From IMG/VR virus record IMGVR_UViG_3300027782_000071, positions 1-64,000 of that record: a stretch of 64,000 nucleotides of DNA. One strand, given 5' to 3'. Of this stretch, positions 1-64,000 are shown piece by piece (position 1 is the first letter of the stretch; every line of letters starts with the position of its first letter). The position numbers and the translations under genes are program-made. This stretch comes from a virus. Under the pieces are notes generated by a model. The model was not told the origin of the DNA, did not search any database, and worked only from the letters and a program-made list of their open reading frames with translations.

Positions 1-130
1 TTTGTTGGGCAACTTTGTAATTACCACCTGCTTCTTTTAATCCAAGTTTTGATAATACTTGTCTTACGCTAGTAGATGTTTTTACTGCTTCAATAAATTG
101 ATTATCAGTGTAAGTTCTGGGTTTTCCCAT
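1..130 (-). CDS. HNH-type endonuclease, N-terminal fragment (runs off window)
   Basis: Only the first 43 codons are present; the gene continues past the left edge. The visible N-terminus starts MGKPRTYTD and contains a helix followed by SVRQVLSKLGLKEAGGNYK. That 'VLxxLGLxxxGGNY' signature is common in the N-terminal DNA-recognition part of free-standing phage HNH homing endonucleases; the catalytic HNH part would lie outside the window. The start ATG is at 130-128, 48 nt beyond the 3' end of the intron-containing tRNA-Leu on the same strand. The position next to a group I intron suggests a mobile element, but the family call rests on a short fragment. Confidence 0.6.
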   Translation of the reverse strand, partial: MGKPRTYTDNQFIEAVKTSTSVRQVLSKLGLKEAGGNYKVAQQ

Positions 131-178
131 AATAGTAACGGCAAACTCTATTATTATTTATAAAATTTGCCTTTTAAG

Positions 179-461
179 TGCGAGTAGGGAGACTTGAACT
201 CCCACGGGCAATGCCCAACAGATTTTCTTACCACTATAGTTTTCACTACCCTTTCGGTTTGTGGTCTGGACTATACCTTCACCATACCTTTCGGTTTAGG
301 TGTTCCCCGTCTAGTCTCTACACCTTCAAGATTTCTCTTGCTTGGCTCGGTATTGCCATTTTACAGGTTTCACCGAATTTGAGGAATTACACTCATAAAG
401 TTTCCTAAATGAGGCTCAATTTTCATAAGTCTGGTGTGTCTACCGATTCCACCATACTCGC
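179..461 (-). tRNA. tRNA-Leu(UAA), interrupted by a group I intron
   Basis: Read on the minus strand, the 5' exon is 461-427 (acceptor GCGAGTA, D-arm, left half of the anticodon arm ending CTT). The 3' exon is 226-179, starting AAAATCTG, with a long variable arm, T-arm GGGAG-TTCAAGT-CTCCC, acceptor TACTCGC and discriminator A. Acceptor strands pair over 7 bp. Joining the exons gives an 83-nt class II tRNA with anticodon loop CTTAAAA, anticodon UAA. The CCA is not encoded. The lowest pair of the anticodon stem looks mismatched (C/U). The 200-nt insertion lies after the first anticodon base, the position used by the cyanobacterial and plastid tRNA-Leu(UAA) group I intron. Confidence 0.9.
227..426 (-). 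ncRNA. Group I intron (cyanobacterial tRNA-Leu UAA type, IC3-like)
   Basis: This 200-nt sequence lies between the tRNA-Leu exons. On the minus strand it starts ATGAAAATTGAGCC and ends in G, as group I introns do. The exon end CTT can pair with intron GAG to form P1 with a U-G wobble at the 5' splice site. A P2 stem CTCAT/ATGAG follows, then TTCGG/CCGAG (P4) and CAAGA-GAAA-TCTTG, a GNRA-capped hairpin (P6a). The core continues with GGTGTAGAGACTA and GGTATAGTCC, whose GACTA/TAGTC pairing is P7, the guanosine-binding site. It encodes no protein. It closely resembles the tRNA-Leu(UAA) intron of cyanobacteria and plastids from memory. Self-splicing is likely but not proven here. Confidence 0.9.
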
Positions 462-471
462 TTGTGAGACT

Positions 472-500
472 ATTATAACTCAAAGAATCATAATAGTCAA
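472..500 (-). promoter_or_regulatory. Sigma70-like promoter of tRNA-Leu
   Basis: On the minus strand TTGACT (500-495) is separated by exactly 17 nt from TATAAT (477-472). The -35 box begins just after the tRNA-Met 3' end. Transcription should start about 7 nt after the -10 box, within a few bases of the mature tRNA-Leu 5' end at 461. Confidence 0.75.
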
Positions 501-501
501 G

Positions 502-575
502 TGCTCCTTGTCGGGATCGAACCGACCTTAGCCGAATTATGAGTTCGGTGCTTTCAACCAGAGAGCTAAAGGAGC
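502..575 (-). tRNA. tRNA-Met(CAU)
   Basis: This is a complete 74-nt cloverleaf on the minus strand. Acceptor GCTCCTT pairs with AAGGAGC, with discriminator A. The anticodon stem is CCGAA/TTCGG around loop CTCATAA (anticodon CAU), and the T-arm is GTCGG-TTCGATC-CCGAC. No CCA is encoded. The first acceptor pair is G-C and fully paired, which favours an elongator tRNA over an initiator. A CAU tRNA could also be an Ile tRNA modified by TilS; the sequence alone does not settle this. Confidence 0.85.
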
Positions 576-580
576 ATTCT

Positions 581-601
581 CTATTCGCAAATAACGAATA
601 G
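581..601 (-). other. Perfect 7-bp hairpin between tRNA units
   Basis: CTATTCG and CGAATAG form a 7-bp inverted repeat around a 7-nt loop in the short spacer between tRNA-Met and the tRNA-like element. No T-tract follows, so it is more likely an RNA-processing or spacer structure than a terminator. Confidence 0.35.
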
Positions 602-605
602 CAAA

Positions 606-693
606 TAGTCGCCCAGGGTATCGAACCCTGCCAAAGGCCCTAATCTGGGGCAAAGGACTTATAAGATCCCTCTGAACACCTGTTCTGACGACC
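606..693 (-). tRNA. Class II tRNA or tRNA-like element, odd D-arm, anticodon loop CTTATAA
   Basis: The 88-nt element has a 7-bp acceptor (GGTCGTC with GGCGACT, two G-U pairs), discriminator A, a perfect T-arm CAGGG-TTCGATA-CCCTG and a long variable arm GCCC/GGGC. The anticodon stem GGGAT/GTCCT leaves loop CTTATAA, formally anticodon UAU (Ile AUA). The D-region is only about 16 nt and shows GAAC-AGGT-GTTC rather than a normal D-arm, and position 8 is not U. A long variable arm is expected for Leu, Ser or Tyr, not Ile. It may be a degenerate Leu-type tRNA, a specialised decoder or a non-functional relic. It lies downstream of the Phd-like gene on the same transcript. Confidence 0.45.
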
Positions 694-710
694 ATAAAAA
701 ACTCAGAATA

Positions 711-884
711 CTACTGAGCTTCGTTATTCTCCTCGGTGTGTATTCGTATAAGGTCGTCATCTGCGGGCATCATCACTGCTGCCTGCCCGTTTTCGTTGAC
801 GATACCTAAATGTTCTCCATTTTCAACTCTTTCCACAAGTTCGTCGAATCTTTCTTGAAACTCTTCCACTGTAAAAACTTCCAT
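711..884 (-). CDS. Phd/YefM-like antitoxin-type protein (57 aa)
   Basis: The 57-aa protein begins MEVFTVEEFQERFDELVERV, followed by NGEHLGIVNENGQAAVMMP. This helix-then-hairpin pattern resembles the N-terminal DNA-binding domain of the Phd/YefM (prevent-host-death) family, whose members repress their own operons and neutralise a toxin. No toxin gene lies beside it, and the C-terminal toxin-binding tail is short and acidic, so it is probably an orphan repressor or anti-toxin. The start ATG is at 884-882, just after the stop of the 61-aa gene, so both share the promoter at 1099-1127. The fold is inferred from short-motif resemblance only. Confidence 0.6.
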   Translation of the reverse strand: MEVFTVEEFQERFDELVERVENGEHLGIVNENGQAAVMMPADDDLIRIHTEENNEAQ

Positions 885-887
885 TTC

Positions 888-1073
888 TTAAAAGGGATTA
901 CTGTATGCAAGGCAATCTTCACTTACCCGAGTGCGAACTACTTCCAGTACGCTCATAAACTGGTCAACAGTCTCACATTCTACAACTTGTTCTTTACCTT
1001 CACTCGAATAAAGATAGAACTTTCGTGCAAGAGTATCGACAACGCAACGACTCAAGAACTCTTCGGTTTGCAT
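888..1073 (-). CDS. Small conserved phage protein, function unknown (61 aa)
   Basis: This 61-aa soluble protein starts MQTEEFLSRCVVDTLARKF and has a central YSSEGKEQVVECETVDQFM segment suggestive of a small alpha-beta fold. There is no membrane segment. It is the first gene after the near-perfect sigma70-like promoter at 1099-1127, with a leader of about 25 nt. Early position, small size and co-transcription with an antitoxin-like gene and tRNAs suggest an early host-takeover accessory protein; this is inference. Confidence 0.65.
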   Translation of the reverse strand: MQTEEFLSRCVVDTLARKFYLYSSEGKEQVVECETVDQFMSVLEVVRTRVSEDCLAYSNPF

Positions 1074-1098
1074 TCGGTCTTTGATTGATTACCTGAAT

Positions 1099-1127
1099 AT
1101 TATATGACGCTTAGGGGAATCTGTCAA
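1099..1127 (-). promoter_or_regulatory. Consensus sigma70-like early promoter
   Basis: On the minus strand a perfect TTGACA (1127-1122) is followed after exactly 17 nt by a perfect TATAAT (1104-1099). It lies between the last fibre gene (stop at 1158) and the 61-aa gene (start 1073), and reads into the early cassette. It fits early transcription by unmodified host RNA polymerase. Confidence 0.85.
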
Positions 1128-1157
1128 GGGGGATGTGCCAGTTGATCAAGTGTAACA

Positions 1158-1721
1158 TTAAATACTAAAGTAAAAATAAGCATTAGCGCCATATGTGCTC
1201 GCAAAAAGTCCATTTCCACCATTTATAGAACCATCTGTTGTGTATTGCACTTGTCCAGAATTAGAAAGTGATGCTGGATTAAATGGAGATGTTGTATAAT
1301 ATTGATTACTTACATTACCCGAAACTCTAAAAATTCGATTACCATTAAATGACATGCTATAAAAATCAAAAAATAACTCAGATGCGCCATAAATTCCACT
1401 AACTCCAAGAAATCCAGTTCTGAAGATATAAAAAATATCATTCAGTATATTATAATTTGTTGTTGATAGTGGAGTAATATTGGTTGTTTGAATCACCCCA
1501 TCGCCTGAAAAAGTTGTACCAGGATAAGTCACTGGAAATCTGATAGATTTTGTTCCGTTGGGGTCATTTAATACTTCAATACTATATGTGGTAGAAGATG
1601 CGCCGAGGAAAGTATAAGTATTTCCAGAAGTTGTACCTAATGAAAAATCCACAGAACTTTGAACTATTCCATCAACTAATGAATAACCACTAAAAAAAAA
1701 CATCTGTTGAATAGTTGTCAT
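1158..1721 (-). CDS. Probable virion/fibre-associated protein, family unknown (187 aa)
   Basis: The 187-aa protein is rich in Ser, Thr, Gly, Asn and aromatic residues and low in Lys, with alternating short beta-type stretches. This composition is typical of phage fibre or decoration domains. There is no signal peptide or clear membrane helix; the N-terminal FFFSGYSLV is short. Its ATG overlaps the stop of the preceding 1570-aa collagen-like fibre (ATGA arrangement), so it is translationally coupled and likely a fibre partner such as a tip or assembly protein. I do not recognise the family. Confidence 0.6.
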   Translation of the reverse strand: MTTIQQMFFFSGYSLVDGIVQSSVDFSLGTTSGNTYTFLGASSTTYSIEVLNDPNGTKSIRFPVTYPGTTFSGDGVIQTTNITPLSTTNYNILNDIFYIFRTGFLGVSGIYGASELFFDFYSMSFNGNRIFRVSGNVSNQYYTTSPFNPASLSNSGQVQYTTDGSINGGNGLFASTYGANAYFYFSI

Positions 1722-4700
1722 GATAATCCTGCTCCAGAAATTACAAATGTATTAGGTGTAACGACACAAAGAACAGTACATACACCTCTTTGTGCCAATA
1801 TTCTATCTGCATTTATTGAAGTTCCGGCAAGATACATTGTTACTCCTGATCGAGAAATTGTTTGTGATGATGCAGAATTATTATAGATTGTAATTGCATC
1901 ACCTGCACTGAACACACCAGATGGAACAGTAACTCCACCTGTGGTGGTATTAATCAATTCTCCAACATCTTCTATTACAAGAGTATAACTAGCAGATTTC
2001 GCATTATTTGGAAGTTTTCTAATATTTCCACCTACATCTGCAACTATTGTTGATGTTAATGTTCCAGTTGATGGATTGTATGTGAGTTTACTTGATGATG
2101 TTCTAAAATCAGCACTAGATGAAGATGTTGAAATTGTTGGATAATAAGTTGAATTTGTACTGGTATCATCAGATAATAATGCAGTAGATTTTCCAACAGC
2201 AGAAGTAACCGCCCAGGTACGGTAATTGGAACCAGCAGAATAAGTTTGAGTACTATATCTTAAATAAACTCCATTATAATATTTTGCCGCTGCTGGAACT
2301 GTTGCGGATACCAATGTCCAAACATTAGAAGTATAACTTCCAACAGTAACAGTACCTAAAATATTCCAGATTGAATTGTCATAAGAATATTCCAAATATA
2401 GATCATCATAAGCAGTATCTCCCCATCCACCACCACCTCGGTTTACATAAAATTGAATAATATCGACTGCTGCAAGACAAATCTTAGATCTGTTGGTTAT
2501 TCTTCTGGGAGATCCATACCATCCAGGATAAAGATCCGCTTCACCAAATACTACAATTGAAGTTGTGGATGGAACTTGAGTAGCTGAATTCATTCCAGAT
2601 ACTGATCCAACAGTAGTTAATCTTCCCCCAGATGTAGGAGTTGGAAGATCCACCGTATCTTGATTTAATAAATCAATTACACTAAAACTACTTGGACTAT
2701 ATGATTGATCAAATTCATTAATTGTTGTTACTATTGAAGTAACAGCCCAAGTACGATAAACATTTGCAGTACCATAAGAACCATTATTAAATCTTAAAAA
2801 TACACCATTATAATACTTTGCCGCTGCAGGAATTACAACTTCTCTTAGTGCCCATACGTTACTGAATACCTCTGTATATCCATCATAACTAGCAACGCCT
2901 ACAGTATAAAGTGTAGTCCAACCACTAGTCCCATTAATAGAATATTCCAAGTATAACGGATCGTATGCTATATCTCCCCATCCACCACCACCTCTATTTA
3001 CATAGAAATATAAAGTTTTTAGTCCTGCAAGAAAAACCTTATTTTTAATAGTGACTGTTCTTGTAGAACTAATATATCCATTACCATCAAAAACTATAAT
3101 TGGAGTTGTGGATGGAACTTGAGTAGCTACTGCCATTCCAGTTACTGATCCAACAGTCGTTAATCTGGTTCCTGGTTGAGGTGTTGGTAGATCAAAATTA
3201 TTTGAAGATGATAAATCTAATAGTGCAAGAGAAGTAGATCCTCCAGATGAACCAGTAGATCCTGCTGCACCATCTAAATCAAATGTTATGGAAGTAACAG
3301 CCCAAGTACGATAAACACTTGCAGTACCATAATAACCATTATTAAATCTTAAAAAGACGCCATTATAATACTTTGCCGCAGCTGGAACTGTAATACTCAA
3401 TAATGTCCATACATTACTATCTTGAATATCTCCATCATCAATCGTCCATAAAGTAGTCCAACTAGAACCGTCAATAGAATATTGTAAATATAAAGGATCG
3501 TATGCTATATCTCCCCATCCACCACCACCTTTATTCACATAGAAATAAACTTTACTTACTGATGTTAGAAAAACCTTATTCTTAGTAGTGACTGTTCTTG
3601 TTGAATTATTGTAACCATTACCATCAAAAACTATAATTGGAGTCGTGGATGGAACTTCAGTTCTTGAATTCATTCCAGATACTGATCCAACAGTCGTTAA
3701 TCTGGTTCCTGGTTGAGGTGTTGGTAAATCAAAATTATTTGAAGATGATAAATCTAATAGTGCAAGAGAAGTAGATCCTCCGGATGATGCTCCTCCAGAT
3801 GATCCTGGAATAGAAAAAGATGCTACTATGGAAGTAACAGCCCAAGTACGATAAACAGTTGCAGTACCATAAGAACCATTATTAAATCTTAAAAATACAC
3901 CATTATAATACTTTGCCGCAGCTGGAACTGTAATACTCAATAATGTCCATACATTACTATCTTGAATATCTCCATCATCAATCGTCCATAAAGTAGTCCA
4001 ACCACTAGTCCCATTAATAGAATATTCCAAGTATAAAGGATCGTATGCTATATCTCCCCATCCACCACCACCTTTATTCACATAGAAATAAATTTTATCT
4101 ACAGTAACAAAATATACTTTATTTGGGGTGGTAACTGTTCTTGTACTACTATATATACCATTACCATCAAAAACTGCAATTGGAGTTGTGCCTGGAACTT
4201 CAGTTCTTGTATTCATTCCAGTTACTGATCCAACAGTCGTTAATCTGGTTCCAGAATTATTGGGATATGTTGGCAATATTGCTGTATTTGATGTTGATAA
4301 ATCAAAAACTGCAAATGAGTTTGATCCACTACTTGATGAAGATCCGCCAGAAGCACCCAATTGATAAATTAGTGATGTAACTGCCCAAGTATCATTTCCA
4401 GAACTTGGAGATGTGGATTGGGCAAATCTTAAAAAGACGCCATTATAATATTGAGAACCTGTAAAATTACTAAGTATAATTTCTCGTTGTGTCCATACAT
4501 TACTAGATAATACCGAATAATCTACAGAATCTATAGTAGTCCAACTAGAACCATTAATCGAATATTGTAAATTTATTGCATCAAAAGGAGTATCTCCCCA
4601 TCCACCACCGCCTCGGTTTATATAATAAAATAACTTAGTTACTGATGTTAAATAAACTTTATTAATATTTGTTAAAGTTCTAGCACCAGTGCCGTCAAAA

Positions 4701-6430
4701 ACTGCAATTGAAGTCGTGCCTGGAACTTGAGTATCTACATTTATTCCAGTTACTGATCCAACAGTTGTGAGTCTCGCACCTGCCCCTACAGTTAATGTTC
4801 CAGATACAGAAGTATCCATTAAAGCAAGACTTCCACCACTTCCACTAGTGGCGACTGAAGCAGAAGCACCTTGAAGTCCTTGGGTATTCTGAGTACCTTG
4901 AGCACCTGCTCCACCTTGAGCACCAGAACCGCCAGTAAATCCTTGAGCACCTTGACGACCTTGAGCACCTTGTGATCCTACACTACCTTGAGCGCCTGTA
5001 GAACCAGTTTGTCCAGATACTCCTTGAAGACCTTGGTTACCTTGAGCACCTTGACGACCTTGAGTACCTTGATCACCTACAGCACCTTGAGCACCCGAGA
5101 ATCCACTAAGACCTTGAATACCTTGGCGACCTTGAGTACCTTGGAAACCTTGTGGCCCTTGAATACCTTGAGCGCCTTGATTTCCTGCAGTTCCTTGAAT
5201 ACCTTGAGCACCTTGATCTCCTTTAATACCCGCCTGTCCAGTCAATCCTTGAGTACCTTGATAACCTTGCGATCCTATAGATCCTTGAGTACCTTGATTT
5301 GCTCTTCCTTGAATACCTTGAGCTCCTTGGAACCCAGCAGATCCTTGAGCACCTTGTGAACCAACACCTTGCAATCCTTGAATACCTTGAATTCCTTGAT
5401 TACCTTGATTACCTTGAGTACCTTGGAAATTACTCAAAAATCCTTGAAGACCTTGAATACCTTGATTACCTTGCGTACTTTGAATTCCTTGAGCACCTTG
5501 ACCAACAAATTCACCAGAAAGTCCTTGAGCACCTTGAGTTCCTTGAGCACCTTGAGTTCCTTGAGCACCTTGTCCAACAAATAAACCAGAAACGCCTTGA
5601 ATACCTTGACGACCTTGAGTACCTTGAGTACCTTGATCACCCACAGTTCCTTGACTCCCCACAGAACCAACTGATCCACTAATACCCTGAAATCCTTGTG
5701 ATCCTATGGATCCTTGAATACCTTGATTTGATAATCCTTGAGTACCCTGATTTCCTTGAATACCCTGAAATCCTTGAGATCCTATAGATCCCTGAGTACC
5801 TTGATTTGATAATCCCTGAGTACCTTGAGTACCTTGATTTCCTTGAGTACCCTGAGATCCTTGAGATCCTTGAGTACTCTGATTTCCTTGAACACCTTGA
5901 TTTCCTTGACGACCTTGAGTACCTTGAGCACCTTGACCAACAAATTCTCCACTTATACCCTGATTACCCTGATTACCCTGATTACCTTGATTACCCTGAG
6001 TCCCTTGAGTACCTTGGGCACCTTGAGAACCTTGACGACCTTGAGTACCCTGAGTACCCTGAGTACCTTGAGTACCCTGAGTACCTTGAGTACCTTGGAA
6101 ATTACTTAAAAATCCTTGAACACCTTGAGCACCCTGAGTACCTTGAGCACCCTGAGTACCTTGAGCACCCTGAGTACCAGAAGGTCCAGTAGAACCAATT
6201 CCAGAAAGACTACTTGTTTTTATCCAATATCTTTTTCCAATTTCTCCCGCTACTGCACCTAAAAGGTATTGATCTCCTACTGGAAAAGGATTTGCAACAA
6301 CAGATGATACACCAACTATTGGATCTCCTAAATCTGGTTCTGCTTGCTCTAATCCCAGATATTGGTAACGATCCGATGTAATACCAGTTTGTCCAAATCT
6401 TTTTACTCTTCCAGAATTATATTTTGTCAT
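1718..6430 (-). CDS. Collagen-like tail fibre with five tandem 180-aa C-terminal domains (1570 aa)
   Basis: An N-terminal domain (about 1-80) is followed by a Gly-X-Gln collagen-like rod (about 81-520), mostly GTQG, GNQG and GAQG triplets with interruptions such as LSNFQ and GEFVGQ. Five copies of a beta-rich domain follow (about 535-1440). Each copy carries GTRLTTVGSV, a GGGGWGDIAYDPLYLEYS-type segment and an AAAKYYNGVFLRF segment. A C-terminal domain (about 1440-1570) has the look of a common phage fibre tip, with a DAITIYNNS segment. The rod should trimerise, exposing the five domains as receptor-binding or glycan-binding modules. The gene sits between a small structural protein and the 187-aa protein. 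Confidence 0.85.
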   Translation of the reverse strand: MTKYNSGRVKRFGQTGITSDRYQYLGLEQAEPDLGDPIVGVSSVVANPFPVGDQYLLGAVAGEIGKRYWIKTSSLSGIGSTGPSGTQGAQGTQGAQGTQGAQGVQGFLSNFQGTQGTQGTQGTQGTQGTQGRQGSQGAQGTQGTQGNQGNQGNQGNQGISGEFVGQGAQGTQGRQGNQGVQGNQSTQGSQGSQGTQGNQGTQGTQGLSNQGTQGSIGSQGFQGIQGNQGTQGLSNQGIQGSIGSQGFQGISGSVGSVGSQGTVGDQGTQGTQGRQGIQGVSGLFVGQGAQGTQGAQGTQGAQGLSGEFVGQGAQGIQSTQGNQGIQGLQGFLSNFQGTQGNQGNQGIQGIQGLQGVGSQGAQGSAGFQGAQGIQGRANQGTQGSIGSQGYQGTQGLTGQAGIKGDQGAQGIQGTAGNQGAQGIQGPQGFQGTQGRQGIQGLSGFSGAQGAVGDQGTQGRQGAQGNQGLQGVSGQTGSTGAQGSVGSQGAQGRQGAQGFTGGSGAQGGAGAQGTQNTQGLQGASASVATSGSGGSLALMDTSVSGTLTVGAGARLTTVGSVTGINVDTQVPGTTSIAVFDGTGARTLTNINKVYLTSVTKLFYYINRGGGGWGDTPFDAINLQYSINGSSWTTIDSVDYSVLSSNVWTQREIILSNFTGSQYYNGVFLRFAQSTSPSSGNDTWAVTSLIYQLGASGGSSSSSGSNSFAVFDLSTSNTAILPTYPNNSGTRLTTVGSVTGMNTRTEVPGTTPIAVFDGNGIYSSTRTVTTPNKVYFVTVDKIYFYVNKGGGGWGDIAYDPLYLEYSINGTSGWTTLWTIDDGDIQDSNVWTLLSITVPAAAKYYNGVFLRFNNGSYGTATVYRTWAVTSIVASFSIPGSSGGASSGGSTSLALLDLSSSNNFDLPTPQPGTRLTTVGSVSGMNSRTEVPSTTPIIVFDGNGYNNSTRTVTTKNKVFLTSVSKVYFYVNKGGGGWGDIAYDPLYLQYSIDGSSWTTLWTIDDGDIQDSNVWTLLSITVPAAAKYYNGVFLRFNNGYYGTASVYRTWAVTSITFDLDGAAGSTGSSGGSTSLALLDLSSSNNFDLPTPQPGTRLTTVGSVTGMAVATQVPSTTPIIVFDGNGYISSTRTVTIKNKVFLAGLKTLYFYVNRGGGGWGDIAYDPLYLEYSINGTSGWTTLYTVGVASYDGYTEVFSNVWALREVVIPAAAKYYNGVFLRFNNGSYGTANVYRTWAVTSIVTTINEFDQSYSPSSFSVIDLLNQDTVDLPTPTSGGRLTTVGSVSGMNSATQVPSTTSIVVFGEADLYPGWYGSPRRITNRSKICLAAVDIIQFYVNRGGGGWGDTAYDDLYLEYSYDNSIWNILGTVTVGSYTSNVWTLVSATVPAAAKYYNGVYLRYSTQTYSAGSNYRTWAVTSAVGKSTALLSDDTSTNSTYYPTISTSSSSADFRTSSSKLTYNPSTGTLTSTIVADVGGNIRKLPNNAKSASYTLVIEDVGELINTTTGGVTVPSGVFSAGDAITIYNNSASSQTISRSGVTMYLAGTSINADRILAQRGVCTVLCVVTPNTFVISGAGLS
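2150..4860 (-). repeat. Five tandem ~540-bp direct repeats inside the 1570-aa fibre gene
   Basis: The segment coding RLTTVGSV recurs near 4770, 4240, 3700, 3160 and 2620, a period of about 540 bp (180 codons). Long stretches between copies 2, 3 and 4 are nearly identical at DNA level, which points to recent duplication or gene conversion. Confidence 0.85.
4870..6190 (-). repeat. Collagen-like (Gly-X-Gln) coding repeat
   Basis: On the plus strand this appears as a monotonous 9-bp periodicity of CCTTGAGTA-like units, the reverse complement of Thr-Gln-Gly codons. It codes the collagen-like rod of the 1570-aa fibre. Confidence 0.85.
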
Positions 6431-6438
6431 TTATTTTA

Positions 6439-6798
6439 TTACTGCTTAGCAGTTTCAAGAACACTTAAAATAAGATTCAATACTCCATTTGCATTTGCTT
6501 GAATTTTAATAGCATCATTAGTTTCTAATGCCAGTCTCCCATCAGAAACCAAATTATAAGCATCATTTGGAGGAATTGAAACTGCATTTGCAAAAACATA
6601 ATCCGTAGGACTATCCGTACCCCTATAATGTGATGCTGTCACTGAATATGTACTTGCAGATGCTCCTACGGAAATATTAGCAACTTTGGAAAGAATAACA
6701 ATTGAAGATACTCCAATTGGGCAAGTATAAATTCCAACATTATTTGTTGTAATTCCGACTCGTATTGTTCTAAATTTATTAAGTGCAATTGCTGCCAT
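6439..6798 (-). CDS. Small virion structural protein (119 aa)
   Basis: The protein begins MAAIALNKFRTIRVGI and continues with beta-type segments, including IYTCPIGVSSIVILSKVANI and SIPPNDAYNLVSDGRLALE. Proteins of this form (a 'normalising' opening followed by jelly-roll-like strands) recur beside fibre genes in cyanophage genomes, where they are annotated as virion structural. It is wedged between the two collagen-like fibres with 8-nt and 4-nt gaps, so it probably assembles with one of them. No enzymatic motif is visible. The assignment comes from context and remembered resemblance. Confidence 0.65.
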   Translation of the reverse strand: MAAIALNKFRTIRVGITTNNVGIYTCPIGVSSIVILSKVANISVGASASTYSVTASHYRGTDSPTDYVFANAVSIPPNDAYNLVSDGRLALETNDAIKIQANANGVLNLILSVLETAKQ

Positions 6799-6802
6799 TT
6801 TT

Positions 6803-9800
6803 TTAACTCAATGCAATGATTAGGGGTGTTACTGTATTTAACAGACTTTGACTGAACGCCCTTCCAGAAATAGTACCAGTTAATTGATTAATTACAACGC
6901 CATCACCAATTTGGAAGTTACCGCCTTGATTTGTACTGGTATAAACAACTTGTCCACCATTACGTTTATCAGTTTCATTTTCCTGAATAGTAACTCCACC
7001 CAATGCGGGTTTTGCAGTATTAATATCTGTACCAGATCCTACCCATTCAAGTGAAATTGATGTTGCAATCTGAAGGCTGATTCTTGAGAAATAAACTGTC
7101 GTACCAGGATCAACACTATTATTTAGATTCTGTGTCAGAATAACAGTTGAGATGCCAGAAACAGGAAGTGTTGCAGTTTGAATCGTATAATATAAAGGAT
7201 ATAATACTGCTGTTGCATCACCACCAACTCCAGATCCTCCAGGAGCATTGGAAATTGTTACATTAGGAACTGTTGAATATTGACTTCCAGTACTAATAAC
7301 ATCAATGGAAGTTATAATACCATTTTCATCCACATTTGCGGATGCTTCTGCACGAATTCCACTAGGACCTTCTGGAAAATCAATTGTCACATTTGGTGGA
7401 TTAAGTTGACTATATCCACTTCCACCATTAGTAACTTGAAGAGAATTTATTTGATAATATAATTCTCCAAAATAAATTGCCTGACCATCATATGGACGTT
7501 GCCCGCCCAATCCAGAAATTGTCACAGTATCAGTTTCAATTTCAGCACTATTAACTACTTCACCAGTATAACGGTAAATTGATTTTGTCTCATAATCTCC
7601 AACACCATCAGATACTAGTCCATAGTTTCCGAATGAACAGTTGGAGTTTGTAATGTCGCATTGTCCACCAGACTTAGTAAAGATGCCAATATCATCGCAA
7701 ATTGTAAAGATCGAAACTAACTGAGAATATGCACCATTTGTAATTGAGCATCCAATTCCACCTTGATTGTATTGTGTATAAGAGTCAACACTCATGGTCC
7801 CAGTTACACCAATATCTTCTGCCTCTCCAGGTTCTGCGTTAAATCCATCAACTCTCATTCCAATACTATCTGGAATAAAGTTTGTACAGTTTCTAATATA
7901 AGGACCTTGAGTAATAGGACCAACACCCTTAGAATATGGAGGAAGAACTACGCCACCAGTAACATACTTATGTGCCATTGGTGCTGTACCAACGTTAACA
8001 GTAAATGTACTTCCAGTGCCAACAACACTTAATACTCTAAAATCATATCCATTATTTCCTGTTGGATAGATTGTAGTTGTTCCAGAACCACTTAAACAAG
8101 AAAACTCCAAATCACGAATGGTTACAAAATCTCCAACTCTCACATTCAAATTTGGAGCAGTGATTGTGGTAATTCCAGTTAAATTATTATATGATGCAGT
8201 GGTAACACCTACTGAACGATTTATAATATATCCTCCAGAAACATATGTATGTGGAATAGTACTAATTCCAGTATAGATGTCAAATGTCCCATTTGGATAG
8301 ACTTTTTCAATATAAAACTCATATCCATATCTTCCAGATGGGAATAATTGAGTCGATGTTGGTCCACCAGATGAACAAGAGAAAAGTAAATCACGGACTT
8401 CGATAATATCACCCTTTTTCAAAGAGAATCCTTGTGATGTAATTGTTGTTTTACCACTCTTTTCATCATAAATTGCATTTTGAATTTTTCTAATCGAATC
8501 AAATCCAGATCCCCTATTTCCGGGATATGTGGTATTAAATCCAACATATGCAAATGCTGTAGATCCAAATCCTACAATTGAAGTTACAATGCCAACACAA
8601 GATTTTAATGCTGATGCAACATCGGCACACGAAGCAATAACATCATTAAATCCGGTTTTAGGATCAACTTGCATTGCAAGATCTTTGATTTGTGTGTATT
8701 GATTTTGGAAGTTTGTGTATTTTTGAATTGTTCCACCCGAAACATAAGTATGTGGTAAGGTTGATTGTCCAACTACAACTTCAAATGTGTTCACTCCAAC
8801 TATAGATTTAACTGGGAAAATATACCCAAGATTTCCACTTGGATATAATAATGTTCCAGGTCCAGAAGGGCAAGTGAATCCAAGACCAGCAATCTTTACT
8901 GGATCATTTTTAGTCAATCCGTGGTTTATTGCGGTTATAGTTGTAATACCTGTATTTGCATCATACACAGCATTTACCACAGTGGTTCCCAATCCAACAG
9001 GATAACCTCCCCAGGAGCAGTTATTAATTACGGCTCGGGCAATATTGAATGAATAATTAAATGTTGAGATTGTTTGTTGAACTTCTCCAGGATTATGAAG
9101 AATTTGTGGAATTAGATTCCAATTAGAATCATAATAAGCTTTACCTGCCGCAACCGATCTAGAGTTTCCACCTCTTGTAATATCATGAATTATACACTTC
9201 CATACCGATCTAACATCATCTGAACAATCTCCACTTTCAAGTACAACACCATAACGAACTGATGGTGCAGTTAATGTACTTGCTGCCCCAATCATATTGG
9301 TCACAATACCGACAAGTTGGCGAATAGTTGTTCCGACACCAACACATCCACCATTTACAATAATTACCGATGCATCTTTGATTTGGGAAACACTACCAAT
9401 TCCAGATTGATATGAAATTGGAGGAGTATAATTATTAATCACATGAGTTGCAATTCCTGCAGCATAATTTAGTGCAGCAATTGTTGCTCTTTGAGTTGCA
9501 ATACCAGTAATATGAATTAGACCACCAGAACTATTGAAATATGAATATCCCGCACCAATTGATTTGCGATTACTGTTTGCCTTAAGATCATAAGAAACAG
9601 CATTCATAATGCTGACAACATCTTCCCTACAGTTTGTATAATCTCCGCTTGATAATGTAAATCCATATCCAACAGGTGATGTTAAGAATCCAACTGCTTC
9701 TGCAGAAATATAATTTAAGTTCTTATCAATTAGTCTTGCAGCATCTTGCTCTCTGTGACTGCCTGCAAATCCACTAAATCCACTTGTTAAGAATCCAACA

Positions 9801-12800
9801 GATTCTTTTGCAATATAATCTAAATTCAAACGAATCATTCTTGCTGCATCAAAGAATCTATCTGTCGCCACACCAGATAGTGGTTGTAAAGAAACGACAG
9901 CAGATCCACTGGTCATATTTGGTCCAATGAAACTTATATTAGTAATGTGGCATCCATTGTTTACATAGAATAGATCCTGATCTGGATATTGTGGTGTTAC
10001 TACACAGTTACGAAGTTCTGTTCCCTGTACTGATACTGTTTTTGCCAGAACAATTGGATTATTTTCAACATATACTCCCGGAAATACTTTAATTGTGTCT
10101 CCAAACAAAGCAACAGAGGCAGCTGATTTGATAGTTCTTTTTGGATAATTTTCTGCTAATCCAGTATTATCATCATTACCAGTTTGAGAAACATAAATTG
10201 TTTTTCCAATTGGACGATATGCATCAACAGTTACCCTACCTTTTCCTGGATTTTGTGTTGAGGTAATATCAATACCAATACCAGGTACTAATTGCGTTAC
10301 AATTCCAACTAGATTTACACCACTACCAAAATATTCCGTGGAAGTTGTTGTTCCTACAACTGTTAAAGTATTTGTTACAATACTTGTTCCAATACCAACA
10401 CTACCGGATGATGGATTATAAACTAATTTTTTAGAAGAAACATATTCATTATTTGTTGTTCCACTTGTTTGTTTTACGAATGTTAGATAATCAACTTCAT
10501 TGGTAGTATTATTGTCTTCTAATACTATGACTCCAGAACCAGGAATTCCTTGAAGACCTTGGTTTCCTTGAGTACCTTGGCGTCCTTGAGTACCTTGAGT
10601 ACCTTGAGTACCTTGAGGACCTTGAAAAGATGCTGCACCCTGAAGTCCTTGATTAGCCTGAAGACCTTGGCGACCTTGAGTACCTTGAACACCTTGATTA
10701 CCCTGAGTACCTTGAACACCTTGATTACCCTGAGTACCTTGAGTACCCTGAGTCCCTTGAAAAGATGCTGCACCCTGAAGTCCTTGATTACCTTGTGTAC
10801 CTTGTGTACCTTGATTACCTTGAGTTCCTTGGAAATTACTTAAAAATCCTTGAACACCTTGGTTTCCTTGAGTGCCTTGAGTGCCTTGAGCACTTTGTTG
10901 TCCTTGAGTGCCTTGAAATCCCTGATTACCTTGTGTACCTTGTGTACCTTGATTACCTTGAGTACCTTGATTACCTTGAGTACCTTGGAAATTACTTAAA
11001 AATCCTTGAACACCTTGGTTTCCTTGAGTACCCTGGTCACCTTGAGTACCTTGGAATCCTTGAGTACCTTGAGCACCTTGAGTACCTTGGAAATTACTTA
11101 ATGGTCCTTGAAGTCCTTGGCGACCTTGATTACCTTGCGTACCTTGATTACCTTGCGTACCTTGATTACCTTGAGTTCCTTGACGACCCTGATTTCCTTG
11201 AGTACCTTGAGCACCAAGGCCTTGATTACCTTGAAGTCCCTGAGTACCTTGGAAATCACTTAATGGTCCTTGAAGTCCTTGAGTTCCTTGGAAATTACTT
11301 AATGTACCTTGATTTCCTTGAGTACCCTGGCGCCCTTGAGCACCCTGAGTACCTTGAGTACCTTGGGCACCTTGAGTTCCTTGGAAATTACTTAAAAATC
11401 CTTGAACACCTTGACGACCTTGGGGACCTTGAATACCTTGAGCACTTTGTTGACCTTGAGTACCTTGAGTACCTTGGAAATTACTTAATGTACCTTGGTT
11501 TCCTTGAGCACCTTGGTTTCCTTGAGCACCTTGAGTACCCTGGGACCCTTGAAAAGATGCTGCACCCTGAAGTCCTTGATTACCTAATCCTTGAGTACCT
11601 TGAGTACCTTGATCACCTTGAGTACCTTGATTTCCTTGAGTACCTTGGAATCCTTGATTTCCTTGTAGACCCTGGCGACCTTGATTTCCTTGTAGACCCT
11701 GGCGACCTTGGTTTCCTTGAGTACCTTGATTTCCTTGATTTCCTTGAAGACCTTGATTTCCTTGATTTCCTTGATTTCCTTGAAGACCTTGGTTTCCTTG
11801 ATTACCTTGAGTACCCTGGTCACCTTGAGTACCTTGGTTTCCTTGATTTCCTTGAGTACCTTGGCGCCCCTGGCGTCCCTGAGTACCTTGAGTACCCTGG
11901 TCACCTTGAGTACCTTGGTTTCCTTGATTACCTTGGGTGCCCTGGTCACCTTGAGTACCTTGGTTTCCTTGATTACCCTGGCGACCTTGAGTACCTTGAG
12001 CACTTTGTTGACCTTGAAGACCTTGATTTCCTTGAATACCTTGATTGGAAAGTCCTTGAGTACCTTGGGCGCCCACGCGCCCTTGAGCAGCTTGAGTACC
12101 CTGGCGACCCTGATTACCTTGGTTTCCCTGATTACCTTGGACACCTTGATCACCTTGAGTACCTTGGCGACCTTGAGTACCTTGGAAATTACTTAATGGT
12201 CCCTGAAGTCCTTGGCGACCTTGAGTACCTTGAAATCCTTGGCGACCTTGAGTACCTTGAGCACCCTGAGTACCCTGAAAATTACTCAAAAATCCCTGAA
12301 CACCTTGATTTCCTTGAAGTCCTTGAGTACTTTGGTTTCCTTGAGTACCTTGGAAATCACTTAATGGTCCTTGAAGTCCTTGAAGTCCTTGAGTGCCTTG
12401 ACGACCTTGAAGACCTTGAAGACCTTGAAGACCTTGATTACCTTGAGTACCTTGGAAATCACTTAATGGTCCTTGAAGACCTTGAAGACCTTGAAGACCT
12501 TGAAGACCTTGATTGCCTTGGTTTCCTTGAGTTCCTTGGTTTCCTTGAGTGCCTTGACGACCTTGAAGTCCTTGATTACCTTGAAGACCTTGAAGACCTT
12601 GATTACCTTGAGTACCTTGGAAATCACTTAATGGTCCTTGAACACCTTGAACACCTTGAGTGCCCTGAGCACCTTGACGACCTTGAGTACCTTGGTCACC
12701 TTGAGTGCCTTGATTACCTTGAGAACCAAAACCACCAGTAAATCCTTGAGCACCTTGACGACCTTGAGTACCTTGGACACCTTGATCACCTTGAGTACCC

Positions 12801-13222
12801 TGAGTACCCTGATTGCCTTGGTTTCCTTGAGTACCTTGAGTACCTTGAGTACCTTGAAATCCTTGAGTACCTTGAGTACCCTGGAATCCTTGATTGCCCG
12901 GAGTACCTTGAAGTCCCTGTAGACCTTGGCGACCTTGAAGACCTTGAGTACCTTGTCCAGAAAATTGCCCACTTGTACCCTGAATAGCTTCGACGGATGC
13001 GTATCCTAGATTATTCCAAGGAGTAACTCCATCACCAAACTTAAAGCGATTAGTATCAGATTCAATACCTAAAGTACCAGCTGATAAAATTTCATTTTCA
13101 GATTCCCATTCTGAAGCTAATTGATATTTACCATCTTGAAGATTTGGTGCAATAATATTTTTAAAAAAAGTTACCTTTTCATTAAAATAAGATTCATTTC
13201 CAAATACGGTAATATCTGCCAT
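6803..13222 (-). CDS. Giant collagen-like tail fibre with C-terminal beta-helix region (2139 aa)
   Basis: The N-terminus (about 1-83) ends in a FGDGVTPWNNLGY motif like those in tail-fibre tropism domains. Residues about 84-894 are a Gly-X-Gln collagen-like rod, broken repeatedly by LSNFQ or LSDFQ elements. A linker with a VGIGTSIVTNTLTV segment leads to a region from about 995 resembling a right-handed parallel beta-helix (pectin-lyase-like): TIYVSQTGNDDNTGLAENYPK, GDTIKVFPGVYVENNPI, then CxITNxxFxG-type rungs. Such 'GNDxNxG...A...A' openings are common in phage fibres and tailspikes. The protein likely forms a long trimeric fibre with an adhesive or glycan-interacting distal half. No catalytic site can be assigned. 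Confidence 0.85.
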   Translation of the reverse strand: MADITVFGNESYFNEKVTFFKNIIAPNLQDGKYQLASEWESENEILSAGTLGIESDTNRFKFGDGVTPWNNLGYASVEAIQGTSGQFSGQGTQGLQGRQGLQGLQGTPGNQGFQGTQGTQGFQGTQGTQGTQGNQGNQGTQGTQGDQGVQGTQGRQGAQGFTGGFGSQGNQGTQGDQGTQGRQGAQGTQGVQGVQGPLSDFQGTQGNQGLQGLQGNQGLQGRQGTQGNQGTQGNQGNQGLQGLQGLQGLQGPLSDFQGTQGNQGLQGLQGLQGRQGTQGLQGLQGPLSDFQGTQGNQSTQGLQGNQGVQGFLSNFQGTQGAQGTQGRQGFQGTQGRQGLQGPLSNFQGTQGRQGTQGDQGVQGNQGNQGNQGRQGTQAAQGRVGAQGTQGLSNQGIQGNQGLQGQQSAQGTQGRQGNQGNQGTQGDQGTQGNQGNQGTQGDQGTQGTQGRQGRQGTQGNQGNQGTQGDQGTQGNQGNQGLQGNQGNQGNQGLQGNQGNQGTQGNQGRQGLQGNQGRQGLQGNQGFQGTQGNQGTQGDQGTQGTQGLGNQGLQGAASFQGSQGTQGAQGNQGAQGNQGTLSNFQGTQGTQGQQSAQGIQGPQGRQGVQGFLSNFQGTQGAQGTQGTQGAQGRQGTQGNQGTLSNFQGTQGLQGPLSDFQGTQGLQGNQGLGAQGTQGNQGRQGTQGNQGTQGNQGTQGNQGRQGLQGPLSNFQGTQGAQGTQGFQGTQGDQGTQGNQGVQGFLSNFQGTQGNQGTQGNQGTQGTQGNQGFQGTQGQQSAQGTQGTQGNQGVQGFLSNFQGTQGNQGTQGTQGNQGLQGAASFQGTQGTQGTQGNQGVQGTQGNQGVQGTQGRQGLQANQGLQGAASFQGPQGTQGTQGTQGRQGTQGNQGLQGIPGSGVIVLEDNNTTNEVDYLTFVKQTSGTTNNEYVSSKKLVYNPSSGSVGIGTSIVTNTLTVVGTTTSTEYFGSGVNLVGIVTQLVPGIGIDITSTQNPGKGRVTVDAYRPIGKTIYVSQTGNDDNTGLAENYPKRTIKSAASVALFGDTIKVFPGVYVENNPIVLAKTVSVQGTELRNCVVTPQYPDQDLFYVNNGCHITNISFIGPNMTSGSAVVSLQPLSGVATDRFFDAARMIRLNLDYIAKESVGFLTSGFSGFAGSHREQDAARLIDKNLNYISAEAVGFLTSPVGYGFTLSSGDYTNCREDVVSIMNAVSYDLKANSNRKSIGAGYSYFNSSGGLIHITGIATQRATIAALNYAAGIATHVINNYTPPISYQSGIGSVSQIKDASVIIVNGGCVGVGTTIRQLVGIVTNMIGAASTLTAPSVRYGVVLESGDCSDDVRSVWKCIIHDITRGGNSRSVAAGKAYYDSNWNLIPQILHNPGEVQQTISTFNYSFNIARAVINNCSWGGYPVGLGTTVVNAVYDANTGITTITAINHGLTKNDPVKIAGLGFTCPSGPGTLLYPSGNLGYIFPVKSIVGVNTFEVVVGQSTLPHTYVSGGTIQKYTNFQNQYTQIKDLAMQVDPKTGFNDVIASCADVASALKSCVGIVTSIVGFGSTAFAYVGFNTTYPGNRGSGFDSIRKIQNAIYDEKSGKTTITSQGFSLKKGDIIEVRDLLFSCSSGGPTSTQLFPSGRYGYEFYIEKVYPNGTFDIYTGISTIPHTYVSGGYIINRSVGVTTASYNNLTGITTITAPNLNVRVGDFVTIRDLEFSCLSGSGTTTIYPTGNNGYDFRVLSVVGTGSTFTVNVGTAPMAHKYVTGGVVLPPYSKGVGPITQGPYIRNCTNFIPDSIGMRVDGFNAEPGEAEDIGVTGTMSVDSYTQYNQGGIGCSITNGAYSQLVSIFTICDDIGIFTKSGGQCDITNSNCSFGNYGLVSDGVGDYETKSIYRYTGEVVNSAEIETDTVTISGLGGQRPYDGQAIYFGELYYQINSLQVTNGGSGYSQLNPPNVTIDFPEGPSGIRAEASANVDENGIITSIDVISTGSQYSTVPNVTISNAPGGSGVGGDATAVLYPLYYTIQTATLPVSGISTVILTQNLNNSVDPGTTVYFSRISLQIATSISLEWVGSGTDINTAKPALGGVTIQENETDKRNGGQVVYTSTNQGGNFQIGDGVVINQLTGTISGRAFSQSLLNTVTPLIIALS
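10540..12970 (-). repeat. Collagen-like (Gly-X-Gln) coding repeat of the 2139-aa fibre
   Basis: About 2.4 kb of 9-bp periodic sequence codes some 270 Gly-X-Gln triplets. A recurrent token on the plus strand, TTGGAAATTACTTAA or TTGGAAATCACTTAA, codes the LSNFQ/LSDFQ interruptions. Confidence 0.85.
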
Positions 13223-13223
13223 T

Positions 13224-13451
13224 TTATGAACCTATCACTGTAGTTTTTGCTATATCAAACGCTTTACCAACAATATCTCCACCAACAAAACTTCCAGAAA
13301 ATATTTGACTACCAAAAGATTGTTTAATCGCATTTCCAGTTAAAGCATCAATATCAGCTTTATTACCCTTCATTAAAATTCTACCAGATCCAGAATTTAA
13401 TGTAATATTTCTTCCCGCTTTAATATCTACGTCTTCATCTGCATCTATCAT
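13224..13451 (-). CDS. Small spike/baseplate protein with beta-helix-like repeat (75 aa)
   Basis: Residues 1-35 read DVDIKAGRNITLNSGSGRILMKG, alternating short strands of the type that form the intertwined beta-helix of gp5/VgrG spikes. The rest is a glycine-rich helix-prone tail. It lies directly downstream of another small spike-like gene (ATG at 13451 overlaps the neighbour's stop) and of the gp5-like hub gene. It is therefore likely part of the central spike or its tip complex. It is not a PAAR protein by visible motif. The family is otherwise unrecognised. Confidence 0.6.
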   Translation of the reverse strand: MIDADEDVDIKAGRNITLNSGSGRILMKGNKADIDALTGNAIKQSFGSQIFSGSFVGGDIVGKAFDIAKTTVIGS

Positions 13452-13777
13452 TATATTTTTCCCTTAATTCTAACTGAACCATTTCTCATTGCTGTAATAG
13501 TAACATCTCCACTCATTCCCGCAATTACAATGTCTACCCCGTCACTACTTTCCTTATTTCCTGCAATAATTTCAATATGCCTATCATTATAAATTCTATA
13601 TGATCCAGATTCAGTTAAACCGACAAGATTGACATCATTGTTGTCAGTTACTCCATAAAGAGCATAAACATTTGTTCCGTTGGATCCCATTTGGGGATTA
13701 GTAACGTCAATTCTAAACTTTGGACCTAAACTCCAAATATCTCTTGCTTCCCAATTTTGATTCGGTCTTTCTGCCAT
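13451..13777 (-). CDS. Baseplate/spike-associated protein (108 aa)
   Basis: The N-terminus contains NQNWEARDIWSLGPKF. The second half has strand repeats HIEIIAGN, VDIVIAGMSGDVTITAMRNG and SVRIKGKI, again resembling beta-helix spike rungs. It starts 2 nt after the stop of the gp5-like gene and overlaps the next small spike gene by 1 nt. The three form a hub-spike set, possibly splitting what is one gp5 chain in T4. No enzymatic residues are evident. Confidence 0.6.
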   Translation of the reverse strand: MAERPNQNWEARDIWSLGPKFRIDVTNPQMGSNGTNVYALYGVTDNNDVNLVGLTESGSYRIYNDRHIEIIAGNKESSDGVDIVIAGMSGDVTITAMRNGSVRIKGKI

Positions 13778-13778
13778 T

Positions 13779-16280
13779 TTATGTTATACAGTCAACTACT
13801 ATTTTTAATTCTCCCTGAGGAGTTGTTGAAAGTTCTCCAACAATTGGTTTTAATATTGCTCCAACACCAGTTTTCGATTTAATTTTAATAACTGGTAAAT
13901 CTGATATTGTCATACTATTTATTGGTCGTCTCTGAGTAAGTTTTTTATTAGTATTGGTATTGGTACTAGAAACTGTTAGTCCAGGATTTTCTTGAATGAT
14001 ATTTGATATGATTTCTGGGGTCAGGGTGTCTTGTAAGGTTATGGAAACTGACGTAACAGTTCCAACATCATCAACAATTAGATTGTAGGTATTATTATAA
14101 TTATCAGTTCCGACATCTCCAGCATTGTATCCTATTCCACCATTAATAACTGCAACTCTAACAACACCATATGGTTTGTATTGTGGATTTGTTTCAGCAG
14201 TAGATACTGATGATTGGAAATTAACATCTCCTAAAGGATAATTTTCACCTTCTGATACCATATAAATCTCAACTATTTCACCAGCATCATTAATTATTGA
14301 TCTAGCAACAGCCCCATATCCTTGATTACAATTATCGACAAATTCTACAAATGGTGGATAACGATATCCCGATCCAGCATTATCTAATCTAACTCCAATT
14401 ATACTTGCGGTTCTTTGTTCGGTAATATTATTATTGTTTAATACATTGTTAGCAAAATTTCCCAAAATTGCTGTTGCTGTTCCCCCAGATCCACCACCAC
14501 CAAAAATACGAACTTTGGGAGGCCCACACGATGTTGGTTTCCCAGTATAACATCCCCCTAAAGGACTATTAGTTGCAGGGGTTTTTGTTCCTGCTCCAAA
14601 AATATCCCATTGACCATATTCTTGATTAAATGTGAAAGTTGGAGATGCTTCCGATAAAGTAGTATCTGTAATTGGAGAAATTAATGAAAAACTTGATCCA
14701 ACATCATAATTTGTAGAAATTCCAGAATATGCCCTTTCAACAGAAATTTGATTGATTTTTGGATTTATTGAAGTAATTTTCATAATTTCAGAATTACTTG
14801 TAAGTAATCCATCAACTTCAAAACCATTCAAATTATCAAATAAAAGAGTATTATCGGTTTTAGTAACTATACTAGTTACTTTTCTTAATCCTACGTAATT
14901 ATCTTTTACAATAGAATCATTTTCTTGAACATCTTTCACATATGGTGATAGTCCAACAGCTGCAGCAACATTCATATTATCCAATATACTTTTAAAGGTG
15001 CTCTCTTCATTTTCGCTTGATTTTGCACCACTTCCAATAGTCCATTCTTTAACAAGTCCAGAACATTTTCCCTTTGATTGGTTGCAATCAAACAATCCAC
15101 CAATAGATTTAATTGAATCAATGCCACTACGAAGAAAATTAGCAACATTAAACCCCCCAATTAAAGATAGGAGTTTTTGCACCCCATTTAAAGGTCCTGC
15201 AAGACCTTGAACAATCTTATTAATAATTCCATTCATAAATGCACCAGAAAATTGATTTCCAGCACATGTAACAAAGTTGTCAACATTATCTAAGACAGAT
15301 TTTAAAAGATTTTTTACAATACTGCCAAGTCCACTTACAATTTTTCCAGCAACACATGGAATTGCTTCTTCCAACTTTTTAACTGGATTAATCATAGCAG
15401 TTTGTGCTGCTACTCCTGCTAAATGTGCAATTCCAGGATTTAGTGTTGCTGCCAATACTTTTGCAAAAACTGTTTTAAATAATAATTGAAGACCTTTTTT
15501 AAGAAGTGGAATAAGTTTATTGAAAAGAGAGTTGAACATTTGTCCAACTATGTTATTTGCAATCGAAACTATTTTTTCAACCGAACGACTAATTTCTCCG
15601 GCAATATTTGAAACTTTTGAAACTCCATCAGATACCTTATCCAACAAATTAGTTACTTCAGTTATTATTCCCTTTACTGCAGTATCATCACAAGTATTTG
15701 CGAATACAATTTTTTTACCTACACCACTGTAATATGCAATTTCATCTTTAGTTTCTTTATTTGAATTTAATTTATTAATAACCTTTGGCGGAACATCTCT
15801 TGGAGATTTCTGAGATGTTGAATTTGATTCACTTGTTTGACTATTATATACTTTACCATTTGGATCTGCAACATTATCAGTATACCCAGTAAATGGAACG
15901 AATGGAGAAACATAGTCATTGGATGGAACTTGACTTGTTCTACCAAAAAGTCCCATAATTACAGGATTTTGTCCATTATCTCCGTCCAAGAAAAATCCAA
16001 AAACAACATCACCAGGTCGAAGTTTGGGATTTGTTGAGTAATTTGCTGCGCCAGATCCAGAAGTTGTTGGAAGAAGAACTTGCGCCCAGGGCAAATCTTC
16101 ATTCTTAAGTTCTACATTATTATATGGGTGATAACCCATAATACGAACTTTACAACGATTTCCCCATCCACCACCATTAGTCTGCTTTCCTTGAGACTCA
16201 ATTGGTGGAATTTGCCCAATCCACCAACGAAATCCATCTCTTCCTATAAAATTACTTTGAAGTAGTGATTGATCAATCAT
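13779..16280 (-). CDS. gp5: gp5-like baseplate hub/spike protein, no lysozyme domain (833 aa)
   Basis: Residues about 10-115 look like the OB-fold of T4 gp5: DGFRWWIGQIPP, then GWGNRCKVRIMGYHPY, then LRPGDVVFGFFLDGDNGQNPVIMGLFGRT. The middle (about 190-400) is a long hydrophobic helical region, and the C-terminal third is a beta-rich, Gly- and Asn-rich region. The lysozyme domain of T4 gp5 is not visible; a lysozyme-like domain is instead in the 656-aa protein encoded nearby. The protein should sit at the centre of the baseplate on the gp27-like ring. Its start overlaps the upstream hub gene by 4 nt. Confidence 0.75.
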   Translation of the reverse strand: MIDQSLLQSNFIGRDGFRWWIGQIPPIESQGKQTNGGGWGNRCKVRIMGYHPYNNVELKNEDLPWAQVLLPTTSGSGAANYSTNPKLRPGDVVFGFFLDGDNGQNPVIMGLFGRTSQVPSNDYVSPFVPFTGYTDNVADPNGKVYNSQTSESNSTSQKSPRDVPPKVINKLNSNKETKDEIAYYSGVGKKIVFANTCDDTAVKGIITEVTNLLDKVSDGVSKVSNIAGEISRSVEKIVSIANNIVGQMFNSLFNKLIPLLKKGLQLLFKTVFAKVLAATLNPGIAHLAGVAAQTAMINPVKKLEEAIPCVAGKIVSGLGSIVKNLLKSVLDNVDNFVTCAGNQFSGAFMNGIINKIVQGLAGPLNGVQKLLSLIGGFNVANFLRSGIDSIKSIGGLFDCNQSKGKCSGLVKEWTIGSGAKSSENEESTFKSILDNMNVAAAVGLSPYVKDVQENDSIVKDNYVGLRKVTSIVTKTDNTLLFDNLNGFEVDGLLTSNSEIMKITSINPKINQISVERAYSGISTNYDVGSSFSLISPITDTTLSEASPTFTFNQEYGQWDIFGAGTKTPATNSPLGGCYTGKPTSCGPPKVRIFGGGGSGGTATAILGNFANNVLNNNNITEQRTASIIGVRLDNAGSGYRYPPFVEFVDNCNQGYGAVARSIINDAGEIVEIYMVSEGENYPLGDVNFQSSVSTAETNPQYKPYGVVRVAVINGGIGYNAGDVGTDNYNNTYNLIVDDVGTVTSVSITLQDTLTPEIISNIIQENPGLTVSSTNTNTNKKLTQRRPINSMTISDLPVIKIKSKTGVGAILKPIVGELSTTPQGELKIVVDCIT

Positions 16281-17599
16281 TTCTTTTTGGGTCCGAATGT
16301 ATCTCTAATTAACTTCATAGAAGTATATGATCTTTCAACATCAAAATGATGGCATAATTCTTTTATCATATATAGACCACTTGTTTCTGAATCATATTCT
16401 TTTGCATCAGATTCGGAAATTTTGGGAAATTGACATTCGATAATATCACCTGCTCTCAAATTTGTATTTGAGGGAACCATAATACTCATAGTTTGTGTGA
16501 AAAGAGTGTTATATCTCATCAATGATTGTGATTGGTGTAATGATGGATCCGAATTTTGCGATGTAGATACGCCTGGATCCATTGTTCCAACATCCAAAAT
16601 TTGACTCATAATTCTTGTTGGTACTTCATCGAGACCTAGATTGGAACTATTTGAAATTTTTGGAAGTTCTAATTTTTTACCTAGATTCTTTGTTTTTTTA
16701 GAATAATTATTATATGTAAATACAGTGTTTGAAAAATTAAAATCCAATGGATTGAAGAATAATCTTTGACTAGAATACGCCCCTAATCTAAGTTTTTCTA
16801 TTAGATTTTGATTTTTATCAGTAATATAATTTAAAATTTTCAAATCATTATCATCTTTCTTATCTTCAGAATCATAAGAAGTTGTTGCTTCACTATATGT
16901 GTATGTTGCTTTTGGAGATTGTTCAATCAAATTATCAATAGATCTAAATTGGAATCCATCAATTGTTTGATAAAATAAAAATCCTGCTGTACCAGATCCA
17001 GAAGATTCGGGAACAGATTTTGATGCTAACCAAGTTAAAATTGTAAATGGTTTTCTCATATTTCCAACAAAACCATATTTGTTTGAGGTCTTATCAATTT
17101 TTCCAATTTTTTTCGCTATCAAATAGTCATTAAGAATTGCTCTAACAGAATTATCAATTGTTGATGATGGGTTAAATTTTTTTGGAACTCTAGAAGTTTC
17201 ATTTGTAATTGATTCTCTTGAAGTTAAATGAAGAGTAAAACTTTCTCTTTGAGTCTCAGAAATTACATCAGTAATACTTGAAACATAAAGATAACCATTA
17301 GAATTTTTTGAAAAATCTAATCCTGGATTTTTTTCACTGTTTCCTGAAATTCTTATTGATAATCTCTCTCCACCTCTTAAAGGAAGTCCATTATAAATTG
17401 ATTGCTTATCTCCATCTGGATTTTCTTTGGGAGCAATTACATTTCCAGTGTCCATTACTTTAATTTTGGCAGTAATGGTAGGTGAAAAAATATCTTCAAA
17501 ATATTCAACTGCAATAGTACCACTACTAATATCAACAGTTCTACTTTGATCGTTTGATTCTATAATTAATTCTTCAAATATAGATTTTTTTATTGACAT
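16277..17599 (-). CDS. Baseplate hub protein, gp27-like (440 aa)
   Basis: The protein begins with SGTIAVEYFEDIFSPTITAKIKVMDTG, followed by NGLPLRGGERLSIRI. This is the opening strand pattern of gp27/gpD hub proteins, which form the trimeric torus that joins tail tube and spike. Its place directly before the gp5-like gene, overlapping it by 4 nt, and its length (T4 gp27 is 391 aa) agree. The C-terminus contains RAGDIIECQFPK, typical of hub tube-like domains. The gp27 call rests on architecture and gene order rather than strong sequence identity. Confidence 0.7.
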   Translation of the reverse strand: MSIKKSIFEELIIESNDQSRTVDISSGTIAVEYFEDIFSPTITAKIKVMDTGNVIAPKENPDGDKQSIYNGLPLRGGERLSIRISGNSEKNPGLDFSKNSNGYLYVSSITDVISETQRESFTLHLTSRESITNETSRVPKKFNPSSTIDNSVRAILNDYLIAKKIGKIDKTSNKYGFVGNMRKPFTILTWLASKSVPESSGSGTAGFLFYQTIDGFQFRSIDNLIEQSPKATYTYSEATTSYDSEDKKDDNDLKILNYITDKNQNLIEKLRLGAYSSQRLFFNPLDFNFSNTVFTYNNYSKKTKNLGKKLELPKISNSSNLGLDEVPTRIMSQILDVGTMDPGVSTSQNSDPSLHQSQSLMRYNTLFTQTMSIMVPSNTNLRAGDIIECQFPKISESDAKEYDSETSGLYMIKELCHHFDVERSYTSMKLIRDTFGPKKK

Positions 17600-19569
17600 T
17601 ATAGATACGCTAGCTCTAGAAGAAGTTTTTGCTTAATAAATCTATTTAACAAGTAAGTATTATCTACTTGACCAGTAGGTTTTTTTCCTTCTGTTGGATA
17701 AGATGCTACTGTGGTTTGTGGAGGTGGTGATGATTCGGGAACATCGACAACAATTGTTTGACCTTTTCTTTCTGGAGTAATTACTTGTTCAACATTTGAT
17801 TTTGCTGTAGGATATAAATTTGCCTTCGCTGGTTTTCCAGAAAGATCCGATCCAGAAGATCCAGAAGCACCGTGAGAAACGGTAATTCCCTGACTTCCAA
17901 CAATTTCTGCCTCTCTTCCATATCCTCCCCTATAATAGACCGAACCTACGGCAAAGGGAAATTTAGTTGCCGATCCTGGTTGAGATGGAAAAGTTCTTTG
18001 CACTGAAGGATTAGTTTCCTGTATATCAACTGCCATGCTGCTTCTTGCACCATGTGCTTGCTGTTCTGCAGCAATTTGAGATTTTAGAGTTGCATCATCT
18101 TTACTTGCAAAAATTCCAGCATTTCCAAAATAAACACTAGATCCTCTTGCAAACATTGCCTTTACAGCATAAAAGGCAACATCTCTAATTCTTGCAAGTA
18201 TTGATGGATCATTTGTTTTGGAAGAATAATCCAAATGAAAATGTGTTGCATATAATTTATCTTTACCATTTCCAGATCCACCCTGAATAAATCCACCAGA
18301 CCCACTTTGGGGTATAAGTGATAATCCAGTGGAAGTATTTGTAGGTTTTGTTGAGATTGTTGTTGGAGTTGGTTTTGCTGATTGTGTTGGTTGTGCCTTT
18401 GATACTGGAGTTCTTCTCGCCTGCTCAACAATTGCCCTTTCTTTAGTAGAGTATTTGGATCCTCCAGAAGTCCAAGGTGCTATTCCCCTTTCTTGCATTA
18501 ATGCAAGTGCCATTCTATCTTGATTTTCGGGACTAAATTGATCGCTTGGTTTTAAACCTGCAGAATTCATTGCTCCTGGAAGAGTATTACCAATCATTTG
18601 ATATTTTCCAGCAGCATGAACTCCCAAATCAGGTTTTGCGTTTCTTGGATATTTTCTTTCATTTTGACGATCAATGACTTCACCAATGGTCATATCAGTT
18701 AAATTTTTACCAATAATATCTTTTGAAGTTTTGCCTCCCATAGTTGATCCAACTATGTTTCCATTTTTATCAGTTCCTTGATTCATAGCATTATAATTGC
18801 CACCACTTTCTGGACCAGCAATAATATCCAATGCTTGTTTATGAATTCCTCCTACAGGGCTAGAAGGTGTTGATGGTTGAGGATAAAGTGTATTTGGCGC
18901 TTCTTCTCCTAATGGTGGTGCTTCTTCTTCAGTATCAGAAGATTGTGTAAGTGGTGTGGTTAATAATTTATAAGCTTGAAACAATTCATCATTTACAGAT
19001 TGCATGGAAGAATTTAAATCTAAAAATGAATTTTTTACTCTGCCTGATTGATCAGTAAAATCAAAAGTTGCTATGTTAGTAACAACACTTGTTAAAAGAG
19101 TTCCAAAATTACTTATTATATTTAAAGTATCTCCTATAAAATCCGATATTAAACTTCCAACTTTAAATACTCTAGAAATAAATTCCTTTCCTATAAAAAT
19201 TATTGTTGGCAAATTCTCAACTAACCATCCAGCAGTTAAAAATCCAAGAAATCCCAATAATCTCTGAAATGGTCCAGCAGAACTTGAACTAATCATTCTA
19301 AATCCACTTGTTGGATTTGTAGTTACTTTTGATGCTTCAATCCTATCTTCAATTTCCTTTCTTCTAGATGCTTCTCTTCTTCTTGCATCAAGAATACTTG
19401 ATTTAAATGCCAATCTTTCCTTTTCTTTCGTATTAGATGATATTACTCTAGAAATTTTATTAATAGAAATATTAGATTTTAAGATTTGGTTTTTTGTAGT
19501 ATTAATAGATCTATTAGCATCTTCGGATGCAAGTAAAGATAATCTAAAAGAACTGGATATAGATGCCAT
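17599..19569 (-). CDS. Tail hub or tape-measure-associated protein with lysozyme-like domain (656 aa)
   Basis: The N-terminal 1-90 is a basic coiled-coil-like region, followed by a hydrophobic segment (about 100-130, GFLGFLTAGWLVENLPTIIF). Residues about 240-360 resemble a phage lysozyme or transglycosylase. A likely catalytic Glu lies in AGPESGGNYNAMN, followed by GVHAAGKYQMIGNTLPGAM and ENQDRMALALMQERG. A Pro/Thr/Ser linker leads to a C-terminal region with THFHLD, SSMAVDI and TVSHG segments. The protein probably degrades peptidoglycan during DNA entry. It lies between the tape-measure-like gene and the gp27-like hub, so the tail lysozyme activity seems moved from gp5 to this protein. Confidence 0.7.
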   Translation of the reverse strand: MASISSSFRLSLLASEDANRSINTTKNQILKSNISINKISRVISSNTKEKERLAFKSSILDARRREASRRKEIEDRIEASKVTTNPTSGFRMISSSSAGPFQRLLGFLGFLTAGWLVENLPTIIFIGKEFISRVFKVGSLISDFIGDTLNIISNFGTLLTSVVTNIATFDFTDQSGRVKNSFLDLNSSMQSVNDELFQAYKLLTTPLTQSSDTEEEAPPLGEEAPNTLYPQPSTPSSPVGGIHKQALDIIAGPESGGNYNAMNQGTDKNGNIVGSTMGGKTSKDIIGKNLTDMTIGEVIDRQNERKYPRNAKPDLGVHAAGKYQMIGNTLPGAMNSAGLKPSDQFSPENQDRMALALMQERGIAPWTSGGSKYSTKERAIVEQARRTPVSKAQPTQSAKPTPTTISTKPTNTSTGLSLIPQSGSGGFIQGGSGNGKDKLYATHFHLDYSSKTNDPSILARIRDVAFYAVKAMFARGSSVYFGNAGIFASKDDATLKSQIAAEQQAHGARSSMAVDIQETNPSVQRTFPSQPGSATKFPFAVGSVYYRGGYGREAEIVGSQGITVSHGASGSSGSDLSGKPAKANLYPTAKSNVEQVITPERKGQTIVVDVPESSPPPQTTVASYPTEGKKPTGQVDNTYLLNRFIKQKLLLELAYL

Positions 19570-19570
19570 C

Positions 19571-21313
19571 TTACATTACCACATTATAATTTAACTGAGA
19601 ATACAAGATATAAAAATTATCAGGGTTTGCTGAATTTATCAATGGAACATCAGTCATACTTTCACCAGTACTTGGAAAAACTTTCTGTGATTTTTGTGGA
19701 GATTGTCCAGATGATGTGACGATAACATTTGGTTTTGCTTCGGGCAAATTACCTACATTTGGAACTGGTTTTGGTATATTTTGAACTTGAGCTGGTTGTA
19801 TATTTAATTTTTTCTCATTTGATTGAGTGGGTGAAGTTACTTCTGGAATATTTTGTTCATTTGTTTTAGACTCTACCTCTAATTTTTGTTCAGATTGTTT
19901 ACTATCAAATGAATTTTCGATACGCTTAAATTCTGGATTTGATGTGTCAATATTGAAAGTATAATTACCAACTCCAGCAGTCATTGGTGTTTGTGGAGTA
20001 GATTTAATTTCAGGTTGTGTTGGTGCTGGTGAAGGTGTTGCTGAATTAATCTTTGGTTGTGTTGCTGTTACTGATGGTGCAGCTGCTGGTGAAGGTGTTG
20101 CTGAATTAATCTTTGGTTGTGTTGCTGTTACTGATGGTGCAGCTGCTGGTGAAGGTGTTGATTTTTGTGAATTAATTTTTGGTTTTGCTGTTTCTGATGA
20201 TTTTTCTGCTGGTTTTGGTGCATTTGCTCCTGTAAGAAGGTCAGTACCTTTTCCTGCAAGTATAAATCCTGCAGCTCCACCAGCAATCATTCCTGGAAGT
20301 TTTAATGGTCCTGGCAATTTTGCCCCCATCTGAGCGCCTTTTTCTGCCCCATAAAGACTAGCAGCAGTTCCTGCTCCCGCCTGAACATTTGTTTGTCCCT
20401 CATTCTTTCTTTCTATAAATTCGGTAGCACCCAGAACAACATTAACGGCACCTTTAGCAACACCCTTAAGTACATTACCAGTATTTTTTAATAATCCACT
20501 AGTGGCACCCTCTGTTGCACCTTTAGTGGCGGCCGTTGTTGCGCCTTTAGCAGCACCACCACTAAAAATACTTTTTGCCGTAGATGTAACTGCTTTAATT
20601 GGAGCGGTAATAATTTTTCCAATCAATCCTGTAATTTTTGCAACAACACTTCCAAGTGTTTTAATAATTAAATTAAATCCACCTTTAATTGTAAAAAGAA
20701 TTCCAGCGGCAATACCAAGATGTTTAATAATATTATTTTTAATCTCAGTAAGTTTACTCCTATCTCCTTGCTGCTTAGCATCAAAAAATTTAACTAACTC
20801 ATTTGTTAGCCACCCAGCAAAAAGAAATGTGAGTGCCTTTTGAACATTACCAAAAATATCTTGAACTTTTGGTGTAAGTTTTTGAACTGGTATAAGAACT
20901 GCAGATTGTATTTTCTGCTCTATCTCATTTTCTTTACCAATTCTTATTTCCTGTTCTGCATATCTTCTTTGTCTTTCTGCTTCTGATATTAATCTAGATT
21001 GGTCGGAAGCACCATCTTGCTGAATTAATACTGCAATTTTTTCTAATCCAGAATTTAAAGTTACAACTTGCTGATTGAGATTTTTAACCTGAGTATCAAG
21101 TGCAATTAAAGATTGTTGATTTGTTTGTGCAAGTTGTAAATTTTGATTATTATTCTCTACATATTGGGATATAAAAGTAGTATCTCCCCTAAAGGATGAA
21201 CTTGATATTTTTGTACTATTTAAAATTGCCTGCCTTACTTCTTTGGACAGCGGAGATCCTGTAATTGGATCTACTCCATTACTAGCAACTGATTTTAAAT
21301 CAACTTCCGCCAT
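19571..21313 (-). CDS. Tail tape-measure-like protein (580 aa)
   Basis: The N-terminal 50-140 region is a heptad-rich coiled coil (many Gln and Leu). A hydrophobic region follows (about 165-250: ALTFLFAGWLTNELV, then ILFTIKGGFNLIIKTLGSVV). Next come an Ala/Gly-rich stretch (about 255-375) and a Pro/Thr/Ser-rich tail with a duplicated 20-aa unit. Coiled coil plus membrane-active helices is the usual composition of tape-measure proteins, which set tail length and may be ejected. It is short for that role, so length may be shared with the adjacent 656-aa protein. The ATG overlaps the end of the small gp26-fusion frame by 14 nt, the normal place for a tape-measure gene after its assembly chaperones. 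Confidence 0.65.
   Translation of the reverse strand: MAEVDLKSVASNGVDPITGSPLSKEVRQAILNSTKISSSSFRGDTTFISQYVENNNQNLQLAQTNQQSLIALDTQVKNLNQQVVTLNSGLEKIAVLIQQDGASDQSRLISEAERQRRYAEQEIRIGKENEIEQKIQSAVLIPVQKLTPKVQDIFGNVQKALTFLFAGWLTNELVKFFDAKQQGDRSKLTEIKNNIIKHLGIAAGILFTIKGGFNLIIKTLGSVVAKITGLIGKIITAPIKAVTSTAKSIFSGGAAKGATTAATKGATEGATSGLLKNTGNVLKGVAKGAVNVVLGATEFIERKNEGQTNVQAGAGTAASLYGAEKGAQMGAKLPGPLKLPGMIAGGAAGFILAGKGTDLLTGANAPKPAEKSSETAKPKINSQKSTPSPAAAPSVTATQPKINSATPSPAAAPSVTATQPKINSATPSPAPTQPEIKSTPQTPMTAGVGNYTFNIDTSNPEFKRIENSFDSKQSEQKLEVESKTNEQNIPEVTSPTQSNEKKLNIQPAQVQNIPKPVPNVGNLPEAKPNVIVTSSGQSPQKSQKVFPSTGESMTDVPLINSANPDNFYILYSQLNYNVVM
20031..20160 (-). repeat. 60-bp tandem repeat within the tape-measure-like gene
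   Basis: Positions 20041-20100 and 20101-20160 are identical, and the 10 bases before 20041 match the end of each unit (about 2.2 copies). The unit codes a Pro/Ala/Thr-rich 20-residue block containing TATQPKINS. Confidence 0.95.
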
Positions 21314-21479
21314 TTGATTGATTCTTCAGATTTTCTTCTTCGATGTATTGTTGGAGAAGAGATACATAAATTTCTCTTTCCCAAGGTATCATATTTTCTA
21401 ACTCCGTCAAAGAGTATTTATGATGTTGAATCAAAGCAAAGTTCGTTTTATAGTATGACGCAAGATCTTCATGCGACAT
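21300..21479 (-). CDS. Small tail-assembly chaperone segment, probably made as a gp26 frameshift fusion (59 aa from ATG)
   Basis: The frame reads MSHEDLASYYKTNFALIQHH and ends with a helical segment containing ENMIPWEREIYVSLLQQY and acidic residues. Its ATG (21479) lies 3 nt after the gp26 stop and lacks a clear ribosome-binding site. The reading frame is open upstream through CGC-TTA-GGT to the slippery heptamer in gp26, so a -1 frameshift would join it to gp26 as a 300-aa protein. Location just before the tape-measure gene matches the T domain of G/GT-type tail assembly chaperones. Free translation from the ATG by coupling is the alternative. Confidence 0.8.
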   Translation of the reverse strand: MSHEDLASYYKTNFALIQHHKYSLTELENMIPWEREIYVSLLQQYIEEENLKNQSNGGS

Positions 21480-21494
21480 ACCTAAGCGAAAAAA
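21453..21494 (-). promoter_or_regulatory. Programmed -1 ribosomal frameshift signal in gp26
   Basis: Minus-strand slippery heptamer T_TTT_TTC (21494-21488) is in the gp26 frame (AGT TTT TTC GCT TAG). After a 6-nt spacer comes a hairpin: GTATG (21481-21477) pairs with CATAC (21457-21453) and CGCA (21475-21472) with TGCG (21462-21459), with one T-T mismatch and a 9-nt loop. Slipping one base back reads CGC TTA GGT ATG and enters the 59-aa frame. Confidence 0.85.
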
Positions 21495-22201
21495 CTTGAC
21501 AATCCCTCTAAAACAACTGTGCTTTCAACATTAGTATTTGGATTTTTGAGACTAACAGTATGAGAAAGTTTTGGCATAGTCTCAAAGAATTTTTCAATTT
21601 CTTTAAATTGATTAGAAGTTAATTGCTCCAAAAATTGAATTAGATCTTTGTTGGAAAAATCACTTGCATTCCAAGACTCTTCTTCGCTATAAACTTGCTC
21701 AATGCATGAACAGATCAGGTCAAAAGTATCATCAACACTAACATCATTAGTATTGGAAAAATTACTTTTAATAAATTCCTGTATAGATGGATACTTCATT
21801 CTCATTGTCAAAGCATCGTCCAATTTAATATCCCGAGAATGTTGATCACTAACTTCAACTTTAATTTCGTCAAGATTGATACTTACTGGTACTTTTGTTA
21901 CACCATCATCTGGGCAAGTAATCAAAACATTTACAGTTTCTCCTACAGATTTTCCACGAATATTTAAAAATAGATATTCAATATCAAATGTGGATAGTTT
22001 TTCAATTTTGATTCCTCTTGTAATCAAACAGTTTGAAATTACATTTTTAACAGCATCTGCAATTTGCTTGGAATCTTCACTTTCCATTGCAATGATAAGA
22101 ATTTTTTCTTCCTTTACAAGAAATGGTCTATATTTAATTGTTTTTTTAATTGAAGGAATTTCCAACTCATATGTTGGTGTAGAGATTGTTGGTAAAGGCA
22201 T
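21482..22201 (-). CDS. gp26: gp26-like baseplate hub assembly protein / tail chaperone (239 aa)
   Basis: The protein begins MPLPTISTPTYELEIPS and continues with a KYRPFLVKEEKILIIAMESED segment, then an all-helical C-terminal half with a segment ending ETMPKLSHTV. This pattern is that of T4 gp26/gp51-family baseplate hub assembly proteins (T4 gp26 is 208 aa). It acts during baseplate hub assembly. The last codons overlap a frameshift site, so both a 239-aa form and a 300-aa fusion are likely, as in G and GT of lambda. A CTAAATA late-promoter motif lies just upstream at 22227-22233. Confidence 0.8.
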   Translation of the reverse strand: MPLPTISTPTYELEIPSIKKTIKYRPFLVKEEKILIIAMESEDSKQIADAVKNVISNCLITRGIKIEKLSTFDIEYLFLNIRGKSVGETVNVLITCPDDGVTKVPVSINLDEIKVEVSDQHSRDIKLDDALTMRMKYPSIQEFIKSNFSNTNDVSVDDTFDLICSCIEQVYSEEESWNASDFSNKDLIQFLEQLTSNQFKEIEKFFETMPKLSHTVSLKNPNTNVESTVVLEGLSSFFA

Positions 22202-22226
22202 AATGACCTATAGAATTCAGTAAATT

Positions 22227-22233
22227 TATTTAG
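22227..22233 (-). promoter_or_regulatory. Putative T4-type late promoter upstream of gp26
   Basis: Minus-strand CTAAATA lies 26 nt before the gp26 start, beside the gp54-like stop codon. T4-type late promoters are TATAAATA-like -10 boxes without a -35; cyanophages often use NATAAATA or CTAAATA variants. Confidence 0.5.
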
Positions 22234-22235
22234 GG

Positions 22236-23048
22236 TCAAATTGTTTGAATAGGATTGTATGGTCCACCAACTCCTCTTGGTCTTGGATCATCCAATCTTC
22301 CCGTACCTTGATTTAGATTTCTCCAAAGCATTTCCTGCTTACCAGTAGCAAGTTTATTTGGCAATACACTATTGTCAATTGTAGCAGATGCTGGTATTAA
22401 ATTATTGTTAATATTTTGATAAATTGATAAACTAGTAGTTCTTCCTGCAATATAACGATCAAATTGGAATGAAACGTTGATGAGCATTATATTTGAAGAA
22501 CTATATGAAACTGGAATTGAGGATATGCTTAACGGGAAAAGTCCAATAAAGTTATACTCAATTTCTGCATTATAATCTCGATCAAATTTAATTATTTTTG
22601 TGGATTCCGATTTATAGTATTTTGGATACTGCATCCTAACAAAATATGCCTGAGATTCTTGCCGAATAGGATTAGAAACTCCTGCAATTGGATTATAAGA
22701 ACCACTCGTAGTGAATTCCATCCAATATTCTAAAAATTTTAATATATTATAATTACTATCAACATAAAATTCCATCGAAATTTGAGAATAAACTTTCGAA
22801 TGGGCAAATTTTTCTTGAACTCCTATATGATTATAAATCTCCCCAGATCCCAATTGAAATGTTGGAAGAGATGTGGAAGAACACAGAAGTCCAGCATCAT
22901 TGGTAATAAATCTTTGAGTTATTCCTCTCCTATCCAAATAGGACAGCAATTGACCACTAAATCCACCAAATTGAACTTCATAGTGTGAAGTTTGGGCAAG
23001 ATTTGAAAATAGTGGTTTAATGTCCGATATTCTACGCGGTGAAGCCAC
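22236..23048 (-). CDS. gp54-like baseplate tail-tube initiator (270 aa)
   Basis: The protein starts from GTG: MASPRRISDIKPLFSNLAQ, then HYEVQFGGFSGQLLSYLDRRG, then DAGLLCSSTSLP. A tail-tube-like core follows, with EFYVDSNYNILKFLEYWMEF and IEYNFIGLFPLSISSIPVSY. This is the pattern of cyanophage tube-initiator proteins related to gp19, which start polymerisation of the tail tube on the baseplate. No upstream ATG extends the frame, which supports GTG. It diverges from gp4 across a 35-bp intergenic gap holding mirrored late-promoter motifs. Confidence 0.75.
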   Translation of the reverse strand: MASPRRISDIKPLFSNLAQTSHYEVQFGGFSGQLLSYLDRRGITQRFITNDAGLLCSSTSLPTFQLGSGEIYNHIGVQEKFAHSKVYSQISMEFYVDSNYNILKFLEYWMEFTTSGSYNPIAGVSNPIRQESQAYFVRMQYPKYYKSESTKIIKFDRDYNAEIEYNFIGLFPLSISSIPVSYSSSNIMLINVSFQFDRYIAGRTTSLSIYQNINNNLIPASATIDNSVLPNKLATGKQEMLWRNLNQGTGRLDDPRPRGVGGPYNPIQTI

Positions 23049-23056
23049 TCTAAATA
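23049..23056 (+). promoter_or_regulatory. Putative late promoter for the plus-strand gp4-gp53 block
   Basis: TCTAAATA lies 28 nt before the gp4 ATG on the plus strand. The same octamer occurs facing the opposite way at 23077-23084. Confidence 0.5.
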
Positions 23057-23076
23057 CCTATTATATGTCGTATTAG

Positions 23077-23084
23077 TATTTAGA
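23077..23084 (-). promoter_or_regulatory. Putative late promoter for the gp54-like gene
   Basis: Minus-strand TCTAAATA lies about 28 nt before the GTG start at 23048 and overlaps the first base of gp4. It mirrors the plus-strand copy at 23049-23056. Confidence 0.5.
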
Positions 23085-23521
23085 TGTCATATAAGGGAAA
23101 ATATCAACCAGCATTCCCCAAAAAGTATAAGGGCGATCCATCAAATATCACATATAGGTCTTTGTGGGAACGTAAATTTATGGTGTATTGTGATACTAAT
23201 GAAAATATTTTAGAATGGGGAAGTGAAGAATTGGCGCTTCCTTATAGATCTCCAATAGATAATCGCATTCATAGATACTTTCCAGACTTTTATATTAAGG
23301 TCAAAGAAAGTAACGGTTCAATTAAGAAATATCTAATTGAAATCAAACCAAAAAAACAAACAGTAGAACCAATACCACAAAAAAGAAAAACAAAAGGATA
23401 TATCTATGAAGTTTATGAATATGCTAAAAATCAGGCAAAATGGAAAGTGGCGCGGGAATTCTGTGAAGATCGCCAATGGGAATTTAAAGTTTTAACCGAA
23501 GATGATTTGGGGATTAAATAA
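23084..23521 (+). CDS. gp4: gp4-like head completion protein (145 aa)
   Basis: T4 gp4 (150 aa) completes DNA-filled heads before tail joining. The sequence has the family order: KYQPAFPKKYKGDPSNITYRS, then LWERKFMVYCD, ILEWGSEELALPYRSP, RYFPDFYIK and YLIEIKPKKQ. The Glu in LWERKF with PDFY and EIKP residues matches a PD-(D/E)XK nuclease-like pattern (TnsA-like), which suggests a nuclease fold and possibly an active one. It is the first gene of the plus-strand block, and its stop overlaps the next start by 1 nt. Confidence 0.85.
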   Translation: MSYKGKYQPAFPKKYKGDPSNITYRSLWERKFMVYCDTNENILEWGSEELALPYRSPIDNRIHRYFPDFYIKVKESNGSIKKYLIEIKPKKQTVEPIPQKRKTKGYIYEVYEYAKNQAKWKVAREFCEDRQWEFKVLTEDDLGIK

Positions 23522-24087
23522 TGGCATCTAAATTAACTGGATACGAGAAACAATTAGACAGTTATACTAAAAATGAATTGGTCGAAATTGCACAGAAATA
23601 TACAATTTATTATATTGGAGAATCTGGTCAAGGAAAAACATCTGGTTATAGCAAATTAACAAAAGAAAAGTTAATTTCAATTATTCGTAATGATAATGAC
23701 TATAAGGATGCAAATCCAAATATTAATAATAGACCAGTTAATAGAATTCAAAGACTGGTTAACAGTTTATATGGAACTGAGGAACCTGAGGAACTGATGG
23801 ATTATATTTTGGAAGCACTGTCTGATGGAGGAAGTTCAAGTACATCCAAAGGAAAATACTACACCTTTTTATATTATGCAAAAACTCCAAGAATAACTTA
23901 CGATCAACATCCACTTATTCTTGCTGGCGATTCTACTGCAAATGGATTTTATGGATTCAATTATCACTGGGGAAAAGTACGCCGATATACTTATCCAGAA
24001 GCTGCTAGTCCATTTTTTGAAGTTTCAGTTCGAGAATTTTATTCCTTGAAGCAACTTCCTTATGCAAAATATATTACAAAGACCTGA
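23521..24087 (+). CDS. Head/tail-associated protein with Rho_N/SAP-like N-terminus (188 aa)
   Basis: Residues about 10-60 (SYTKNELVEIAQKYTI, KLTKEKLISIIRND) resemble the small helical Rho N-terminal or SAP/LEM-type nucleic-acid-binding domain. The C-terminal half contains YYTFLYYAKTPRITYDQHPLI, NGFYGFNYHWGKVRRYTYPE and a basic tail. It lies between gp4 and gp48 with a 1-nt overlap on the gp4 side. The conserved position beside head and baseplate genes suggests a structural or packaging-related, DNA-binding protein. I do not assign a T4 gene number. Confidence 0.65.
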   Translation: MASKLTGYEKQLDSYTKNELVEIAQKYTIYYIGESGQGKTSGYSKLTKEKLISIIRNDNDYKDANPNINNRPVNRIQRLVNSLYGTEEPEELMDYILEALSDGGSSSTSKGKYYTFLYYAKTPRITYDQHPLILAGDSTANGFYGFNYHWGKVRRYTYPEAASPFFEVSVREFYSLKQLPYAKYITKT

Positions 24088-24093
24088 TAAATA
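24086..24093 (+). promoter_or_regulatory. T4-type late promoter upstream of gp48
   Basis: GATAAATA overlaps the stop codon of the preceding gene and lies about 15 nt before the gp48 ATG, matching the NATAAATA late -10 motif. Confidence 0.55.
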
Positions 24094-24107
24094 GTTAGAA
24101 AACAATA

Positions 24108-25004
24108 ATGGCAGGATCTTTAAGATATCCGATTAAAAACATAGGAATAAATGATGATTATCTCAGAATAGAGATTGTTGAATATGTTCCACCTGGACTT
24201 GGGCAGCAAGGGCAAGGATTTGCATTGGGAACTACGGATCAAGCAATAAAAAATAATAAAAAACTATTACAGACGATTATATTACCAATACCACAAAATA
24301 TTTCAGATTCAAATTCTGCTAGTTGGGGAGAAAATTCATTAGATTCTGTTGCGGGTGGACTTATGAGTGGAACTGCAGATGTAATGTCCTCATCAACTCC
24401 ATTTAATACTGGATTAAAAGCAGTAAAAGGTGTAATTGATAAAGTTACGGGAGGAGTTACTGATGCTACAGGACAAAAAGCAGCAACGACAGCATTTACA
24501 GGATTAGCAGTACAAACATTATTAAGTGGAGAAGCAAATATTAATCAACTAGTTTCCAGATCAACTGGAGCAGTTATTAATCAGAATGTTGAGTTGTTAT
24601 TTGGAGGAGTTACGATTAGAACACCATTTCAATTTTCATACGACTTGATACCCAGATCTGAAGAAGAATCGTTAGTGGTTAAAAATATTATTAGATTATT
24701 CAAACAAAATATGACAGCAAGTAAAGGTAGTGCAGAGTCTAATGGTGGAGGATTTTTTGTAAAATCTCCAAATGTATTCTTACTATCTTACATGAGTGGT
24801 GGAAAAATACACCCATTTTTAAACAAATTTAAACCTTGTGCTCTATTAAATATGGGAGTAAACTATACTGCTTCTGGACAGTATGCAACTTATTCAGATG
24901 CTACTCCAGTTCATCTACAACTAAGTCTTTCATTTCAAGAATTATCTGTTGTATATGCTGAAGATTATAATGAAGGAGACGGTACAATAGGAGTAGGTTA
25001 CTAA
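24108..25004 (+). CDS. gp48: gp48-like baseplate tail-tube cap (298 aa)
   Basis: The protein begins MAGSLRYPIKNIG and continues DYLRIEIVEYVPPG, followed by a long Ala/Gly/Thr-rich helical insert (about 85-165). A tube-like beta domain follows, with VELLFGGVTIRTPFQFSYDLIPRSEEE, KPCALLNMGVNYTASG and VHLQLSLSFQELSVVY. This architecture is that of cyanophage gp48 proteins (T4 gp48 is 364 aa), which cap the baseplate and support tube polymerisation. It is followed after 1 nt by gp53. The assignment is well supported by motif order and neighbours. Confidence 0.8.
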   Translation: MAGSLRYPIKNIGINDDYLRIEIVEYVPPGLGQQGQGFALGTTDQAIKNNKKLLQTIILPIPQNISDSNSASWGENSLDSVAGGLMSGTADVMSSSTPFNTGLKAVKGVIDKVTGGVTDATGQKAATTAFTGLAVQTLLSGEANINQLVSRSTGAVINQNVELLFGGVTIRTPFQFSYDLIPRSEEESLVVKNIIRLFKQNMTASKGSAESNGGGFFVKSPNVFLLSYMSGGKIHPFLNKFKPCALLNMGVNYTASGQYATYSDATPVHLQLSLSFQELSVVYAEDYNEGDGTIGVGY

Positions 25005-25005
25005 A

Positions 25006-25653
25006 ATGTCATACTTTAGAGAATTACCAAATCTAGAATATCAATCAATACTTTCTGATAGAGTATCTTCTGACGAATATTTAATTGTAAAAAATTTATT
25101 TCGTAGAGCAAAACTTAGAGAAGATCTTCAAAATGTTTTTACGATCTTTAATAAGTATCAAATACCAGATGGATCTAGACCAGAATTAGTTGCTAAAGAG
25201 ATCTATAATAGCGCACAATATGATTGGATTGTTTTAATTGGTGCAGGAATCACTAATGTTAGGGATCAATGGCCATTATCCGATAGAGATCTTTATACTT
25301 ATGCCGAAGAAATATATGGTGAAAATTTAAATGATATTCATCATTATGAGACTACGGAAGTCAAAGATTTAAAAGGAAGATTAATTCTTCCTGCAGGAAA
25401 AGTTGTTGATGCATCCTTCACTATACCAAACCAAAATTTGTTGACTCAAACTATAAATCCTGTAACTGGAATTACTAATTATGAATATGAAGTAAGAAAA
25501 AATAATAAAAAAAGATTAATATATGTTATCAAACCATCTTACTTAAAACAAATTATTAAAGATATGAGAAACAGTTTACTTTATGATGAATCTTCACAAT
25601 ATATTAATGAAAAATTGATTAAAACTGAAAATACTAGAAATACCTTACCATAA
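25006..25653 (+). CDS. gp53: gp53-like baseplate wedge protein (215 aa)
   Basis: MSYFRELPNLEYQSILSDR is followed by YLIVKNLFRRAKLREDL, YQIPDGSRPELVAKEIYNSAQ and YDWIVLIGAGITNVRDQWPLS. This is the T4 gp53 wedge pattern (T4 gp53 is 196 aa): short N-terminal helices then a LysM-like conserved core with W and WPLS. It completes wedge assembly for hub joining. It is the last gene of the plus-strand block, and its 3' end overlaps the convergent Mom-like gene by 9 nt. No terminator hairpin is visible. Confidence 0.85.
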   Translation: MSYFRELPNLEYQSILSDRVSSDEYLIVKNLFRRAKLREDLQNVFTIFNKYQIPDGSRPELVAKEIYNSAQYDWIVLIGAGITNVRDQWPLSDRDLYTYAEEIYGENLNDIHHYETTEVKDLKGRLILPAGKVVDASFTIPNQNLLTQTINPVTGITNYEYEVRKNNKKRLIYVIKPSYLKQIIKDMRNSLLYDESSQYINEKLIKTENTRNTLP

Positions 25654-26232
25654 GAGTTCTAGATTCTTATCAAATATCATTACATATCGATGTTTGCGGG
25701 AGCGGTCTTTCCAGTCTCCTTCAGCACCTTTAATTTTGCCTCTAGAGTGTTTAGTTCCGTCTGCATAATAGAAATCTTTTTTTGCGTCTGTGAGTCCGCA
25801 ATATTTAAAATTACAAGCGCGATAGATTGTACCATTATGGAAATCACTATCAGCGTAAGAGATGATTGCTTTAACTTCAGTATCCTTCCGTAACTGTCTA
25901 ATCGCTCTTGAAACAAACCAAGAAGTGATATTATGCTCAGTTCGTTGAGTTTCGGGATGGATGCAGAGTCTTGATAACTCAAAAAGTCCTTGTTGTTCAT
26001 TTCGTTCAAGTCCAAATGCACCTGTTGCAATTTCGGGAACAGGCAGTCCAGTAAAAATACAAACTCCTTGAAGACCACCAATATTTAATGGGCAAAAATC
26101 ATTATTTTTATAAAGACCATAGTTATACCCAGATTTAAAATCTTTAGATATATCTTTAAGATAATGAAACTTCAGAAGTAACTCTGAAGATTCGGATTTA
26201 CTTATGCGATCTATATAAAAATCTGACTTCAT
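25645..26232 (-). CDS. Mom-like / GNAT-fold DNA-modification protein (195 aa)
   Basis: The sequence contains GLQGVCIFTGLPVPE, ELSRLCIHPETQRTEHNITSWFVSRAIR, IISYADSDFHNGTIYRACNF and a C-terminal HSRGKIKGAEGDWKDRSRKHR. This is the order seen in phage Mom-type acetyltransferase-fold proteins, which in Mu modify adenines to protect DNA from restriction. It may therefore protect phage DNA; a general acetyltransferase is the alternative. The start ATG overlaps the stop of the HNH gene. The gene faces gp53. Confidence 0.7.
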   Translation of the reverse strand: MKSDFYIDRISKSESSELLLKFHYLKDISKDFKSGYNYGLYKNNDFCPLNIGGLQGVCIFTGLPVPEIATGAFGLERNEQQGLFELSRLCIHPETQRTEHNITSWFVSRAIRQLRKDTEVKAIISYADSDFHNGTIYRACNFKYCGLTDAKKDFYYADGTKHSRGKIKGAEGDWKDRSRKHRYVMIFDKNLELLW

Positions 26233-26627
26233 AAGAGTTTTTCTAAAGGATTTCTAATATCACTACCACTAAAATGATTTTTTAACAAATTTACTTGTTC
26301 TTTAAATTTTTCTTCTGGACAGCGTTGTCTGCCCAAATTAAATAATCTAAGTGCAATAACAACATTGCCAGGAATATAACCATCAAATTCGTCCAATCTT
26401 TCTAAACTTGGCGCAAGTGGATTATGAGATTCAAAAACTCCTTGTGGGTTAATTGGAAATCCTGTCCAATAACATTTGCCATTTTGGTTAAAAAATTGCT
26501 CAACTAAATACGTTTCATCAATAGTAACATCTAATGGTTCTGTTCTTTTGATTCCGTTTTTCTTTTCTTGTCCAGGTCGCGCAGCAGTTTTTGCTTTATG
26601 AATAAGTGCTTTCCAAGGATTTTTCAT
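26229..26627 (-). CDS. HNH-family endonuclease-like protein (132 aa)
   Basis: The core NGKCYWTGFPI, then HNPLAPSLERLDEFDGYIPGN and VVIALRLFNLGRQ, fits a divergent HNH/endonuclease VII-type fold: single Cys pair element, 'SLERLD...GY..GNV', then a helix. The ATG at 26627 (MKNPWKAL) is chosen over one 42 nt upstream because the upstream extension would be translated from the gp32 terminator hairpin. It probably acts as a free-standing nuclease, homing or packaging related. It lies between gp32 and the Mom-like gene, which suggests a mobile insertion; this is inference. Confidence 0.65.
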   Translation of the reverse strand: MKNPWKALIHKAKTAARPGQEKKNGIKRTEPLDVTIDETYLVEQFFNQNGKCYWTGFPINPQGVFESHNPLAPSLERLDEFDGYIPGNVVIALRLFNLGRQRCPEEKFKEQVNLLKNHFSGSDIRNPLEKLL

Positions 26628-26631
26628 AATT

Positions 26632-26666
26632 AAAAAAATAGGGGAGAGGACTCTCAACTTCTCCCC
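26632..26666 (-). terminator. Rho-independent terminator after gp32
   Basis: Minus-strand GGGGAGA (26666-26660) pairs with TCTCCCC (26647-26641), followed by a run of T (26638-26632). It begins 19 nt after the gp32 stop codon. Confidence 0.85.
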
Positions 26667-26684
26667 CATTATAGCACAAATATC

Positions 26685-27602
26685 TTATTCTGCCAACTTT
26701 GCGAAGTAGGACAGAGTATCATCCTCATCTTCATCATATGAAGAAGACTTAGAAGAAGAACTCAGATTACTCAATTCGGTGCGAAGATCTTCATCAAGGT
26801 CACGAACTGGACCGCGAGAAGTCTCTTCCTCATCAGCAACCTCAGGGTCTTGACGACGAGCAGTCTTGTTGCCGAGAACATAATCAAGACGCTTCTTCAG
26901 TTCATCATAAGACTTGAACTGGTCAGCAGCAACGAGTTCTGCAAGAGAATACTGCTTCTTCCAGATTGCTTCCATTGCATCATCATCGTCCAGAAGAGCA
27001 CCTTGTGCGGCAAACTCTGAAGAATCATAATTACGATAACCAGCAACATTCTTTGCCTTCAGTTTGAAGTTAGCACCCTGCCAGAAGTCAAACGGATCGA
27101 TAGGAGTCTCATCTTCAAACTCTGGTTGCATTGCAGCAGTCAGTTTATCGAAGATTTTCTTACCAAACTTATAAAGGAACACTTTACCTTCGTTAGCAGG
27201 ATTAGCAGGATCCTTGACAACATAGATGTTGCTCACATAAGTCAGTTTGCGCTTCTGCTTACGTGCTACTTCTTTACCAGCATCAGTACCATTGTTCCAC
27301 AATTCGGAGTTGAGTTCCGATACGGGATCCTTCTGGTTCATGGTAGTAAGAGAATTCTCAATATACCAACCGCCAGGGCCTTGAAATGCGTGGGAGTACA
27401 GTTTTACAAACGGAAGATCTTCACCGTTAGGAGCAGGGAGGAAACGAATGACGGCATAACCATTGCCGCTCTTATCACATTCGAGTTTCCAAAGACGATC
27501 ATCGCCAGATGATGTGTTATTATTCATTTTTTCTACTTCCTTGACCAGTTTTGCGGTCAGGGAACCAAGTTTAGATTGTTTCTTAAGATCAGAAAAAGAC
27601 AT
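26685..27602 (-). CDS. gp32: gp32-like single-stranded DNA-binding protein (305 aa)
   Basis: The layout matches T4 gp32 (301 aa). A basic N-terminal LAST-like region (SDLKKQSKLGSLTAKLVKEVEKMN) is followed by a DNA-binding core with WKLECDKSGNGYAVIRFLPAPNGEDLPFVKLYSHAF and YVSNIYVVKDPANPANEGKVFLYKFGKKIFDK. The C-terminal tail is acidic and Ser-rich (about 255-305, DEDEDDTLSYF). The zinc-binding Cys cluster of T4 gp32 is absent, as I recall for cyanophage homologues. It coats ssDNA and coordinates replication and repair. It has its own consensus promoter and a strong terminator, so it forms a single-gene unit. Confidence 0.9.
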   Translation of the reverse strand: MSFSDLKKQSKLGSLTAKLVKEVEKMNNNTSSGDDRLWKLECDKSGNGYAVIRFLPAPNGEDLPFVKLYSHAFQGPGGWYIENSLTTMNQKDPVSELNSELWNNGTDAGKEVARKQKRKLTYVSNIYVVKDPANPANEGKVFLYKFGKKIFDKLTAAMQPEFEDETPIDPFDFWQGANFKLKAKNVAGYRNYDSSEFAAQGALLDDDDAMEAIWKKQYSLAELVAADQFKSYDELKKRLDYVLGNKTARRQDPEVADEEETSRGPVRDLDEDLRTELSNLSSSSKSSSYDEDEDDTLSYFAKLAE

Positions 27603-27645
27603 TTGGATTCGTTGTGTAAATTGGATGTTTTGGATTTACTTAGAT

Positions 27646-27674
27646 ATTATAACAAAAATAATATCACTTGTCAA
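27646..27674 (-). promoter_or_regulatory. Consensus sigma70-like promoter of gp32
   Basis: Minus-strand perfect TTGACA (27674-27669), 17-nt spacer and perfect TATAAT (27651-27646). The -35 box overlaps the last codons of the DUF1825-like gene; the leader to the gp32 ATG is about 35-40 nt. Confidence 0.85.
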
Positions 27675-27996
27675 TAAATTCCTTGAGAGACTCAATTGTT
27701 TTGTTCATACTATTGAAAAGTATATTCATATCTGTGTCAGGAGGAAATCCCATAATTGCCACAGATTTGCGAAGATTCTCTTTCATCTCAACCGCTTGTG
27801 GATCATCAGAAAGAGAAAGTCTTGTGTACATAATACGTTGCTTTTCTAGCAACTGAGTCAATTTATCAATGTGTTCCAGTTTATCTTCACGGGTCATCGA
27901 ACCAAAAGTAAGAATACTTCCATAAATGAACTTTTGAAGTTCATTAATTTCTTCAAGTTCTTCCTGAATCAATTCAGAATCAAAGAATTTACTCAT
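27664..27996 (-). CDS. DUF1825-like protein (110 aa)
   Basis: MSKFFDSELIQEELEEINEL is followed by FGSMTREDKLEHIDKLTQLLEKQRIMYTRLSLSDDPQAVEMKEN and a C-terminal helix. This helical protein matches, from memory, the DUF1825 family found in cyanobacteria and their phages; its function is unknown. It overlaps the gp59 stop region by 8 nt and carries the gp32 promoter in its last codons. Presence of a mainly cyanobacterial family supports the host assignment. Confidence 0.75.
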   Translation of the reverse strand: MSKFFDSELIQEELEEINELQKFIYGSILTFGSMTREDKLEHIDKLTQLLEKQRIMYTRLSLSDDPQAVEMKENLRKSVAIMGFPPDTDMNILFNSMNKTIESLKEFIDK

Positions 27997-28579
27997 TTAC
28001 AATTTCCCGTAAAAGTTTTTTGTACTGGAATACATCGATATTTAGAAACGGTTTGTATTTTTTAATTTTTAAACTTACGGTTTCCCACACTGGGTCCAAA
28101 AGTTTTTTATCAAACACATTCCCGAACTGGAATATTATATCATAAATCACCAGGGTTTCAATACCAATCTTCCCGCCCAGGAACTTTTTTAGAACTGGTG
28201 GATGTCCTTTCGAACAATTGAAAGCATCTTCTAATTTTGTTTCCGAGAGTAATTCTTCCGATTGTTCTTTGAACAAGTAGGTCAAACTCTGCTGTCGTTT
28301 CATCCACTCGACGTATGTTCTTTCTCCAGAATTTATAATTTCTCCAATCCATATGTTTTGTGGGTTATCGGCGGCAAGAAAATTGGCAAGAAAATAATCT
28401 ACTATTTCTTTATCAGAATATTTACGACTGGATTTCTCAAACCAATATTTATCTTTGCGTTTGTTAAAAGAAGTTAGAGTTGCCCTTGACTTCCCACCAT
28501 ATTTAAAGAAATCGTATTTTGGATTTGTAAAATGACTTTTGAGTGAAAGATAATGTTGATAGGTCTCAAAAGGACTCAT
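27989..28579 (-). CDS. gp59: gp59-like helicase loader (196 aa)
   Basis: The N-terminus MSPFETYQHYLSLKSHFTNP, then YDFFKYGGKSRATLTSFNKRKDKYWFEKSSRK, is characteristic of T4 gp59 (217 aa), an all-helical protein that loads the gp41 helicase onto gp32-coated forks. The C-terminal half contains GHPPVLKKFLGGKIGIETLVIYD and a KKYKPFLNID helix. It sits between gp33 and the gp32 unit, the classic T4-like 33-59-32 order, with 4-nt overlap with gp33. Confidence 0.88.
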   Translation of the reverse strand: MSPFETYQHYLSLKSHFTNPKYDFFKYGGKSRATLTSFNKRKDKYWFEKSSRKYSDKEIVDYFLANFLAADNPQNIWIGEIINSGERTYVEWMKRQQSLTYLFKEQSEELLSETKLEDAFNCSKGHPPVLKKFLGGKIGIETLVIYDIIFQFGNVFDKKLLDPVWETVSLKIKKYKPFLNIDVFQYKKLLREIVNE

Positions 28580-28836
28580 AGGGGCAATTTTGCTCTCGAA
28601 GTTTTTTTCATAAAGTTTAGGTTGATAGCATCATACTTCAATCTTTCTTTAAGTGGTTTTGATACGAGTTTCGTAATTGAATCTACTTCAATACCATTCA
28701 CTTCACAATAGTGAACGATTGCATCAATATAGTTGCACTTTTCTTCTGCAACAATTTTTTCCACTTCCAGTGCAAACTTGGAAGGGGTGAGGAATTTATC
28801 CTCCATTACCTGCTCTAGTTCTTTATTTGGTTCCAT
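28576..28836 (-). CDS. gp33: gp33-like late transcription coactivator (86 aa)
   Basis: The ATG at 28836 (MEPNKELEQVMEDKF) is preferred over an in-frame start 81 nt upstream that would overlap the exonuclease gene heavily. The motif FALEVEKIVAEEKCNYIDAI, then VHYCEVNGIEVDSITKLVS and LKERLKYDA, fits the T4 gp33 family (112 aa). That family bridges RNA polymerase and the sliding clamp for late transcription. The C-terminus (FMKKTSRAKLPL) is basic and hydrophobic as expected for a clamp-binding tail. Its activity would serve the late promoters seen in this window. Confidence 0.8.
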   Translation of the reverse strand: MEPNKELEQVMEDKFLTPSKFALEVEKIVAEEKCNYIDAIVHYCEVNGIEVDSITKLVSKPLKERLKYDAINLNFMKKTSRAKLPL

Positions 28837-29503
28837 ACTGCTCAAGTTTATCTCCAACAAATTTTCTAATATATTGGACGAGCAATTTAAGGTACTTTGC
28901 TTTGTCGTATTCTTCATAAACTACACATTCTCCATTTTCACAAGACATAATGATAACAAATTTTTTGACTGGTATCTCAGTCAGTTCGTAATACATTGCT
29001 GCATAAGCACAGCACTGTACAAAATAATGGTCAATCCACTCACGTGGTTTGGGTTTTTTGGAAGTCTTAAAGTCGATGATCGCTAGTTCGCCATTATATT
29101 CAGCAATGCAATCAACGGTTCCCGCAACACCTAATTGCTTACTATATAGGGAACCTTCAAGAGCGTGAATATTATTTATATTATTCAGTTCCGTTTTTGC
29201 AATCTTAAAAAGAAAATCCGCCAGCGGCGCAACAGACGGCAAATCTTGATTTTTAAGATAGTTCTCCGTAAGAGAATGCATATCCGTACCGCGAGAAGTA
29301 GCCGCCTTAGTAATCTTCTCCGCCTCCGCCTCACCAATCCTTTTGCGCCACTTAACAAATATTTCACGATTAAAATGACTTGTAACAGAAGTAATTGAAA
29401 CTAGTTTAAGAAGTTCTTCCTCGTCAGGAACTTTATAATATCGAATACCATCTATAGTCTCCCGTTCAAGTTTTGGGAGAATCACATCAACATGATTGAA
29501 CAT
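28823..29503 (-). CDS. PD-(D/E)XK exonuclease, MGME1/RecB-like (226 aa)
   Basis: The domain includes SITSVTSHFNREIFVKWRKR, then SRGTDMHSLTENYL, the nuclease core GTVDCIAEYNGELAIIDFKTSKKPKP (GxVD...DFKTSKK), and YFVQCCAYAAMYYEL. These are motifs I-III and QxxxY of RecB/MGME1-type single-strand exonucleases. It probably trims or degrades DNA ends, providing nucleotides or aiding recombination. It starts 1 nt from the PhoH stop and ends inside the gp33 start region. This family is common in cyanomyoviruses. Confidence 0.85.
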   Translation of the reverse strand: MFNHVDVILPKLERETIDGIRYYKVPDEEELLKLVSITSVTSHFNREIFVKWRKRIGEAEAEKITKAATSRGTDMHSLTENYLKNQDLPSVAPLADFLFKIAKTELNNINNIHALEGSLYSKQLGVAGTVDCIAEYNGELAIIDFKTSKKPKPREWIDHYFVQCCAYAAMYYELTEIPVKKFVIIMSCENGECVVYEEYDKAKYLKLLVQYIRKFVGDKLEQYGTK

Positions 29504-30258
29504 TAAAAACCTGCTTCTATTTTAGCAACAATGTATTCTTTGACAAGTCCAGAACGAACAATATCATCAACACCAAATTCTATTATATCAATAGATGGCA
29601 TTTTACGCAAGATGCTCATAAAATCAACAATTCCATTACGCTCATTAGATTTCTGCAAATCCGACTGAGTAGCATCTCCACAAAACATAATCTTAGAGTT
29701 TTCACCAACACGAGTAATGATTGAATCCAATTCATGTGCCGTACAGTTTTGAAATTCATCTACAATAATGATTGAGTTATCAAGTGTCGTGCCTCTCAAA
29801 AATGAGGTACTCCAGAACTTAATCGTTTCCTGTGCCTTAAGATTACCATAAAGCATCTCAAACTCTGCATCAGAAGGCATCTGGAACATATACTTTACCA
29901 TATTCTTATAAGGAATCTGATAGATATCCGATTTGTCTTCATAGGAACCAGGAAGGAAACCAATCTCCCTTGTAGCAACTAAAGAACGAACCAAATAGAT
30001 TTTCTCATAAGGAGTTCTTTCATCAAGAACTTCACGAAGAGCATTATAAAGAGTGATGAAAGTCTTACCGGTTCCTGCACATCCATATGCGACAAGATGT
30101 TTACCTTCGGCATATGCGTCAAAAAGTTTGCCTTGATTATCCGTAAGTGGATCAATATCTAATAGATATTCGCTCCCGAGTGCCTTTTTCCTCTTTGCCT
30201 GACGGGTTGTAAGACCAACACCAATTGGTTGGTCGTTCGTCCTTTTTCTTCTTGCCAT
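29503..30258 (-). CDS. phoH: PhoH-like ATPase (251 aa)
   Basis: Walker A is GCAGTGKT (about residue 59), Walker B SIIIVDEFQN (about 163), with the PhoH-type LVRSLVATREIGFLPGS and IMFCGDATQSDL segments. PhoH proteins are RNA/DNA-dependent P-loop ATPases with RNase/helicase-like activity in some cases; their phage role is unsettled. It is followed after 1 nt overlap by the exonuclease, so both may act on nucleic acids. PhoH is a common marker of cyanophages. Confidence 0.93.
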   Translation of the reverse strand: MARRKRTNDQPIGVGLTTRQAKRKKALGSEYLLDIDPLTDNQGKLFDAYAEGKHLVAYGCAGTGKTFITLYNALREVLDERTPYEKIYLVRSLVATREIGFLPGSYEDKSDIYQIPYKNMVKYMFQMPSDAEFEMLYGNLKAQETIKFWSTSFLRGTTLDNSIIIVDEFQNCTAHELDSIITRVGENSKIMFCGDATQSDLQKSNERNGIVDFMSILRKMPSIDIIEFGVDDIVRSGLVKEYIVAKIEAGF

Positions 30259-30259
30259 A

Positions 30260-30502
30260 TTAAAGTTTTTTTATAGTTGAACCGGGCATTTTCTGTGCTT
30301 TTCCAAGAACATCATTCCATCCTGGATGTTTGTTGGCGAGTTTATCTCTCCATTCTCCAACCTCTCCTGGACTTGCGGATCCCTGCGACCAATCCCTTTG
30401 CCACTCAGGATTGTCCTGATACCACTGCGTGATGTCATGAACACTCATTTCAATCACTTTCGTCTCACCAGTTTCTTTATGAATAATCGGATAAATTGCC
30501 AT
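30260..30502 (-). CDS. Conserved small phage protein (80 aa)
   Basis: MAIYPIIHKETGETKVIEMS is followed by ITQWYQDNPEWQRDWSQG and GEWRDKLANKHPGWNDVLGK. The opening YPI.HKETGE...E resembles the strand of FmdB-type zinc ribbons, but the cysteines are missing. The C-terminal half has WxxxLxxxxPGWNDVL, a pattern I associate with conserved small proteins of cyanophages. It sits 1 nt before PhoH, so it is likely co-translated with it. Function is unknown. Confidence 0.75.
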   Translation of the reverse strand: MAIYPIIHKETGETKVIEMSVHDITQWYQDNPEWQRDWSQGSASPGEVGEWRDKLANKHPGWNDVLGKAQKMPGSTIKKL

Positions 30503-30527
30503 GGGGTTTAATAATGTGTATCGTTAT

Positions 30528-31163
30528 TTAGACCCATTCAAGGGCTTCTGAGACTGCTGGGAATTGTTCGGCAAACACTTTCTTACATGCCTCTGCAATT
30601 TCCATATGTTCTTTTTGAGTTCCGTGTGCAGAACGCAGATTGATATAATGAATCCACGACCTGCAAGAGCCTGTCATATAAATTTTTGTAGGAACTGCAA
30701 GTGGCAATACAAACCTAGCACACTCCTTTGCCACATCACACTCTAGGAGTTCCTTGTAGAGGTCTTGAGCGGCATCAAAATGATCTTGGATCTTAGAGTA
30801 GAGTTCTATCTTAAGGTCTGCTGGGAGGTCGTCTGTGGAGTTCTGGCGGTTCTTTGTGTCCTGCCTACGAAGTTCTGGTAGGGGAATATCCTCTGCAATC
30901 AGATTTGTGTCAGCATAACGTTGTGAGAACTCTTGGAATGTGAAGCTACGATGACGCAGAATTTGTGCGGCAATACCACGAGTAGTCTCAATCTCCAGTG
31001 TCATAGAAGACTGTTCAAACACAGACCAATGATTATGCTTAATGCAATAAGCAAGCAACTTGGAATAGTTTTCGTTATCCTGATTTGCAGGATTAGAAAC
31101 TCTCGCAATAAATGCCATTGTTTTTTCTGCATCTGGTGTAATACTAATTAATTTTACAGTCAT
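30528..31163 (-). CDS. thyX: Flavin-dependent thymidylate synthase ThyX (211 aa)
   Basis: The signature RHRSFTFQEFSQRY (about 79-92) contains the ThyX motif RHRx7S, with the FAD/dUMP site. Also present are HNHWSVFEQSSMTLEIETTR upstream and LPLAVPTKIYMTGSCRSWIHYINLR at the C-terminal side. ThyX makes dTMP from dUMP using methylene-tetrahydrofolate and NADPH, supporting phage DNA synthesis. Length is typical. Its ATG overlaps the stop of a small coiled-coil gene (ATGA). Confidence 0.95.
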   Translation of the reverse strand: MTVKLISITPDAEKTMAFIARVSNPANQDNENYSKLLAYCIKHNHWSVFEQSSMTLEIETTRGIAAQILRHRSFTFQEFSQRYADTNLIAEDIPLPELRRQDTKNRQNSTDDLPADLKIELYSKIQDHFDAAQDLYKELLECDVAKECARFVLPLAVPTKIYMTGSCRSWIHYINLRSAHGTQKEHMEIAEACKKVFAEQFPAVSEALEWV

Positions 31164-31327
31164 TTCTTTCCAAATCCTTTTGATGTTTGTTGTTCAATTT
31201 GTTCCAATTCTTGTTTTACACTTCGAAGTTGTGCTTTCATTTCTTTCAATTGTTCTCCAGAATAAAGATGATCTTGTTTGATCAATTTTTCCAACAATTT
31301 TACAAGTTCTTTTGCTTTATTAGTCAT
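31160..31327 (-). CDS. Small coiled-coil protein (55 aa)
   Basis: MTNKAKELVKLLEKLIKQDH is followed by SGEQLKEMKAQLRSVKQELEQIEQQ and a basic end. It is strongly helical with heptad spacing, lysine- and glutamate-rich, and has no membrane segment. It overlaps ThyX at the 3' end and the 52-aa gene at the 5' end (start inside that gene's last codons), a chain of coupled small genes. Function is unknown; small coiled-coil proteins of this kind often act as regulators or scaffolds. Confidence 0.7.
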   Translation of the reverse strand: MTNKAKELVKLLEKLIKQDHLYSGEQLKEMKAQLRSVKQELEQIEQQTSKGFGKK

Positions 31328-31478
31328 TATAGTCCTCAAAGATTTCGTCGTAATCTAATTCTCTTGGTTTAATATCATCATATCGATATGATGGTGTATC
31401 GGAATAAATTTCCGCCTTTAACGAATCAAGAAGAAGTTCCATATTTCGGATTATGAGTTTTAATTTGTCTTTGTCCAT
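31320..31478 (-). CDS. Small acidic protein (52 aa)
   Basis: MDKDKLKLIIRNMELLLDSL is followed by an acidic, aromatic tail (YRYDDIKPRELDYDEIFEDY). It starts after the terminator at 31509-31534 with a weak AAAGGATG context, and its last codons contain the start of the 55-aa gene. It is the first gene of the transcription unit leading to thyX. Function is unknown. Confidence 0.65.
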   Translation of the reverse strand: MDKDKLKLIIRNMELLLDSLKAEIYSDTPSYRYDDIKPRELDYDEIFEDYND

Positions 31479-31508
31479 CCTTTATAGATCTCTCAAAACA
31501 TTTTACAT

Positions 31509-31534
31509 AAAAAAAAGGAGGGTGTCAACCCCCC
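31509..31534 (-). terminator. Rho-independent terminator upstream of the thyX unit
   Basis: Minus-strand GGGGGGT (31534-31528), loop TGAC, ACCCTCC (31523-31517) with one G-T pair, then eight T (31516-31509). It closes the unit that ends with the 37-aa gene. Confidence 0.85.
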
Positions 31535-31540
31535 AGTATA

Positions 31541-31654
31541 TTATCGCATTGCCATTACAAGTTTTGCTTGATGCTTGCGTTGTTCTTTTTCCTTTTGCTG
31601 CTTGATTAAAACAAGTTGCCAGTTATTTTTATTTTTCACATTTGCTTGTGACAT
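31541..31654 (-). CDS. Very small basic peptide (37 aa)
   Basis: A strong AAGGAG ribosome-binding site lies 8 nt before the ATG at 31654. The peptide (MSQANVKNKNNWQLVLIKQQ and a KEKEQRKHQ segment) is basic, helical and soluble. It ends 7 nt before a strong terminator. The unusually good translation signal and own terminator suggest it is made in quantity. Function is unknown. Confidence 0.65.
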   Translation of the reverse strand: MSQANVKNKNNWQLVLIKQQKEKEQRKHQAKLVMAMR

Positions 31655-31694
31655 TAGGTTTTCTCCTTAGTGGTTTAGGTTAAAGAGCGTTCCT

Positions 31695-31937
31695 TCAGTC
31701 GGCGGTTGCGTCTATTTTACACTCTTTGGGAGTAATTTTTTTGATTTCCCAAATTAAATCGTTGCGAGTTTGTGGAGGCATATTTGCCTTCATAACTCTT
31801 CCAATGATTAACTTTGCTTGTAGACAACTAAGTAAGAGTGCTTCCATAGATGAACGATCCGTTCCGCGTCGGCTTACTTCCGACCCTTTCGGGTTGAACG
31901 TAGAGGTATTATACCCCCATTGCGGGTATTTAGTCAA
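31695..31937 (-). CDS. Conserved small phage protein (80 aa), TTG start
   Basis: The frame opens with TTG at 31937 (TKYPQWGYNTSTFNPKG); no ATG is available before residue 31, and the first 30 residues look protein-like, so TTG is accepted. The C-terminal half is helical (SSMEALLLSCLQAKLIIGRV, then TRNDLIWEIKKITPKECK). No catalytic motif is seen. It is probably a small DNA-metabolism or regulatory protein, but this is only positional. Confidence 0.6.
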   Translation of the reverse strand: MTKYPQWGYNTSTFNPKGSEVSRRGTDRSSMEALLLSCLQAKLIIGRVMKANMPPQTRNDLIWEIKKITPKECKIDATAD

Positions 31938-31963
31938 ATAATTCTGTAAAATGTGATACAGTT

Positions 31964-32308
31964 TTACTTGCGCTTTTTCTTTTCTGGAACACTATATCCC
32001 CAATTTCTAGGGTTAATCTTACCATAACCCCATCTAATACTACGAATAGTATTGCCTATTTTATCATAGTACATATCAAAAAGATTTACTCTTTTTCCAC
32101 ATCTTGTTAAATCATAACAAATCTCACCATCTACGATATATTCAACAATATATGCATCTGTTGGTACAGTATAATCTTTTGTTTCTTGTAATGTACAATT
32201 GTGTTTGAGTATTTCACACCCATAACGAGATTTAAGTTCTTTTATTTCCTGAGCGTTCCAAATATAATTGGAATCTTTATCAGATACTTTATTTTTTTCT
32301 GTTGACAT
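31964..32308 (-). CDS. Conserved hypothetical protein (114 aa)
   Basis: The ATG at 32308 (MSTEKNKVSDKDSNYIW) is taken as start; a TTG 27 nt upstream is the only longer option. The body has NAQEIKELKSRYGCEILKHN, then VPTDAYIVEYIVDGEICYDLTRCGKRVNLFDMYYDK. The end is basic with an RSIRWGYGKINPRNWGY segment. Mixed alpha-beta with a basic tail suggests nucleic-acid binding, but I do not recognise the family. Confidence 0.65.
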   Translation of the reverse strand: MSTEKNKVSDKDSNYIWNAQEIKELKSRYGCEILKHNCTLQETKDYTVPTDAYIVEYIVDGEICYDLTRCGKRVNLFDMYYDKIGNTIRSIRWGYGKINPRNWGYSVPEKKKRK

Positions 32309-32369
32309 TATATTTTCTGCAACTACATTTTTCAATTTTTTAAATCCACAATATTAATTAATAACAATA

Positions 32370-33005
32370 TTAACCACGATTTCCCCAACAAATATCCGGA
32401 TATGCTTGGGAAACAATGTCCTTTGAAATTTTATACTTTGTCTCTAGATTCTTATCTTTAGTAAGGCAGAGAATTTCCGATTCAAGTGGATGAAGTCCTT
32501 GAAGAATATTAATAAACATTGTCTCTCTACGAATAGAAGATAGTCCATCATTACCACCTTTTACAAAATTATAAAATTTGGTATATTCTTTACGAATTGA
32601 TGATTTACCTTGATCCGTTGAACCAAGTGATTGTGTTCCAAGTTCTCCCATTTTATAAACAGCATCTTCAATTTTTTGACTTAGAGTCGAATTAAAAGAT
32701 CCTTGTTCACTAACATCAGAGTAAGGAACTTCTCCCGAAGGAAGTAATGAAATTATAGTTTCATCAAAATTCCAAATAAAAATTGCTTTTAATGAATCAT
32801 GTTCATATTTTTTAAGAACTTCAACCTTTTTAGAAATACTCCTTTGCTTTGAAGCAAGATTGAGAATTTCAAATATAAATGGGTTAGCTGGAAGTTCTAG
32901 AATTGGAGTTTCAACAACCTTTTCGGTAACTGTTTTTGGTTGTACCGTTTTAGTTGCCGCTTTAGTTGCTGCTTTAGTCGTCGTCTTCTGTGTCGTCATA
33001 TTCAT
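32370..33005 (-). CDS. Conserved cyanophage protein, possibly DUF6433-like (211 aa)
   Basis: A Thr/Lys/Ala-rich N-terminal tail (KTTTKAATKAATKTV) leads to a helical domain with NPFIFEILNLASKQRSISKKVEVLKKYEHDS, LKAIFIWNFDETIISLLPSGEVPY and an RRETMFINILQGLHPLESEILCL segment near the end. The family is, from memory, conserved among T4-like cyanophages (DUF6433), function unknown. The first ATG (33005) lies inside the preceding gene's last codons; a second ATG 6 nt later and a TTG at 33020 are alternatives. Confidence 0.7.
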   Translation of the reverse strand: MNMTTQKTTTKAATKAATKTVQPKTVTEKVVETPILELPANPFIFEILNLASKQRSISKKVEVLKKYEHDSLKAIFIWNFDETIISLLPSGEVPYSDVSEQGSFNSTLSQKIEDAVYKMGELGTQSLGSTDQGKSSIRKEYTKFYNFVKGGNDGLSSIRRETMFINILQGLHPLESEILCLTKDKNLETKYKISKDIVSQAYPDICWGNRG

Positions 33006-33201
33006 AGTCAGTGTTTTCAAATCTAAATGCGATTACTTCATCGGGAATAACATTCCCATGATTATCATAAAATTCAGGATGCATTCTTGGCGTTTCCTGA
33101 TAACTCAACATATACTCTCTAGCAACCCATCCCAAACCTATTCCCACTATAAGAAATAATACGGTTAAAAATGAGCCAAATACTAAACTGATTGCTAACA
33201 T
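32974..33201 (-). CDS. Small membrane protein (75 aa)
   Basis: One clear N-terminal membrane helix (MLAISLVFGSFLTVLFLIVG plus IGLGW) is followed by a polar tail with REYMLSYQETPRMHPEFYDN, an IPDEVIAFRFEN segment and an acidic end (DYEYDDTEDDD). Topology is probably N-out with an acidic cytoplasmic tail. Its end overlaps the start of the next gene. Similar small single-pass proteins are conserved in cyanophages; function is unknown. Confidence 0.7.
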   Translation of the reverse strand: MLAISLVFGSFLTVLFLIVGIGLGWVAREYMLSYQETPRMHPEFYDNHGNVIPDEVIAFRFENTDYEYDDTEDDD

Positions 33202-33218
33202 TTTTTTTCTCCGGGAAA

Positions 33219-33398
33219 TTACTTCTTTTTTCTTGATTGAAAGTAAAATTCGAAATGAATGGTTGTTTCCCGATTAAGAAAGCAGACCATCTTTTCAAAA
33301 ATAATATGGAACGGTTTGGTCTGCTTTTTGTTGCCTCCTTTAAGTATAACTTCGACTCCACGATTAATATCGGGGAATTCATTATTATTTATGCCCAT
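33219..33398 (-). CDS. Small conserved protein (59 aa)
   Basis: The ATG at 33398 begins 1 nt after the glutaredoxin stop (MGINNNEFPDINRGVEVILK). The middle reads KPFHIIFEKMVCFLNRETTIHF and the C-terminus is basic (QSRKKK). A longer in-frame start would lie inside the glutaredoxin gene and is rejected. No family is recognised. Confidence 0.6.
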   Translation of the reverse strand: MGINNNEFPDINRGVEVILKGGNKKQTKPFHIIFEKMVCFLNRETTIHFEFYFQSRKKK

Positions 33399-33399
33399 C

Positions 33400-33636
33400 T
33401 TAGACAATTTTTTGTTCCCTAAGGAAATTGATTGTATCAATACATCCGCCCAATTTTGTACCGTCACAAACAACTTGTGGGAAAGTTGACCCTTCACCAA
33501 ATTCTGAATAGAATTCATCTCTAGTAAAGTCGGAATCTAAAGTATAAACTGCAAAGTTACTTTTTGTCAACTCCAAAACAGTTTTGACTTTATAGCAATA
33601 AGGACAATCATTTTTGCTGTAAACTGTAAAATTCAT
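33400..33636 (-). CDS. Glutaredoxin (78 aa)
   Basis: MNFTVYSKNDCPYCYKVKTV holds the CPYC dithiol active site at the start of helix 1, with the conserved cis-Pro in STFPQVVCDG and a GG in KLGGCIDTINF. It has the usual length of phage glutaredoxins (NrdC/GrxC type). It would supply electrons to ribonucleotide reductase or reduce disulphides in the host. It is the last gene before the glycosyltransferase island. Confidence 0.92.
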   Translation of the reverse strand: MNFTVYSKNDCPYCYKVKTVLELTKSNFAVYTLDSDFTRDEFYSEFGEGSTFPQVVCDGTKLGGCIDTINFLREQKIV

Positions 33637-33670
33637 AATAGAAAAAAATTAATTTATTGTTAGTATATAT

Positions 33671-35767
33671 TTAAAATCCAAGATTCTTTCTACGAACAAA
33701 TTTTAAATCATATGTCGTATGTGAAGCGGATAGTGTTTCATTATTAAATGGATATTCAAATGGATGAAAATTCCAATCTGTTCCTTCTTGATTTCTCCAA
33801 TAGTCTCCCCATTTTTCTCTCATATAATACCCATTACAGTCATGGGCATAATCTATTTTTTCCCTCAATTGAGGATCTGTTCTCCAAGTTTGAGACCCAC
33901 TATTTTCATAATCTTTTTCGCCATGTAGATATTCTACCGACAGATTATGAATCTTAATATTTTTCTTCACGGTTCTCAAATAATAATCACAATCCTCCAT
34001 ATAAGCGGGATAAAAATTCTCATCAAATAATCCACACTCTTGAATAACTGAATCTTTAATTAAAAACAAATCCCATTGATATTGCTTTCCTTTGATAATA
34101 TCAACATTTTCATCCTTCGATTTCTCCACAAATTCTTTTAATAAATTTGGAGTAAATGCAATATCATGACTACAGATAATCCAATATGGAGATTGCATGT
34201 ATGATTTGATAATTAAATTATAAGCTCCAGAGCATCCAATATTTGATGGTAGATTGCAAATATGAATTTTTTGAATAAAGTTATGAGGGGTTTTAGAGAG
34301 TCTCTCCAAATCCTCATCAAGTTCACCCCTTCCGTTATTATTAATTACACATAATTCTTTAACAGGATAATCAACACTATCAACTAATCTTTGCAACCAA
34401 TTAAAACCATTAACAATTGGTACACCAATTACGGGGATTGGATTTGAAAACTCTGGTGGTAATTTTTTTTCAACTTCAACTCCAATACGATTTAAGTTTT
34501 CGTATACCGATTGTTGATATTGTGCGTTTAAATCATAATTATTATAGAGATCTAATAAAATTGATTTAGATTCCTCATTTTTTCCCCACCACCAACCAGA
34601 GATTGCCTTTTCAAAAAGAAGTCCATATCTTCCAGGATATTCAACATCAGTTAAAAGTGGAGGATTGGATTCAAAATCTGCGTACATCAATGCATTATTA
34701 GCATGAATATAACAATCTTGCCACCATTGCCTTCTTTCAGCAAATCTACTTAAAAGAAAATATGCTTCTGGTCTTTTGGGTAATACACAGAGTGCTTGTT
34801 CAAGAAGAGATTTTGCACTTCCATCTCTAGTACCTTGCTTATCATAACAATATGATGCACGAATCAATGCCTCATAGGCAAGATTATCATCATCAGATCT
34901 CTCAGCGCATCTCAAAAAATAAGAAAGTGCTGGGGCCGTATGTCCCTGATTTTCATACCAAACAGCAATATTAAAATTATGCATTGGATTCTCAGTATCC
35001 AAAGAATAATTGGTCAAAAGTTGTTCCAGTTCTGATTTTAAATGAATCTTCTTTATTTCCATTTTAGATTTCCAATAATTCAATACAATATTATGAGCAA
35101 TTTTATGATTATTTTTTTGTCCAAAATTTACATCGTCATCCTGATCTTTTGAAAATGTTGAATCAAATTCAATATTTTCTACAAATAATGGAACAGTATA
35201 TGTTTTACCCGTCGTGAATAAAATATTTTCTATTAAAGGCATTATTTCACAATTTGGAATTTCCAAGTGAAAAGTATCACCGTTAATATAAGTATCTATA
35301 AGTTTTTTTGCATATCCCCTAGTAATAATATATGCAGTTGCTCCCCAATCATTCCAATATCTATCACGAATAGAAAACGTATCAAAATCTTGCCTAATTG
35401 TTAATAACTGAATACAGTCATAATCCATGGGAAAAGTTTTTACAAATTCTTCCCAAGTAAAGTCCCAATATTCAATAGTTTCTAACGAAAGATCATCCTC
35501 ACAAAAAAATGCAAAATTTTCATTATAATTTTCATACCAATGCTTAATGGCTTTCAAGTGTGATACACAACATCCAGCAGTTCCAGCATTTAATTGATGT
35601 AAATATTTACCACTAACACTATCATTAGATTCAGAAAATCTTTTTGAAATTATGGGAGTTAAGGAAATATTATATTTGGAGAATTGATCGTTCATATTTT
35701 TTTGACGATCTACACACTCCTCCAAAGACATGTAATATGCAGTTGGAAAATTTTCTAACTTATTCAT
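33671..35767 (-). CDS. GT25-TPR-GT2 fusion glycosyltransferase (698 aa)
   Basis: The ATG at 35767, preceded by AAAGGA, is chosen over a TTG 12 nt upstream. Residues about 1-235 match GT25 (LPS/procollagen-type): YYMSLEECVDRQKNM, AGTAGCCVSHLKAIKHWYEN and FAFFCEDDLSLE, with the EDD metal motif. Residues about 265-400 are TPR-like repeats. Residues about 440-690 match a GT2 fold (VIGVPIVNGFNWLQRLV, NNGRGE, NLPSNIGCSGAYNLIIKS, DENFYPAYMEDCDYYLR). Two sugar-transfer domains on one chain would let it add sequential residues. It overlaps the upstream GT gene by 8 nt. The acceptor is unknown: host LPS or phage fibres. Confidence 0.8.
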   Translation of the reverse strand: MNKLENFPTAYYMSLEECVDRQKNMNDQFSKYNISLTPIISKRFSESNDSVSGKYLHQLNAGTAGCCVSHLKAIKHWYENYNENFAFFCEDDLSLETIEYWDFTWEEFVKTFPMDYDCIQLLTIRQDFDTFSIRDRYWNDWGATAYIITRGYAKKLIDTYINGDTFHLEIPNCEIMPLIENILFTTGKTYTVPLFVENIEFDSTFSKDQDDDVNFGQKNNHKIAHNIVLNYWKSKMEIKKIHLKSELEQLLTNYSLDTENPMHNFNIAVWYENQGHTAPALSYFLRCAERSDDDNLAYEALIRASYCYDKQGTRDGSAKSLLEQALCVLPKRPEAYFLLSRFAERRQWWQDCYIHANNALMYADFESNPPLLTDVEYPGRYGLLFEKAISGWWWGKNEESKSILLDLYNNYDLNAQYQQSVYENLNRIGVEVEKKLPPEFSNPIPVIGVPIVNGFNWLQRLVDSVDYPVKELCVINNNGRGELDEDLERLSKTPHNFIQKIHICNLPSNIGCSGAYNLIIKSYMQSPYWIICSHDIAFTPNLLKEFVEKSKDENVDIIKGKQYQWDLFLIKDSVIQECGLFDENFYPAYMEDCDYYLRTVKKNIKIHNLSVEYLHGEKDYENSGSQTWRTDPQLREKIDYAHDCNGYYMREKWGDYWRNQEGTDWNFHPFEYPFNNETLSASHTTYDLKFVRRKNLGF

Positions 35768-36596
35768 GTTCCTTTGCAATATAAAATTGAGGATGTACTT
35801 CCTCCACTTTCCACTCAGTCATTGGATTCGCATAAATGTAATTTTTTTCCATATTAGATATCCATTCATGATTCATATTAATATGTGTTTGTGCCAAACA
35901 AAAATCAGTTTGCCATTCCAATTCTTGGTTTCCAAATCCATTATTTTTTAATACTTCTTTTATTTCATCTCTACGATGTCTTTCAGAATCTGATGCTTCA
36001 AAATTTTCTGTTCTTTTATTATCTGGATGAGGAATATGAATTATATTGTGGTCATAATCAATTCCACGATTTTTTAAACCACAATTTTCCAATCTAATCA
36101 TAATATCTTGATCTTCAGAAGCATACCATTTGCGGAATTTTTCAGAAAAACCATTTACCTTCATAAAATTGTCTTTTGAAAGGTAAAGAAATCCAAACAA
36201 ATACTTATAATAAGGATCGAATCCTCTATCAATAGTATTTTGTCCACAAACAAAAGATTGATCATCTATAAAATAGTTTTCATTTTCAAAAAAACTAAAG
36301 TATGGATTTAAGATATAGTCACAATCCATTTTAAGAATATACTTACTGGTCGCTAACACAGCAGCAAGATTTAATGGTTGTGGTTGATTAAAATACTTTT
36401 GATCGGGTACTGATACAATTTTAATCCTTTTATCCCATTTTGTCAAATATTCCAACGATTCATCTGAGCTCCAATCAACAATAATAATTTCAGAAATTTG
36501 GTCAAAATTTAACCAAGATCGAAGAGAAATATTTAATGCAGGATTTCTATTTTTACAGGCACAAATAGCGGTAATAGATTTTTCAAACATATTCAT
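35760..36596 (-). CDS. GT2-family glycosyltransferase, chondroitin-synthase-like (278 aa)
   Basis: The N-terminal GT-A fold has SITAICACKNRNPALNISLRSW, EIIIVDWSSDES and YILKMDCDYIL (DCD metal motif). The C-terminal half resembles the galactosyltransferase C-terminal domain with FLYLSKDNFMKVNGFSEKF and SEDQDIMIRLENCG. The ATG at 36596 follows the upstream stop by 4 nt; a longer frame would overlap that gene. It is likely a retaining or inverting hexosyltransferase in the same pathway as its neighbours. Confidence 0.8.
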   Translation of the reverse strand: MNMFEKSITAICACKNRNPALNISLRSWLNFDQISEIIIVDWSSDESLEYLTKWDKRIKIVSVPDQKYFNQPQPLNLAAVLATSKYILKMDCDYILNPYFSFFENENYFIDDQSFVCGQNTIDRGFDPYYKYLFGFLYLSKDNFMKVNGFSEKFRKWYASEDQDIMIRLENCGLKNRGIDYDHNIIHIPHPDNKRTENFEASDSERHRRDEIKEVLKNNGFGNQELEWQTDFCLAQTHINMNHEWISNMEKNYIYANPMTEWKVEEVHPQFYIAKEHE

Positions 36597-36600
36597 ATAA

Positions 36601-38238
36601 TTAATTTTTTGTATATTGCCAAACACCAGAAGAATGTACGATCACGCTATCGCCAAAATATTCATGAACAGCTTTTGATACTCCAGGAAAATGATTATAG
36701 TCATCTCCACAAATAATTCCATTTTGTTTTAATTTTGGATACCATGCAGTAATATCAGCAAGAACATCAGAGTATTCATGTGAGGCGTCAACATAGATTA
36801 TATCAATGCTACTATCATCAAATTCGTTGCAAGAATTTAAACTAGTACCCCTAATAGTTTGTACATATTGAGAGACTTTACAATAATCAAGATGCTTTTC
36901 ATATTCTTGTAAAAAACTAGAATTATTTGCAGTCAATTGAGTTGAGATATCAATATGACATTGTTCAGTTTGACTGCCTTCAAAGGTATCAATTGCATAG
37001 AATTTCACATCCTTATTTGACTTTTTAATCAATTCAGCAATGTAACAAGTTGATCTTCCCATGAAACATCCAACCTCAACAACAGTTGATTCTGAAGGAA
37101 TTTCCTTTATGTACTTTTTAAATACTTCGGTGTGTGCAAACCATCCCGGCACGTGCTCCCAACTTGGATTTTCTGGAGTATTTAAATTTCCATAATTGTA
37201 GTAAGTATTATCTATAGCATTGGTTGGAATTATTTTTACAAATTTGCTACTACTATTACCAAATATAAAATCAGTAACAAACTGCTTTGAAACGCGAAGA
37301 AGGTATGCGGCGTTGTCTTGAAATCCAAAAGTGATCAAATAATCATTTTCATACTCACACATACCAACAGCAAATTCCACTTCTGCATTTAAAAATGCAA
37401 ATTGATCAGAAACTTTTACAATATTCCAATCTTTATCCCAAACAACAAATCGATGACGATATGTACCATCTTTCCTATCCGCTGGACTACGGAAAAGATA
37501 CGTTTCGTGATTAAGACAAACACGATACTCCCCCATAGGAATTACTTGAGATCCTCCACGAAGATCAATGCATCCAAGATTTTTCCAATCTTTAACCAGA
37601 ACTTGTTCTGTGGTATTTGTCTCTATATCATATTTTACAACTTCAGTTCCATTAGTCCATTTGACAAAGTGATATGGCATATCAAGAATTGGCATCCAAT
37701 TCTTTTCACAATATGATCCTTCATTCCCAACATGATTTGGAACTGGAATGCGATATTGGGCAATTTCCTTTACTCCATCTTCAGTGATTTCAATTTCAGA
37801 GAGTTCCATTCTACCAATACCGGTAGTTTCAAGATCTCGTCTTACTCCACACATGTAGAGTTTTCCATCCCATCGAACAATTCTTGCATCTTCAAGTCCA
37901 ACAAATTCCCAAAGTTCTTTATCTGGAAACTTTGATGTATCGATATGATTGTATCGTTTAATTTGCATATTTTCATCAACTTCGCACATAATATTTTTTG
38001 TACGAAGACGCAAATCATTCTCGGGATGAATATAAACCAATGGTCCCCAATGATGCTCAAATTTTTTCTTTTCAGAATGATAAAGGGTATAATTTATATT
38101 TCTAAGATTCATAAGAATCTTTCCATTATCATTATAAATTGATGGGTTAGTTACCGCAGGCCCCATCAAATATGAAGATGGGACCAATAATGGATGAATA
38201 CTTCCACCATTTTCTAATGCACGTTTTACAAAATTCAT
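36601..38238 (-). CDS. Fusion: GH130/GH43-like propeller plus SAM methyltransferase (545 aa)
   Basis: Residues about 1-350 look like a five-bladed propeller of the GH130/GH43-like group (SIHPLLVPSSYLMGPAVTNPSI, LWEFVGLEDARIVRWDGKLYM, GNEGSYCEKNWMPI). It contains the GLEDARI motif seen in glycoside phosphorylases. Residues about 365-545 are a class I methyltransferase (STVVEVGCFMGRSTCYIAEL, FYAIDTFEGS, IDIIYVDASHEYSDVLADI). Activity could be sugar binding, phosphorolysis or mere scaffolding, combined with methylation of a sugar. Such fusions are unusual; each half is recognised from motif order only. Confidence 0.7.
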   Translation of the reverse strand: MNFVKRALENGGSIHPLLVPSSYLMGPAVTNPSIYNDNGKILMNLRNINYTLYHSEKKKFEHHWGPLVYIHPENDLRLRTKNIMCEVDENMQIKRYNHIDTSKFPDKELWEFVGLEDARIVRWDGKLYMCGVRRDLETTGIGRMELSEIEITEDGVKEIAQYRIPVPNHVGNEGSYCEKNWMPILDMPYHFVKWTNGTEVVKYDIETNTTEQVLVKDWKNLGCIDLRGGSQVIPMGEYRVCLNHETYLFRSPADRKDGTYRHRFVVWDKDWNIVKVSDQFAFLNAEVEFAVGMCEYENDYLITFGFQDNAAYLLRVSKQFVTDFIFGNSSSKFVKIIPTNAIDNTYYNYGNLNTPENPSWEHVPGWFAHTEVFKKYIKEIPSESTVVEVGCFMGRSTCYIAELIKKSNKDVKFYAIDTFEGSQTEQCHIDISTQLTANNSSFLQEYEKHLDYCKVSQYVQTIRGTSLNSCNEFDDSSIDIIYVDASHEYSDVLADITAWYPKLKQNGIICGDDYNHFPGVSKAVHEYFGDSVIVHSSGVWQYTKN

Positions 38239-38256
38239 AATAACTAAAAAAATTTA

Positions 38257-38472
38257 TTATTCGGTTACTTCTTCAGCAGTGGTTTCTACAACTTCAGGTT
38301 GTGGTTCTGGAACTGGTGTAGTAATAGTGATTTCGATCTGGTGATCCGCACCATGCTCTTCAATCAATGCTGCTACTTCCTCAACAGTATAACCAGTAGT
38401 ATTTGCTGGATCCGCAGTCAAGTGATATACATGCATCAAAGGCATTGTAAGAGTTTCAGTTTTAGTATCCAT
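38257..38472 (-). CDS. Small acidic protein in the glycosyltransferase operon (71 aa)
   Basis: MDTKTETLTMPLMHVYHLTA is followed by YTVEEVAALIEEHGADHQIEITI and a Pro/Glu/Val/Thr-rich tail. It is acidic and soluble and lies directly after the GT17-GT4 gene (the ATG adjoins that gene's stop codon). It could be a structural or regulatory companion. No family is recognised. Confidence 0.6.
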   Translation of the reverse strand: MDTKTETLTMPLMHVYHLTADPANTTGYTVEEVAALIEEHGADHQIEITITTPVPEPQPEVVETTAEEVTE

Positions 38473-40326
38473 TTAAAATTTCCTCCAAAGTTCTTTTGAA
38501 AATTTAACCCAGTCTTGGATTCTAGTATCCCAACTGTAGTAGTTATTTATTACTTGTACTTGAGCGGTGCTATCAAACTGCCCATTTCGGTATTCCGTAA
38601 TAGTTTGTTTGAGTTCTCCTGCAAAACGCTCAATGTGCTTTTGACGATCAGGAATATACCCATAAAGACGAGCAAATCCCATTCCAGTCTCAGGAAGTGC
38701 TGCAAGATTACTTGCAACAACAGAACATCCAGCAGCAAGTGCTTCAATCAAACAAATACAAGATGTCTCTTGGAAATATGATGGATATGCAAAGATATGA
38801 GTCTTCATGAGTTGCTCACGGATCTTAGAGTTATTCGTTCTTGTATGGCGAACAATTCTCTTATCAGCATTTGCAAGTGCTAAGCAATAGCGAAGAAACT
38901 GTTCTTCTTGCTCATTGACATGAGAGTATTCATAAGTTTGCAGGCCCTGAGCATATTGTTTTTTACGCTCATCAGGATCAAGTTCATGAAAAATATGAAG
39001 TTCAAAGTCCTCTTCTGGAATTAGTTTAATACCTTCTAGAAGAAGATCCAATCCACGAATAGGATTAGGATGGAACATCAATTGAAGTTTTCCTTCTGGT
39101 TTTTTATGTGATTCAAATGGATGAATAGCATTCTTAAGAACAAAACATTTTTCCATGGGAAGATTAAACTTCTCACCAAATCTTTCGTACTGCCAGTCAG
39201 AAACAAACACATATGCCTTGAAATGTTTCTGGAATTGTTTATCCATCAACTGTTCAAGACCAACCTCATTATGATGAGGATGCAACCAAACAATGTTAGA
39301 ATTATCTGGTGCAATAATATTATCTCCAGGAATCACACACCAGTGCCAATCAGCAAGATCTGGTGCGGCAGGAAGAACTAAATCTTGCCATGCTCTTCCC
39401 ATAATCTCCGTACCACCAGTTCCATCAGGATTCAATGATGCCTCAAGAAGTGGTGGCATATTGTTGTGAAGAAACTCTGGTTTTGTTACAACTTCAGGTT
39501 CTGGCATTTTATAATATTCTTCTGCGAATGTTTTAATTATAGCACTTTTAAAGTCTTCTGGAAAGTTTGAAAAGTCATATTTGATGAATTGCTTATTCTC
39601 ATGCTTACGATCTAAAAGATCAGTTCCAGTTTTAATTGCTTTAAGAATGTGCTGTTCGTTTTTAATTTCATCTGTATTGAATTCCTGATGAGCATAAGAT
39701 TCAATCTTTGTTTTGATTTGTTCAACACCACCAAAAAATGTAAGATGCCATCCAGACTTTTCTGCAAATGGGAATGAAAAACAATTTGCTCTTAAGTAGT
39801 TACATCCTTTTTCTAAGGCATTTCCAACTGTAGTGAATACAGTTCCCGCCCAAGTATCATTTTCATAAGTGTTAAAATTATAATAAAAGTTATCACATAT
39901 TGCAGTTGCAAATGGTTCTTTAGAAATATTATCTTTCATATAAAGGATGAGTTCCTTTTTAGGAATCTCATCGGCATCACTTAACATGAAAAGATCTTCA
40001 AAAGCAAACTGAAATAGACCTTTACTAATATGATCTCTCTGACCTTGTTCTAGTTTCCAAAATCCAGATTCAAAATCACATTCTTCTTTGTTACTAAAAT
40101 CATATTCACTAATGTCTGGTTCATATTGCAATCTAATAATTTTATTACGAAGTTCTTCATCAAACTGATCAATCACTTGATCCAAATAATATGGTTTTGG
40201 TTTTCCAGAATGCGTATAGTTACATTCTGAGATTACAAAATAATCTACCACATCACGAAGATATTCCAATCTTAACTTAAGAATATCAAACTCATTGAAA
40301 AATGAAAATCCATCAATAACTTTCAT
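38473..40326 (-). CDS. GT17-GT4 fusion glycosyltransferase (617 aa)
   Basis: The ATG at 40326 overlaps the upstream stop (TGATG). Residues about 1-275 match GT17 (N-acetylglucosaminyltransferase III-like: KVIDGFSFFNEFDILKLRLE, DYFVISECNYTHSGKPK and FMLSDADEIPKK with the DAD motif). Residues about 290-617 match GT4/GT-B (GGTEIMGRAWQDLV, YVFVSDWQYERFG, LMFHPNPIRGLDLLLEGI, TSCICLIEALAAGCSVVASN, with a Glu after ETSCICLIE in the donor site). Two consecutive additions by one protein are plausible. Confidence 0.85.
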   Translation of the reverse strand: MKVIDGFSFFNEFDILKLRLEYLRDVVDYFVISECNYTHSGKPKPYYLDQVIDQFDEELRNKIIRLQYEPDISEYDFSNKEECDFESGFWKLEQGQRDHISKGLFQFAFEDLFMLSDADEIPKKELILYMKDNISKEPFATAICDNFYYNFNTYENDTWAGTVFTTVGNALEKGCNYLRANCFSFPFAEKSGWHLTFFGGVEQIKTKIESYAHQEFNTDEIKNEQHILKAIKTGTDLLDRKHENKQFIKYDFSNFPEDFKSAIIKTFAEEYYKMPEPEVVTKPEFLHNNMPPLLEASLNPDGTGGTEIMGRAWQDLVLPAAPDLADWHWCVIPGDNIIAPDNSNIVWLHPHHNEVGLEQLMDKQFQKHFKAYVFVSDWQYERFGEKFNLPMEKCFVLKNAIHPFESHKKPEGKLQLMFHPNPIRGLDLLLEGIKLIPEEDFELHIFHELDPDERKKQYAQGLQTYEYSHVNEQEEQFLRYCLALANADKRIVRHTRTNNSKIREQLMKTHIFAYPSYFQETSCICLIEALAAGCSVVASNLAALPETGMGFARLYGYIPDRQKHIERFAGELKQTITEYRNGQFDSTAQVQVINNYYSWDTRIQDWVKFSKELWRKF

Positions 40327-41168
40327 CACAACACCTCCTTAAGAAAGTTTTCCATAGGAGACTTTTTAAATACTTCTAGAGCATTTTCTGCACCATTATC
40401 CATTTGTACTGGATTTCTAAGAAGTTCGTATGCAGTGTTAACAAACTCATGATAAGGTGCTGTATAAGATGTTTGTTCCATATATGAAGGAAAATCAGTA
40501 TCTGGATTTCTTTCACAAAGAACAGGAACATTATTTTGAATCAAATGACTTATACGAACCATTTCAAAGATCTTATTGTCATTGTTATGTAGATTAATCA
40601 CCAACTTTGCTCTCTTAATATAATCATCTCTTTCATCACCATAAATGCTATTAATAGAAACAAAATTAATATTTGGATCCTTTTCAAAGACTTCCATTAC
40701 AGCAAGTCTTCTAGGAGAAGGATTCATATAAGCAAGAATGTCAATATCCCTTTCTTCAGGTCTATTTCTTTCAAAATAACTAATCTCTGGAACGTAACCA
40801 ATCTTACAGTGTTTGATGTTCTCAACTCCTGCCTTACGAAGAACTTCAACATTTCTCATTGAATAGTCCCACACTTCAAGACCACGATACTTACGACACC
40901 AACGCATACATTCTGGGGCATCTTTCATTTGCTCCAAGGAATAAATGATCGTATCCTTTGGAATATCATGTCTCACAACATCCACAGGACAGTGATGCAT
41001 CCCAAATACAATGTTTCGTGCATTAGTTTTAAACTCATTCACACTATTGGTAACTTCATATCCCATTCTTTGAAGAGTGAAGAACATCGCTGCTTCAATT
41101 TCATTAAAGACCTGAGAATGAACATAAAACCCATTATCGGGTACAATACGGCATAAATTAAATTTCAC
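40326..41168 (-). CDS. GT-B-like glycosyltransferase (280 aa), GTG start
   Basis: The start is taken as GTG at 41168 (MKFNLCRIVPDNGF), 7 nt after a GGAGAG ribosome site; a longer TTG start lies deeper in the upstream gene. The sequence has VHSQVFNEIEAAMFFTLQRMGYEV, then HCPVDVVRHDIPKDTIIYSLEQM, and a donor-side segment ERDIDILAYMNPSPRRLAVMEV with AKLVINLHNNDNKIFEMVRISHLIQNNVPVL. This resembles the C-terminal half of CgeB/GT1-like transferases. Substrate is unknown. Confidence 0.7.
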   Translation of the reverse strand: MKFNLCRIVPDNGFYVHSQVFNEIEAAMFFTLQRMGYEVTNSVNEFKTNARNIVFGMHHCPVDVVRHDIPKDTIIYSLEQMKDAPECMRWCRKYRGLEVWDYSMRNVEVLRKAGVENIKHCKIGYVPEISYFERNRPEERDIDILAYMNPSPRRLAVMEVFEKDPNINFVSINSIYGDERDDYIKRAKLVINLHNNDNKIFEMVRISHLIQNNVPVLCERNPDTDFPSYMEQTSYTAPYHEFVNTAYELLRNPVQMDNGAENALEVFKKSPMENFLKEVL

Positions 41169-42600
41169 GAATAAACTCTCCAAAATTCTTTTTGATTTCG
41201 TTAATAAGATTTATATCTTTACTCACAACTCCCAATCCGTTGCAATGTCCAAAATTAGTTTTAGGAAGACTGATCTCTTTAAAGAATCTACTCACACCGA
41301 ACTCTGGATTTTCAACCATGGTATCATGCATTAGTATTATACCACCTTCTTCCAAAAATGGCGACCACTTCTCAAAATCATTCTTGACTGCCTCATAGGT
41401 ATGAAGACCATCAATATGAAGAATATCAATCTTCTTATCCCAGGTTTGAACCACATCATCAAAGAATCCCTTAATGAAAGTAATATTATTCAGTTCAAGT
41501 TCTTTCTGTTTATCGGTCACATATTTGTAAAGTTGCTCAGTATCTCTTTCTCCTGCATGGACATCACCTTCAAAACTATCAATACCATAAACATGCCCAA
41601 TCTCAGGAATCGCAAAACAGAAAGTTGAGTATGCATAATCAACTCCCAGATCCACAATCGTTTCTGGTTTCTTATAGCGAACAATCCAATCAGCAAACCG
41701 ACGATGATCTCTCCAGTTGAATAGATTCTTACTACCAACTTCCATCAGAATATCAAGTTTGTTTCTGGTGTATTTTGTCTCATCAGTTTTAATATCTTCA
41801 CGATACATCTCAGGTGGGAAGTATGTGAAGTATCTTTCTAGCCCCTGATTATCATATTGATGATGGCGACGATAATGAAAACAATGTTGCTTTGGATTAC
41901 CAGTTGCCATCCAAAGTTCAAAACAATAGCGATAGTTTTGAAGTTCTCGCATCATTGCTTCTACATCCATATACTCTTCAATCTTAACTGGATGTTTCAG
42001 TTTGCGAATATAATCATTTCGTGCCCACCAGAAGTTTCCAGCATAGTGCTGAACCACAAAATCCAATTTAATATCATGGCGTTCGACCCAATCAACACCA
42101 CAACATTCATATCCTTCGTCCAGTTTAGCAATACAATCTTCCCACTTTTCAATATTATAATACTGCATATAGTGTCGCCAATCTTTAATGGCACCAGCAA
42201 TATGAGTTGTATAAGAACTTATTCCTTTATTATGAAAATAGAAAACATATCCATCCTCATTTTGGCAGTGCTCATAAATCTTTGCAAGAGTTTGACCCTC
42301 ATAAAGATTTGGTTGCTCTCCTAAAGGACGAGTATCAATGATATTCACAAATGGATAGCGATCTTTGATATAACCGAATACCATCTCATCATATGAATGT
42401 CCTGTCTTGGAATTATGCAATCCAAGAGGAAGAGTCACACACATATTAATTCTTGCCTTATCAGCAAGTCCAGATGATTTTAACAGTCCCATCTGCTCAT
42501 CAATCCACCAAACCCACATATTATTAGTATCGGGAATGAATAAATGATAGAAAACTGTAATGGTTTTTTCGACTTTCTTTTCGTTTCTATACTGTAACAT
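41158..42600 (-). CDS. Fusion: glycosyltransferase-like domain plus SAM methyltransferase (480 aa)
   Basis: The ATG at 42600 (MLQYRNEKKVEKT) overlaps the upstream stop by 14 nt. Residues about 12-270 are paralogous to the 237-aa neighbour: both have WxDEQxGLxKSSGLAD, DGYVxYxHxKG and DWRHYMxY segments. Residues about 290-480 are a class I methyltransferase (ETIVDLGVDYAYSTFCFAIPE, VYGIDSFEGD, KIDILHIDGLHTYEAVKNDF, GGIILMHDTM). The methyltransferase half resembles sugar O-methyltransferases. The pairing suggests transfer and capping of a glycan. Confidence 0.75.
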   Translation of the reverse strand: MLQYRNEKKVEKTITVFYHLFIPDTNNMWVWWIDEQMGLLKSSGLADKARINMCVTLPLGLHNSKTGHSYDEMVFGYIKDRYPFVNIIDTRPLGEQPNLYEGQTLAKIYEHCQNEDGYVFYFHNKGISSYTTHIAGAIKDWRHYMQYYNIEKWEDCIAKLDEGYECCGVDWVERHDIKLDFVVQHYAGNFWWARNDYIRKLKHPVKIEEYMDVEAMMRELQNYRYCFELWMATGNPKQHCFHYRRHHQYDNQGLERYFTYFPPEMYREDIKTDETKYTRNKLDILMEVGSKNLFNWRDHRRFADWIVRYKKPETIVDLGVDYAYSTFCFAIPEIGHVYGIDSFEGDVHAGERDTEQLYKYVTDKQKELELNNITFIKGFFDDVVQTWDKKIDILHIDGLHTYEAVKNDFEKWSPFLEEGGIILMHDTMVENPEFGVSRFFKEISLPKTNFGHCNGLGVVSKDINLINEIKKNFGEFIREI

Positions 42601-43300
42601 AACGCTCTCTTGGATAAGGTGCATAGTAATGATCAATCGCACTATAATGAATCGATCTTACCTTTGGACTATTGGTTGCCATCCAGACTTCATAACAGAA
42701 TCGATGGCCTTCAAACTTTTCTGTAAATTTTTCATCATAATATGAACTCCTGTCCAGAACATTCGGAAGAGTTTTAATATAATCAGTTGTTGCCCACCAG
42801 AAGTTTCCTGCAAAATGAGGATAAGGGTCACGAGTCCAGTTCGTAGAAACTGCATCAACCTGATCATCTTCTAGTTTTTTAATACAATCCTTCCACCTTT
42901 CAACACACCAATAGTTCATATAATGGCGCCAATCTCTTGTTGGGATTGTTTGATGTGAGTTTATGGCATGAAGCATTCCTTTAGAATGAATATAAAGAAC
43001 ATATCCATCATTTGCTTTTGAATATGTTTGAAGTTCTTTGAGTGTTTGTCCTTCAAATAAGTTCTCTTGTTCTCCTTTACCTTCAAGAATTCTAGAGGAA
43101 AGGATATTTACAAAAGGATATTTTTGTCTCACATAAATCTTGATTTCATTAATGGCATGATCTGGAGCAGCATAGCACATATTTACAGTTGCCACATCTG
43201 CAAGTCCAGAGGACTTAATCAATCCAAGTTGTTCATCCAAAAACTTATTCCAGAGACTATTGATTGCTCCAAGATGATAAAAGACTGCAAGTTTTTTCAT
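42587..43300 (-). CDS. Glycosyltransferase-like protein (237 aa), paralogue of its neighbour's N-terminal domain
   Basis: Shared segments with the 480-aa fusion (DEQLGLIKSSGLADVATVNM, GYVLYIHSKGML, DWRHYMNYWCVERWKDCIKKL, HFAGNFWWATTDYIK) show a recent duplication. Proteins of this type appear in polysaccharide islands and have a GT-A-like shape, though no clear DxD is visible here. The start overlaps the upstream stop by 4 nt. Substrate is unknown. Confidence 0.7.
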   Translation of the reverse strand: MKKLAVFYHLGAINSLWNKFLDEQLGLIKSSGLADVATVNMCYAAPDHAINEIKIYVRQKYPFVNILSSRILEGKGEQENLFEGQTLKELQTYSKANDGYVLYIHSKGMLHAINSHQTIPTRDWRHYMNYWCVERWKDCIKKLEDDQVDAVSTNWTRDPYPHFAGNFWWATTDYIKTLPNVLDRSSYYDEKFTEKFEGHRFCYEVWMATNSPKVRSIHYSAIDHYYAPYPRERYVTV

Positions 43301-43956
43301 ACTACAATATTAGATTTCACATGTCCTACGACTACAGTGGGATCTACATGAACTTGATATCCAAGATCTGCGACTCTTTCACACCAATAAAGATCTTCGC
43401 CCAATGGAAGATCATAAATCTCACCATCAACTTCCTGAGTAACTTTACCCAGTCCGTACCAAGGACGCTTCAAGGATTCAAAAACTCCTTGATTAACACA
43501 CATGAATCCAAGGCCAACACCATATGCGGGAAATGAATCTCCAGTTTGTTGAAGTGCTGTGATTTCTTCACGACTCATGGGACGAAAATCATCTTTGTTG
43601 CGATGAATCATGGCATCGGCACCTTGTGCTTCATAATAAACTCCAGAGATAATGTCTTTATCAGACTGAAGTAATTTTATAAACTGATCAGGATTCCAAA
43701 CAATATCACTATCAATACAGAAGATTTTATCGTAGGTGTATTGACCTTTTCCTGGTGCCCGATTAAAAACTTCCAGTTGGCGACTACCAGTAATCGTTGC
43801 TTCTCGTGCATTAGTGACAAGAGATGCATATTCATTTTGATAGTGCCAGGTGATATTATTTGCCTGAAGAACTTGAATCGTTCCCAGCAGTGATTTTACA
43901 TATTCAGACACCAGTGATTTTCCTGGAGTCATGATTACTACATTAAAATGAGTCAT
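43297..43956 (-). CDS. GT-A glycosyltransferase, Anp1/GT62-like (219 aa)
   Basis: The ATG at 43956 (MTHFNVVIMTPGKSLVSEYV) adjoins the upstream stop. The core contains YASLVTNAREATITGSRQLE, then YDKIFCIDSDIVWNPDQFIKLL (IDSDI metal motif), DIISGVYYEAQGAD and GVGLGFMCVNQGVFESLK. It is paralogous to the next gene (238 aa) over its whole length. It likely transfers a hexose with a nucleotide-sugar donor. Confidence 0.78.
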   Translation of the reverse strand: MTHFNVVIMTPGKSLVSEYVKSLLGTIQVLQANNITWHYQNEYASLVTNAREATITGSRQLEVFNRAPGKGQYTYDKIFCIDSDIVWNPDQFIKLLQSDKDIISGVYYEAQGADAMIHRNKDDFRPMSREEITALQQTGDSFPAYGVGLGFMCVNQGVFESLKRPWYGLGKVTQEVDGEIYDLPLGEDLYWCERVADLGYQVHVDPTVVVGHVKSNIVV

Positions 43957-44669
43957 AGGATTACCATTTTTTGATGACCGACACGAACTTTTGGATTGCA
44001 CCAGATTTCAAATCCATGATCTCTGATATCTTCACACATAGCAACATCTTCAGAACACATATCTTCAAGAACAATTCCATCTTCACGAATGAGTTGAACT
44101 TTCTTTGGTGCAAACCAAGGATAAGGAATCTTTTCAAAGATACCTTTCTTCATCAGAACCCAACCAAATCCACAGTATTCAATCTTAAATGGTTCTGAGC
44201 GGCGTTGCATATCTTCAATCGTTTCAAAATAATAAGAACCCTTCTCAAGAAGAAGTTTCTTATCCATATTCACAACAACAGTTGATTGATTGGATACAGG
44301 AGTTCCATTCGACTGAACATACCATCCAGTAGAAATATCCTTATCCATTTGCAGAAGTTCTATCAGATCTTCTGTCTTAAAAATAATATCACTATCGATC
44401 CACATAATATAGTCATAAGGAACTTGACCCCTCCATGGAGTCAGTAGTGTCCCTGCAAAGTTATCTGCCTGCAGACAATCAGTTCTGGCGAAGTTTACCA
44501 TCGAACTGTATTTCTGCGAAATATAAAAGTTGATTCCCATTTGATTGAGATCAAACAAAAGGCGAATCATCTGAGTCATAAAGGTTCCTGAATATGAAAA
44601 TCCAGGAAGACAGAATGCTATTGTTTTTCCCTTGAAATCATTCTTCGGTTGATTTGAATAATTAAGCAT
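43953..44669 (-). CDS. GT-A glycosyltransferase, paralogue of the 219-aa protein (238 aa)
   Basis: This is the first gene of the glycosyltransferase operon as transcribed. Core segments are FCLPGFSYSGTFMTQMIRLLF, YSSMVNFARTDCLQADNFAG, YDYIMWIDSDIIFKTEDLIELL (IDSDI), DISTGWYVQSNGTPV and CGFGWVLMKKGIFEKIPYPW, matching the downstream paralogue. A possible -10 box lies at 44692-44697. It follows the giant adhesin gene after a 45-nt gap without a visible terminator. Confidence 0.78.
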   Translation of the reverse strand: MLNYSNQPKNDFKGKTIAFCLPGFSYSGTFMTQMIRLLFDLNQMGINFYISQKYSSMVNFARTDCLQADNFAGTLLTPWRGQVPYDYIMWIDSDIIFKTEDLIELLQMDKDISTGWYVQSNGTPVSNQSTVVVNMDKKLLLEKGSYYFETIEDMQRRSEPFKIEYCGFGWVLMKKGIFEKIPYPWFAPKKVQLIREDGIVLEDMCSEDVAMCEDIRDHGFEIWCNPKVRVGHQKMVIL

Positions 44670-44691
44670 AAACTAAAGTCATATACTAATG

Positions 44692-44697
44692 ATTATA
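44692..44697 (-). promoter_or_regulatory. Possible promoter -10 box before the glycosyltransferase operon
   Basis: TATAAT preceded by GC on the minus strand lies in the 45-nt gap after the giant adhesin gene, 23 nt before the first glycosyltransferase ATG. No good -35 box is present at 17 nt, so it is only a candidate. Confidence 0.4.
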
Positions 44698-44714
44698 GCA
44701 TATCTAGGCAAGTT

Positions 44715-47700
44715 TTACCACCAGGTTATTTTAACATATCCATTTCCACCCGAAGCACCATCTCCAAATCTATTTTGTTCTTGAGAATATCCTCCACCAC
44801 CTCCACCACCTCCACGAGTTCCAGCGCCACCATCTCCTGCCACAGATTGTGTTGTGGATGATGCAGTAGCAAGAGTTCCCGAAGGTCCAGCAGCAACAAA
44901 TGAGGACCCATAAATCAATCTTGTAATATTAGTCGTACCAAATCCAGAAGATCTTACAATCCATGCGATTGCATCAGTTGAAGATCTGATTGCCCCACCA
45001 ACACTACCAGCAACATAAATGTTATTAGTATAAGCAAGAGCATTAATCGCGGATGTACCAAATCCTGATGTTCTTAACGACCAAGTAATCGTATCCGTTG
45101 AAGTACTTAAGATTCCATTGTTTCCAGCAGCAACATAAGCACCGCCTAGACCACCATAGGTAAAGGCATTAATCGCTGTTGTAGTAAATGTATTAAATCC
45201 AGAAGTTCTTATGGCCCAGTTGATATTATCAGTAGAGATCATAATATTGTATTCATTCAGAATATTTGTTGCTGATGCTACTGTGTAAAGTCCTTCTGAA
45301 TCTAAAGCAGTGATTGATGTAGTATTATTTGCAGTTGTTCTAACTGTCCAGGTTATCGTATCTGTGGATGCTTGCAATAATCCGCCAGTACCGTAAGAAA
45401 GTAAAAGAGTTTGAGTAGAAGTTGCAATAGTCCCACCTCCACCACCGATTACATAAAGGTTATTGCCATAAGCACCACAAAAAATTGATGTTGCACCAAA
45501 CCCAGATGTTCTTAATGCCCAAGTAATACCATCGGTCGATGTTCTTTGTTGTCCATTTGTCGTTGCAATATAAAGACCATCATTATAAGTTAATCCATAG
45601 GAGTTAATAGCATTTATAAATCCAGTAGTTCTTAATATCCAGTTAATAGTATCGGTTGAAGTTGCAAGGTATGTTGAGTTGCCTGAAGCAACTATAAATG
45701 TATTTGTTGGCAAAGATCCATAAACTGAAGAGAATAATTGAGAACCTGGGGATCCAGAAGTTCTTAAGGTCCAAGAAATCGTATCTGTAGAAGTTGCGAT
45801 ACCACCAGATCCACCAGTTGTATACAAATAAACTCCATTTCCATATGTAAATGTATAGGCATAAGATGGAAATATAGCGGTTCTCAATTGCCAATTAATA
45901 TTATCAGTAGATGCTGCTAAGAAATAATTTGTACTGAAGATTGAGTCATTTCCCCACCCTAAAGTAAAAGCACCAGCGGAAGAAAATCCACCAGTTGAAC
46001 CAAAATTTTCAGTTCCTAATGGTGCAGTTCTTGTGGTCCAAGATACAGAATCAGTTGATGCTCTTAAAAATGCTCCATTACCATAAGAACTTAAAATTGT
46101 TTGAGTTGATGTTACCAAAGTACCAGAAGCACCTCCCATTATATAAGTATCAGTTCCATAAGCAAGTGTATTAATATCAGAAATGCCAAATCCAGAAGTT
46201 CTTAAAATCCAAGTAATCGCATCAGTAGAAGTTCGAGTGGTTCCAGATGCACCAGCAGCAACATAAAGATTACTATTATAAGCAAGAGTACTAATTGTGG
46301 ATGCACCAAATCCTGATGTTCTTAAAGTCCAATTAATAGTATCTGTTGAAGTATTTAATATTCCATTGTTACCACCAGCAACATAAACGATCCCATAACC
46401 AAAAGCATTAATCGCCGTCGCACCAAATCCAGAAGTTCTTAAAACCCAGTTAATGTTATCTGTAGAAACAATTAAATTACCACTAATATTTCCTGAACTT
46501 ACACCAGAAGCAAAAGAATAAGAACCACCAGAACCTAATGTAACAATATCTACAATCTGGGAATAAGTTCTCAAAGACCAAGATATTGAATCTGTAGAAG
46601 CACTCAAAAGTGAATAGATAGGATCAACAGAAGAGGCAGTTGATAGAGTGTTTGTTGCGTTAGATGCTATTAAAAATAGATTATTCCCAAAAGTAGATGC
46701 AAAAATTACTGTAGTACCGAAACCAGAACCTCTTAGAGTCCAAGTAATACCATCTGTAGAAGATGAATTAGTTCCAGAAGCGCCACCAGCGCCATAGGTA
46801 TTATTACCATAAGAAAGTGTATTAATCTGAGAAGTACCAAATCCAGAAGTTCTTAAAGTCCAAGCAATTGTATCTGTTGAAGATAATAAGGTTCCAGAAG
46901 CACCCCCAACAACATAAAGATTTGATCCATTATAAGCAAGTGTAAGAATATTGGAAGTACCAAACCCAGAGGTTCTCATAGTCCAAGCAATCGCATCCGT
47001 TGATACCGATATTGCACCACCAGCAGTTGCAGCAATGTAAGCATTGCTTCCATAAACAACAGCACTAATTGAAGATGTACCAAACCCTGTTGTTCTCAAA
47101 GTCCATTGAATAGCATTTGTAGAAGATATTAATCCTGCTATTCCACCAGATCTACCGCCAACATATTTTTCTGTTGGTGTTACACTATATGCGAGAGTAG
47201 AAACCACTCCACCACCAAGAAATCCACCAGTTCTTAAAGTCCAGTTAATTGTATCTGTTGAAGTTCTTATCTGTGGCCAAGAATCTCCAACAACATAGAT
47301 ACCGCCACCGAAGACCATCGTTTGCATAATTGATGCTGGGGCCGCGTTTGCAGAAGTTCTTAAAACCCATTGAATAGCATTTGTAGAAACTTGAACAGAA
47401 GCATTTGTTCCATAACCACCAGCAAGATAGAATCCATTACCAAATGTAAGAGCACCAAGACCCGTTGAAGTTCCAACAACTGTTCTCTGAGTCCATACTA
47501 ATGGTTCCCCTCGACTATTAATTAAATATTCACCATTAAAGTAAGTAGAACTAACAATACCAGTTGATCCAAATCCTGATGTTCTTAAAGTCCAAGAGAT
47601 TGTATCTGTTGAAGATATTAATGTTCCAAGAGATTCTCCCATATAGTTTGTTGTTGCTGCAACATAATAACTACTACTTGAAGCAAGAGTAGTAATTGAT

Positions 47701-50700
47701 TGAGTATTAGTGACCGTTGTTCTTAAGATCCAAGTAATTGCATCAGTAGAAGCAGCAAAATATGCTCCAGTACCAAACGAAGATAAGATTGTTTGAGTTG
47801 ATGTGACAATCACACCCGCAGCTGCGGCAGCAACATAGTTGGTTCCGTCAGATGCCATTTCAACAAAATCTTGTACTGTTCCAGAAGTTCTAGTAATCCA
47901 AGTGATTGTATCTGTAGAAGTTGCGATTCTTCCTCCAACAGACGCAGTAACATAAAGATTACTATTATATACTAAACCATATATTCCACTTGTACCAAAT
48001 CCAGAAGTTCTTAATACCCATTCAATACCATTCGTTGAAGATACTATTGAACCAGAGTTACTAGTGGCAGTATAAGTACTTGATACATAAACTATATTTG
48101 TACAACCTCCACTCATAGGTGATGTTCTTGTTGTCCAAGCAATTCCATCTGTGGATGCTCTTAAAAGTGGTCCACTACCTCCAACATAATAGTCAGATCC
48201 ATCATAAATAGCAGATACAATGCTAGATGTTCCAAATCCAGAAGTTCTGATTGTCCAGGCAATAGAATTGGTAGAAGAACTTAATCTACCACTTTGCCCA
48301 GCAATAATATATTTTTCAGTTTCACTAGACCCATAGGAAATAGATCCAATCCAAGAAGTTCCAAATCCTGATGTTCTCAAAAACCAAGAAATCGTATCCG
48401 TAGAAGTAAGAAGACCTCCAGAAGTTACAGCACCACCAACAATAAAGTAGTTAGTTCCATCATAAGTTCCAGATTGTGTATCAAAAAATGGTGCTATAAC
48501 AGGAGATGTTCTTGCGGTCCAGGACACACCATCTGTTGATGCTCTCAAAAATCCAGTGGATGTTACTGCAGCAACATAAAGACCATTTCCATATATTAAT
48601 CCTTGTATTGTGGAAGTACCAAATCCTGAAGTTCTTAAAGTCCACATTACTGAGGGTGAATTTCCACCAACATAATAATTCGTACCTTTGAAACCAGATG
48701 CATTAATTGAACCAATAGTTCCAGAAGTTCTTAGAGTCCAAGTAATAGATGTAGAACTTCCTCCAATTAAATATTCACCATTAAAATATGAATAAAAATT
48801 GATTCCACTGGATCCAAATCCAGAACTTCTTAATGACCAAGATACTCCATCTGTTGATGTAGAGATAAGACCACCAGCAATTCCATTAGATCCTCCAATC
48901 AAAAACGAAGTTCCACCATAAATTGCATGAAAAATAGTAGGACTTGCCCCAAATCCAGAAGTTCTTAAAGTCCAAGTAACTAATGTTGATGCAGCACCAC
49001 CAATCAGAAACTCATTATTAGAATAAGTAACTGCACTAATCGTAGTTGTTCCAAATCCAGTGGTTCGTGCGATCCAGGTGATATTATCTGTAGAAGCAAT
49101 CAAAGCAGTCTGAGAAATATAGTTTGTTCCCGCCGCAACATAGTAACTATTACTTGTAGATAATAATGTGATTGTTTGAATATTGGAGTTAGTTCTTAAA
49201 GTCCAAGATACTCCATCAGTCGAAGCAGTTAGTAATCCACCATTTCCAAGAGAACTTAAAGTACTTTGTGTCGAAACTGCTAAAGTTCCTATATTACCAC
49301 TAGCAATATAAGTGTTGTTATTATAAAAAATACTTAACATATTACTATTTAAGTTTGAAGTTCTCAAAATCCAAGTAATACCATCAGTTGAAGTTGTATT
49401 GGTTGGTCCTGCTCCGCCAGCAGTAAAAATACCACCATTATAAGCGATGGTATAGATTATATTAGAACCAAATCCAGCAGTTCTTAAAGTCCAAGAAATG
49501 GTATCGGTGGATGTTGAAAGATATCCAGATGTTCCACCACCAACATAAAGATTAGATCCATTATAAGCAAATGTATAGATGTTTTGCGTCGTTCCAGATG
49601 TTCTCAATATCCAAACAGTCGCATTAGTGGATACGAGAATCTGTGCTGGAGAAGAACTTGGTGAAACAACATAAGGATTTGAAGCGCCAGTTGCATAGGT
49701 AAATGCAGCAGAATAACTCGTTACCGCTGTTGGTAAAGTTGCACTTTGAGTCCAAATAATAGAATCCGTAGAGTTAATAAAGATTGGTGGATTTGTGTTT
49801 GAACTCAAAATAGAAAATCTACCATCCACATAAAGCATACTTGAATATTGTGCCGCAGTAAATCCAGCAGTTCTTACCGTCCAGGTAATCGCATCAGTTG
49901 AAGCAGTGATCCACTGACCATTGCCACAAGCAACATATCTTCCAACACCATAAGCAACAGATCCAATCGCTGTTGTACCAAATCCAGAGGTTCTTAAAGT
50001 CCAAGTGATAGCATCTGTCGAAGACGCAAGAACTCCAGATTGAGCACAATAAAGATAAAGTGATGATCCATCATAAGTAATCGGATATCCACCAGTGGTA
50101 AATCCACCAGGACCAATATTGGCAGATACTTGACCAGAAGTTCTTAAGACCCAGGTAATAGTTGGTGTAAATCCTCCAGCAACATGGAAACTATTACCAT
50201 ATGTAAGCGCAGCAATCGCGGTTGTACCGAATCCAGAAGTTCTTAAATACCAACTATTGATTCCAGTCGAAAGTGCTCCTCCACCTCCACCACCAGATCC
50301 AATGTTTCCAGTATAAGATCCAGGAATACCATCAATGCCATTACCACCAGAAGCACTTCCTGCAGTATTATATGCATTTCTATAATAATATGTTAGAGAG
50401 TTTCCACCCGCTCTTGTATTAAATGCACCACCACCGCCACCAGTAACTTGATATGTATTTGATTGAATTGCATTGTTTACACTTGCCCATGATGTTAATC
50501 CAGCACCACCAGCAAGACCAGCAGTAGTATAAAGTGGGTTTAAAGTCACTGCGGCTGCGGCACCTGCAGTTCCTGCAGTTACATCGGATGAAGATGCTCC
50601 AGTTCCTCCAGAAGATGTTAAGGTATAAGTAGCGGTTCCTGTTGGAGATTTTCCAGTCCAAGTTAGGGTTGTATTTCCACCAGATGTGGGTGTAATTAAT

Positions 50701-53700
50701 AATCCCGATCCCCCAGCAAGAAAAACAGTTCCATAAGTAAGACCATAAAGTGAAGTTAATGCACTATTTGTTCTTAAAGTCCAAGTAATCGCATCAGTTG
50801 ATGTTACAGTAGTACCACCATACTGATTGACAAAAATTCCAGAATTATAAATTACTCGATAAGATCCAATAGCATTTGGAGTAGTTCTAATTGTCCATCT
50901 AATTGTATCTGTGGAACTTGCAAGTTTATTAAATCCCGCTGCAATATGAATTCCATTACCATATGCCAAATTGTTAAGTTGCTCTGCACCAATTCCAGAT
51001 GTTCTTGCAGTCCAACGAATAGCATCAGTTGATACAAAAATATTACCATTAAGATCCCCAACAATATATGGAGTTGATTCCGAAGATACATAATTTGATG
51101 AAAGTATTGAACTTGATCCACCACAAGTTCTAATTGTCCAAGTAATAGCATCGGGACTTGTGATTATTGCCCCATTAACACCAGTCATAACATAAGTTCC
51201 ACTTGGTGCAGTACCATACATTAAAGAATATTGGGTAGAGTTTGGAATTCCACTAACTCTTATAGTCCAAACAATCGCATCAGTGGATGTCCCATAATAA
51301 CTTGGAAATATTCCAACATCAGTTCCAAAAACATATAATGATCCCGAATAAATCAAAAGTGGGCCACCCCCTAAACTTCGTCCAATTCGAGTTGTTCCAA
51401 ATCCAGATGTTCTCAAAATCCAAGTATTTGTATCAACAGATGTTGCAATTGTTCCAGAATCTCCAACTGCAACATAAAGAGAATTTCCATATACAAGATG
51501 ATTAATTGTAGTTGCTCCAAAAGCACTGTTTGTTCTGGTCCAAATAATCCCATCAGTACTACTAATCATTGTTTTAATATTACCACCAGTTCCTCCAGTA
51601 CCTGGAGTTACTGTGATTGTGGGCGCATCTCCAAATTCTAGACGACGAATCAACCAAGAGTTATAAGCACCACCACCTCCTCCACCACCAGATCCAACAG
51701 TTCCAGTTGCTTTTCCTGCTGCTCCGCCTCCACCAGCACCGATTGCTTCAATATAAATCTGAGATGCTGTTGGAGGAATATAAAAAGTTTGTGCTCCTGA
51801 TGCAGTAAACTCCTGATATCCTCGATATATTGGAGAACCGATTGTACTAGATGTAGAGTTAATCGTTTGCCACTGTTTTGCAGTTATATTGGAAACCGCA
51901 AGAGTTCCAGATACACCACCAGCAACAATCGAAGAACCATAAACAGAAGTTGTGATTGAAGTAGATCCAAATCCACTAACTCTCGAAATCCAAGAGATTC
52001 CATCTGTAGATATTGCTAGTGTTCCCGCAGAACCAAAGGCAACAAATTGGGTTCCACCATAAAATAAACTATTAATCGCCGTCGTACCAAATCCAGTTGT
52101 TCTTAAAGTCCAAGAGATTGTATCTGTAGAAGTTCTTAAGAGACCAGCATTGCCAGCAATAGTATAAGTATTATTACCATAACCAAAAGCATTAATCGCC
52201 GTCGCACCAAATCCAGAAGTTCTTAAAACCCAGTTAATGTTATCTGTAGAAACATTTAAAAATCCAACTTCACCCATATAGTTGGTTCCATGAGCAAAAG
52301 CATAAGAACCACCAGAACCTAGTGCAGTGATTGCTAGTGTATTAACTGCAGTTGTTCTAGAAGTCCAAGAAACTCCATCAGTTGATGCCCGTAAAAGTGC
52401 TCCAGTTCCAAATGAAGATAAGATTGTTTGATTGGAAGTTTGTATGTCTCCAGTATTAGTACCAAAGACATAGATATCATTTCCAACTCCAATCGTCGAT
52501 ATTGCAGTTGTACCAAATCCAGAAGTTCTTAAGACCCAAGTAATCGTATCAGTCGATGTTACAGTACTTCCATTTTGACCAGCACCTACATAGACTCCAT
52601 TATTATAAGTAAGTTGTAATAGTGATGTAGATCCGAGTCCAGAAGTTCTTAAGACCCAATGAATCGCATTCGTTGAAACGGTTATATATGTTGCACCACA
52701 TCCAAGATATAGATTATTTGCATAGATTAATCCAACTAATGAGTTACCAGCACCAATCGCAGTAGTTCGAATCACCCAAGCAATCGAATCTGTGGAAGAT
52801 GATGTGAATGATGGTACAGATGCAACATATTTTTCAGTTGCATTTTGCCCATATGCCAAAGCATTAATGGTACTTGTACCAAATCCTGTTGTTCTTAAGG
52901 TCCAAGAAATAGTATCTGTCGAAGATATAATAGTACCAGATGATCCTCCAGTAACATAAAGACTTCCACTATATACGAATGTTGGTCCACTATTACCAAC
53001 ACTGTTTCCCAGAGTGGCAGTTGTTCCAACGGTTCTCGCTGTCCAGTTAATACTATCAGTCGAAACAAGAACATTACCTTGATTCAAATAGTTATTTGAT
53101 GTTGCAAGATAATATCCACCACCAGATGTTAAGGCAGTAATACCTTGAGTGTTGAGTCCTGCAGTTCTTAATGCCCAAGAAATAGTATCGGTTGAAGCCC
53201 TTAAAATTGCACCATTACCAATCGATCCCAAAATACTTGTCGTTGATGTTGAAATTGTAGGTACTGAAAATCCAGGTCCTGCCACCACAAAAGTATTATT
53301 ACCATAAGTGGAGGTATATATTGTAGATGTACCAAATCCAGAAGTTCGTGCAATCCAAGTAATCGCATCAGTTGATGTTGCAGTATTTCCACCAGCACCA
53401 CTCGCATTAAAAATTCCATTACCATAGGTCAATGCATACACATTGGCACCCATTGTACCTACAGTTCTTAAAACCCAACTAATACAATCCGTAGATGATG
53501 CAATATTAAACCCACCGATAACATATAAAGAATTTCCATAAGTGGAAGTAAAAATTGCATTAGCAGGAAATCCAGTGGTTCTTAAAACCCAGTTAATTCC
53601 ATCAGTGGAAGATGAAAATGATCTAGCAACATTAGTAGTTACGCCATATGTATTGATTGGGGTATTCCCATAAACAATTGAATATATGCTAACAAATCCC

Positions 53701-54701
53701 AATCCAGTTGATCTTGCAAACCAACTAATTGAATCGGTAGAAGTTGAGAAATAACCTCCACTACCACCCACAAGATAAACTCCATTTCCATAATTGATGA
53801 GAGGTCCAACATCAATAGCATTTGAATAATCTAAAGTAGTTCCAGAAGTTCTCTTAGTCCAAAAAATACCATCTGTCGAAACTGTTATGGATCCAGCAAG
53901 ACCAGTAGCAACATATAAATTATTACCATATCCAACATTATGAAGAGCAGTTGTACCATATCCCGTAGTTCTCGAAACCCAATTGACTGCATCGGTTGAA
54001 GTTAATAATACTGCTCCCGTTCCTCCTGCAAGATAAAGATTGTTTCCATATCCTAAAGAGTATGGAGTAAATACTGTACCAAAAGTTCTTTGAGTCCAGG
54101 TTGTATAATCAGCATACCCACCAGCAAGATAGATTCCATTATTATATGCGATACTATAAATCGCTGTTGTACCAAATCCTGAAGTTCTTAAAGTCCAAGA
54201 AACGGTTTCTGCTCTACCAGCAATCAAATATTCATTGTTAAAATATATTGATTTTGCAATATTAGTTGTACCAAATCCTGATGTTCTTAAAGACCAGGAA
54301 ACAGAATCAGTTGAAGAAGTTAAGGTTCCAGAAACTCCAGAAGCAACATAATTTGTTCCTGAAGATGCTAAGTTATTGATCGCGGAAGTACCGAATCCTG
54401 ATGTTCTTAAGGACCAGGAAACAGTATCGGTTGAAGTTGTTAATGTTCCAGAATCTCCACCATTAACATAAACAGTTCCATAAGTCGCAGCATTAATATT
54501 AGTAGTACCAAATCCAGAAGTTCTAAGTGTCCAGTAAAATGCTCCAGGATAAACACTTAAAAACTTACCACCATTTCCAGATACAGATGGATATATTGGA
54601 GTACCAGTTAATACAGCATCTGCATAAGTCTTATTTGCCGCATCTGTTGTATTAACTACTGTACTAATACCAGTAATATTATTGCTGCCTAATATTGCCA
54701 T
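44715..54701 (-). CDS. Giant adhesin-like fibre with SxDGxxW propeller repeats and glycine-rich domain (3328 aa)
   Basis: After a short N-terminus (about 1-40, SNNITGISTVVNTTDAANKT) come dozens of about 40-45-residue repeats with consensus ST-D-x-I-x-W-x-LRTSGFG-TT-x-I-x-x-L-x-YG...YVAGG..G. This is an Asp-box-like (SxDGxxW) pattern that folds as beta-propeller blades. The array is broken by glycine-rich segments near residues 960-1030, 1365-1480 and at the C-terminus, which ends in a G-rich stretch and GNGYVKITWW. Segments such as FYIPPTASQIYIEAIGAGGG match the glycine-rich domain of phage tail adhesins. It is probably a receptor-binding or glycan-binding fibre. No catalytic residues of sialidases are recognisable. 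Confidence 0.85.
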   Translation of the reverse strand: MAILGSNNITGISTVVNTTDAANKTYADAVLTGTPIYPSVSGNGGKFLSVYPGAFYWTLRTSGFGTTNINAATYGTVYVNGGDSGTLTTSTDTVSWSLRTSGFGTSAINNLASSGTNYVASGVSGTLTSSTDSVSWSLRTSGFGTTNIAKSIYFNNEYLIAGRAETVSWTLRTSGFGTTAIYSIAYNNGIYLAGGYADYTTWTQRTFGTVFTPYSLGYGNNLYLAGGTGAVLLTSTDAVNWVSRTTGYGTTALHNVGYGNNLYVATGLAGSITVSTDGIFWTKRTSGTTLDYSNAIDVGPLINYGNGVYLVGGSGGYFSTSTDSISWFARSTGLGFVSIYSIVYGNTPINTYGVTTNVARSFSSSTDGINWVLRTTGFPANAIFTSTYGNSLYVIGGFNIASSTDCISWVLRTVGTMGANVYALTYGNGIFNASGAGGNTATSTDAITWIARTSGFGTSTIYTSTYGNNTFVVAGPGFSVPTISTSTTSILGSIGNGAILRASTDTISWALRTAGLNTQGITALTSGGGYYLATSNNYLNQGNVLVSTDSINWTARTVGTTATLGNSVGNSGPTFVYSGSLYVTGGSSGTIISSTDTISWTLRTTGFGTSTINALAYGQNATEKYVASVPSFTSSSTDSIAWVIRTTAIGAGNSLVGLIYANNLYLGCGATYITVSTNAIHWVLRTSGLGSTSLLQLTYNNGVYVGAGQNGSTVTSTDTITWVLRTSGFGTTAISTIGVGNDIYVFGTNTGDIQTSNQTILSSFGTGALLRASTDGVSWTSRTTAVNTLAITALGSGGSYAFAHGTNYMGEVGFLNVSTDNINWVLRTSGFGATAINAFGYGNNTYTIAGNAGLLRTSTDTISWTLRTTGFGTTAINSLFYGGTQFVAFGSAGTLAISTDGISWISRVSGFGSTSITTSVYGSSIVAGGVSGTLAVSNITAKQWQTINSTSSTIGSPIYRGYQEFTASGAQTFYIPPTASQIYIEAIGAGGGGAAGKATGTVGSGGGGGGGAYNSWLIRRLEFGDAPTITVTPGTGGTGGNIKTMISSTDGIIWTRTNSAFGATTINHLVYGNSLYVAVGDSGTIATSVDTNTWILRTSGFGTTRIGRSLGGGPLLIYSGSLYVFGTDVGIFPSYYGTSTDAIVWTIRVSGIPNSTQYSLMYGTAPSGTYVMTGVNGAIITSPDAITWTIRTCGGSSSILSSNYVSSESTPYIVGDLNGNIFVSTDAIRWTARTSGIGAEQLNNLAYGNGIHIAAGFNKLASSTDTIRWTIRTTPNAIGSYRVIYNSGIFVNQYGGTTVTSTDAITWTLRTNSALTSLYGLTYGTVFLAGGSGLLITPTSGGNTTLTWTGKSPTGTATYTLTSSGGTGASSSDVTAGTAGAAAAVTLNPLYTTAGLAGGAGLTSWASVNNAIQSNTYQVTGGGGGAFNTRAGGNSLTYYYRNAYNTAGSASGGNGIDGIPGSYTGNIGSGGGGGGALSTGINSWYLRTSGFGTTAIAALTYGNSFHVAGGFTPTITWVLRTSGQVSANIGPGGFTTGGYPITYDGSSLYLYCAQSGVLASSTDAITWTLRTSGFGTTAIGSVAYGVGRYVACGNGQWITASTDAITWTVRTAGFTAAQYSSMLYVDGRFSILSSNTNPPIFINSTDSIIWTQSATLPTAVTSYSAAFTYATGASNPYVVSPSSSPAQILVSTNATVWILRTSGTTQNIYTFAYNGSNLYVGGGTSGYLSTSTDTISWTLRTAGFGSNIIYTIAYNGGIFTAGGAGPTNTTSTDGITWILRTSNLNSNMLSIFYNNNTYIASGNIGTLAVSTQSTLSSLGNGGLLTASTDGVSWTLRTNSNIQTITLLSTSNSYYVAAGTNYISQTALIASTDNITWIARTTGFGTTTISAVTYSNNEFLIGGAASTLVTWTLRTSGFGASPTIFHAIYGGTSFLIGGSNGIAGGLISTSTDGVSWSLRSSGFGSSGINFYSYFNGEYLIGGSSTSITWTLRTSGTIGSINASGFKGTNYYVGGNSPSVMWTLRTSGFGTSTIQGLIYGNGLYVAAVTSTGFLRASTDGVSWTARTSPVIAPFFDTQSGTYDGTNYFIVGGAVTSGGLLTSTDTISWFLRTSGFGTSWIGSISYGSSETEKYIIAGQSGRLSSSTNSIAWTIRTSGFGTSSIVSAIYDGSDYYVGGSGPLLRASTDGIAWTTRTSPMSGGCTNIVYVSSTYTATSNSGSIVSSTNGIEWVLRTSGFGTSGIYGLVYNSNLYVTASVGGRIATSTDTITWITRTSGTVQDFVEMASDGTNYVAAAAAGVIVTSTQTILSSFGTGAYFAASTDAITWILRTTVTNTQSITTLASSSSYYVAATTNYMGESLGTLISSTDTISWTLRTSGFGSTGIVSSTYFNGEYLINSRGEPLVWTQRTVVGTSTGLGALTFGNGFYLAGGYGTNASVQVSTNAIQWVLRTSANAAPASIMQTMVFGGGIYVVGDSWPQIRTSTDTINWTLRTGGFLGGGVVSTLAYSVTPTEKYVGGRSGGIAGLISSTNAIQWTLRTTGFGTSSISAVVYGSNAYIAATAGGAISVSTDAIAWTMRTSGFGTSNILTLAYNGSNLYVVGGASGTLLSSTDTIAWTLRTSGFGTSQINTLSYGNNTYGAGGASGTNSSSTDGITWTLRGSGFGTTVIFASTFGNNLFLIASNATNTLSTASSVDPIYSLLSASTDSISWSLRTYSQIVDIVTLGSGGSYSFASGVSSGNISGNLIVSTDNINWVLRTSGFGATAINAFGYGIVYVAGGNNGILNTSTDTINWTLRTSGFGASTISTLAYNSNLYVAAGASGTTRTSTDAITWILRTSGFGISDINTLAYGTDTYIMGGASGTLVTSTQTILSSYGNGAFLRASTDSVSWTTRTAPLGTENFGSTGGFSSAGAFTLGWGNDSIFSTNYFLAASTDNINWQLRTAIFPSYAYTFTYGNGVYLYTTGGSGGIATSTDTISWTLRTSGSPGSQLFSSVYGSLPTNTFIVASGNSTYLATSTDTINWILRTTGFINAINSYGLTYNDGLYIATTNGQQRTSTDGITWALRTSGFGATSIFCGAYGNNLYVIGGGGGTIATSTQTLLLSYGTGGLLQASTDTITWTVRTTANNTTSITALDSEGLYTVASATNILNEYNIMISTDNINWAIRTSGFNTFTTTAINAFTYGGLGGAYVAAGNNGILSTSTDTITWSLRTSGFGTSAINALAYTNNIYVAGSVGGAIRSSTDAIAWIVRSSGFGTTNITRLIYGSSFVAAGPSGTLATASSTTQSVAGDGGAGTRGGGGGGGGYSQEQNRFGDGASGGNGYVKITWW

Positions 54702-54722
54702 TTATTCAACATTAATATAAGT

Positions 54723-54730
54723 TATTTATT
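54723..54730 (-). promoter_or_regulatory. T4-type late promoter before the giant adhesin gene
   Basis: Minus-strand AATAAATA overlaps the stop codon of the 908-aa gene and lies about 22 nt before the adhesin ATG. Confidence 0.5.
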
Positions 54731-57455
54731 ACCACCAGGTGATCCTCACAAATCCATCGCCACCATTTCCACCATTCGCAAAAGTAGATCCAATGGCAGC
54801 ACCTCCACCTCCACCACCTCCACGAGTTCCATTACCACCTGCGCCAGCACTTGATATACCAGCACCTCCTCCACCTCCACCAAAACCATAAGGAAGTGAA
54901 GTGATTGCAATACCAACTGCACCATTCGATCCTGTATTACTTCCACCAGCAGAGAAAATAGTATTGCCATAGAAAGTAATCGAACCACCACCACCTCCTG
55001 CGGAAGATGGTGTTCCTGCTCCACTACCACCGCCCGTTGATTGGAATGAGTTTGCCTGTGCCGTAGCAGACACTCCAACACCATTGATCGCAGTAACACC
55101 ACCAGGGCCGCCAGCAGTTGTATAATAATAATTCGTGATATTTGTTTGAGCAATTCCAGCAACACCACCAGCACCACCACCATTTGCAACTAGTGTATAA
55201 GTTCCTCCAGGGCCAGTCCATGATATTGTTGTTCCTGCTCCTGCAGATCCAGAACTAGTTTCAGTTGTTGCTCCAGTTCCACCGACTCCAATATTTACAC
55301 TTACATTTGAAGTTACTATAGATTTGGGAATATACCAAGAAGTATAAGAACCTCCAGAACCGCCAGTACCAGATAACTGAGATTGTGCAGTAATTAAAGA
55401 TCCAGATACTCCAGCAACATAGTAATTATTATTCACAGATATTGATGATCTTAAAGATTGTGTCGTATTAGAAGTATTTACTCTCCAAACTATAGCATCT
55501 GTTGAGACATAAACTCCTCCATTATCACCTGCCAGAAGATAACTCAAAGATGCAGAAGAATATGAAAGAGTATAGATTGAATCTCCAGAAAACCCTACAG
55601 TTCTTAGAGTCCAAGTGATTGCATCAGTTGAAGAGGTTAAGAATTTATCAGATCCTGCAGATACATAAACAGACCCATAAGTAAGTGTATTAATCGCGGA
55701 AGTACCGAATCCCGATGTTCTTAAGATCCAGGTAATAGTATCAGTTGAAGTATTTAAGATTCCATTATTACCGCCAGCAACATAAACAGTTCCATAACTA
55801 AAGGCATTAATCGCAGTTGAACCAAATCCAGAAGTTCTTGCAATCCAGTTAATATTATCTGTAGAAACATTTAGGAATCCAATATCACCTCTATAGTTGG
55901 TTCCATGAGCAAAGGTATAAGAACCACCAGAACTTAGTAAAGTTACAGTTAATGTATTGAGTGCTGTAGTTCTTAAGACCCAAGTTATGCCATTAGTTGA
56001 TGCTTGGAGACGGGCCCCAGTTCCAAATGAAGATAAGATTGTTTGATTGGAAGTTTGTATGACTCCAGAACTTCCCCCAAAAACATATATGTCTTGACCA
56101 AAGATACTCGTATAAATGTCATTACCTGAAGGAGAAGTTCTCAATACCCATGCAATACCATCCGTAGAAGTTAGATTAGTTCCAGATGCACCAGCAGCAA
56201 CATATAAGTTATTATTATGGGAAATGGTATAAAGATTACTTACAGTTCCAGAAGTCCTAAATGTCCATTGTATGGCATTAGTAGAAGTTTCAATAAATCC
56301 CGAGTTGCCAACTATAGCATAAACAGAACCTACCGCAATATTGTTAAGCGTAGTGGTAGTTGAAGAAGTTCTGAATGTCCAGTATATGGTATTCGTCGAA
56401 GTTTGTATATATCCACTAATACCCGCAAGAACATAGTAGTTACTACTCAGAGTACTATAGATTCCAGAATACACATAATTTGGATTCATTGGTACGGGAC
56501 TAGTTCTTGTAAACCAACCAATACCATCAGTTGAAGTTGTTATTATTGCAGAAGCACTTAGATAAGTTGGAGTTGGTAAAGATCCATATAATACAGTATG
56601 TATTCCATAAATACCAGCAACCATAGGAGCATTGGTTCTTGTAGTCCATACGATTCCATTTGTAGAAGTTCCTGTTCCTCCGCTATTCGAATTATTAATG
56701 AACACATATAAATTATTCCCCAAAATAAGACCAGAACCAGCACCATTATTACCATTTCCAACTTGATTTAAAGGAGAAGAAATAGTTCTAAGTACCCAAG
56801 AAATAGTATCCGTGGAAGTTGCTAAATTTGAAGAATTTCCACCAGCAAAATAAGTATTATTAGCATAAAGAGATGCTAAAAAACCATTACCAGTTCCAGA
56901 AGTTCTTAAGACCCAGGTAATCGTTTCTACTCTTCCACCAATCAAATGTTCATTATTAAAGTAAGTTGCACTATTAATATTGGTTGTTCCAAATCCTGAG
57001 GATCTTACAATCCAAGTGATTGTATCAGTTGAAGATCTCAATGCTCCTCCTGCTCCAGAAATAACATAAGTTGTTCCACCTGATGTAATATTTGAAATCG
57101 TCGTCGATCCAAAACCAGAAGTTCTTAATGACCAAGTAAGACCATTTTTTGCAAAAGTAGATCCAGTTGTTCCAGTACTTCCACCACCTCCAGCACCAAC
57201 TGCCTCAACATATAAAAGATTTGCCTGAGAAGGCACTGTAAATGTTTGTGGAGATCCTGTTGTAGAAAACTCTTGATAGTTTGAAACATAATCCCATGAA
57301 ACACTTGTACCATCAGTCGTAGTTAAAAACTCTCCATCATTTCCAGTTTGTGATGGCAATGTTGAAAGATTATCGACATAAGACTTATAAACACCATCAG
57401 TTCCCTGAGTTGCTGTTGTAATGCCAGTAATAAAATTAGATCCTAGTATTGCCAT
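54729..57455 (-). CDS. Adhesin-like fibre, SxDGxxW repeats in glycine-rich domain (908 aa)
   Basis: The N-terminus SNFITGITTATQGTDGVYKSY is shared with the giant paralogue. A glycine-rich domain opens (about 70-110, YQEFSTTGSPQTFTVPSQAN and VEAVGAGGGG) and is interrupted by a propeller-repeat array (about 110-680). It then resumes with GTGGSGGSYTSWYIPKSI and several poly-Gly stretches, ending GGNGGDGFVRITWW. A good AGGAG ribosome site precedes the ATG. It is a paralogue of the flanking genes and probably an alternative or co-assembled host-recognition fibre. Confidence 0.82.
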   Translation of the reverse strand: MAILGSNFITGITTATQGTDGVYKSYVDNLSTLPSQTGNDGEFLTTTDGTSVSWDYVSNYQEFSTTGSPQTFTVPSQANLLYVEAVGAGGGGSTGTTGSTFAKNGLTWSLRTSGFGSTTISNITSGGTTYVISGAGGALRSSTDTITWIVRSSGFGTTNINSATYFNNEHLIGGRVETITWVLRTSGTGNGFLASLYANNTYFAGGNSSNLATSTDTISWVLRTISSPLNQVGNGNNGAGSGLILGNNLYVFINNSNSGGTGTSTNGIVWTTRTNAPMVAGIYGIHTVLYGSLPTPTYLSASAIITTSTDGIGWFTRTSPVPMNPNYVYSGIYSTLSSNYYVLAGISGYIQTSTNTIYWTFRTSSTTTTLNNIAVGSVYAIVGNSGFIETSTNAIQWTFRTSGTVSNLYTISHNNNLYVAAGASGTNLTSTDGIAWVLRTSPSGNDIYTSIFGQDIYVFGGSSGVIQTSNQTILSSFGTGARLQASTNGITWVLRTTALNTLTVTLLSSGGSYTFAHGTNYRGDIGFLNVSTDNINWIARTSGFGSTAINAFSYGTVYVAGGNNGILNTSTDTITWILRTSGFGTSAINTLTYGSVYVSAGSDKFLTSSTDAITWTLRTVGFSGDSIYTLSYSSASLSYLLAGDNGGVYVSTDAIVWRVNTSNTTQSLRSSISVNNNYYVAGVSGSLITAQSQLSGTGGSGGSYTSWYIPKSIVTSNVSVNIGVGGTGATTETSSGSAGAGTTISWTGPGGTYTLVANGGGAGGVAGIAQTNITNYYYTTAGGPGGVTAINGVGVSATAQANSFQSTGGGSGAGTPSSAGGGGGSITFYGNTIFSAGGSNTGSNGAVGIAITSLPYGFGGGGGGAGISSAGAGGNGTRGGGGGGGAAIGSTFANGGNGGDGFVRITWW

Positions 57456-57465
57456 TTATTTTCTC

Positions 57466-60210
57466 CTATTGCCAACTAATACGAACATAACCATCACCAC
57501 CATTTCCACCAAATCCTGGAACAGTGCTTGCACCATCATATGCTCCACCACCACCACCGCCTCCACAAACTCCATTTCCACCACGGCCCGCCTTTGTTGC
57601 AGTCGTCGCAATCATATCTGAACCACTGCTCACAAGTAGAAAAATATTATTTCCAAAACACCCACCACTGACATTACCACCATTAACCCATCCACCAGTT
57701 CTTAAGTGCCAAGTAAAAGAATCGATAGATGCATGAACATAATTAGAATTGCCAGCAGCAATATAAGTCCCACCACCATAAATTGAAGCATATGGATCAC
57801 TACTTAAAGTTCTCACAATCCAAGTAATGGTATCAGTAGAAGTAGAAACACTATTACCACTTCTATTAGATGCTATAAATCTTCCATTGCCATATGCCAA
57901 TGATGAAACATCGCCAATACCGCCTATACCCAAAGTTCTTGCAATCCAAACAATACCATTTGTAGATACATTAATCACTCTAGAAGCTGCTCCAAGAATA
58001 TATTGATCATTATCATAAATTATAGAATAAATTTGTCCCGTTGTTCCAGCAGTTCTTAGTTGCCAAACAATGGCATCCGTAGAAGCAATTAGAGCACCAG
58101 AGGCGCCAACACCATAAAAAAATCCACCTTGATATGACAAAGAAGGTCCAGAAAAAGTACTTCCAATTTGATTTGCAGTTCCAGATGATCTAAATGTCCA
58201 GTTGATTGAATCAGTAGAACTTCTTAATCCAGAGTTTCCATCAATCACATAAACACCATTACCATAAACTACCCCCAAAATTACACTAGCACCATAAGAA
58301 GAAGTTCTCAAAACCCAAACAATACTATCGGTAGAGAATCCCAAGCGGCCACCATCACCACCATAAATGTAATTTGATCCATCATAATAAGTCGTATAAA
58401 GAACAATACCACCGGTATTGGCAGTTCTTAATCTCCAAAAACTTCCGCCAAGAGCATTCGAACTTCCACCATTTCCACCATAACCATAAGAAAGTCCAGT
58501 AATGTTTGTTGCACTTGTACCATTCATATTTCTCTGATCTAATGTGGAAGATACAGTATTTCCATAATAGTTAATTGTACCTCCCAAAGATCCATAAGAT
58601 CCATAAAAATTTGAACTATTTGTGTTAGAGTTAGAAACTGCTCCACCACCACCACCAGTAGTTTGAAAAGATGAAGTTGCAGTTGTTGCATTTGATGGTA
58701 CTTGAAGTGCCTCAAAAATACCACCATTACCACCAGCAGTTCCAGCAGATGCTTGAAGATAATTTGATGATGCCGTTATTGTACCTCCTGCCCCACCAGG
58801 AAGTGATTGAGTTGAAGAGTTATATACATTAGTTCCAGCACTTCCACCATTTGCAGTTATAGAAAAGTTTCCTCCAGGTCCTGCCCAAGATACTACACTC
58901 GAATCTCCAGATGCTCCATATACACCACCTTTTCCAACTTTAACGGTTAATGTAGTGCCACTAATATATGCTTTTGAAATATTCCAAGATGCCGCTGCTC
59001 CTCCACCTCCACCACTTCCAGCAAATCCAGTAGGAGGTAAAGCAGCACCAATATATCCAGAATCACCACCGACAACAAAAGTATTATTGCCATATACCAC
59101 TCCTTTCCAACCACTACCAAAAGCACCTGGTGAAGTTCTGAATGACCAAGTAACAGTATCAGTAGAAAAGAATATAAATCCAGCACCACCAACAGCATAA
59201 TAAGTATTATTCGCAAAAGTTGTTGCATATAAAGATTGTAAATAACTTACACTAGTTCTTGCAGTCCAAGTAACTGCATCTGTAGAAACAATTATATCGG
59301 CAGATGTACCAGTAGCAAAATAAAGACCATTTCCATAAGATACACTAATATAAAAATTATTATTAACTCCAGTTCTAATTACCCAAGTAATACTATCTGT
59401 AGAAGTTTGAAATCTTCCAGAACCACCACTAGTAACATATTGATCTCCAGCATAAAGAATTCTATATATTGCATTTCCGGTAGGATATCCAGAAGTTCTT
59501 AAGGACCAGGTAATGCCATTTGTAGAAGCAAAAATACGAGCATCATTATCTAAACCAAGAACATAAATGCCATTATTAAATTCTAAAGCATTAAGTCTAG
59601 CAGTACTGGCACCTGTTGTTTGCATTGTCCAAGTGATACTATCAGTAGAGGTAATTAATTTTCCAGCATTACCACATACAACATAAAGATTTCCACTATA
59701 CACGATAGAACCAATTGCAGTTGCACCAAATCCACTTGTTCTCGTAATCCAAGTAATTGCATCAGTAGAAGCAAGAACTGCTCCACCATCAGTTCCTGCA
59801 TAAAATACATTGTTCGCATATATCATTCCTGGACCCTGATAATACCCTGAAATACTATTAGAATGACTAGAAGTTCTTAAAAACCATTGCCCAGCACCAG
59901 TGTTCACATAAGAAGATGCATCTCTAGTTCCTGATGCTCCACTCCCTCCAGCACCCGTTGCTTCTATGAACAGTTGTTTTGCTTGAGACGGTACATTAAA
60001 GGTATACGTTCCAGCAGCAATATATTCTTGATATGATCCTACTGGTTGCCAAGATGAAGTATTGCCATTAGTGGTTAAAAAGTTATTATCTTGATTTGTT
60101 ATTGGTGGACCAGATGCAGAAATATCCACATATTGCTTATTTACGGCATCAGACGCATTAGATACCGAATCAATACCAGTAACTTGAGTAGAACCTACAC
60201 CGACTGGCAT
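57466..60210 (-). CDS. Adhesin-like fibre, two SxDGxxW repeat arrays in glycine-rich domain (914 aa)
   Basis: The start MPVGVGSTQVTGIDSVSNAS is related to the other two paralogues, followed by YQEYIAAGTYTFNVPSQAKQ. A first propeller array (about 105-390) interrupts the glycine-rich core, which resumes with GGGGGAAASWNISKAYISG. A second array (about 590-860) interrupts it again before the C-terminal glycine-rich end GNGGDGYVRISWQ. It starts 2 nt after the S74 gene region on the downstream side and ends 11 nt before the 908-aa gene. Function is likely receptor binding. Confidence 0.82.
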   Translation of the reverse strand: MPVGVGSTQVTGIDSVSNASDAVNKQYVDISASGPPITNQDNNFLTTNGNTSSWQPVGSYQEYIAAGTYTFNVPSQAKQLFIEATGAGGSGASGTRDASSYVNTGAGQWFLRTSSHSNSISGYYQGPGMIYANNVFYAGTDGGAVLASTDAITWITRTSGFGATAIGSIVYSGNLYVVCGNAGKLITSTDSITWTMQTTGASTARLNALEFNNGIYVLGLDNDARIFASTNGITWSLRTSGYPTGNAIYRILYAGDQYVTSGGSGRFQTSTDSITWVIRTGVNNNFYISVSYGNGLYFATGTSADIIVSTDAVTWTARTSVSYLQSLYATTFANNTYYAVGGAGFIFFSTDTVTWSFRTSPGAFGSGWKGVVYGNNTFVVGGDSGYIGAALPPTGFAGSGGGGGAAASWNISKAYISGTTLTVKVGKGGVYGASGDSSVVSWAGPGGNFSITANGGSAGTNVYNSSTQSLPGGAGGTITASSNYLQASAGTAGGNGGIFEALQVPSNATTATSSFQTTGGGGGAVSNSNTNSSNFYGSYGSLGGTINYYGNTVSSTLDQRNMNGTSATNITGLSYGYGGNGGSSNALGGSFWRLRTANTGGIVLYTTYYDGSNYIYGGDGGRLGFSTDSIVWVLRTSSYGASVILGVVYGNGVYVIDGNSGLRSSTDSINWTFRSSGTANQIGSTFSGPSLSYQGGFFYGVGASGALIASTDAIVWQLRTAGTTGQIYSIIYDNDQYILGAASRVINVSTNGIVWIARTLGIGGIGDVSSLAYGNGRFIASNRSGNSVSTSTDTITWIVRTLSSDPYASIYGGGTYIAAGNSNYVHASIDSFTWHLRTGGWVNGGNVSGGCFGNNIFLLVSSGSDMIATTATKAGRGGNGVCGGGGGGGAYDGASTVPGFGGNGGDGYVRISWQ

Positions 60211-60211
60211 A

Positions 60212-60730
60212 TCAACTTCCCTCTAGTTTTTCTTTCAGTTTTTGTATTTCTATATTTTGTTCCTTGATTGCTTCAATTAATAGGGCAATAAGATTTGCAT
60301 AAGCAACAGATTTTTTTTCATAATCTGGTGCGGGTCCTTTGGGATATACAATCTCAGGTACAATTTTTTCAACTTCCTGTGCGATTAAACCGATTTGATG
60401 TTCTCCATTGTCTATGCGGTCATATTCAACCCCTCTCAGTGCCAATACCTTTTCAAGAGCATTTTCAAGAGGTTTAATATTTTTTTTAAGTCTTTCGTCA
60501 GAGTTTGCAGTAACTGTTCCAGAAACAACAATGTTTCCTGCTGTTGTATTATTTGCAACTCCAACTCCAAGTCCACCAGAAATATAAGCACTACCAGTTA
60601 CTTGAAGTGGTTGAGATGCTGTTCCTGTAGATGTTGCAGTTCCCACTAATATTGGTCCAGAAGTAACTTGAAGTTTATTATCAACAGTTGCATCACCATA
60701 GATTCTTGTACCAGATTTAAGTTTTGCCAT
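60212..60730 (-). CDS. Stand-alone S74-type intramolecular chaperone fibre protein (172 aa)
   Basis: The ATG at 60730 (MAKLKSGTRIYGDATVDNKL) overlaps the upstream stop (TAATG). Residues about 1-80 are beta-rich fibre repeats. Residues about 82-172 are a peptidase S74/intramolecular chaperone domain: NSDERLKKNIKPLENALEKV, the LRGVEYDRI segment, HQIGLIAQEVEKIVPEIV and a C-terminal helix NLIALLIEAIKEQN. The Ser of NSDERLKK is the autoprocessing residue. S74 domains normally cap long fibres; here the fibre part is tiny. It may chaperone the trimerisation of neighbouring fibres or be a short fibre tip. Confidence 0.88.
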   Translation of the reverse strand: MAKLKSGTRIYGDATVDNKLQVTSGPILVGTATSTGTASQPLQVTGSAYISGGLGVGVANNTTAGNIVVSGTVTANSDERLKKNIKPLENALEKVLALRGVEYDRIDNGEHQIGLIAQEVEKIVPEIVYPKGPAPDYEKKSVAYANLIALLIEAIKEQNIEIQKLKEKLEGS

Positions 60731-63700
60731 TATGCCTGCGCCTCCGTCCAAGAAAGTCTTGTTGCAACGTTTGTCGCAGTTGCTGACAAATTAGTTGCAA
60801 CAATTGTAAGTGTATCAGGACCATCTGGATAAATTCCTATTCCACTTGTTGCCCCACCACCACCAAGAATACAATTACCTAAGTCTCGAACCTGGGTAAG
60901 ATCAATGGAATTTGCTCCAGATCCAACGAAGAAACCAGCAGTAACCTCACCACCAATTACCTGAACTCCAGTTGCTCCACCAACAGATGCATAATCAGCA
61001 ATTTGTGCCAGACTTGAATTTTGAATATTAGCGACATTACCAACAGCATTTGTCCAATTTGTTGCAGTACTTGGAGTTGTATTCAAAAATGCTCTTACAA
61101 GAATGTTAGAGTTTGCCGTAAGTGAAGTAAGATCGAGAGCAACAAGTTTTAACTGCATTCTATTAATTAATTCTCTTGTCCCAAATGATGCTGCAACACC
61201 ATTATCAACTGATGGGGCAACACGAATTGCAATTAGTGCTCTTGTTGAACCAGTAGCTCCCGTTGCAGCAAGAGTAGTAATACCAACTTGCCCATAGGTA
61301 AAGATCAAGGATTTATCATCATCAAATCGTCCATCCATAATCACACTTGTTCCCCAGTGAGAGATAGAAGGGCCATATGTTGGGAATGCAAGTTCAATGG
61401 CCGTTGGGTCAGTTGCTGAATAAGTAAATGTTTGCCCAACAGTTGCACCCATTGGAGCGATTGTTACTGTTGGATTTAATGCTGTTGATGCCTGACTTAA
61501 ATAAATAGTACCAATTCCAAGAGCACTGACATAAGTACTTTCAGGAAAACCACCAATAACTCTTTGACCTACTTGTAAATTTGTAGTTGATCCAGTTGCT
61601 ATATTTGATCCCAATGGAACTGTAAGAGAAAGAGAAGCATTACCTGGTTTTCCTCTTGTTAATCCAATAAATGTAGTTGTTCCAATACCAGTATAATTTA
61701 CATACTCATAAGTATTTGCATTTCTTATAACCACTGTTCCTGCACTAGGGAACCCTAATGTACTTGCAACACTTACCAAAGTATCTCCAGAGTTTAAAGT
61801 TGATGTTAGATATGTAGTTGCAGGAACACTTATAGACTCATACCTTGCTGGCAAATTTCCAGTTCTCAAATATGCTTCGGTATTTACATTATTATTGACC
61901 TGTTTGTGACAATAAATTACATTACCATCAGCACCTCTAAATCCCCAACGAACAAATCCAGCACCATACCAAGAATAATCCAAGTAAAACATCTGCATCT
62001 TGGATAAATCAAGATTATAACCAGAAGGACCAGTACCATCACACTTGTCAAGGTTCCATTGTGACTGTGGAATTTTTGTTTCTATAGTCTCCGAAATAAT
62101 CACGAAGTCAGCAGTTGCTCCTCTATATGAAGGAGAAATCGTCATACTTGTATCACTTGCAATATCAACAACACGATATGACTGTCCACGAAGAACAATA
62201 AAATCACCAATATTTAATTGTTTTGAAAATCTAGTTGGAAATGTTTCATTTGTCTGTACTACAGCATTATTTCCACTTACAACACTCACTCTTCCCGAAA
62301 GTTGGAAAGTAGAGTTTCTACGAACTGTATAAAGTGTTTGACCATCAAATTCAAAAAAGATTCCATTTTGAGAATCAAATGCACCAAGACGATTAAAGCA
62401 CCCATACCATCCAGATATATTACAAATATATGTACCAGAAGCAATTGTTGCAGACGGTGTTGTTAATGGAGTATATTGAAAAGTATTATAACCAGTAACG
62501 GAAGTTATATTATAAGATCCATTATATCCAGTTTCATTTGCACCAGAAATTGTAATTGTGGTTCCTGGAGTTGATGCTTGAATATTATGTTGTTCTTTAG
62601 TTTGAACCGTAACAAGATTCGTTGCGGGATTATATGTTAACGAATCAATTTGAAGATTTGGTTTAAGAGAAGTACCAGAACTAACTTGTATACCTTTGCC
62701 AGACTGATAACGAAAATATCTTCTTGTTTGACGAGTTGCTGATTCAAAGTTTGAAGATGCATTATTTGAAAAAATAACTCCACCATCAAAAGGGCGATGT
62801 AAAAATTGACCTTGCGGTCTTACATAAATTAAACCACCAGTTGGAACTGCTGATGGGGTATTATTTGCATAATAAACAAATTGAGTTGAACTATTAATTG
62901 TTGTAACAACGAACGAACCATTTGCAACAGTTTCAGTTGTACCAATTACTGCAATCTGATTTCCAATTGCAAGACCATGAGGAACTGTTGTATTTACCGT
63001 AATTTCTGTTCCAGAAGTCCAAGCAAATGAAGGAGTACTCCCAATTGCAGCACTAGTATAAACAATACCATTATTAATTACTGTTTTATTCGGATCAAAA
63101 ATATTTGTTACTGTTCCAGTATTTGTTGCTCTTGCCGTATAAGTAAAAATTGTATTGCCAACTCCACTATTTGTTTCTACAATGAAGTTACCATTTGCAA
63201 TATTTAAATAACAATCCTGAACCGAAATTGCAGTTCCTATGCCAGGTGCTGCACCCTGCAATCCAACAGTAACAGTTCTTGAGTTTGTTGGAATATTAAT
63301 AGAACTAATTGTTGCAATACCAATTGCAGAAGGAAATGAGAATGGACGATTATTAATCATCGCCAAGTTTTCCCACTTCGTAATTTGAGTACCATACTCA
63401 AAGTCAGTATCAATCAGTGCTTGTGCTTGAGATGTTCTAAATTTATTTACAGGATCAGTATAAATTTCTGATGGAGTAAACTTTTCATCGTACTCATCTA
63501 CAATAATTTGAAGTTTATCTGTACTACTCATTGCGGCAGTACTATAATTCAATACGATTGTGGTTGTAGTTGTATTACCACCACCAGAAGTTAATACTGT
63601 ATAAGCATTTGCTTTTAGATTCGAATCAGAAAAATTATAGATTACTGTGTTCGTCGTCACATTGGTAATCAATATCAATCGTTCCCTCTGTATAGCACGA

Positions 63701-63768
63701 GGAATGACTATGGTATTTGTGGAAGGTGTAAATGTATATCCCGTTTCCAGTATTGCCTTTCTTGCCAT
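60730..63768 (-). CDS. Large virion structural protein, fibre-type (1012 aa)
   Basis: MARKAILETGYTFTPSTNTI opens a beta-rich, Thr/Asn/Gly-rich protein. Repeated segments of the type TVTTKEQHNIQ, GTTITISGANETGYNGSYNIT and TVPHGLAIGNQIAVIG suggest Ig-like or jelly-roll modules. The central region has LYTVRRNSTFQLSGRVSVV and QMFYLDYSWYGAGFVRWGFRG, known to me from cyanophage structural proteins. It is probably a proximal fibre or a baseplate-attached structural protein. A GATAAATA late promoter precedes it. The S74 gene overlaps its stop by 1 nt. Confidence 0.72.
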   Translation of the reverse strand: MARKAILETGYTFTPSTNTIVIPRAIQRERLILITNVTTNTVIYNFSDSNLKANAYTVLTSGGGNTTTTTIVLNYSTAAMSSTDKLQIIVDEYDEKFTPSEIYTDPVNKFRTSQAQALIDTDFEYGTQITKWENLAMINNRPFSFPSAIGIATISSINIPTNSRTVTVGLQGAAPGIGTAISVQDCYLNIANGNFIVETNSGVGNTIFTYTARATNTGTVTNIFDPNKTVINNGIVYTSAAIGSTPSFAWTSGTEITVNTTVPHGLAIGNQIAVIGTTETVANGSFVVTTINSSTQFVYYANNTPSAVPTGGLIYVRPQGQFLHRPFDGGVIFSNNASSNFESATRQTRRYFRYQSGKGIQVSSGTSLKPNLQIDSLTYNPATNLVTVQTKEQHNIQASTPGTTITISGANETGYNGSYNITSVTGYNTFQYTPLTTPSATIASGTYICNISGWYGCFNRLGAFDSQNGIFFEFDGQTLYTVRRNSTFQLSGRVSVVSGNNAVVQTNETFPTRFSKQLNIGDFIVLRGQSYRVVDIASDTSMTISPSYRGATADFVIISETIETKIPQSQWNLDKCDGTGPSGYNLDLSKMQMFYLDYSWYGAGFVRWGFRGADGNVIYCHKQVNNNVNTEAYLRTGNLPARYESISVPATTYLTSTLNSGDTLVSVASTLGFPSAGTVVIRNANTYEYVNYTGIGTTTFIGLTRGKPGNASLSLTVPLGSNIATGSTTNLQVGQRVIGGFPESTYVSALGIGTIYLSQASTALNPTVTIAPMGATVGQTFTYSATDPTAIELAFPTYGPSISHWGTSVIMDGRFDDDKSLIFTYGQVGITTLAATGATGSTRALIAIRVAPSVDNGVAASFGTRELINRMQLKLVALDLTSLTANSNILVRAFLNTTPSTATNWTNAVGNVANIQNSSLAQIADYASVGGATGVQVIGGEVTAGFFVGSGANSIDLTQVRDLGNCILGGGGATSGIGIYPDGPDTLTIVATNLSATATNVATRLSWTEAQA

Positions 63769-63789
63769 AATTAATGAATACCTTTGTTA

Positions 63790-63797
63790 TATTTATC
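63790..63797 (-). promoter_or_regulatory. T4-type late promoter before the 1012-aa structural gene
   Basis: Minus-strand GATAAATA lies 22 nt before the ATG at 63768 and 3 nt after the stop of the preceding gene. Confidence 0.55.
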
Positions 63798-63799
63798 AG

Positions 63800-64000
63800 T
63801 TATGTAAAAGATGTGATTTCATCAATTTCAGTATATACAATCACAGATTTATCAGTATTTTGTCTCATATAAGTTCCTGTTCCAGATCCATAAGAAACTC
63901 CAGCAAATTCATCACCAATAATGTCGTATGGTTTAAAAACATTAGCAGTTAATGTTGTAACTCCTATATTTTCAGAAAACTCTGAAGAATAGTATGTTCC
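63800..64000 (-). CDS. Structural protein, C-terminal fragment (66 codons visible)
   Basis: The open frame enters from the right edge and ends at the TAA at 63802-63800. The visible end reads GTYYSSEFSENIGVTTLTANV, then KPYDIIGDEFAGVSYGSGTG and VYTEIDEITSFT. It is beta-rich and neutral, like other phage fibre or baseplate proteins. The family cannot be named from this fragment. It lies upstream of the 1012-aa gene on the same strand. Confidence 0.6.
   Translation of the reverse strand, partial: GTYYSSEFSENIGVTTLTANVFKPYDIIGDEFAGVSYGSGTGTYMRQNTDKSVIVYTEIDEITSFT

Follow-up and report, generated by a model that had tools for sequence, protein, structure and literature searches.

In 2022, Vladimirov, Gautam and Davidson reportedly found frameshifting to be conserved in several groups of T4-like phages, with T4 using genes 26 and 51. 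The relevant passage of a 2016 review describes frameshifting between lambda-type G and T as widely conserved 'except T4', and the ratio of short to long product as crucial for lambda tail assembly (Atkins et al. 2016, PMC5009743). The PRFect paper (PMC10885494) cites Vladimirov 2022 in connection with T4-like phages whose short and long genes are separate, and the paper on phage Adele (PMC12846349) does so for poly-T slip sites of TAC-N genes in T4-like phages. To judge from these citing passages, a short and a long tail-assembly chaperone have already been proposed in print for this group of phages.

Here, we analyzed gene 26 in a 64,000-nucleotide stretch of viral DNA (the window; IMG/VR virus record IMGVR_UViG_3300027782_000071, positions 1 to 64,000). 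A first reading made from the sequence alone (the sequence-only reading) had proposed a -1 frameshift joining gp26 to a small downstream frame, and did not recall such an event as established for the gp26 locus of T4-like cyanophages. Its main idea is not new, since Vladimirov 2022 is cited for T4-like phages; for the virus of the window and its clade the proposal is well supported. What is added here is an upstream Shine-Dalgarno-like GAGGG element and, within that clade, the compensatory changes seen in the hairpin. Taken together, gene 26 of this T4-like virus, a relative of cyanobacterial viruses, very probably encodes two tail-assembly chaperones, the longer by a -1 slip at T_TTT_TTC. This reading as a frameshift with a G/GT-like pair of products accounts best for the heptamer, its phase, the open -1 frame, the losses of the downstream ATG and the homology to T4 gp51.

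Slippery heptamer at the 3' end of gene 26

Features of the locus are collected in Table 1. Read on the minus strand, gp26 ends GGA TTG TCA AGT TTT TTC GCT TAG, and an in-frame heptamer of the form X_XXY_YYZ precedes the 0-frame stop. The sequence-only reading had placed this T_TTT_TTC two codons before the stop; the heptamer is there (21494-21488) and close to the stop, with the count loose, as a single codon (GCT) intervenes. A -1 slip would lead through FF-R-L-G into the 59-aa frame; 238 + 62 residues make a predicted 300-aa product that terminates at 21300, which is the fusion already deduced in the sequence-only reading.

Table 1. Features of the gene 26 locus, in window coordinates
Feature	Position	Strand	Description or basis
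Gene 26, short form	21482..22201 (stop included)	minus	239 aa; PF12322 / phrog_150
GAGGGA, Shine-Dalgarno-like	21503..21508	minus	ends 8 nt before heptamer; conservation, codon bias
Slippery heptamer T_TTT_TTC	21488..21494	minus	gp26 frame
Short-form stop TAG	21482..21484	minus	sequence
-1 extension (predicted C-terminal domain of long form)	21300..21488	minus	62 codons and stop; phrog_634; homology to the C-terminal part of T4 gp51
Small-frame ATG	21477..21479	minus	absent in 29/182 heptamer-bearing relatives
Stem-loop	21452..21482	minus	starts 5 nt past heptamer; z, covariation
Next gene	19571..21313	minus	580 aa, coiled coil at the N-terminus; positional candidate for the tape measure

To examine the prevalence of this arrangement, relatives of gp26 were collected by protein similarity, never via the motif, from viral contigs near the window (the 80 top-ranked of at least 599 relatives), six further queries (one of them with the best 80 of 99 relatives retained) and 16 named phages. 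With these two selections, the survey is centred on cyanophages. The phiW-14 query returned only phiW-14 itself, and the SRB7757 query found no relative in the viral contigs. The 193 loci obtained, the window among them, include near-copies, with phiW-14 (L087, L115) and Ah1 (L093, L116) each present twice; L187 and L201, which break off ahead of the stop codon, were removed, leaving 191. Kept outside the 193 were L081, L119-L128 (T4-type gp51) and the repeat fetches L098-L102, and one named phage record (L085) carries no annotation. Protein alignment A4 was used; A3 was set aside, as its distant short fragments showed low identity (20-27%) and were judged misplaced.

Conservation of the heptamer, which the sequence-only reading had suggested checking, was evident: T_TTT_TTC was present in 182 of the 191 readable gp26 3' ends, near-copies included, and in 79 of the 80 loci nearest to the window among at least 599 relatives. 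Conservation is to be read from 182/191, because the 110 loci dereplicated at 90% were chosen among T_TTT_TTC-bearing loci only. Elsewhere in these 110 genes, the heptamer occurred in frame at none of 25,798 codon positions; given the amino acids, codon usage predicts T|TTT|TTC in approximately 14% of cases. The codon before TTT TTC was AGT in 38, TCT in 30, GAT in 19, GCT in 13 and AAT in 10 loci, suggesting that the residue is free to vary while its last base stays T.

Nine of the 191 loci lack T_TTT_TTC (L017, L090, L202-L204, L208, L086, L089 and L092). Four of them carry T_TTT_TTT (L202-L204, L208) and one T_TTT_TTG (L090), and no recognised slippery heptamer was found at the gp26 3' end of the Ackermannviridae-like L086, L089 and L092. 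Relatives without a slip site, which the sequence-only reading had named as evidence against itself, do exist in this one corner. These three are the Vibrio phages K355, YC and Kuja, in which the small domain is retained in the -1 frame. At the stop of L089 and L086 the sequence reads TAATG, possibly a sign of coupled starts. The distance to the stop also varies, the heptamer lying three codons ahead of it in L208 and directly before it, with no codon between, in the S-N03/S-B68 clade (L083, L084, L103-L114).

A run of T at the junction could also act in transcription, RNA polymerase slipping on it to produce mixed mRNAs, some of which would encode the long form in one frame. Slippage on T runs is known in general, and in L202-L204 and L208 the run reaches seven or eight T. 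However, it is exactly six T in 182 of the 182 heptamer loci (preceded by G in 71, C in 68 and A in 43), which is short for polymerase slippage, and the anti-Shine-Dalgarno-pairing element and the stem-loop that flank it would be left unexplained, making this reading scarcely credible.

The small frame as extension or separate gene

The -1 frame continues as a conserved coding frame through the heptamer and stays open for 56-68 codons past it in all 176 heptamer loci whose small-frame stop lies within the retrieved DNA; the +1 frame is open for a median of 6 and a maximum of 29 codons. The small frame might alternatively be a gene of its own, with no fusion made and a translationally coupled start at an ATG two bases past the gp26 stop. 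Such an ATG is present in 133 of the 182 heptamer loci, which is probably why annotators call the small frame a gene: it is a separate CDS in 12 of the 15 annotated named records (T4 excluded), is unlisted in three (L086, L093 and L096) and is joined to gp26 in none, so that the long protein is missing from all 15. The overlapping TAATG of L089, which has no heptamer, also fits a coupled gene.

This reading does not account for the heptamer or its phase, and a separately started small gene is unlikely in the 29 of 182 heptamer loci with no ATG near the stop, 21 of which also lack GTG and TTG. There, a different residue, in many cases Leu or Phe, takes the place of the Met, and the domain continues. 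On a gp26 tree of 113 loci (with several long branches and the deep part unsure), the missing ATG requires 8 changes, and well-supported branches carry at least 5 of these. Since it is absent in these 29 relatives, the small-frame ATG of the window is probably an internal Met of the long form and nothing more. The apparent tiny gp51 of cyanophages would then be explained as, probably, the end of a longer chaperone.

The sequence-only reading had pointed instead to the lack of a ribosome site at this ATG. The fact holds, with a strong Shine-Dalgarno sequence at 0 of 59 small-frame ATGs, but the argument drawn from it is weak, because most gp26 starts (8 of 61 with a strong one) and downstream starts (3 of 59) also have none. 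It was set aside, and the repeated loss of the ATG is relied on in its place.

Elements upstream and downstream of the heptamer

A further element, missed in the sequence-only reading, was found upstream of the heptamer. Predicted pairing with the anti-Shine-Dalgarno sequence along gp26 showed a sharp peak where the 8-nt window ended 7-9 nt ahead of the heptamer; the mean duplex energy there was -7.9, compared with 0.25 for the background region 40-149 nt upstream, whose lowest position was -2.3. The element reads GAG GGN, coding for Glu-Gly. In the window's clade, GAG encodes this Glu in 55 of the 61 loci, compared with 29% at other sites in these genes (binomial 2e-23); for other clades, the figures are 30 of 39 loci and 39% (binomial 1e-6); both binomial values are too small, because related loci are not independent. 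GAGG was used by 84 of the 99 loci with Glu-Gly at the element and by 15 of 41 other Glu-Gly pairs, and resampled synonymous codons paired more weakly in 96 of the 110 loci (mean -5.65 vs -7.98). Judged from codon usage, the Shine-Dalgarno-like GAGGG element is maintained through codon choice; 7 of the 110 loci have a weak form of it or none.

These observations bear on the coupled-gene alternative as well. A Shine-Dalgarno-like sequence near the end of a gene is, according to the passage concerned in PMC5009743, common before coupled genes. In the window, however, GAGGGA ends 23 nt before the small-frame ATG, too far for a normal start. Some purine-rich form also persists in the 29 loci without ATG (GAAGGA in 12; below threshold in L096 and L199), so the element hardly serves the start of the small frame. 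A coupled separate gene is thus very unlikely, and extension of gp26 by frameshifting is the reading followed below.

Stimulatory Shine-Dalgarno spacing is given as 9-14 nt in the relevant section of PMC5009743, and PMC4066793 describes Shine-Dalgarno-like sequences 6-17 nt before the motif and a shift at U_UU.U_UU.C in E. coli. Among the best-ranked open-licence literature matches, no title concerned an upstream Shine-Dalgarno-like element at the gp26 locus, and the matches listed for internal Shine-Dalgarno elements included no title on a T4-like phage. The element is a concrete candidate for control of the short-to-long ratio.

Downstream, the sequence-only reading had described a 6-nt spacer and a hairpin of 5 + 4 bp with one mismatch. 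The computed fold fits that description, its energy having z = -3.4 relative to dinucleotide shuffles; the stem comprises GGTATG, one mismatch, and CGCA with two inner pairs, and the spacer is 5 nt, or 6 if the outer G-U pair is left uncounted. Over the 110 loci, the mean z was -2.8, with 92 loci below -1 and 18 at or above it, including L018 (from the group without ATG) and L205-L207. No outstanding stem was seen in L205-L207, L085 and L087, nor in L018 and L058 of the window's own clade, and other clades have different stems. The downstream structure is therefore a property of the window and most of its clade and is not general.

The hairpin of the window's clade shows compensatory changes. 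In the 61-sequence clade alignment, the 11-pair stem was 91.8% paired, a figure biased toward the stem because the stem was drawn from one of the aligned sequences, while slid controls reached 25-47%. The covariation score and the number of double-change cells exceeded all 500 shuffles; the number of pairs with a double change (2) was reached by 11 of the 500, and the number of further pair types (7) by 100. The main signal came from one pair, columns 21-35 (U-A 28, G-C 25, A-U 3, G-U 1, other 3). The codon pairs behind it are GCT/GAG 27, GCG/GCG 22 and GCA/GTG 3 (n = 61), so that a mostly synonymous third base follows an amino-acid change. Stem pair 15-41 fails in 21 of 60 sequences, and the RNAalifold consensus was weak (6 pairs, -3.19 kcal/mol). 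On well-supported branches, two independent pairs could be drawn, too few for a test, and both agree.

The two proposed products and comparison with known systems

Homology to T4 gp26 and gp51 was observed alongside the phase and conservation of the sequence elements. The gp26 of the window matches PF12322 and phrog_150. The small frame matches phrog_634, 'baseplate hub assembly catalyst' (2.8e-28), and also the far C-terminus of phrog_150 (8.6e-7), so the phrog_150 profile spans both parts. T4 gp26 contains PF12322 alone, and T4 gp51, a single ORF, contains PF12322 over residues 1-201 and phrog_634 over residues 147-246. By these domain contents, the short form (26) and the long form (51) are separate genes in T4, divergent and on opposite strands. 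Short and long products sharing an N-terminal part are thus indicated by gene content, and most phages examined appear to make both forms from gene 26. Only one PF12322 gene was found in the window's own 74-kb record, and in each of four contigs searched for a second, short one. T4 gp26 (L081:4803-5429) ends ...EFFELL, its two Phe near the end encoded by TTC TTT, which is not slippery and is a possible relic.

In L017 (3001-3891), a single reading frame (TCT TTT TGG TTA GGA ATG) runs through gp26 and the small domain, fusing them, and no second PF12322 gene was found in its 236-kb contig, which is one of the four above; the fusion may be a natural variant, a mutant or a sequencing error. The AlphaFold model of this fusion had a mean pLDDT of 92.5. 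Among 1000 chains, VIA-align ranked the HK97 tail assembly chaperone 2ob9 best (Z 7.9; 84 residues, within 1-86 of the model), followed by 3fgx (7.7), 5ir0 (5.2) and then unrelated rows at 3.9; a best Z below 8 may reflect no more than a common arrangement. Foldseek against the PDB gave no match for the model at E 0.001 or better, and no real match emerged when PDB sequences were searched with the gp26/fusion profile. A Foldseek-type comparison with predicted viral structures yielded 59 matches at E 0.001 or better, and among the matches listed, many named ones are annotated as baseplate hub proteins. Comparison of T4 gp28 with the gp26 alignment found nothing. In the tables of PMC3004832, T4 gp26 and gp51 are given as hub assembly chaperones, with gp51 absent from the particle; gp26 is also tabled as a possible hub part, with genetic support for a hub location, which counts against a pure chaperone, since such a protein would not sit in the hub.

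The small frame had been said to lie just before the tape-measure gene. A long coiled-coil ORF does follow, 425-918 aa among complete relatives, but homology to T4 gp29 was not found: a profile of 34 downstream ORFs compared with gp29 gave a probability of 0.9%, no detectable homology. By its place and coiled coil, the next gene is a plausible tape-measure candidate. Some relatives have a lytic domain at the end of this gene (endolysin/chitinase matches in L083).

From these elements we infer slippage, at some frequency, together with a role for each stimulator and a chaperone function. Most ribosomes would read the 239-aa gp26 and stop. Some would pause on T_TTT_TTC, tethered by pairing between their anti-Shine-Dalgarno sequence and the GAGGGA located 8 nt upstream, with the stem-loop that starts 5 nt downstream blocking their way; the two tRNA-Phe would then slip back by one base, and reading would continue in the -1 frame. 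The outcome would be a 300-aa protein with an extra domain equivalent to the C-terminal one of T4 gp51. On the model of lambda gpG/gpGT, binding to the tape-measure protein would fall to the short form, and the long form would use its extra domain to recruit tail-tube subunits.

On balance, we lean toward a broader view, in which the gp26 frameshift of T4-like phages is of the dnaX type, stimulated by anti-Shine-Dalgarno pairing and conserved in cyanophages as well as in several phages that infect other bacteria, with the same two proteins encoded by separate genes (26 and 51) in T4 and the slip site lost or replaced in some groups. The locus allows frameshifting, in-frame fusion and two separate genes to be compared as answers to one need.

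Compared with lambda G/GT, gp26 belongs to a protein family that differs by sequence, and its function is assigned by inference; the lambda slip sequence also differs from T_TTT_TTC. The T4-like tail assembly chaperones of Vladimirov 2022 share the genes (26 and 51) and a short and a long form with this locus, and the citation from phage Adele adds poly-T slip sites. T4 itself has two proteins with the domain contents of the short and the long form, encoded by two divergent genes that need no frameshift. In its control elements, the locus resembles E. coli dnaX, for which the relevant parts of PMC3711429 and PMC5009743 describe a Shine-Dalgarno-like element, a slippery heptamer and a hairpin; the heptamer is A_AAA_AAG there and T_TTT_TTC at gp26, and the shift at gp26, unlike that of dnaX, would lengthen the product.
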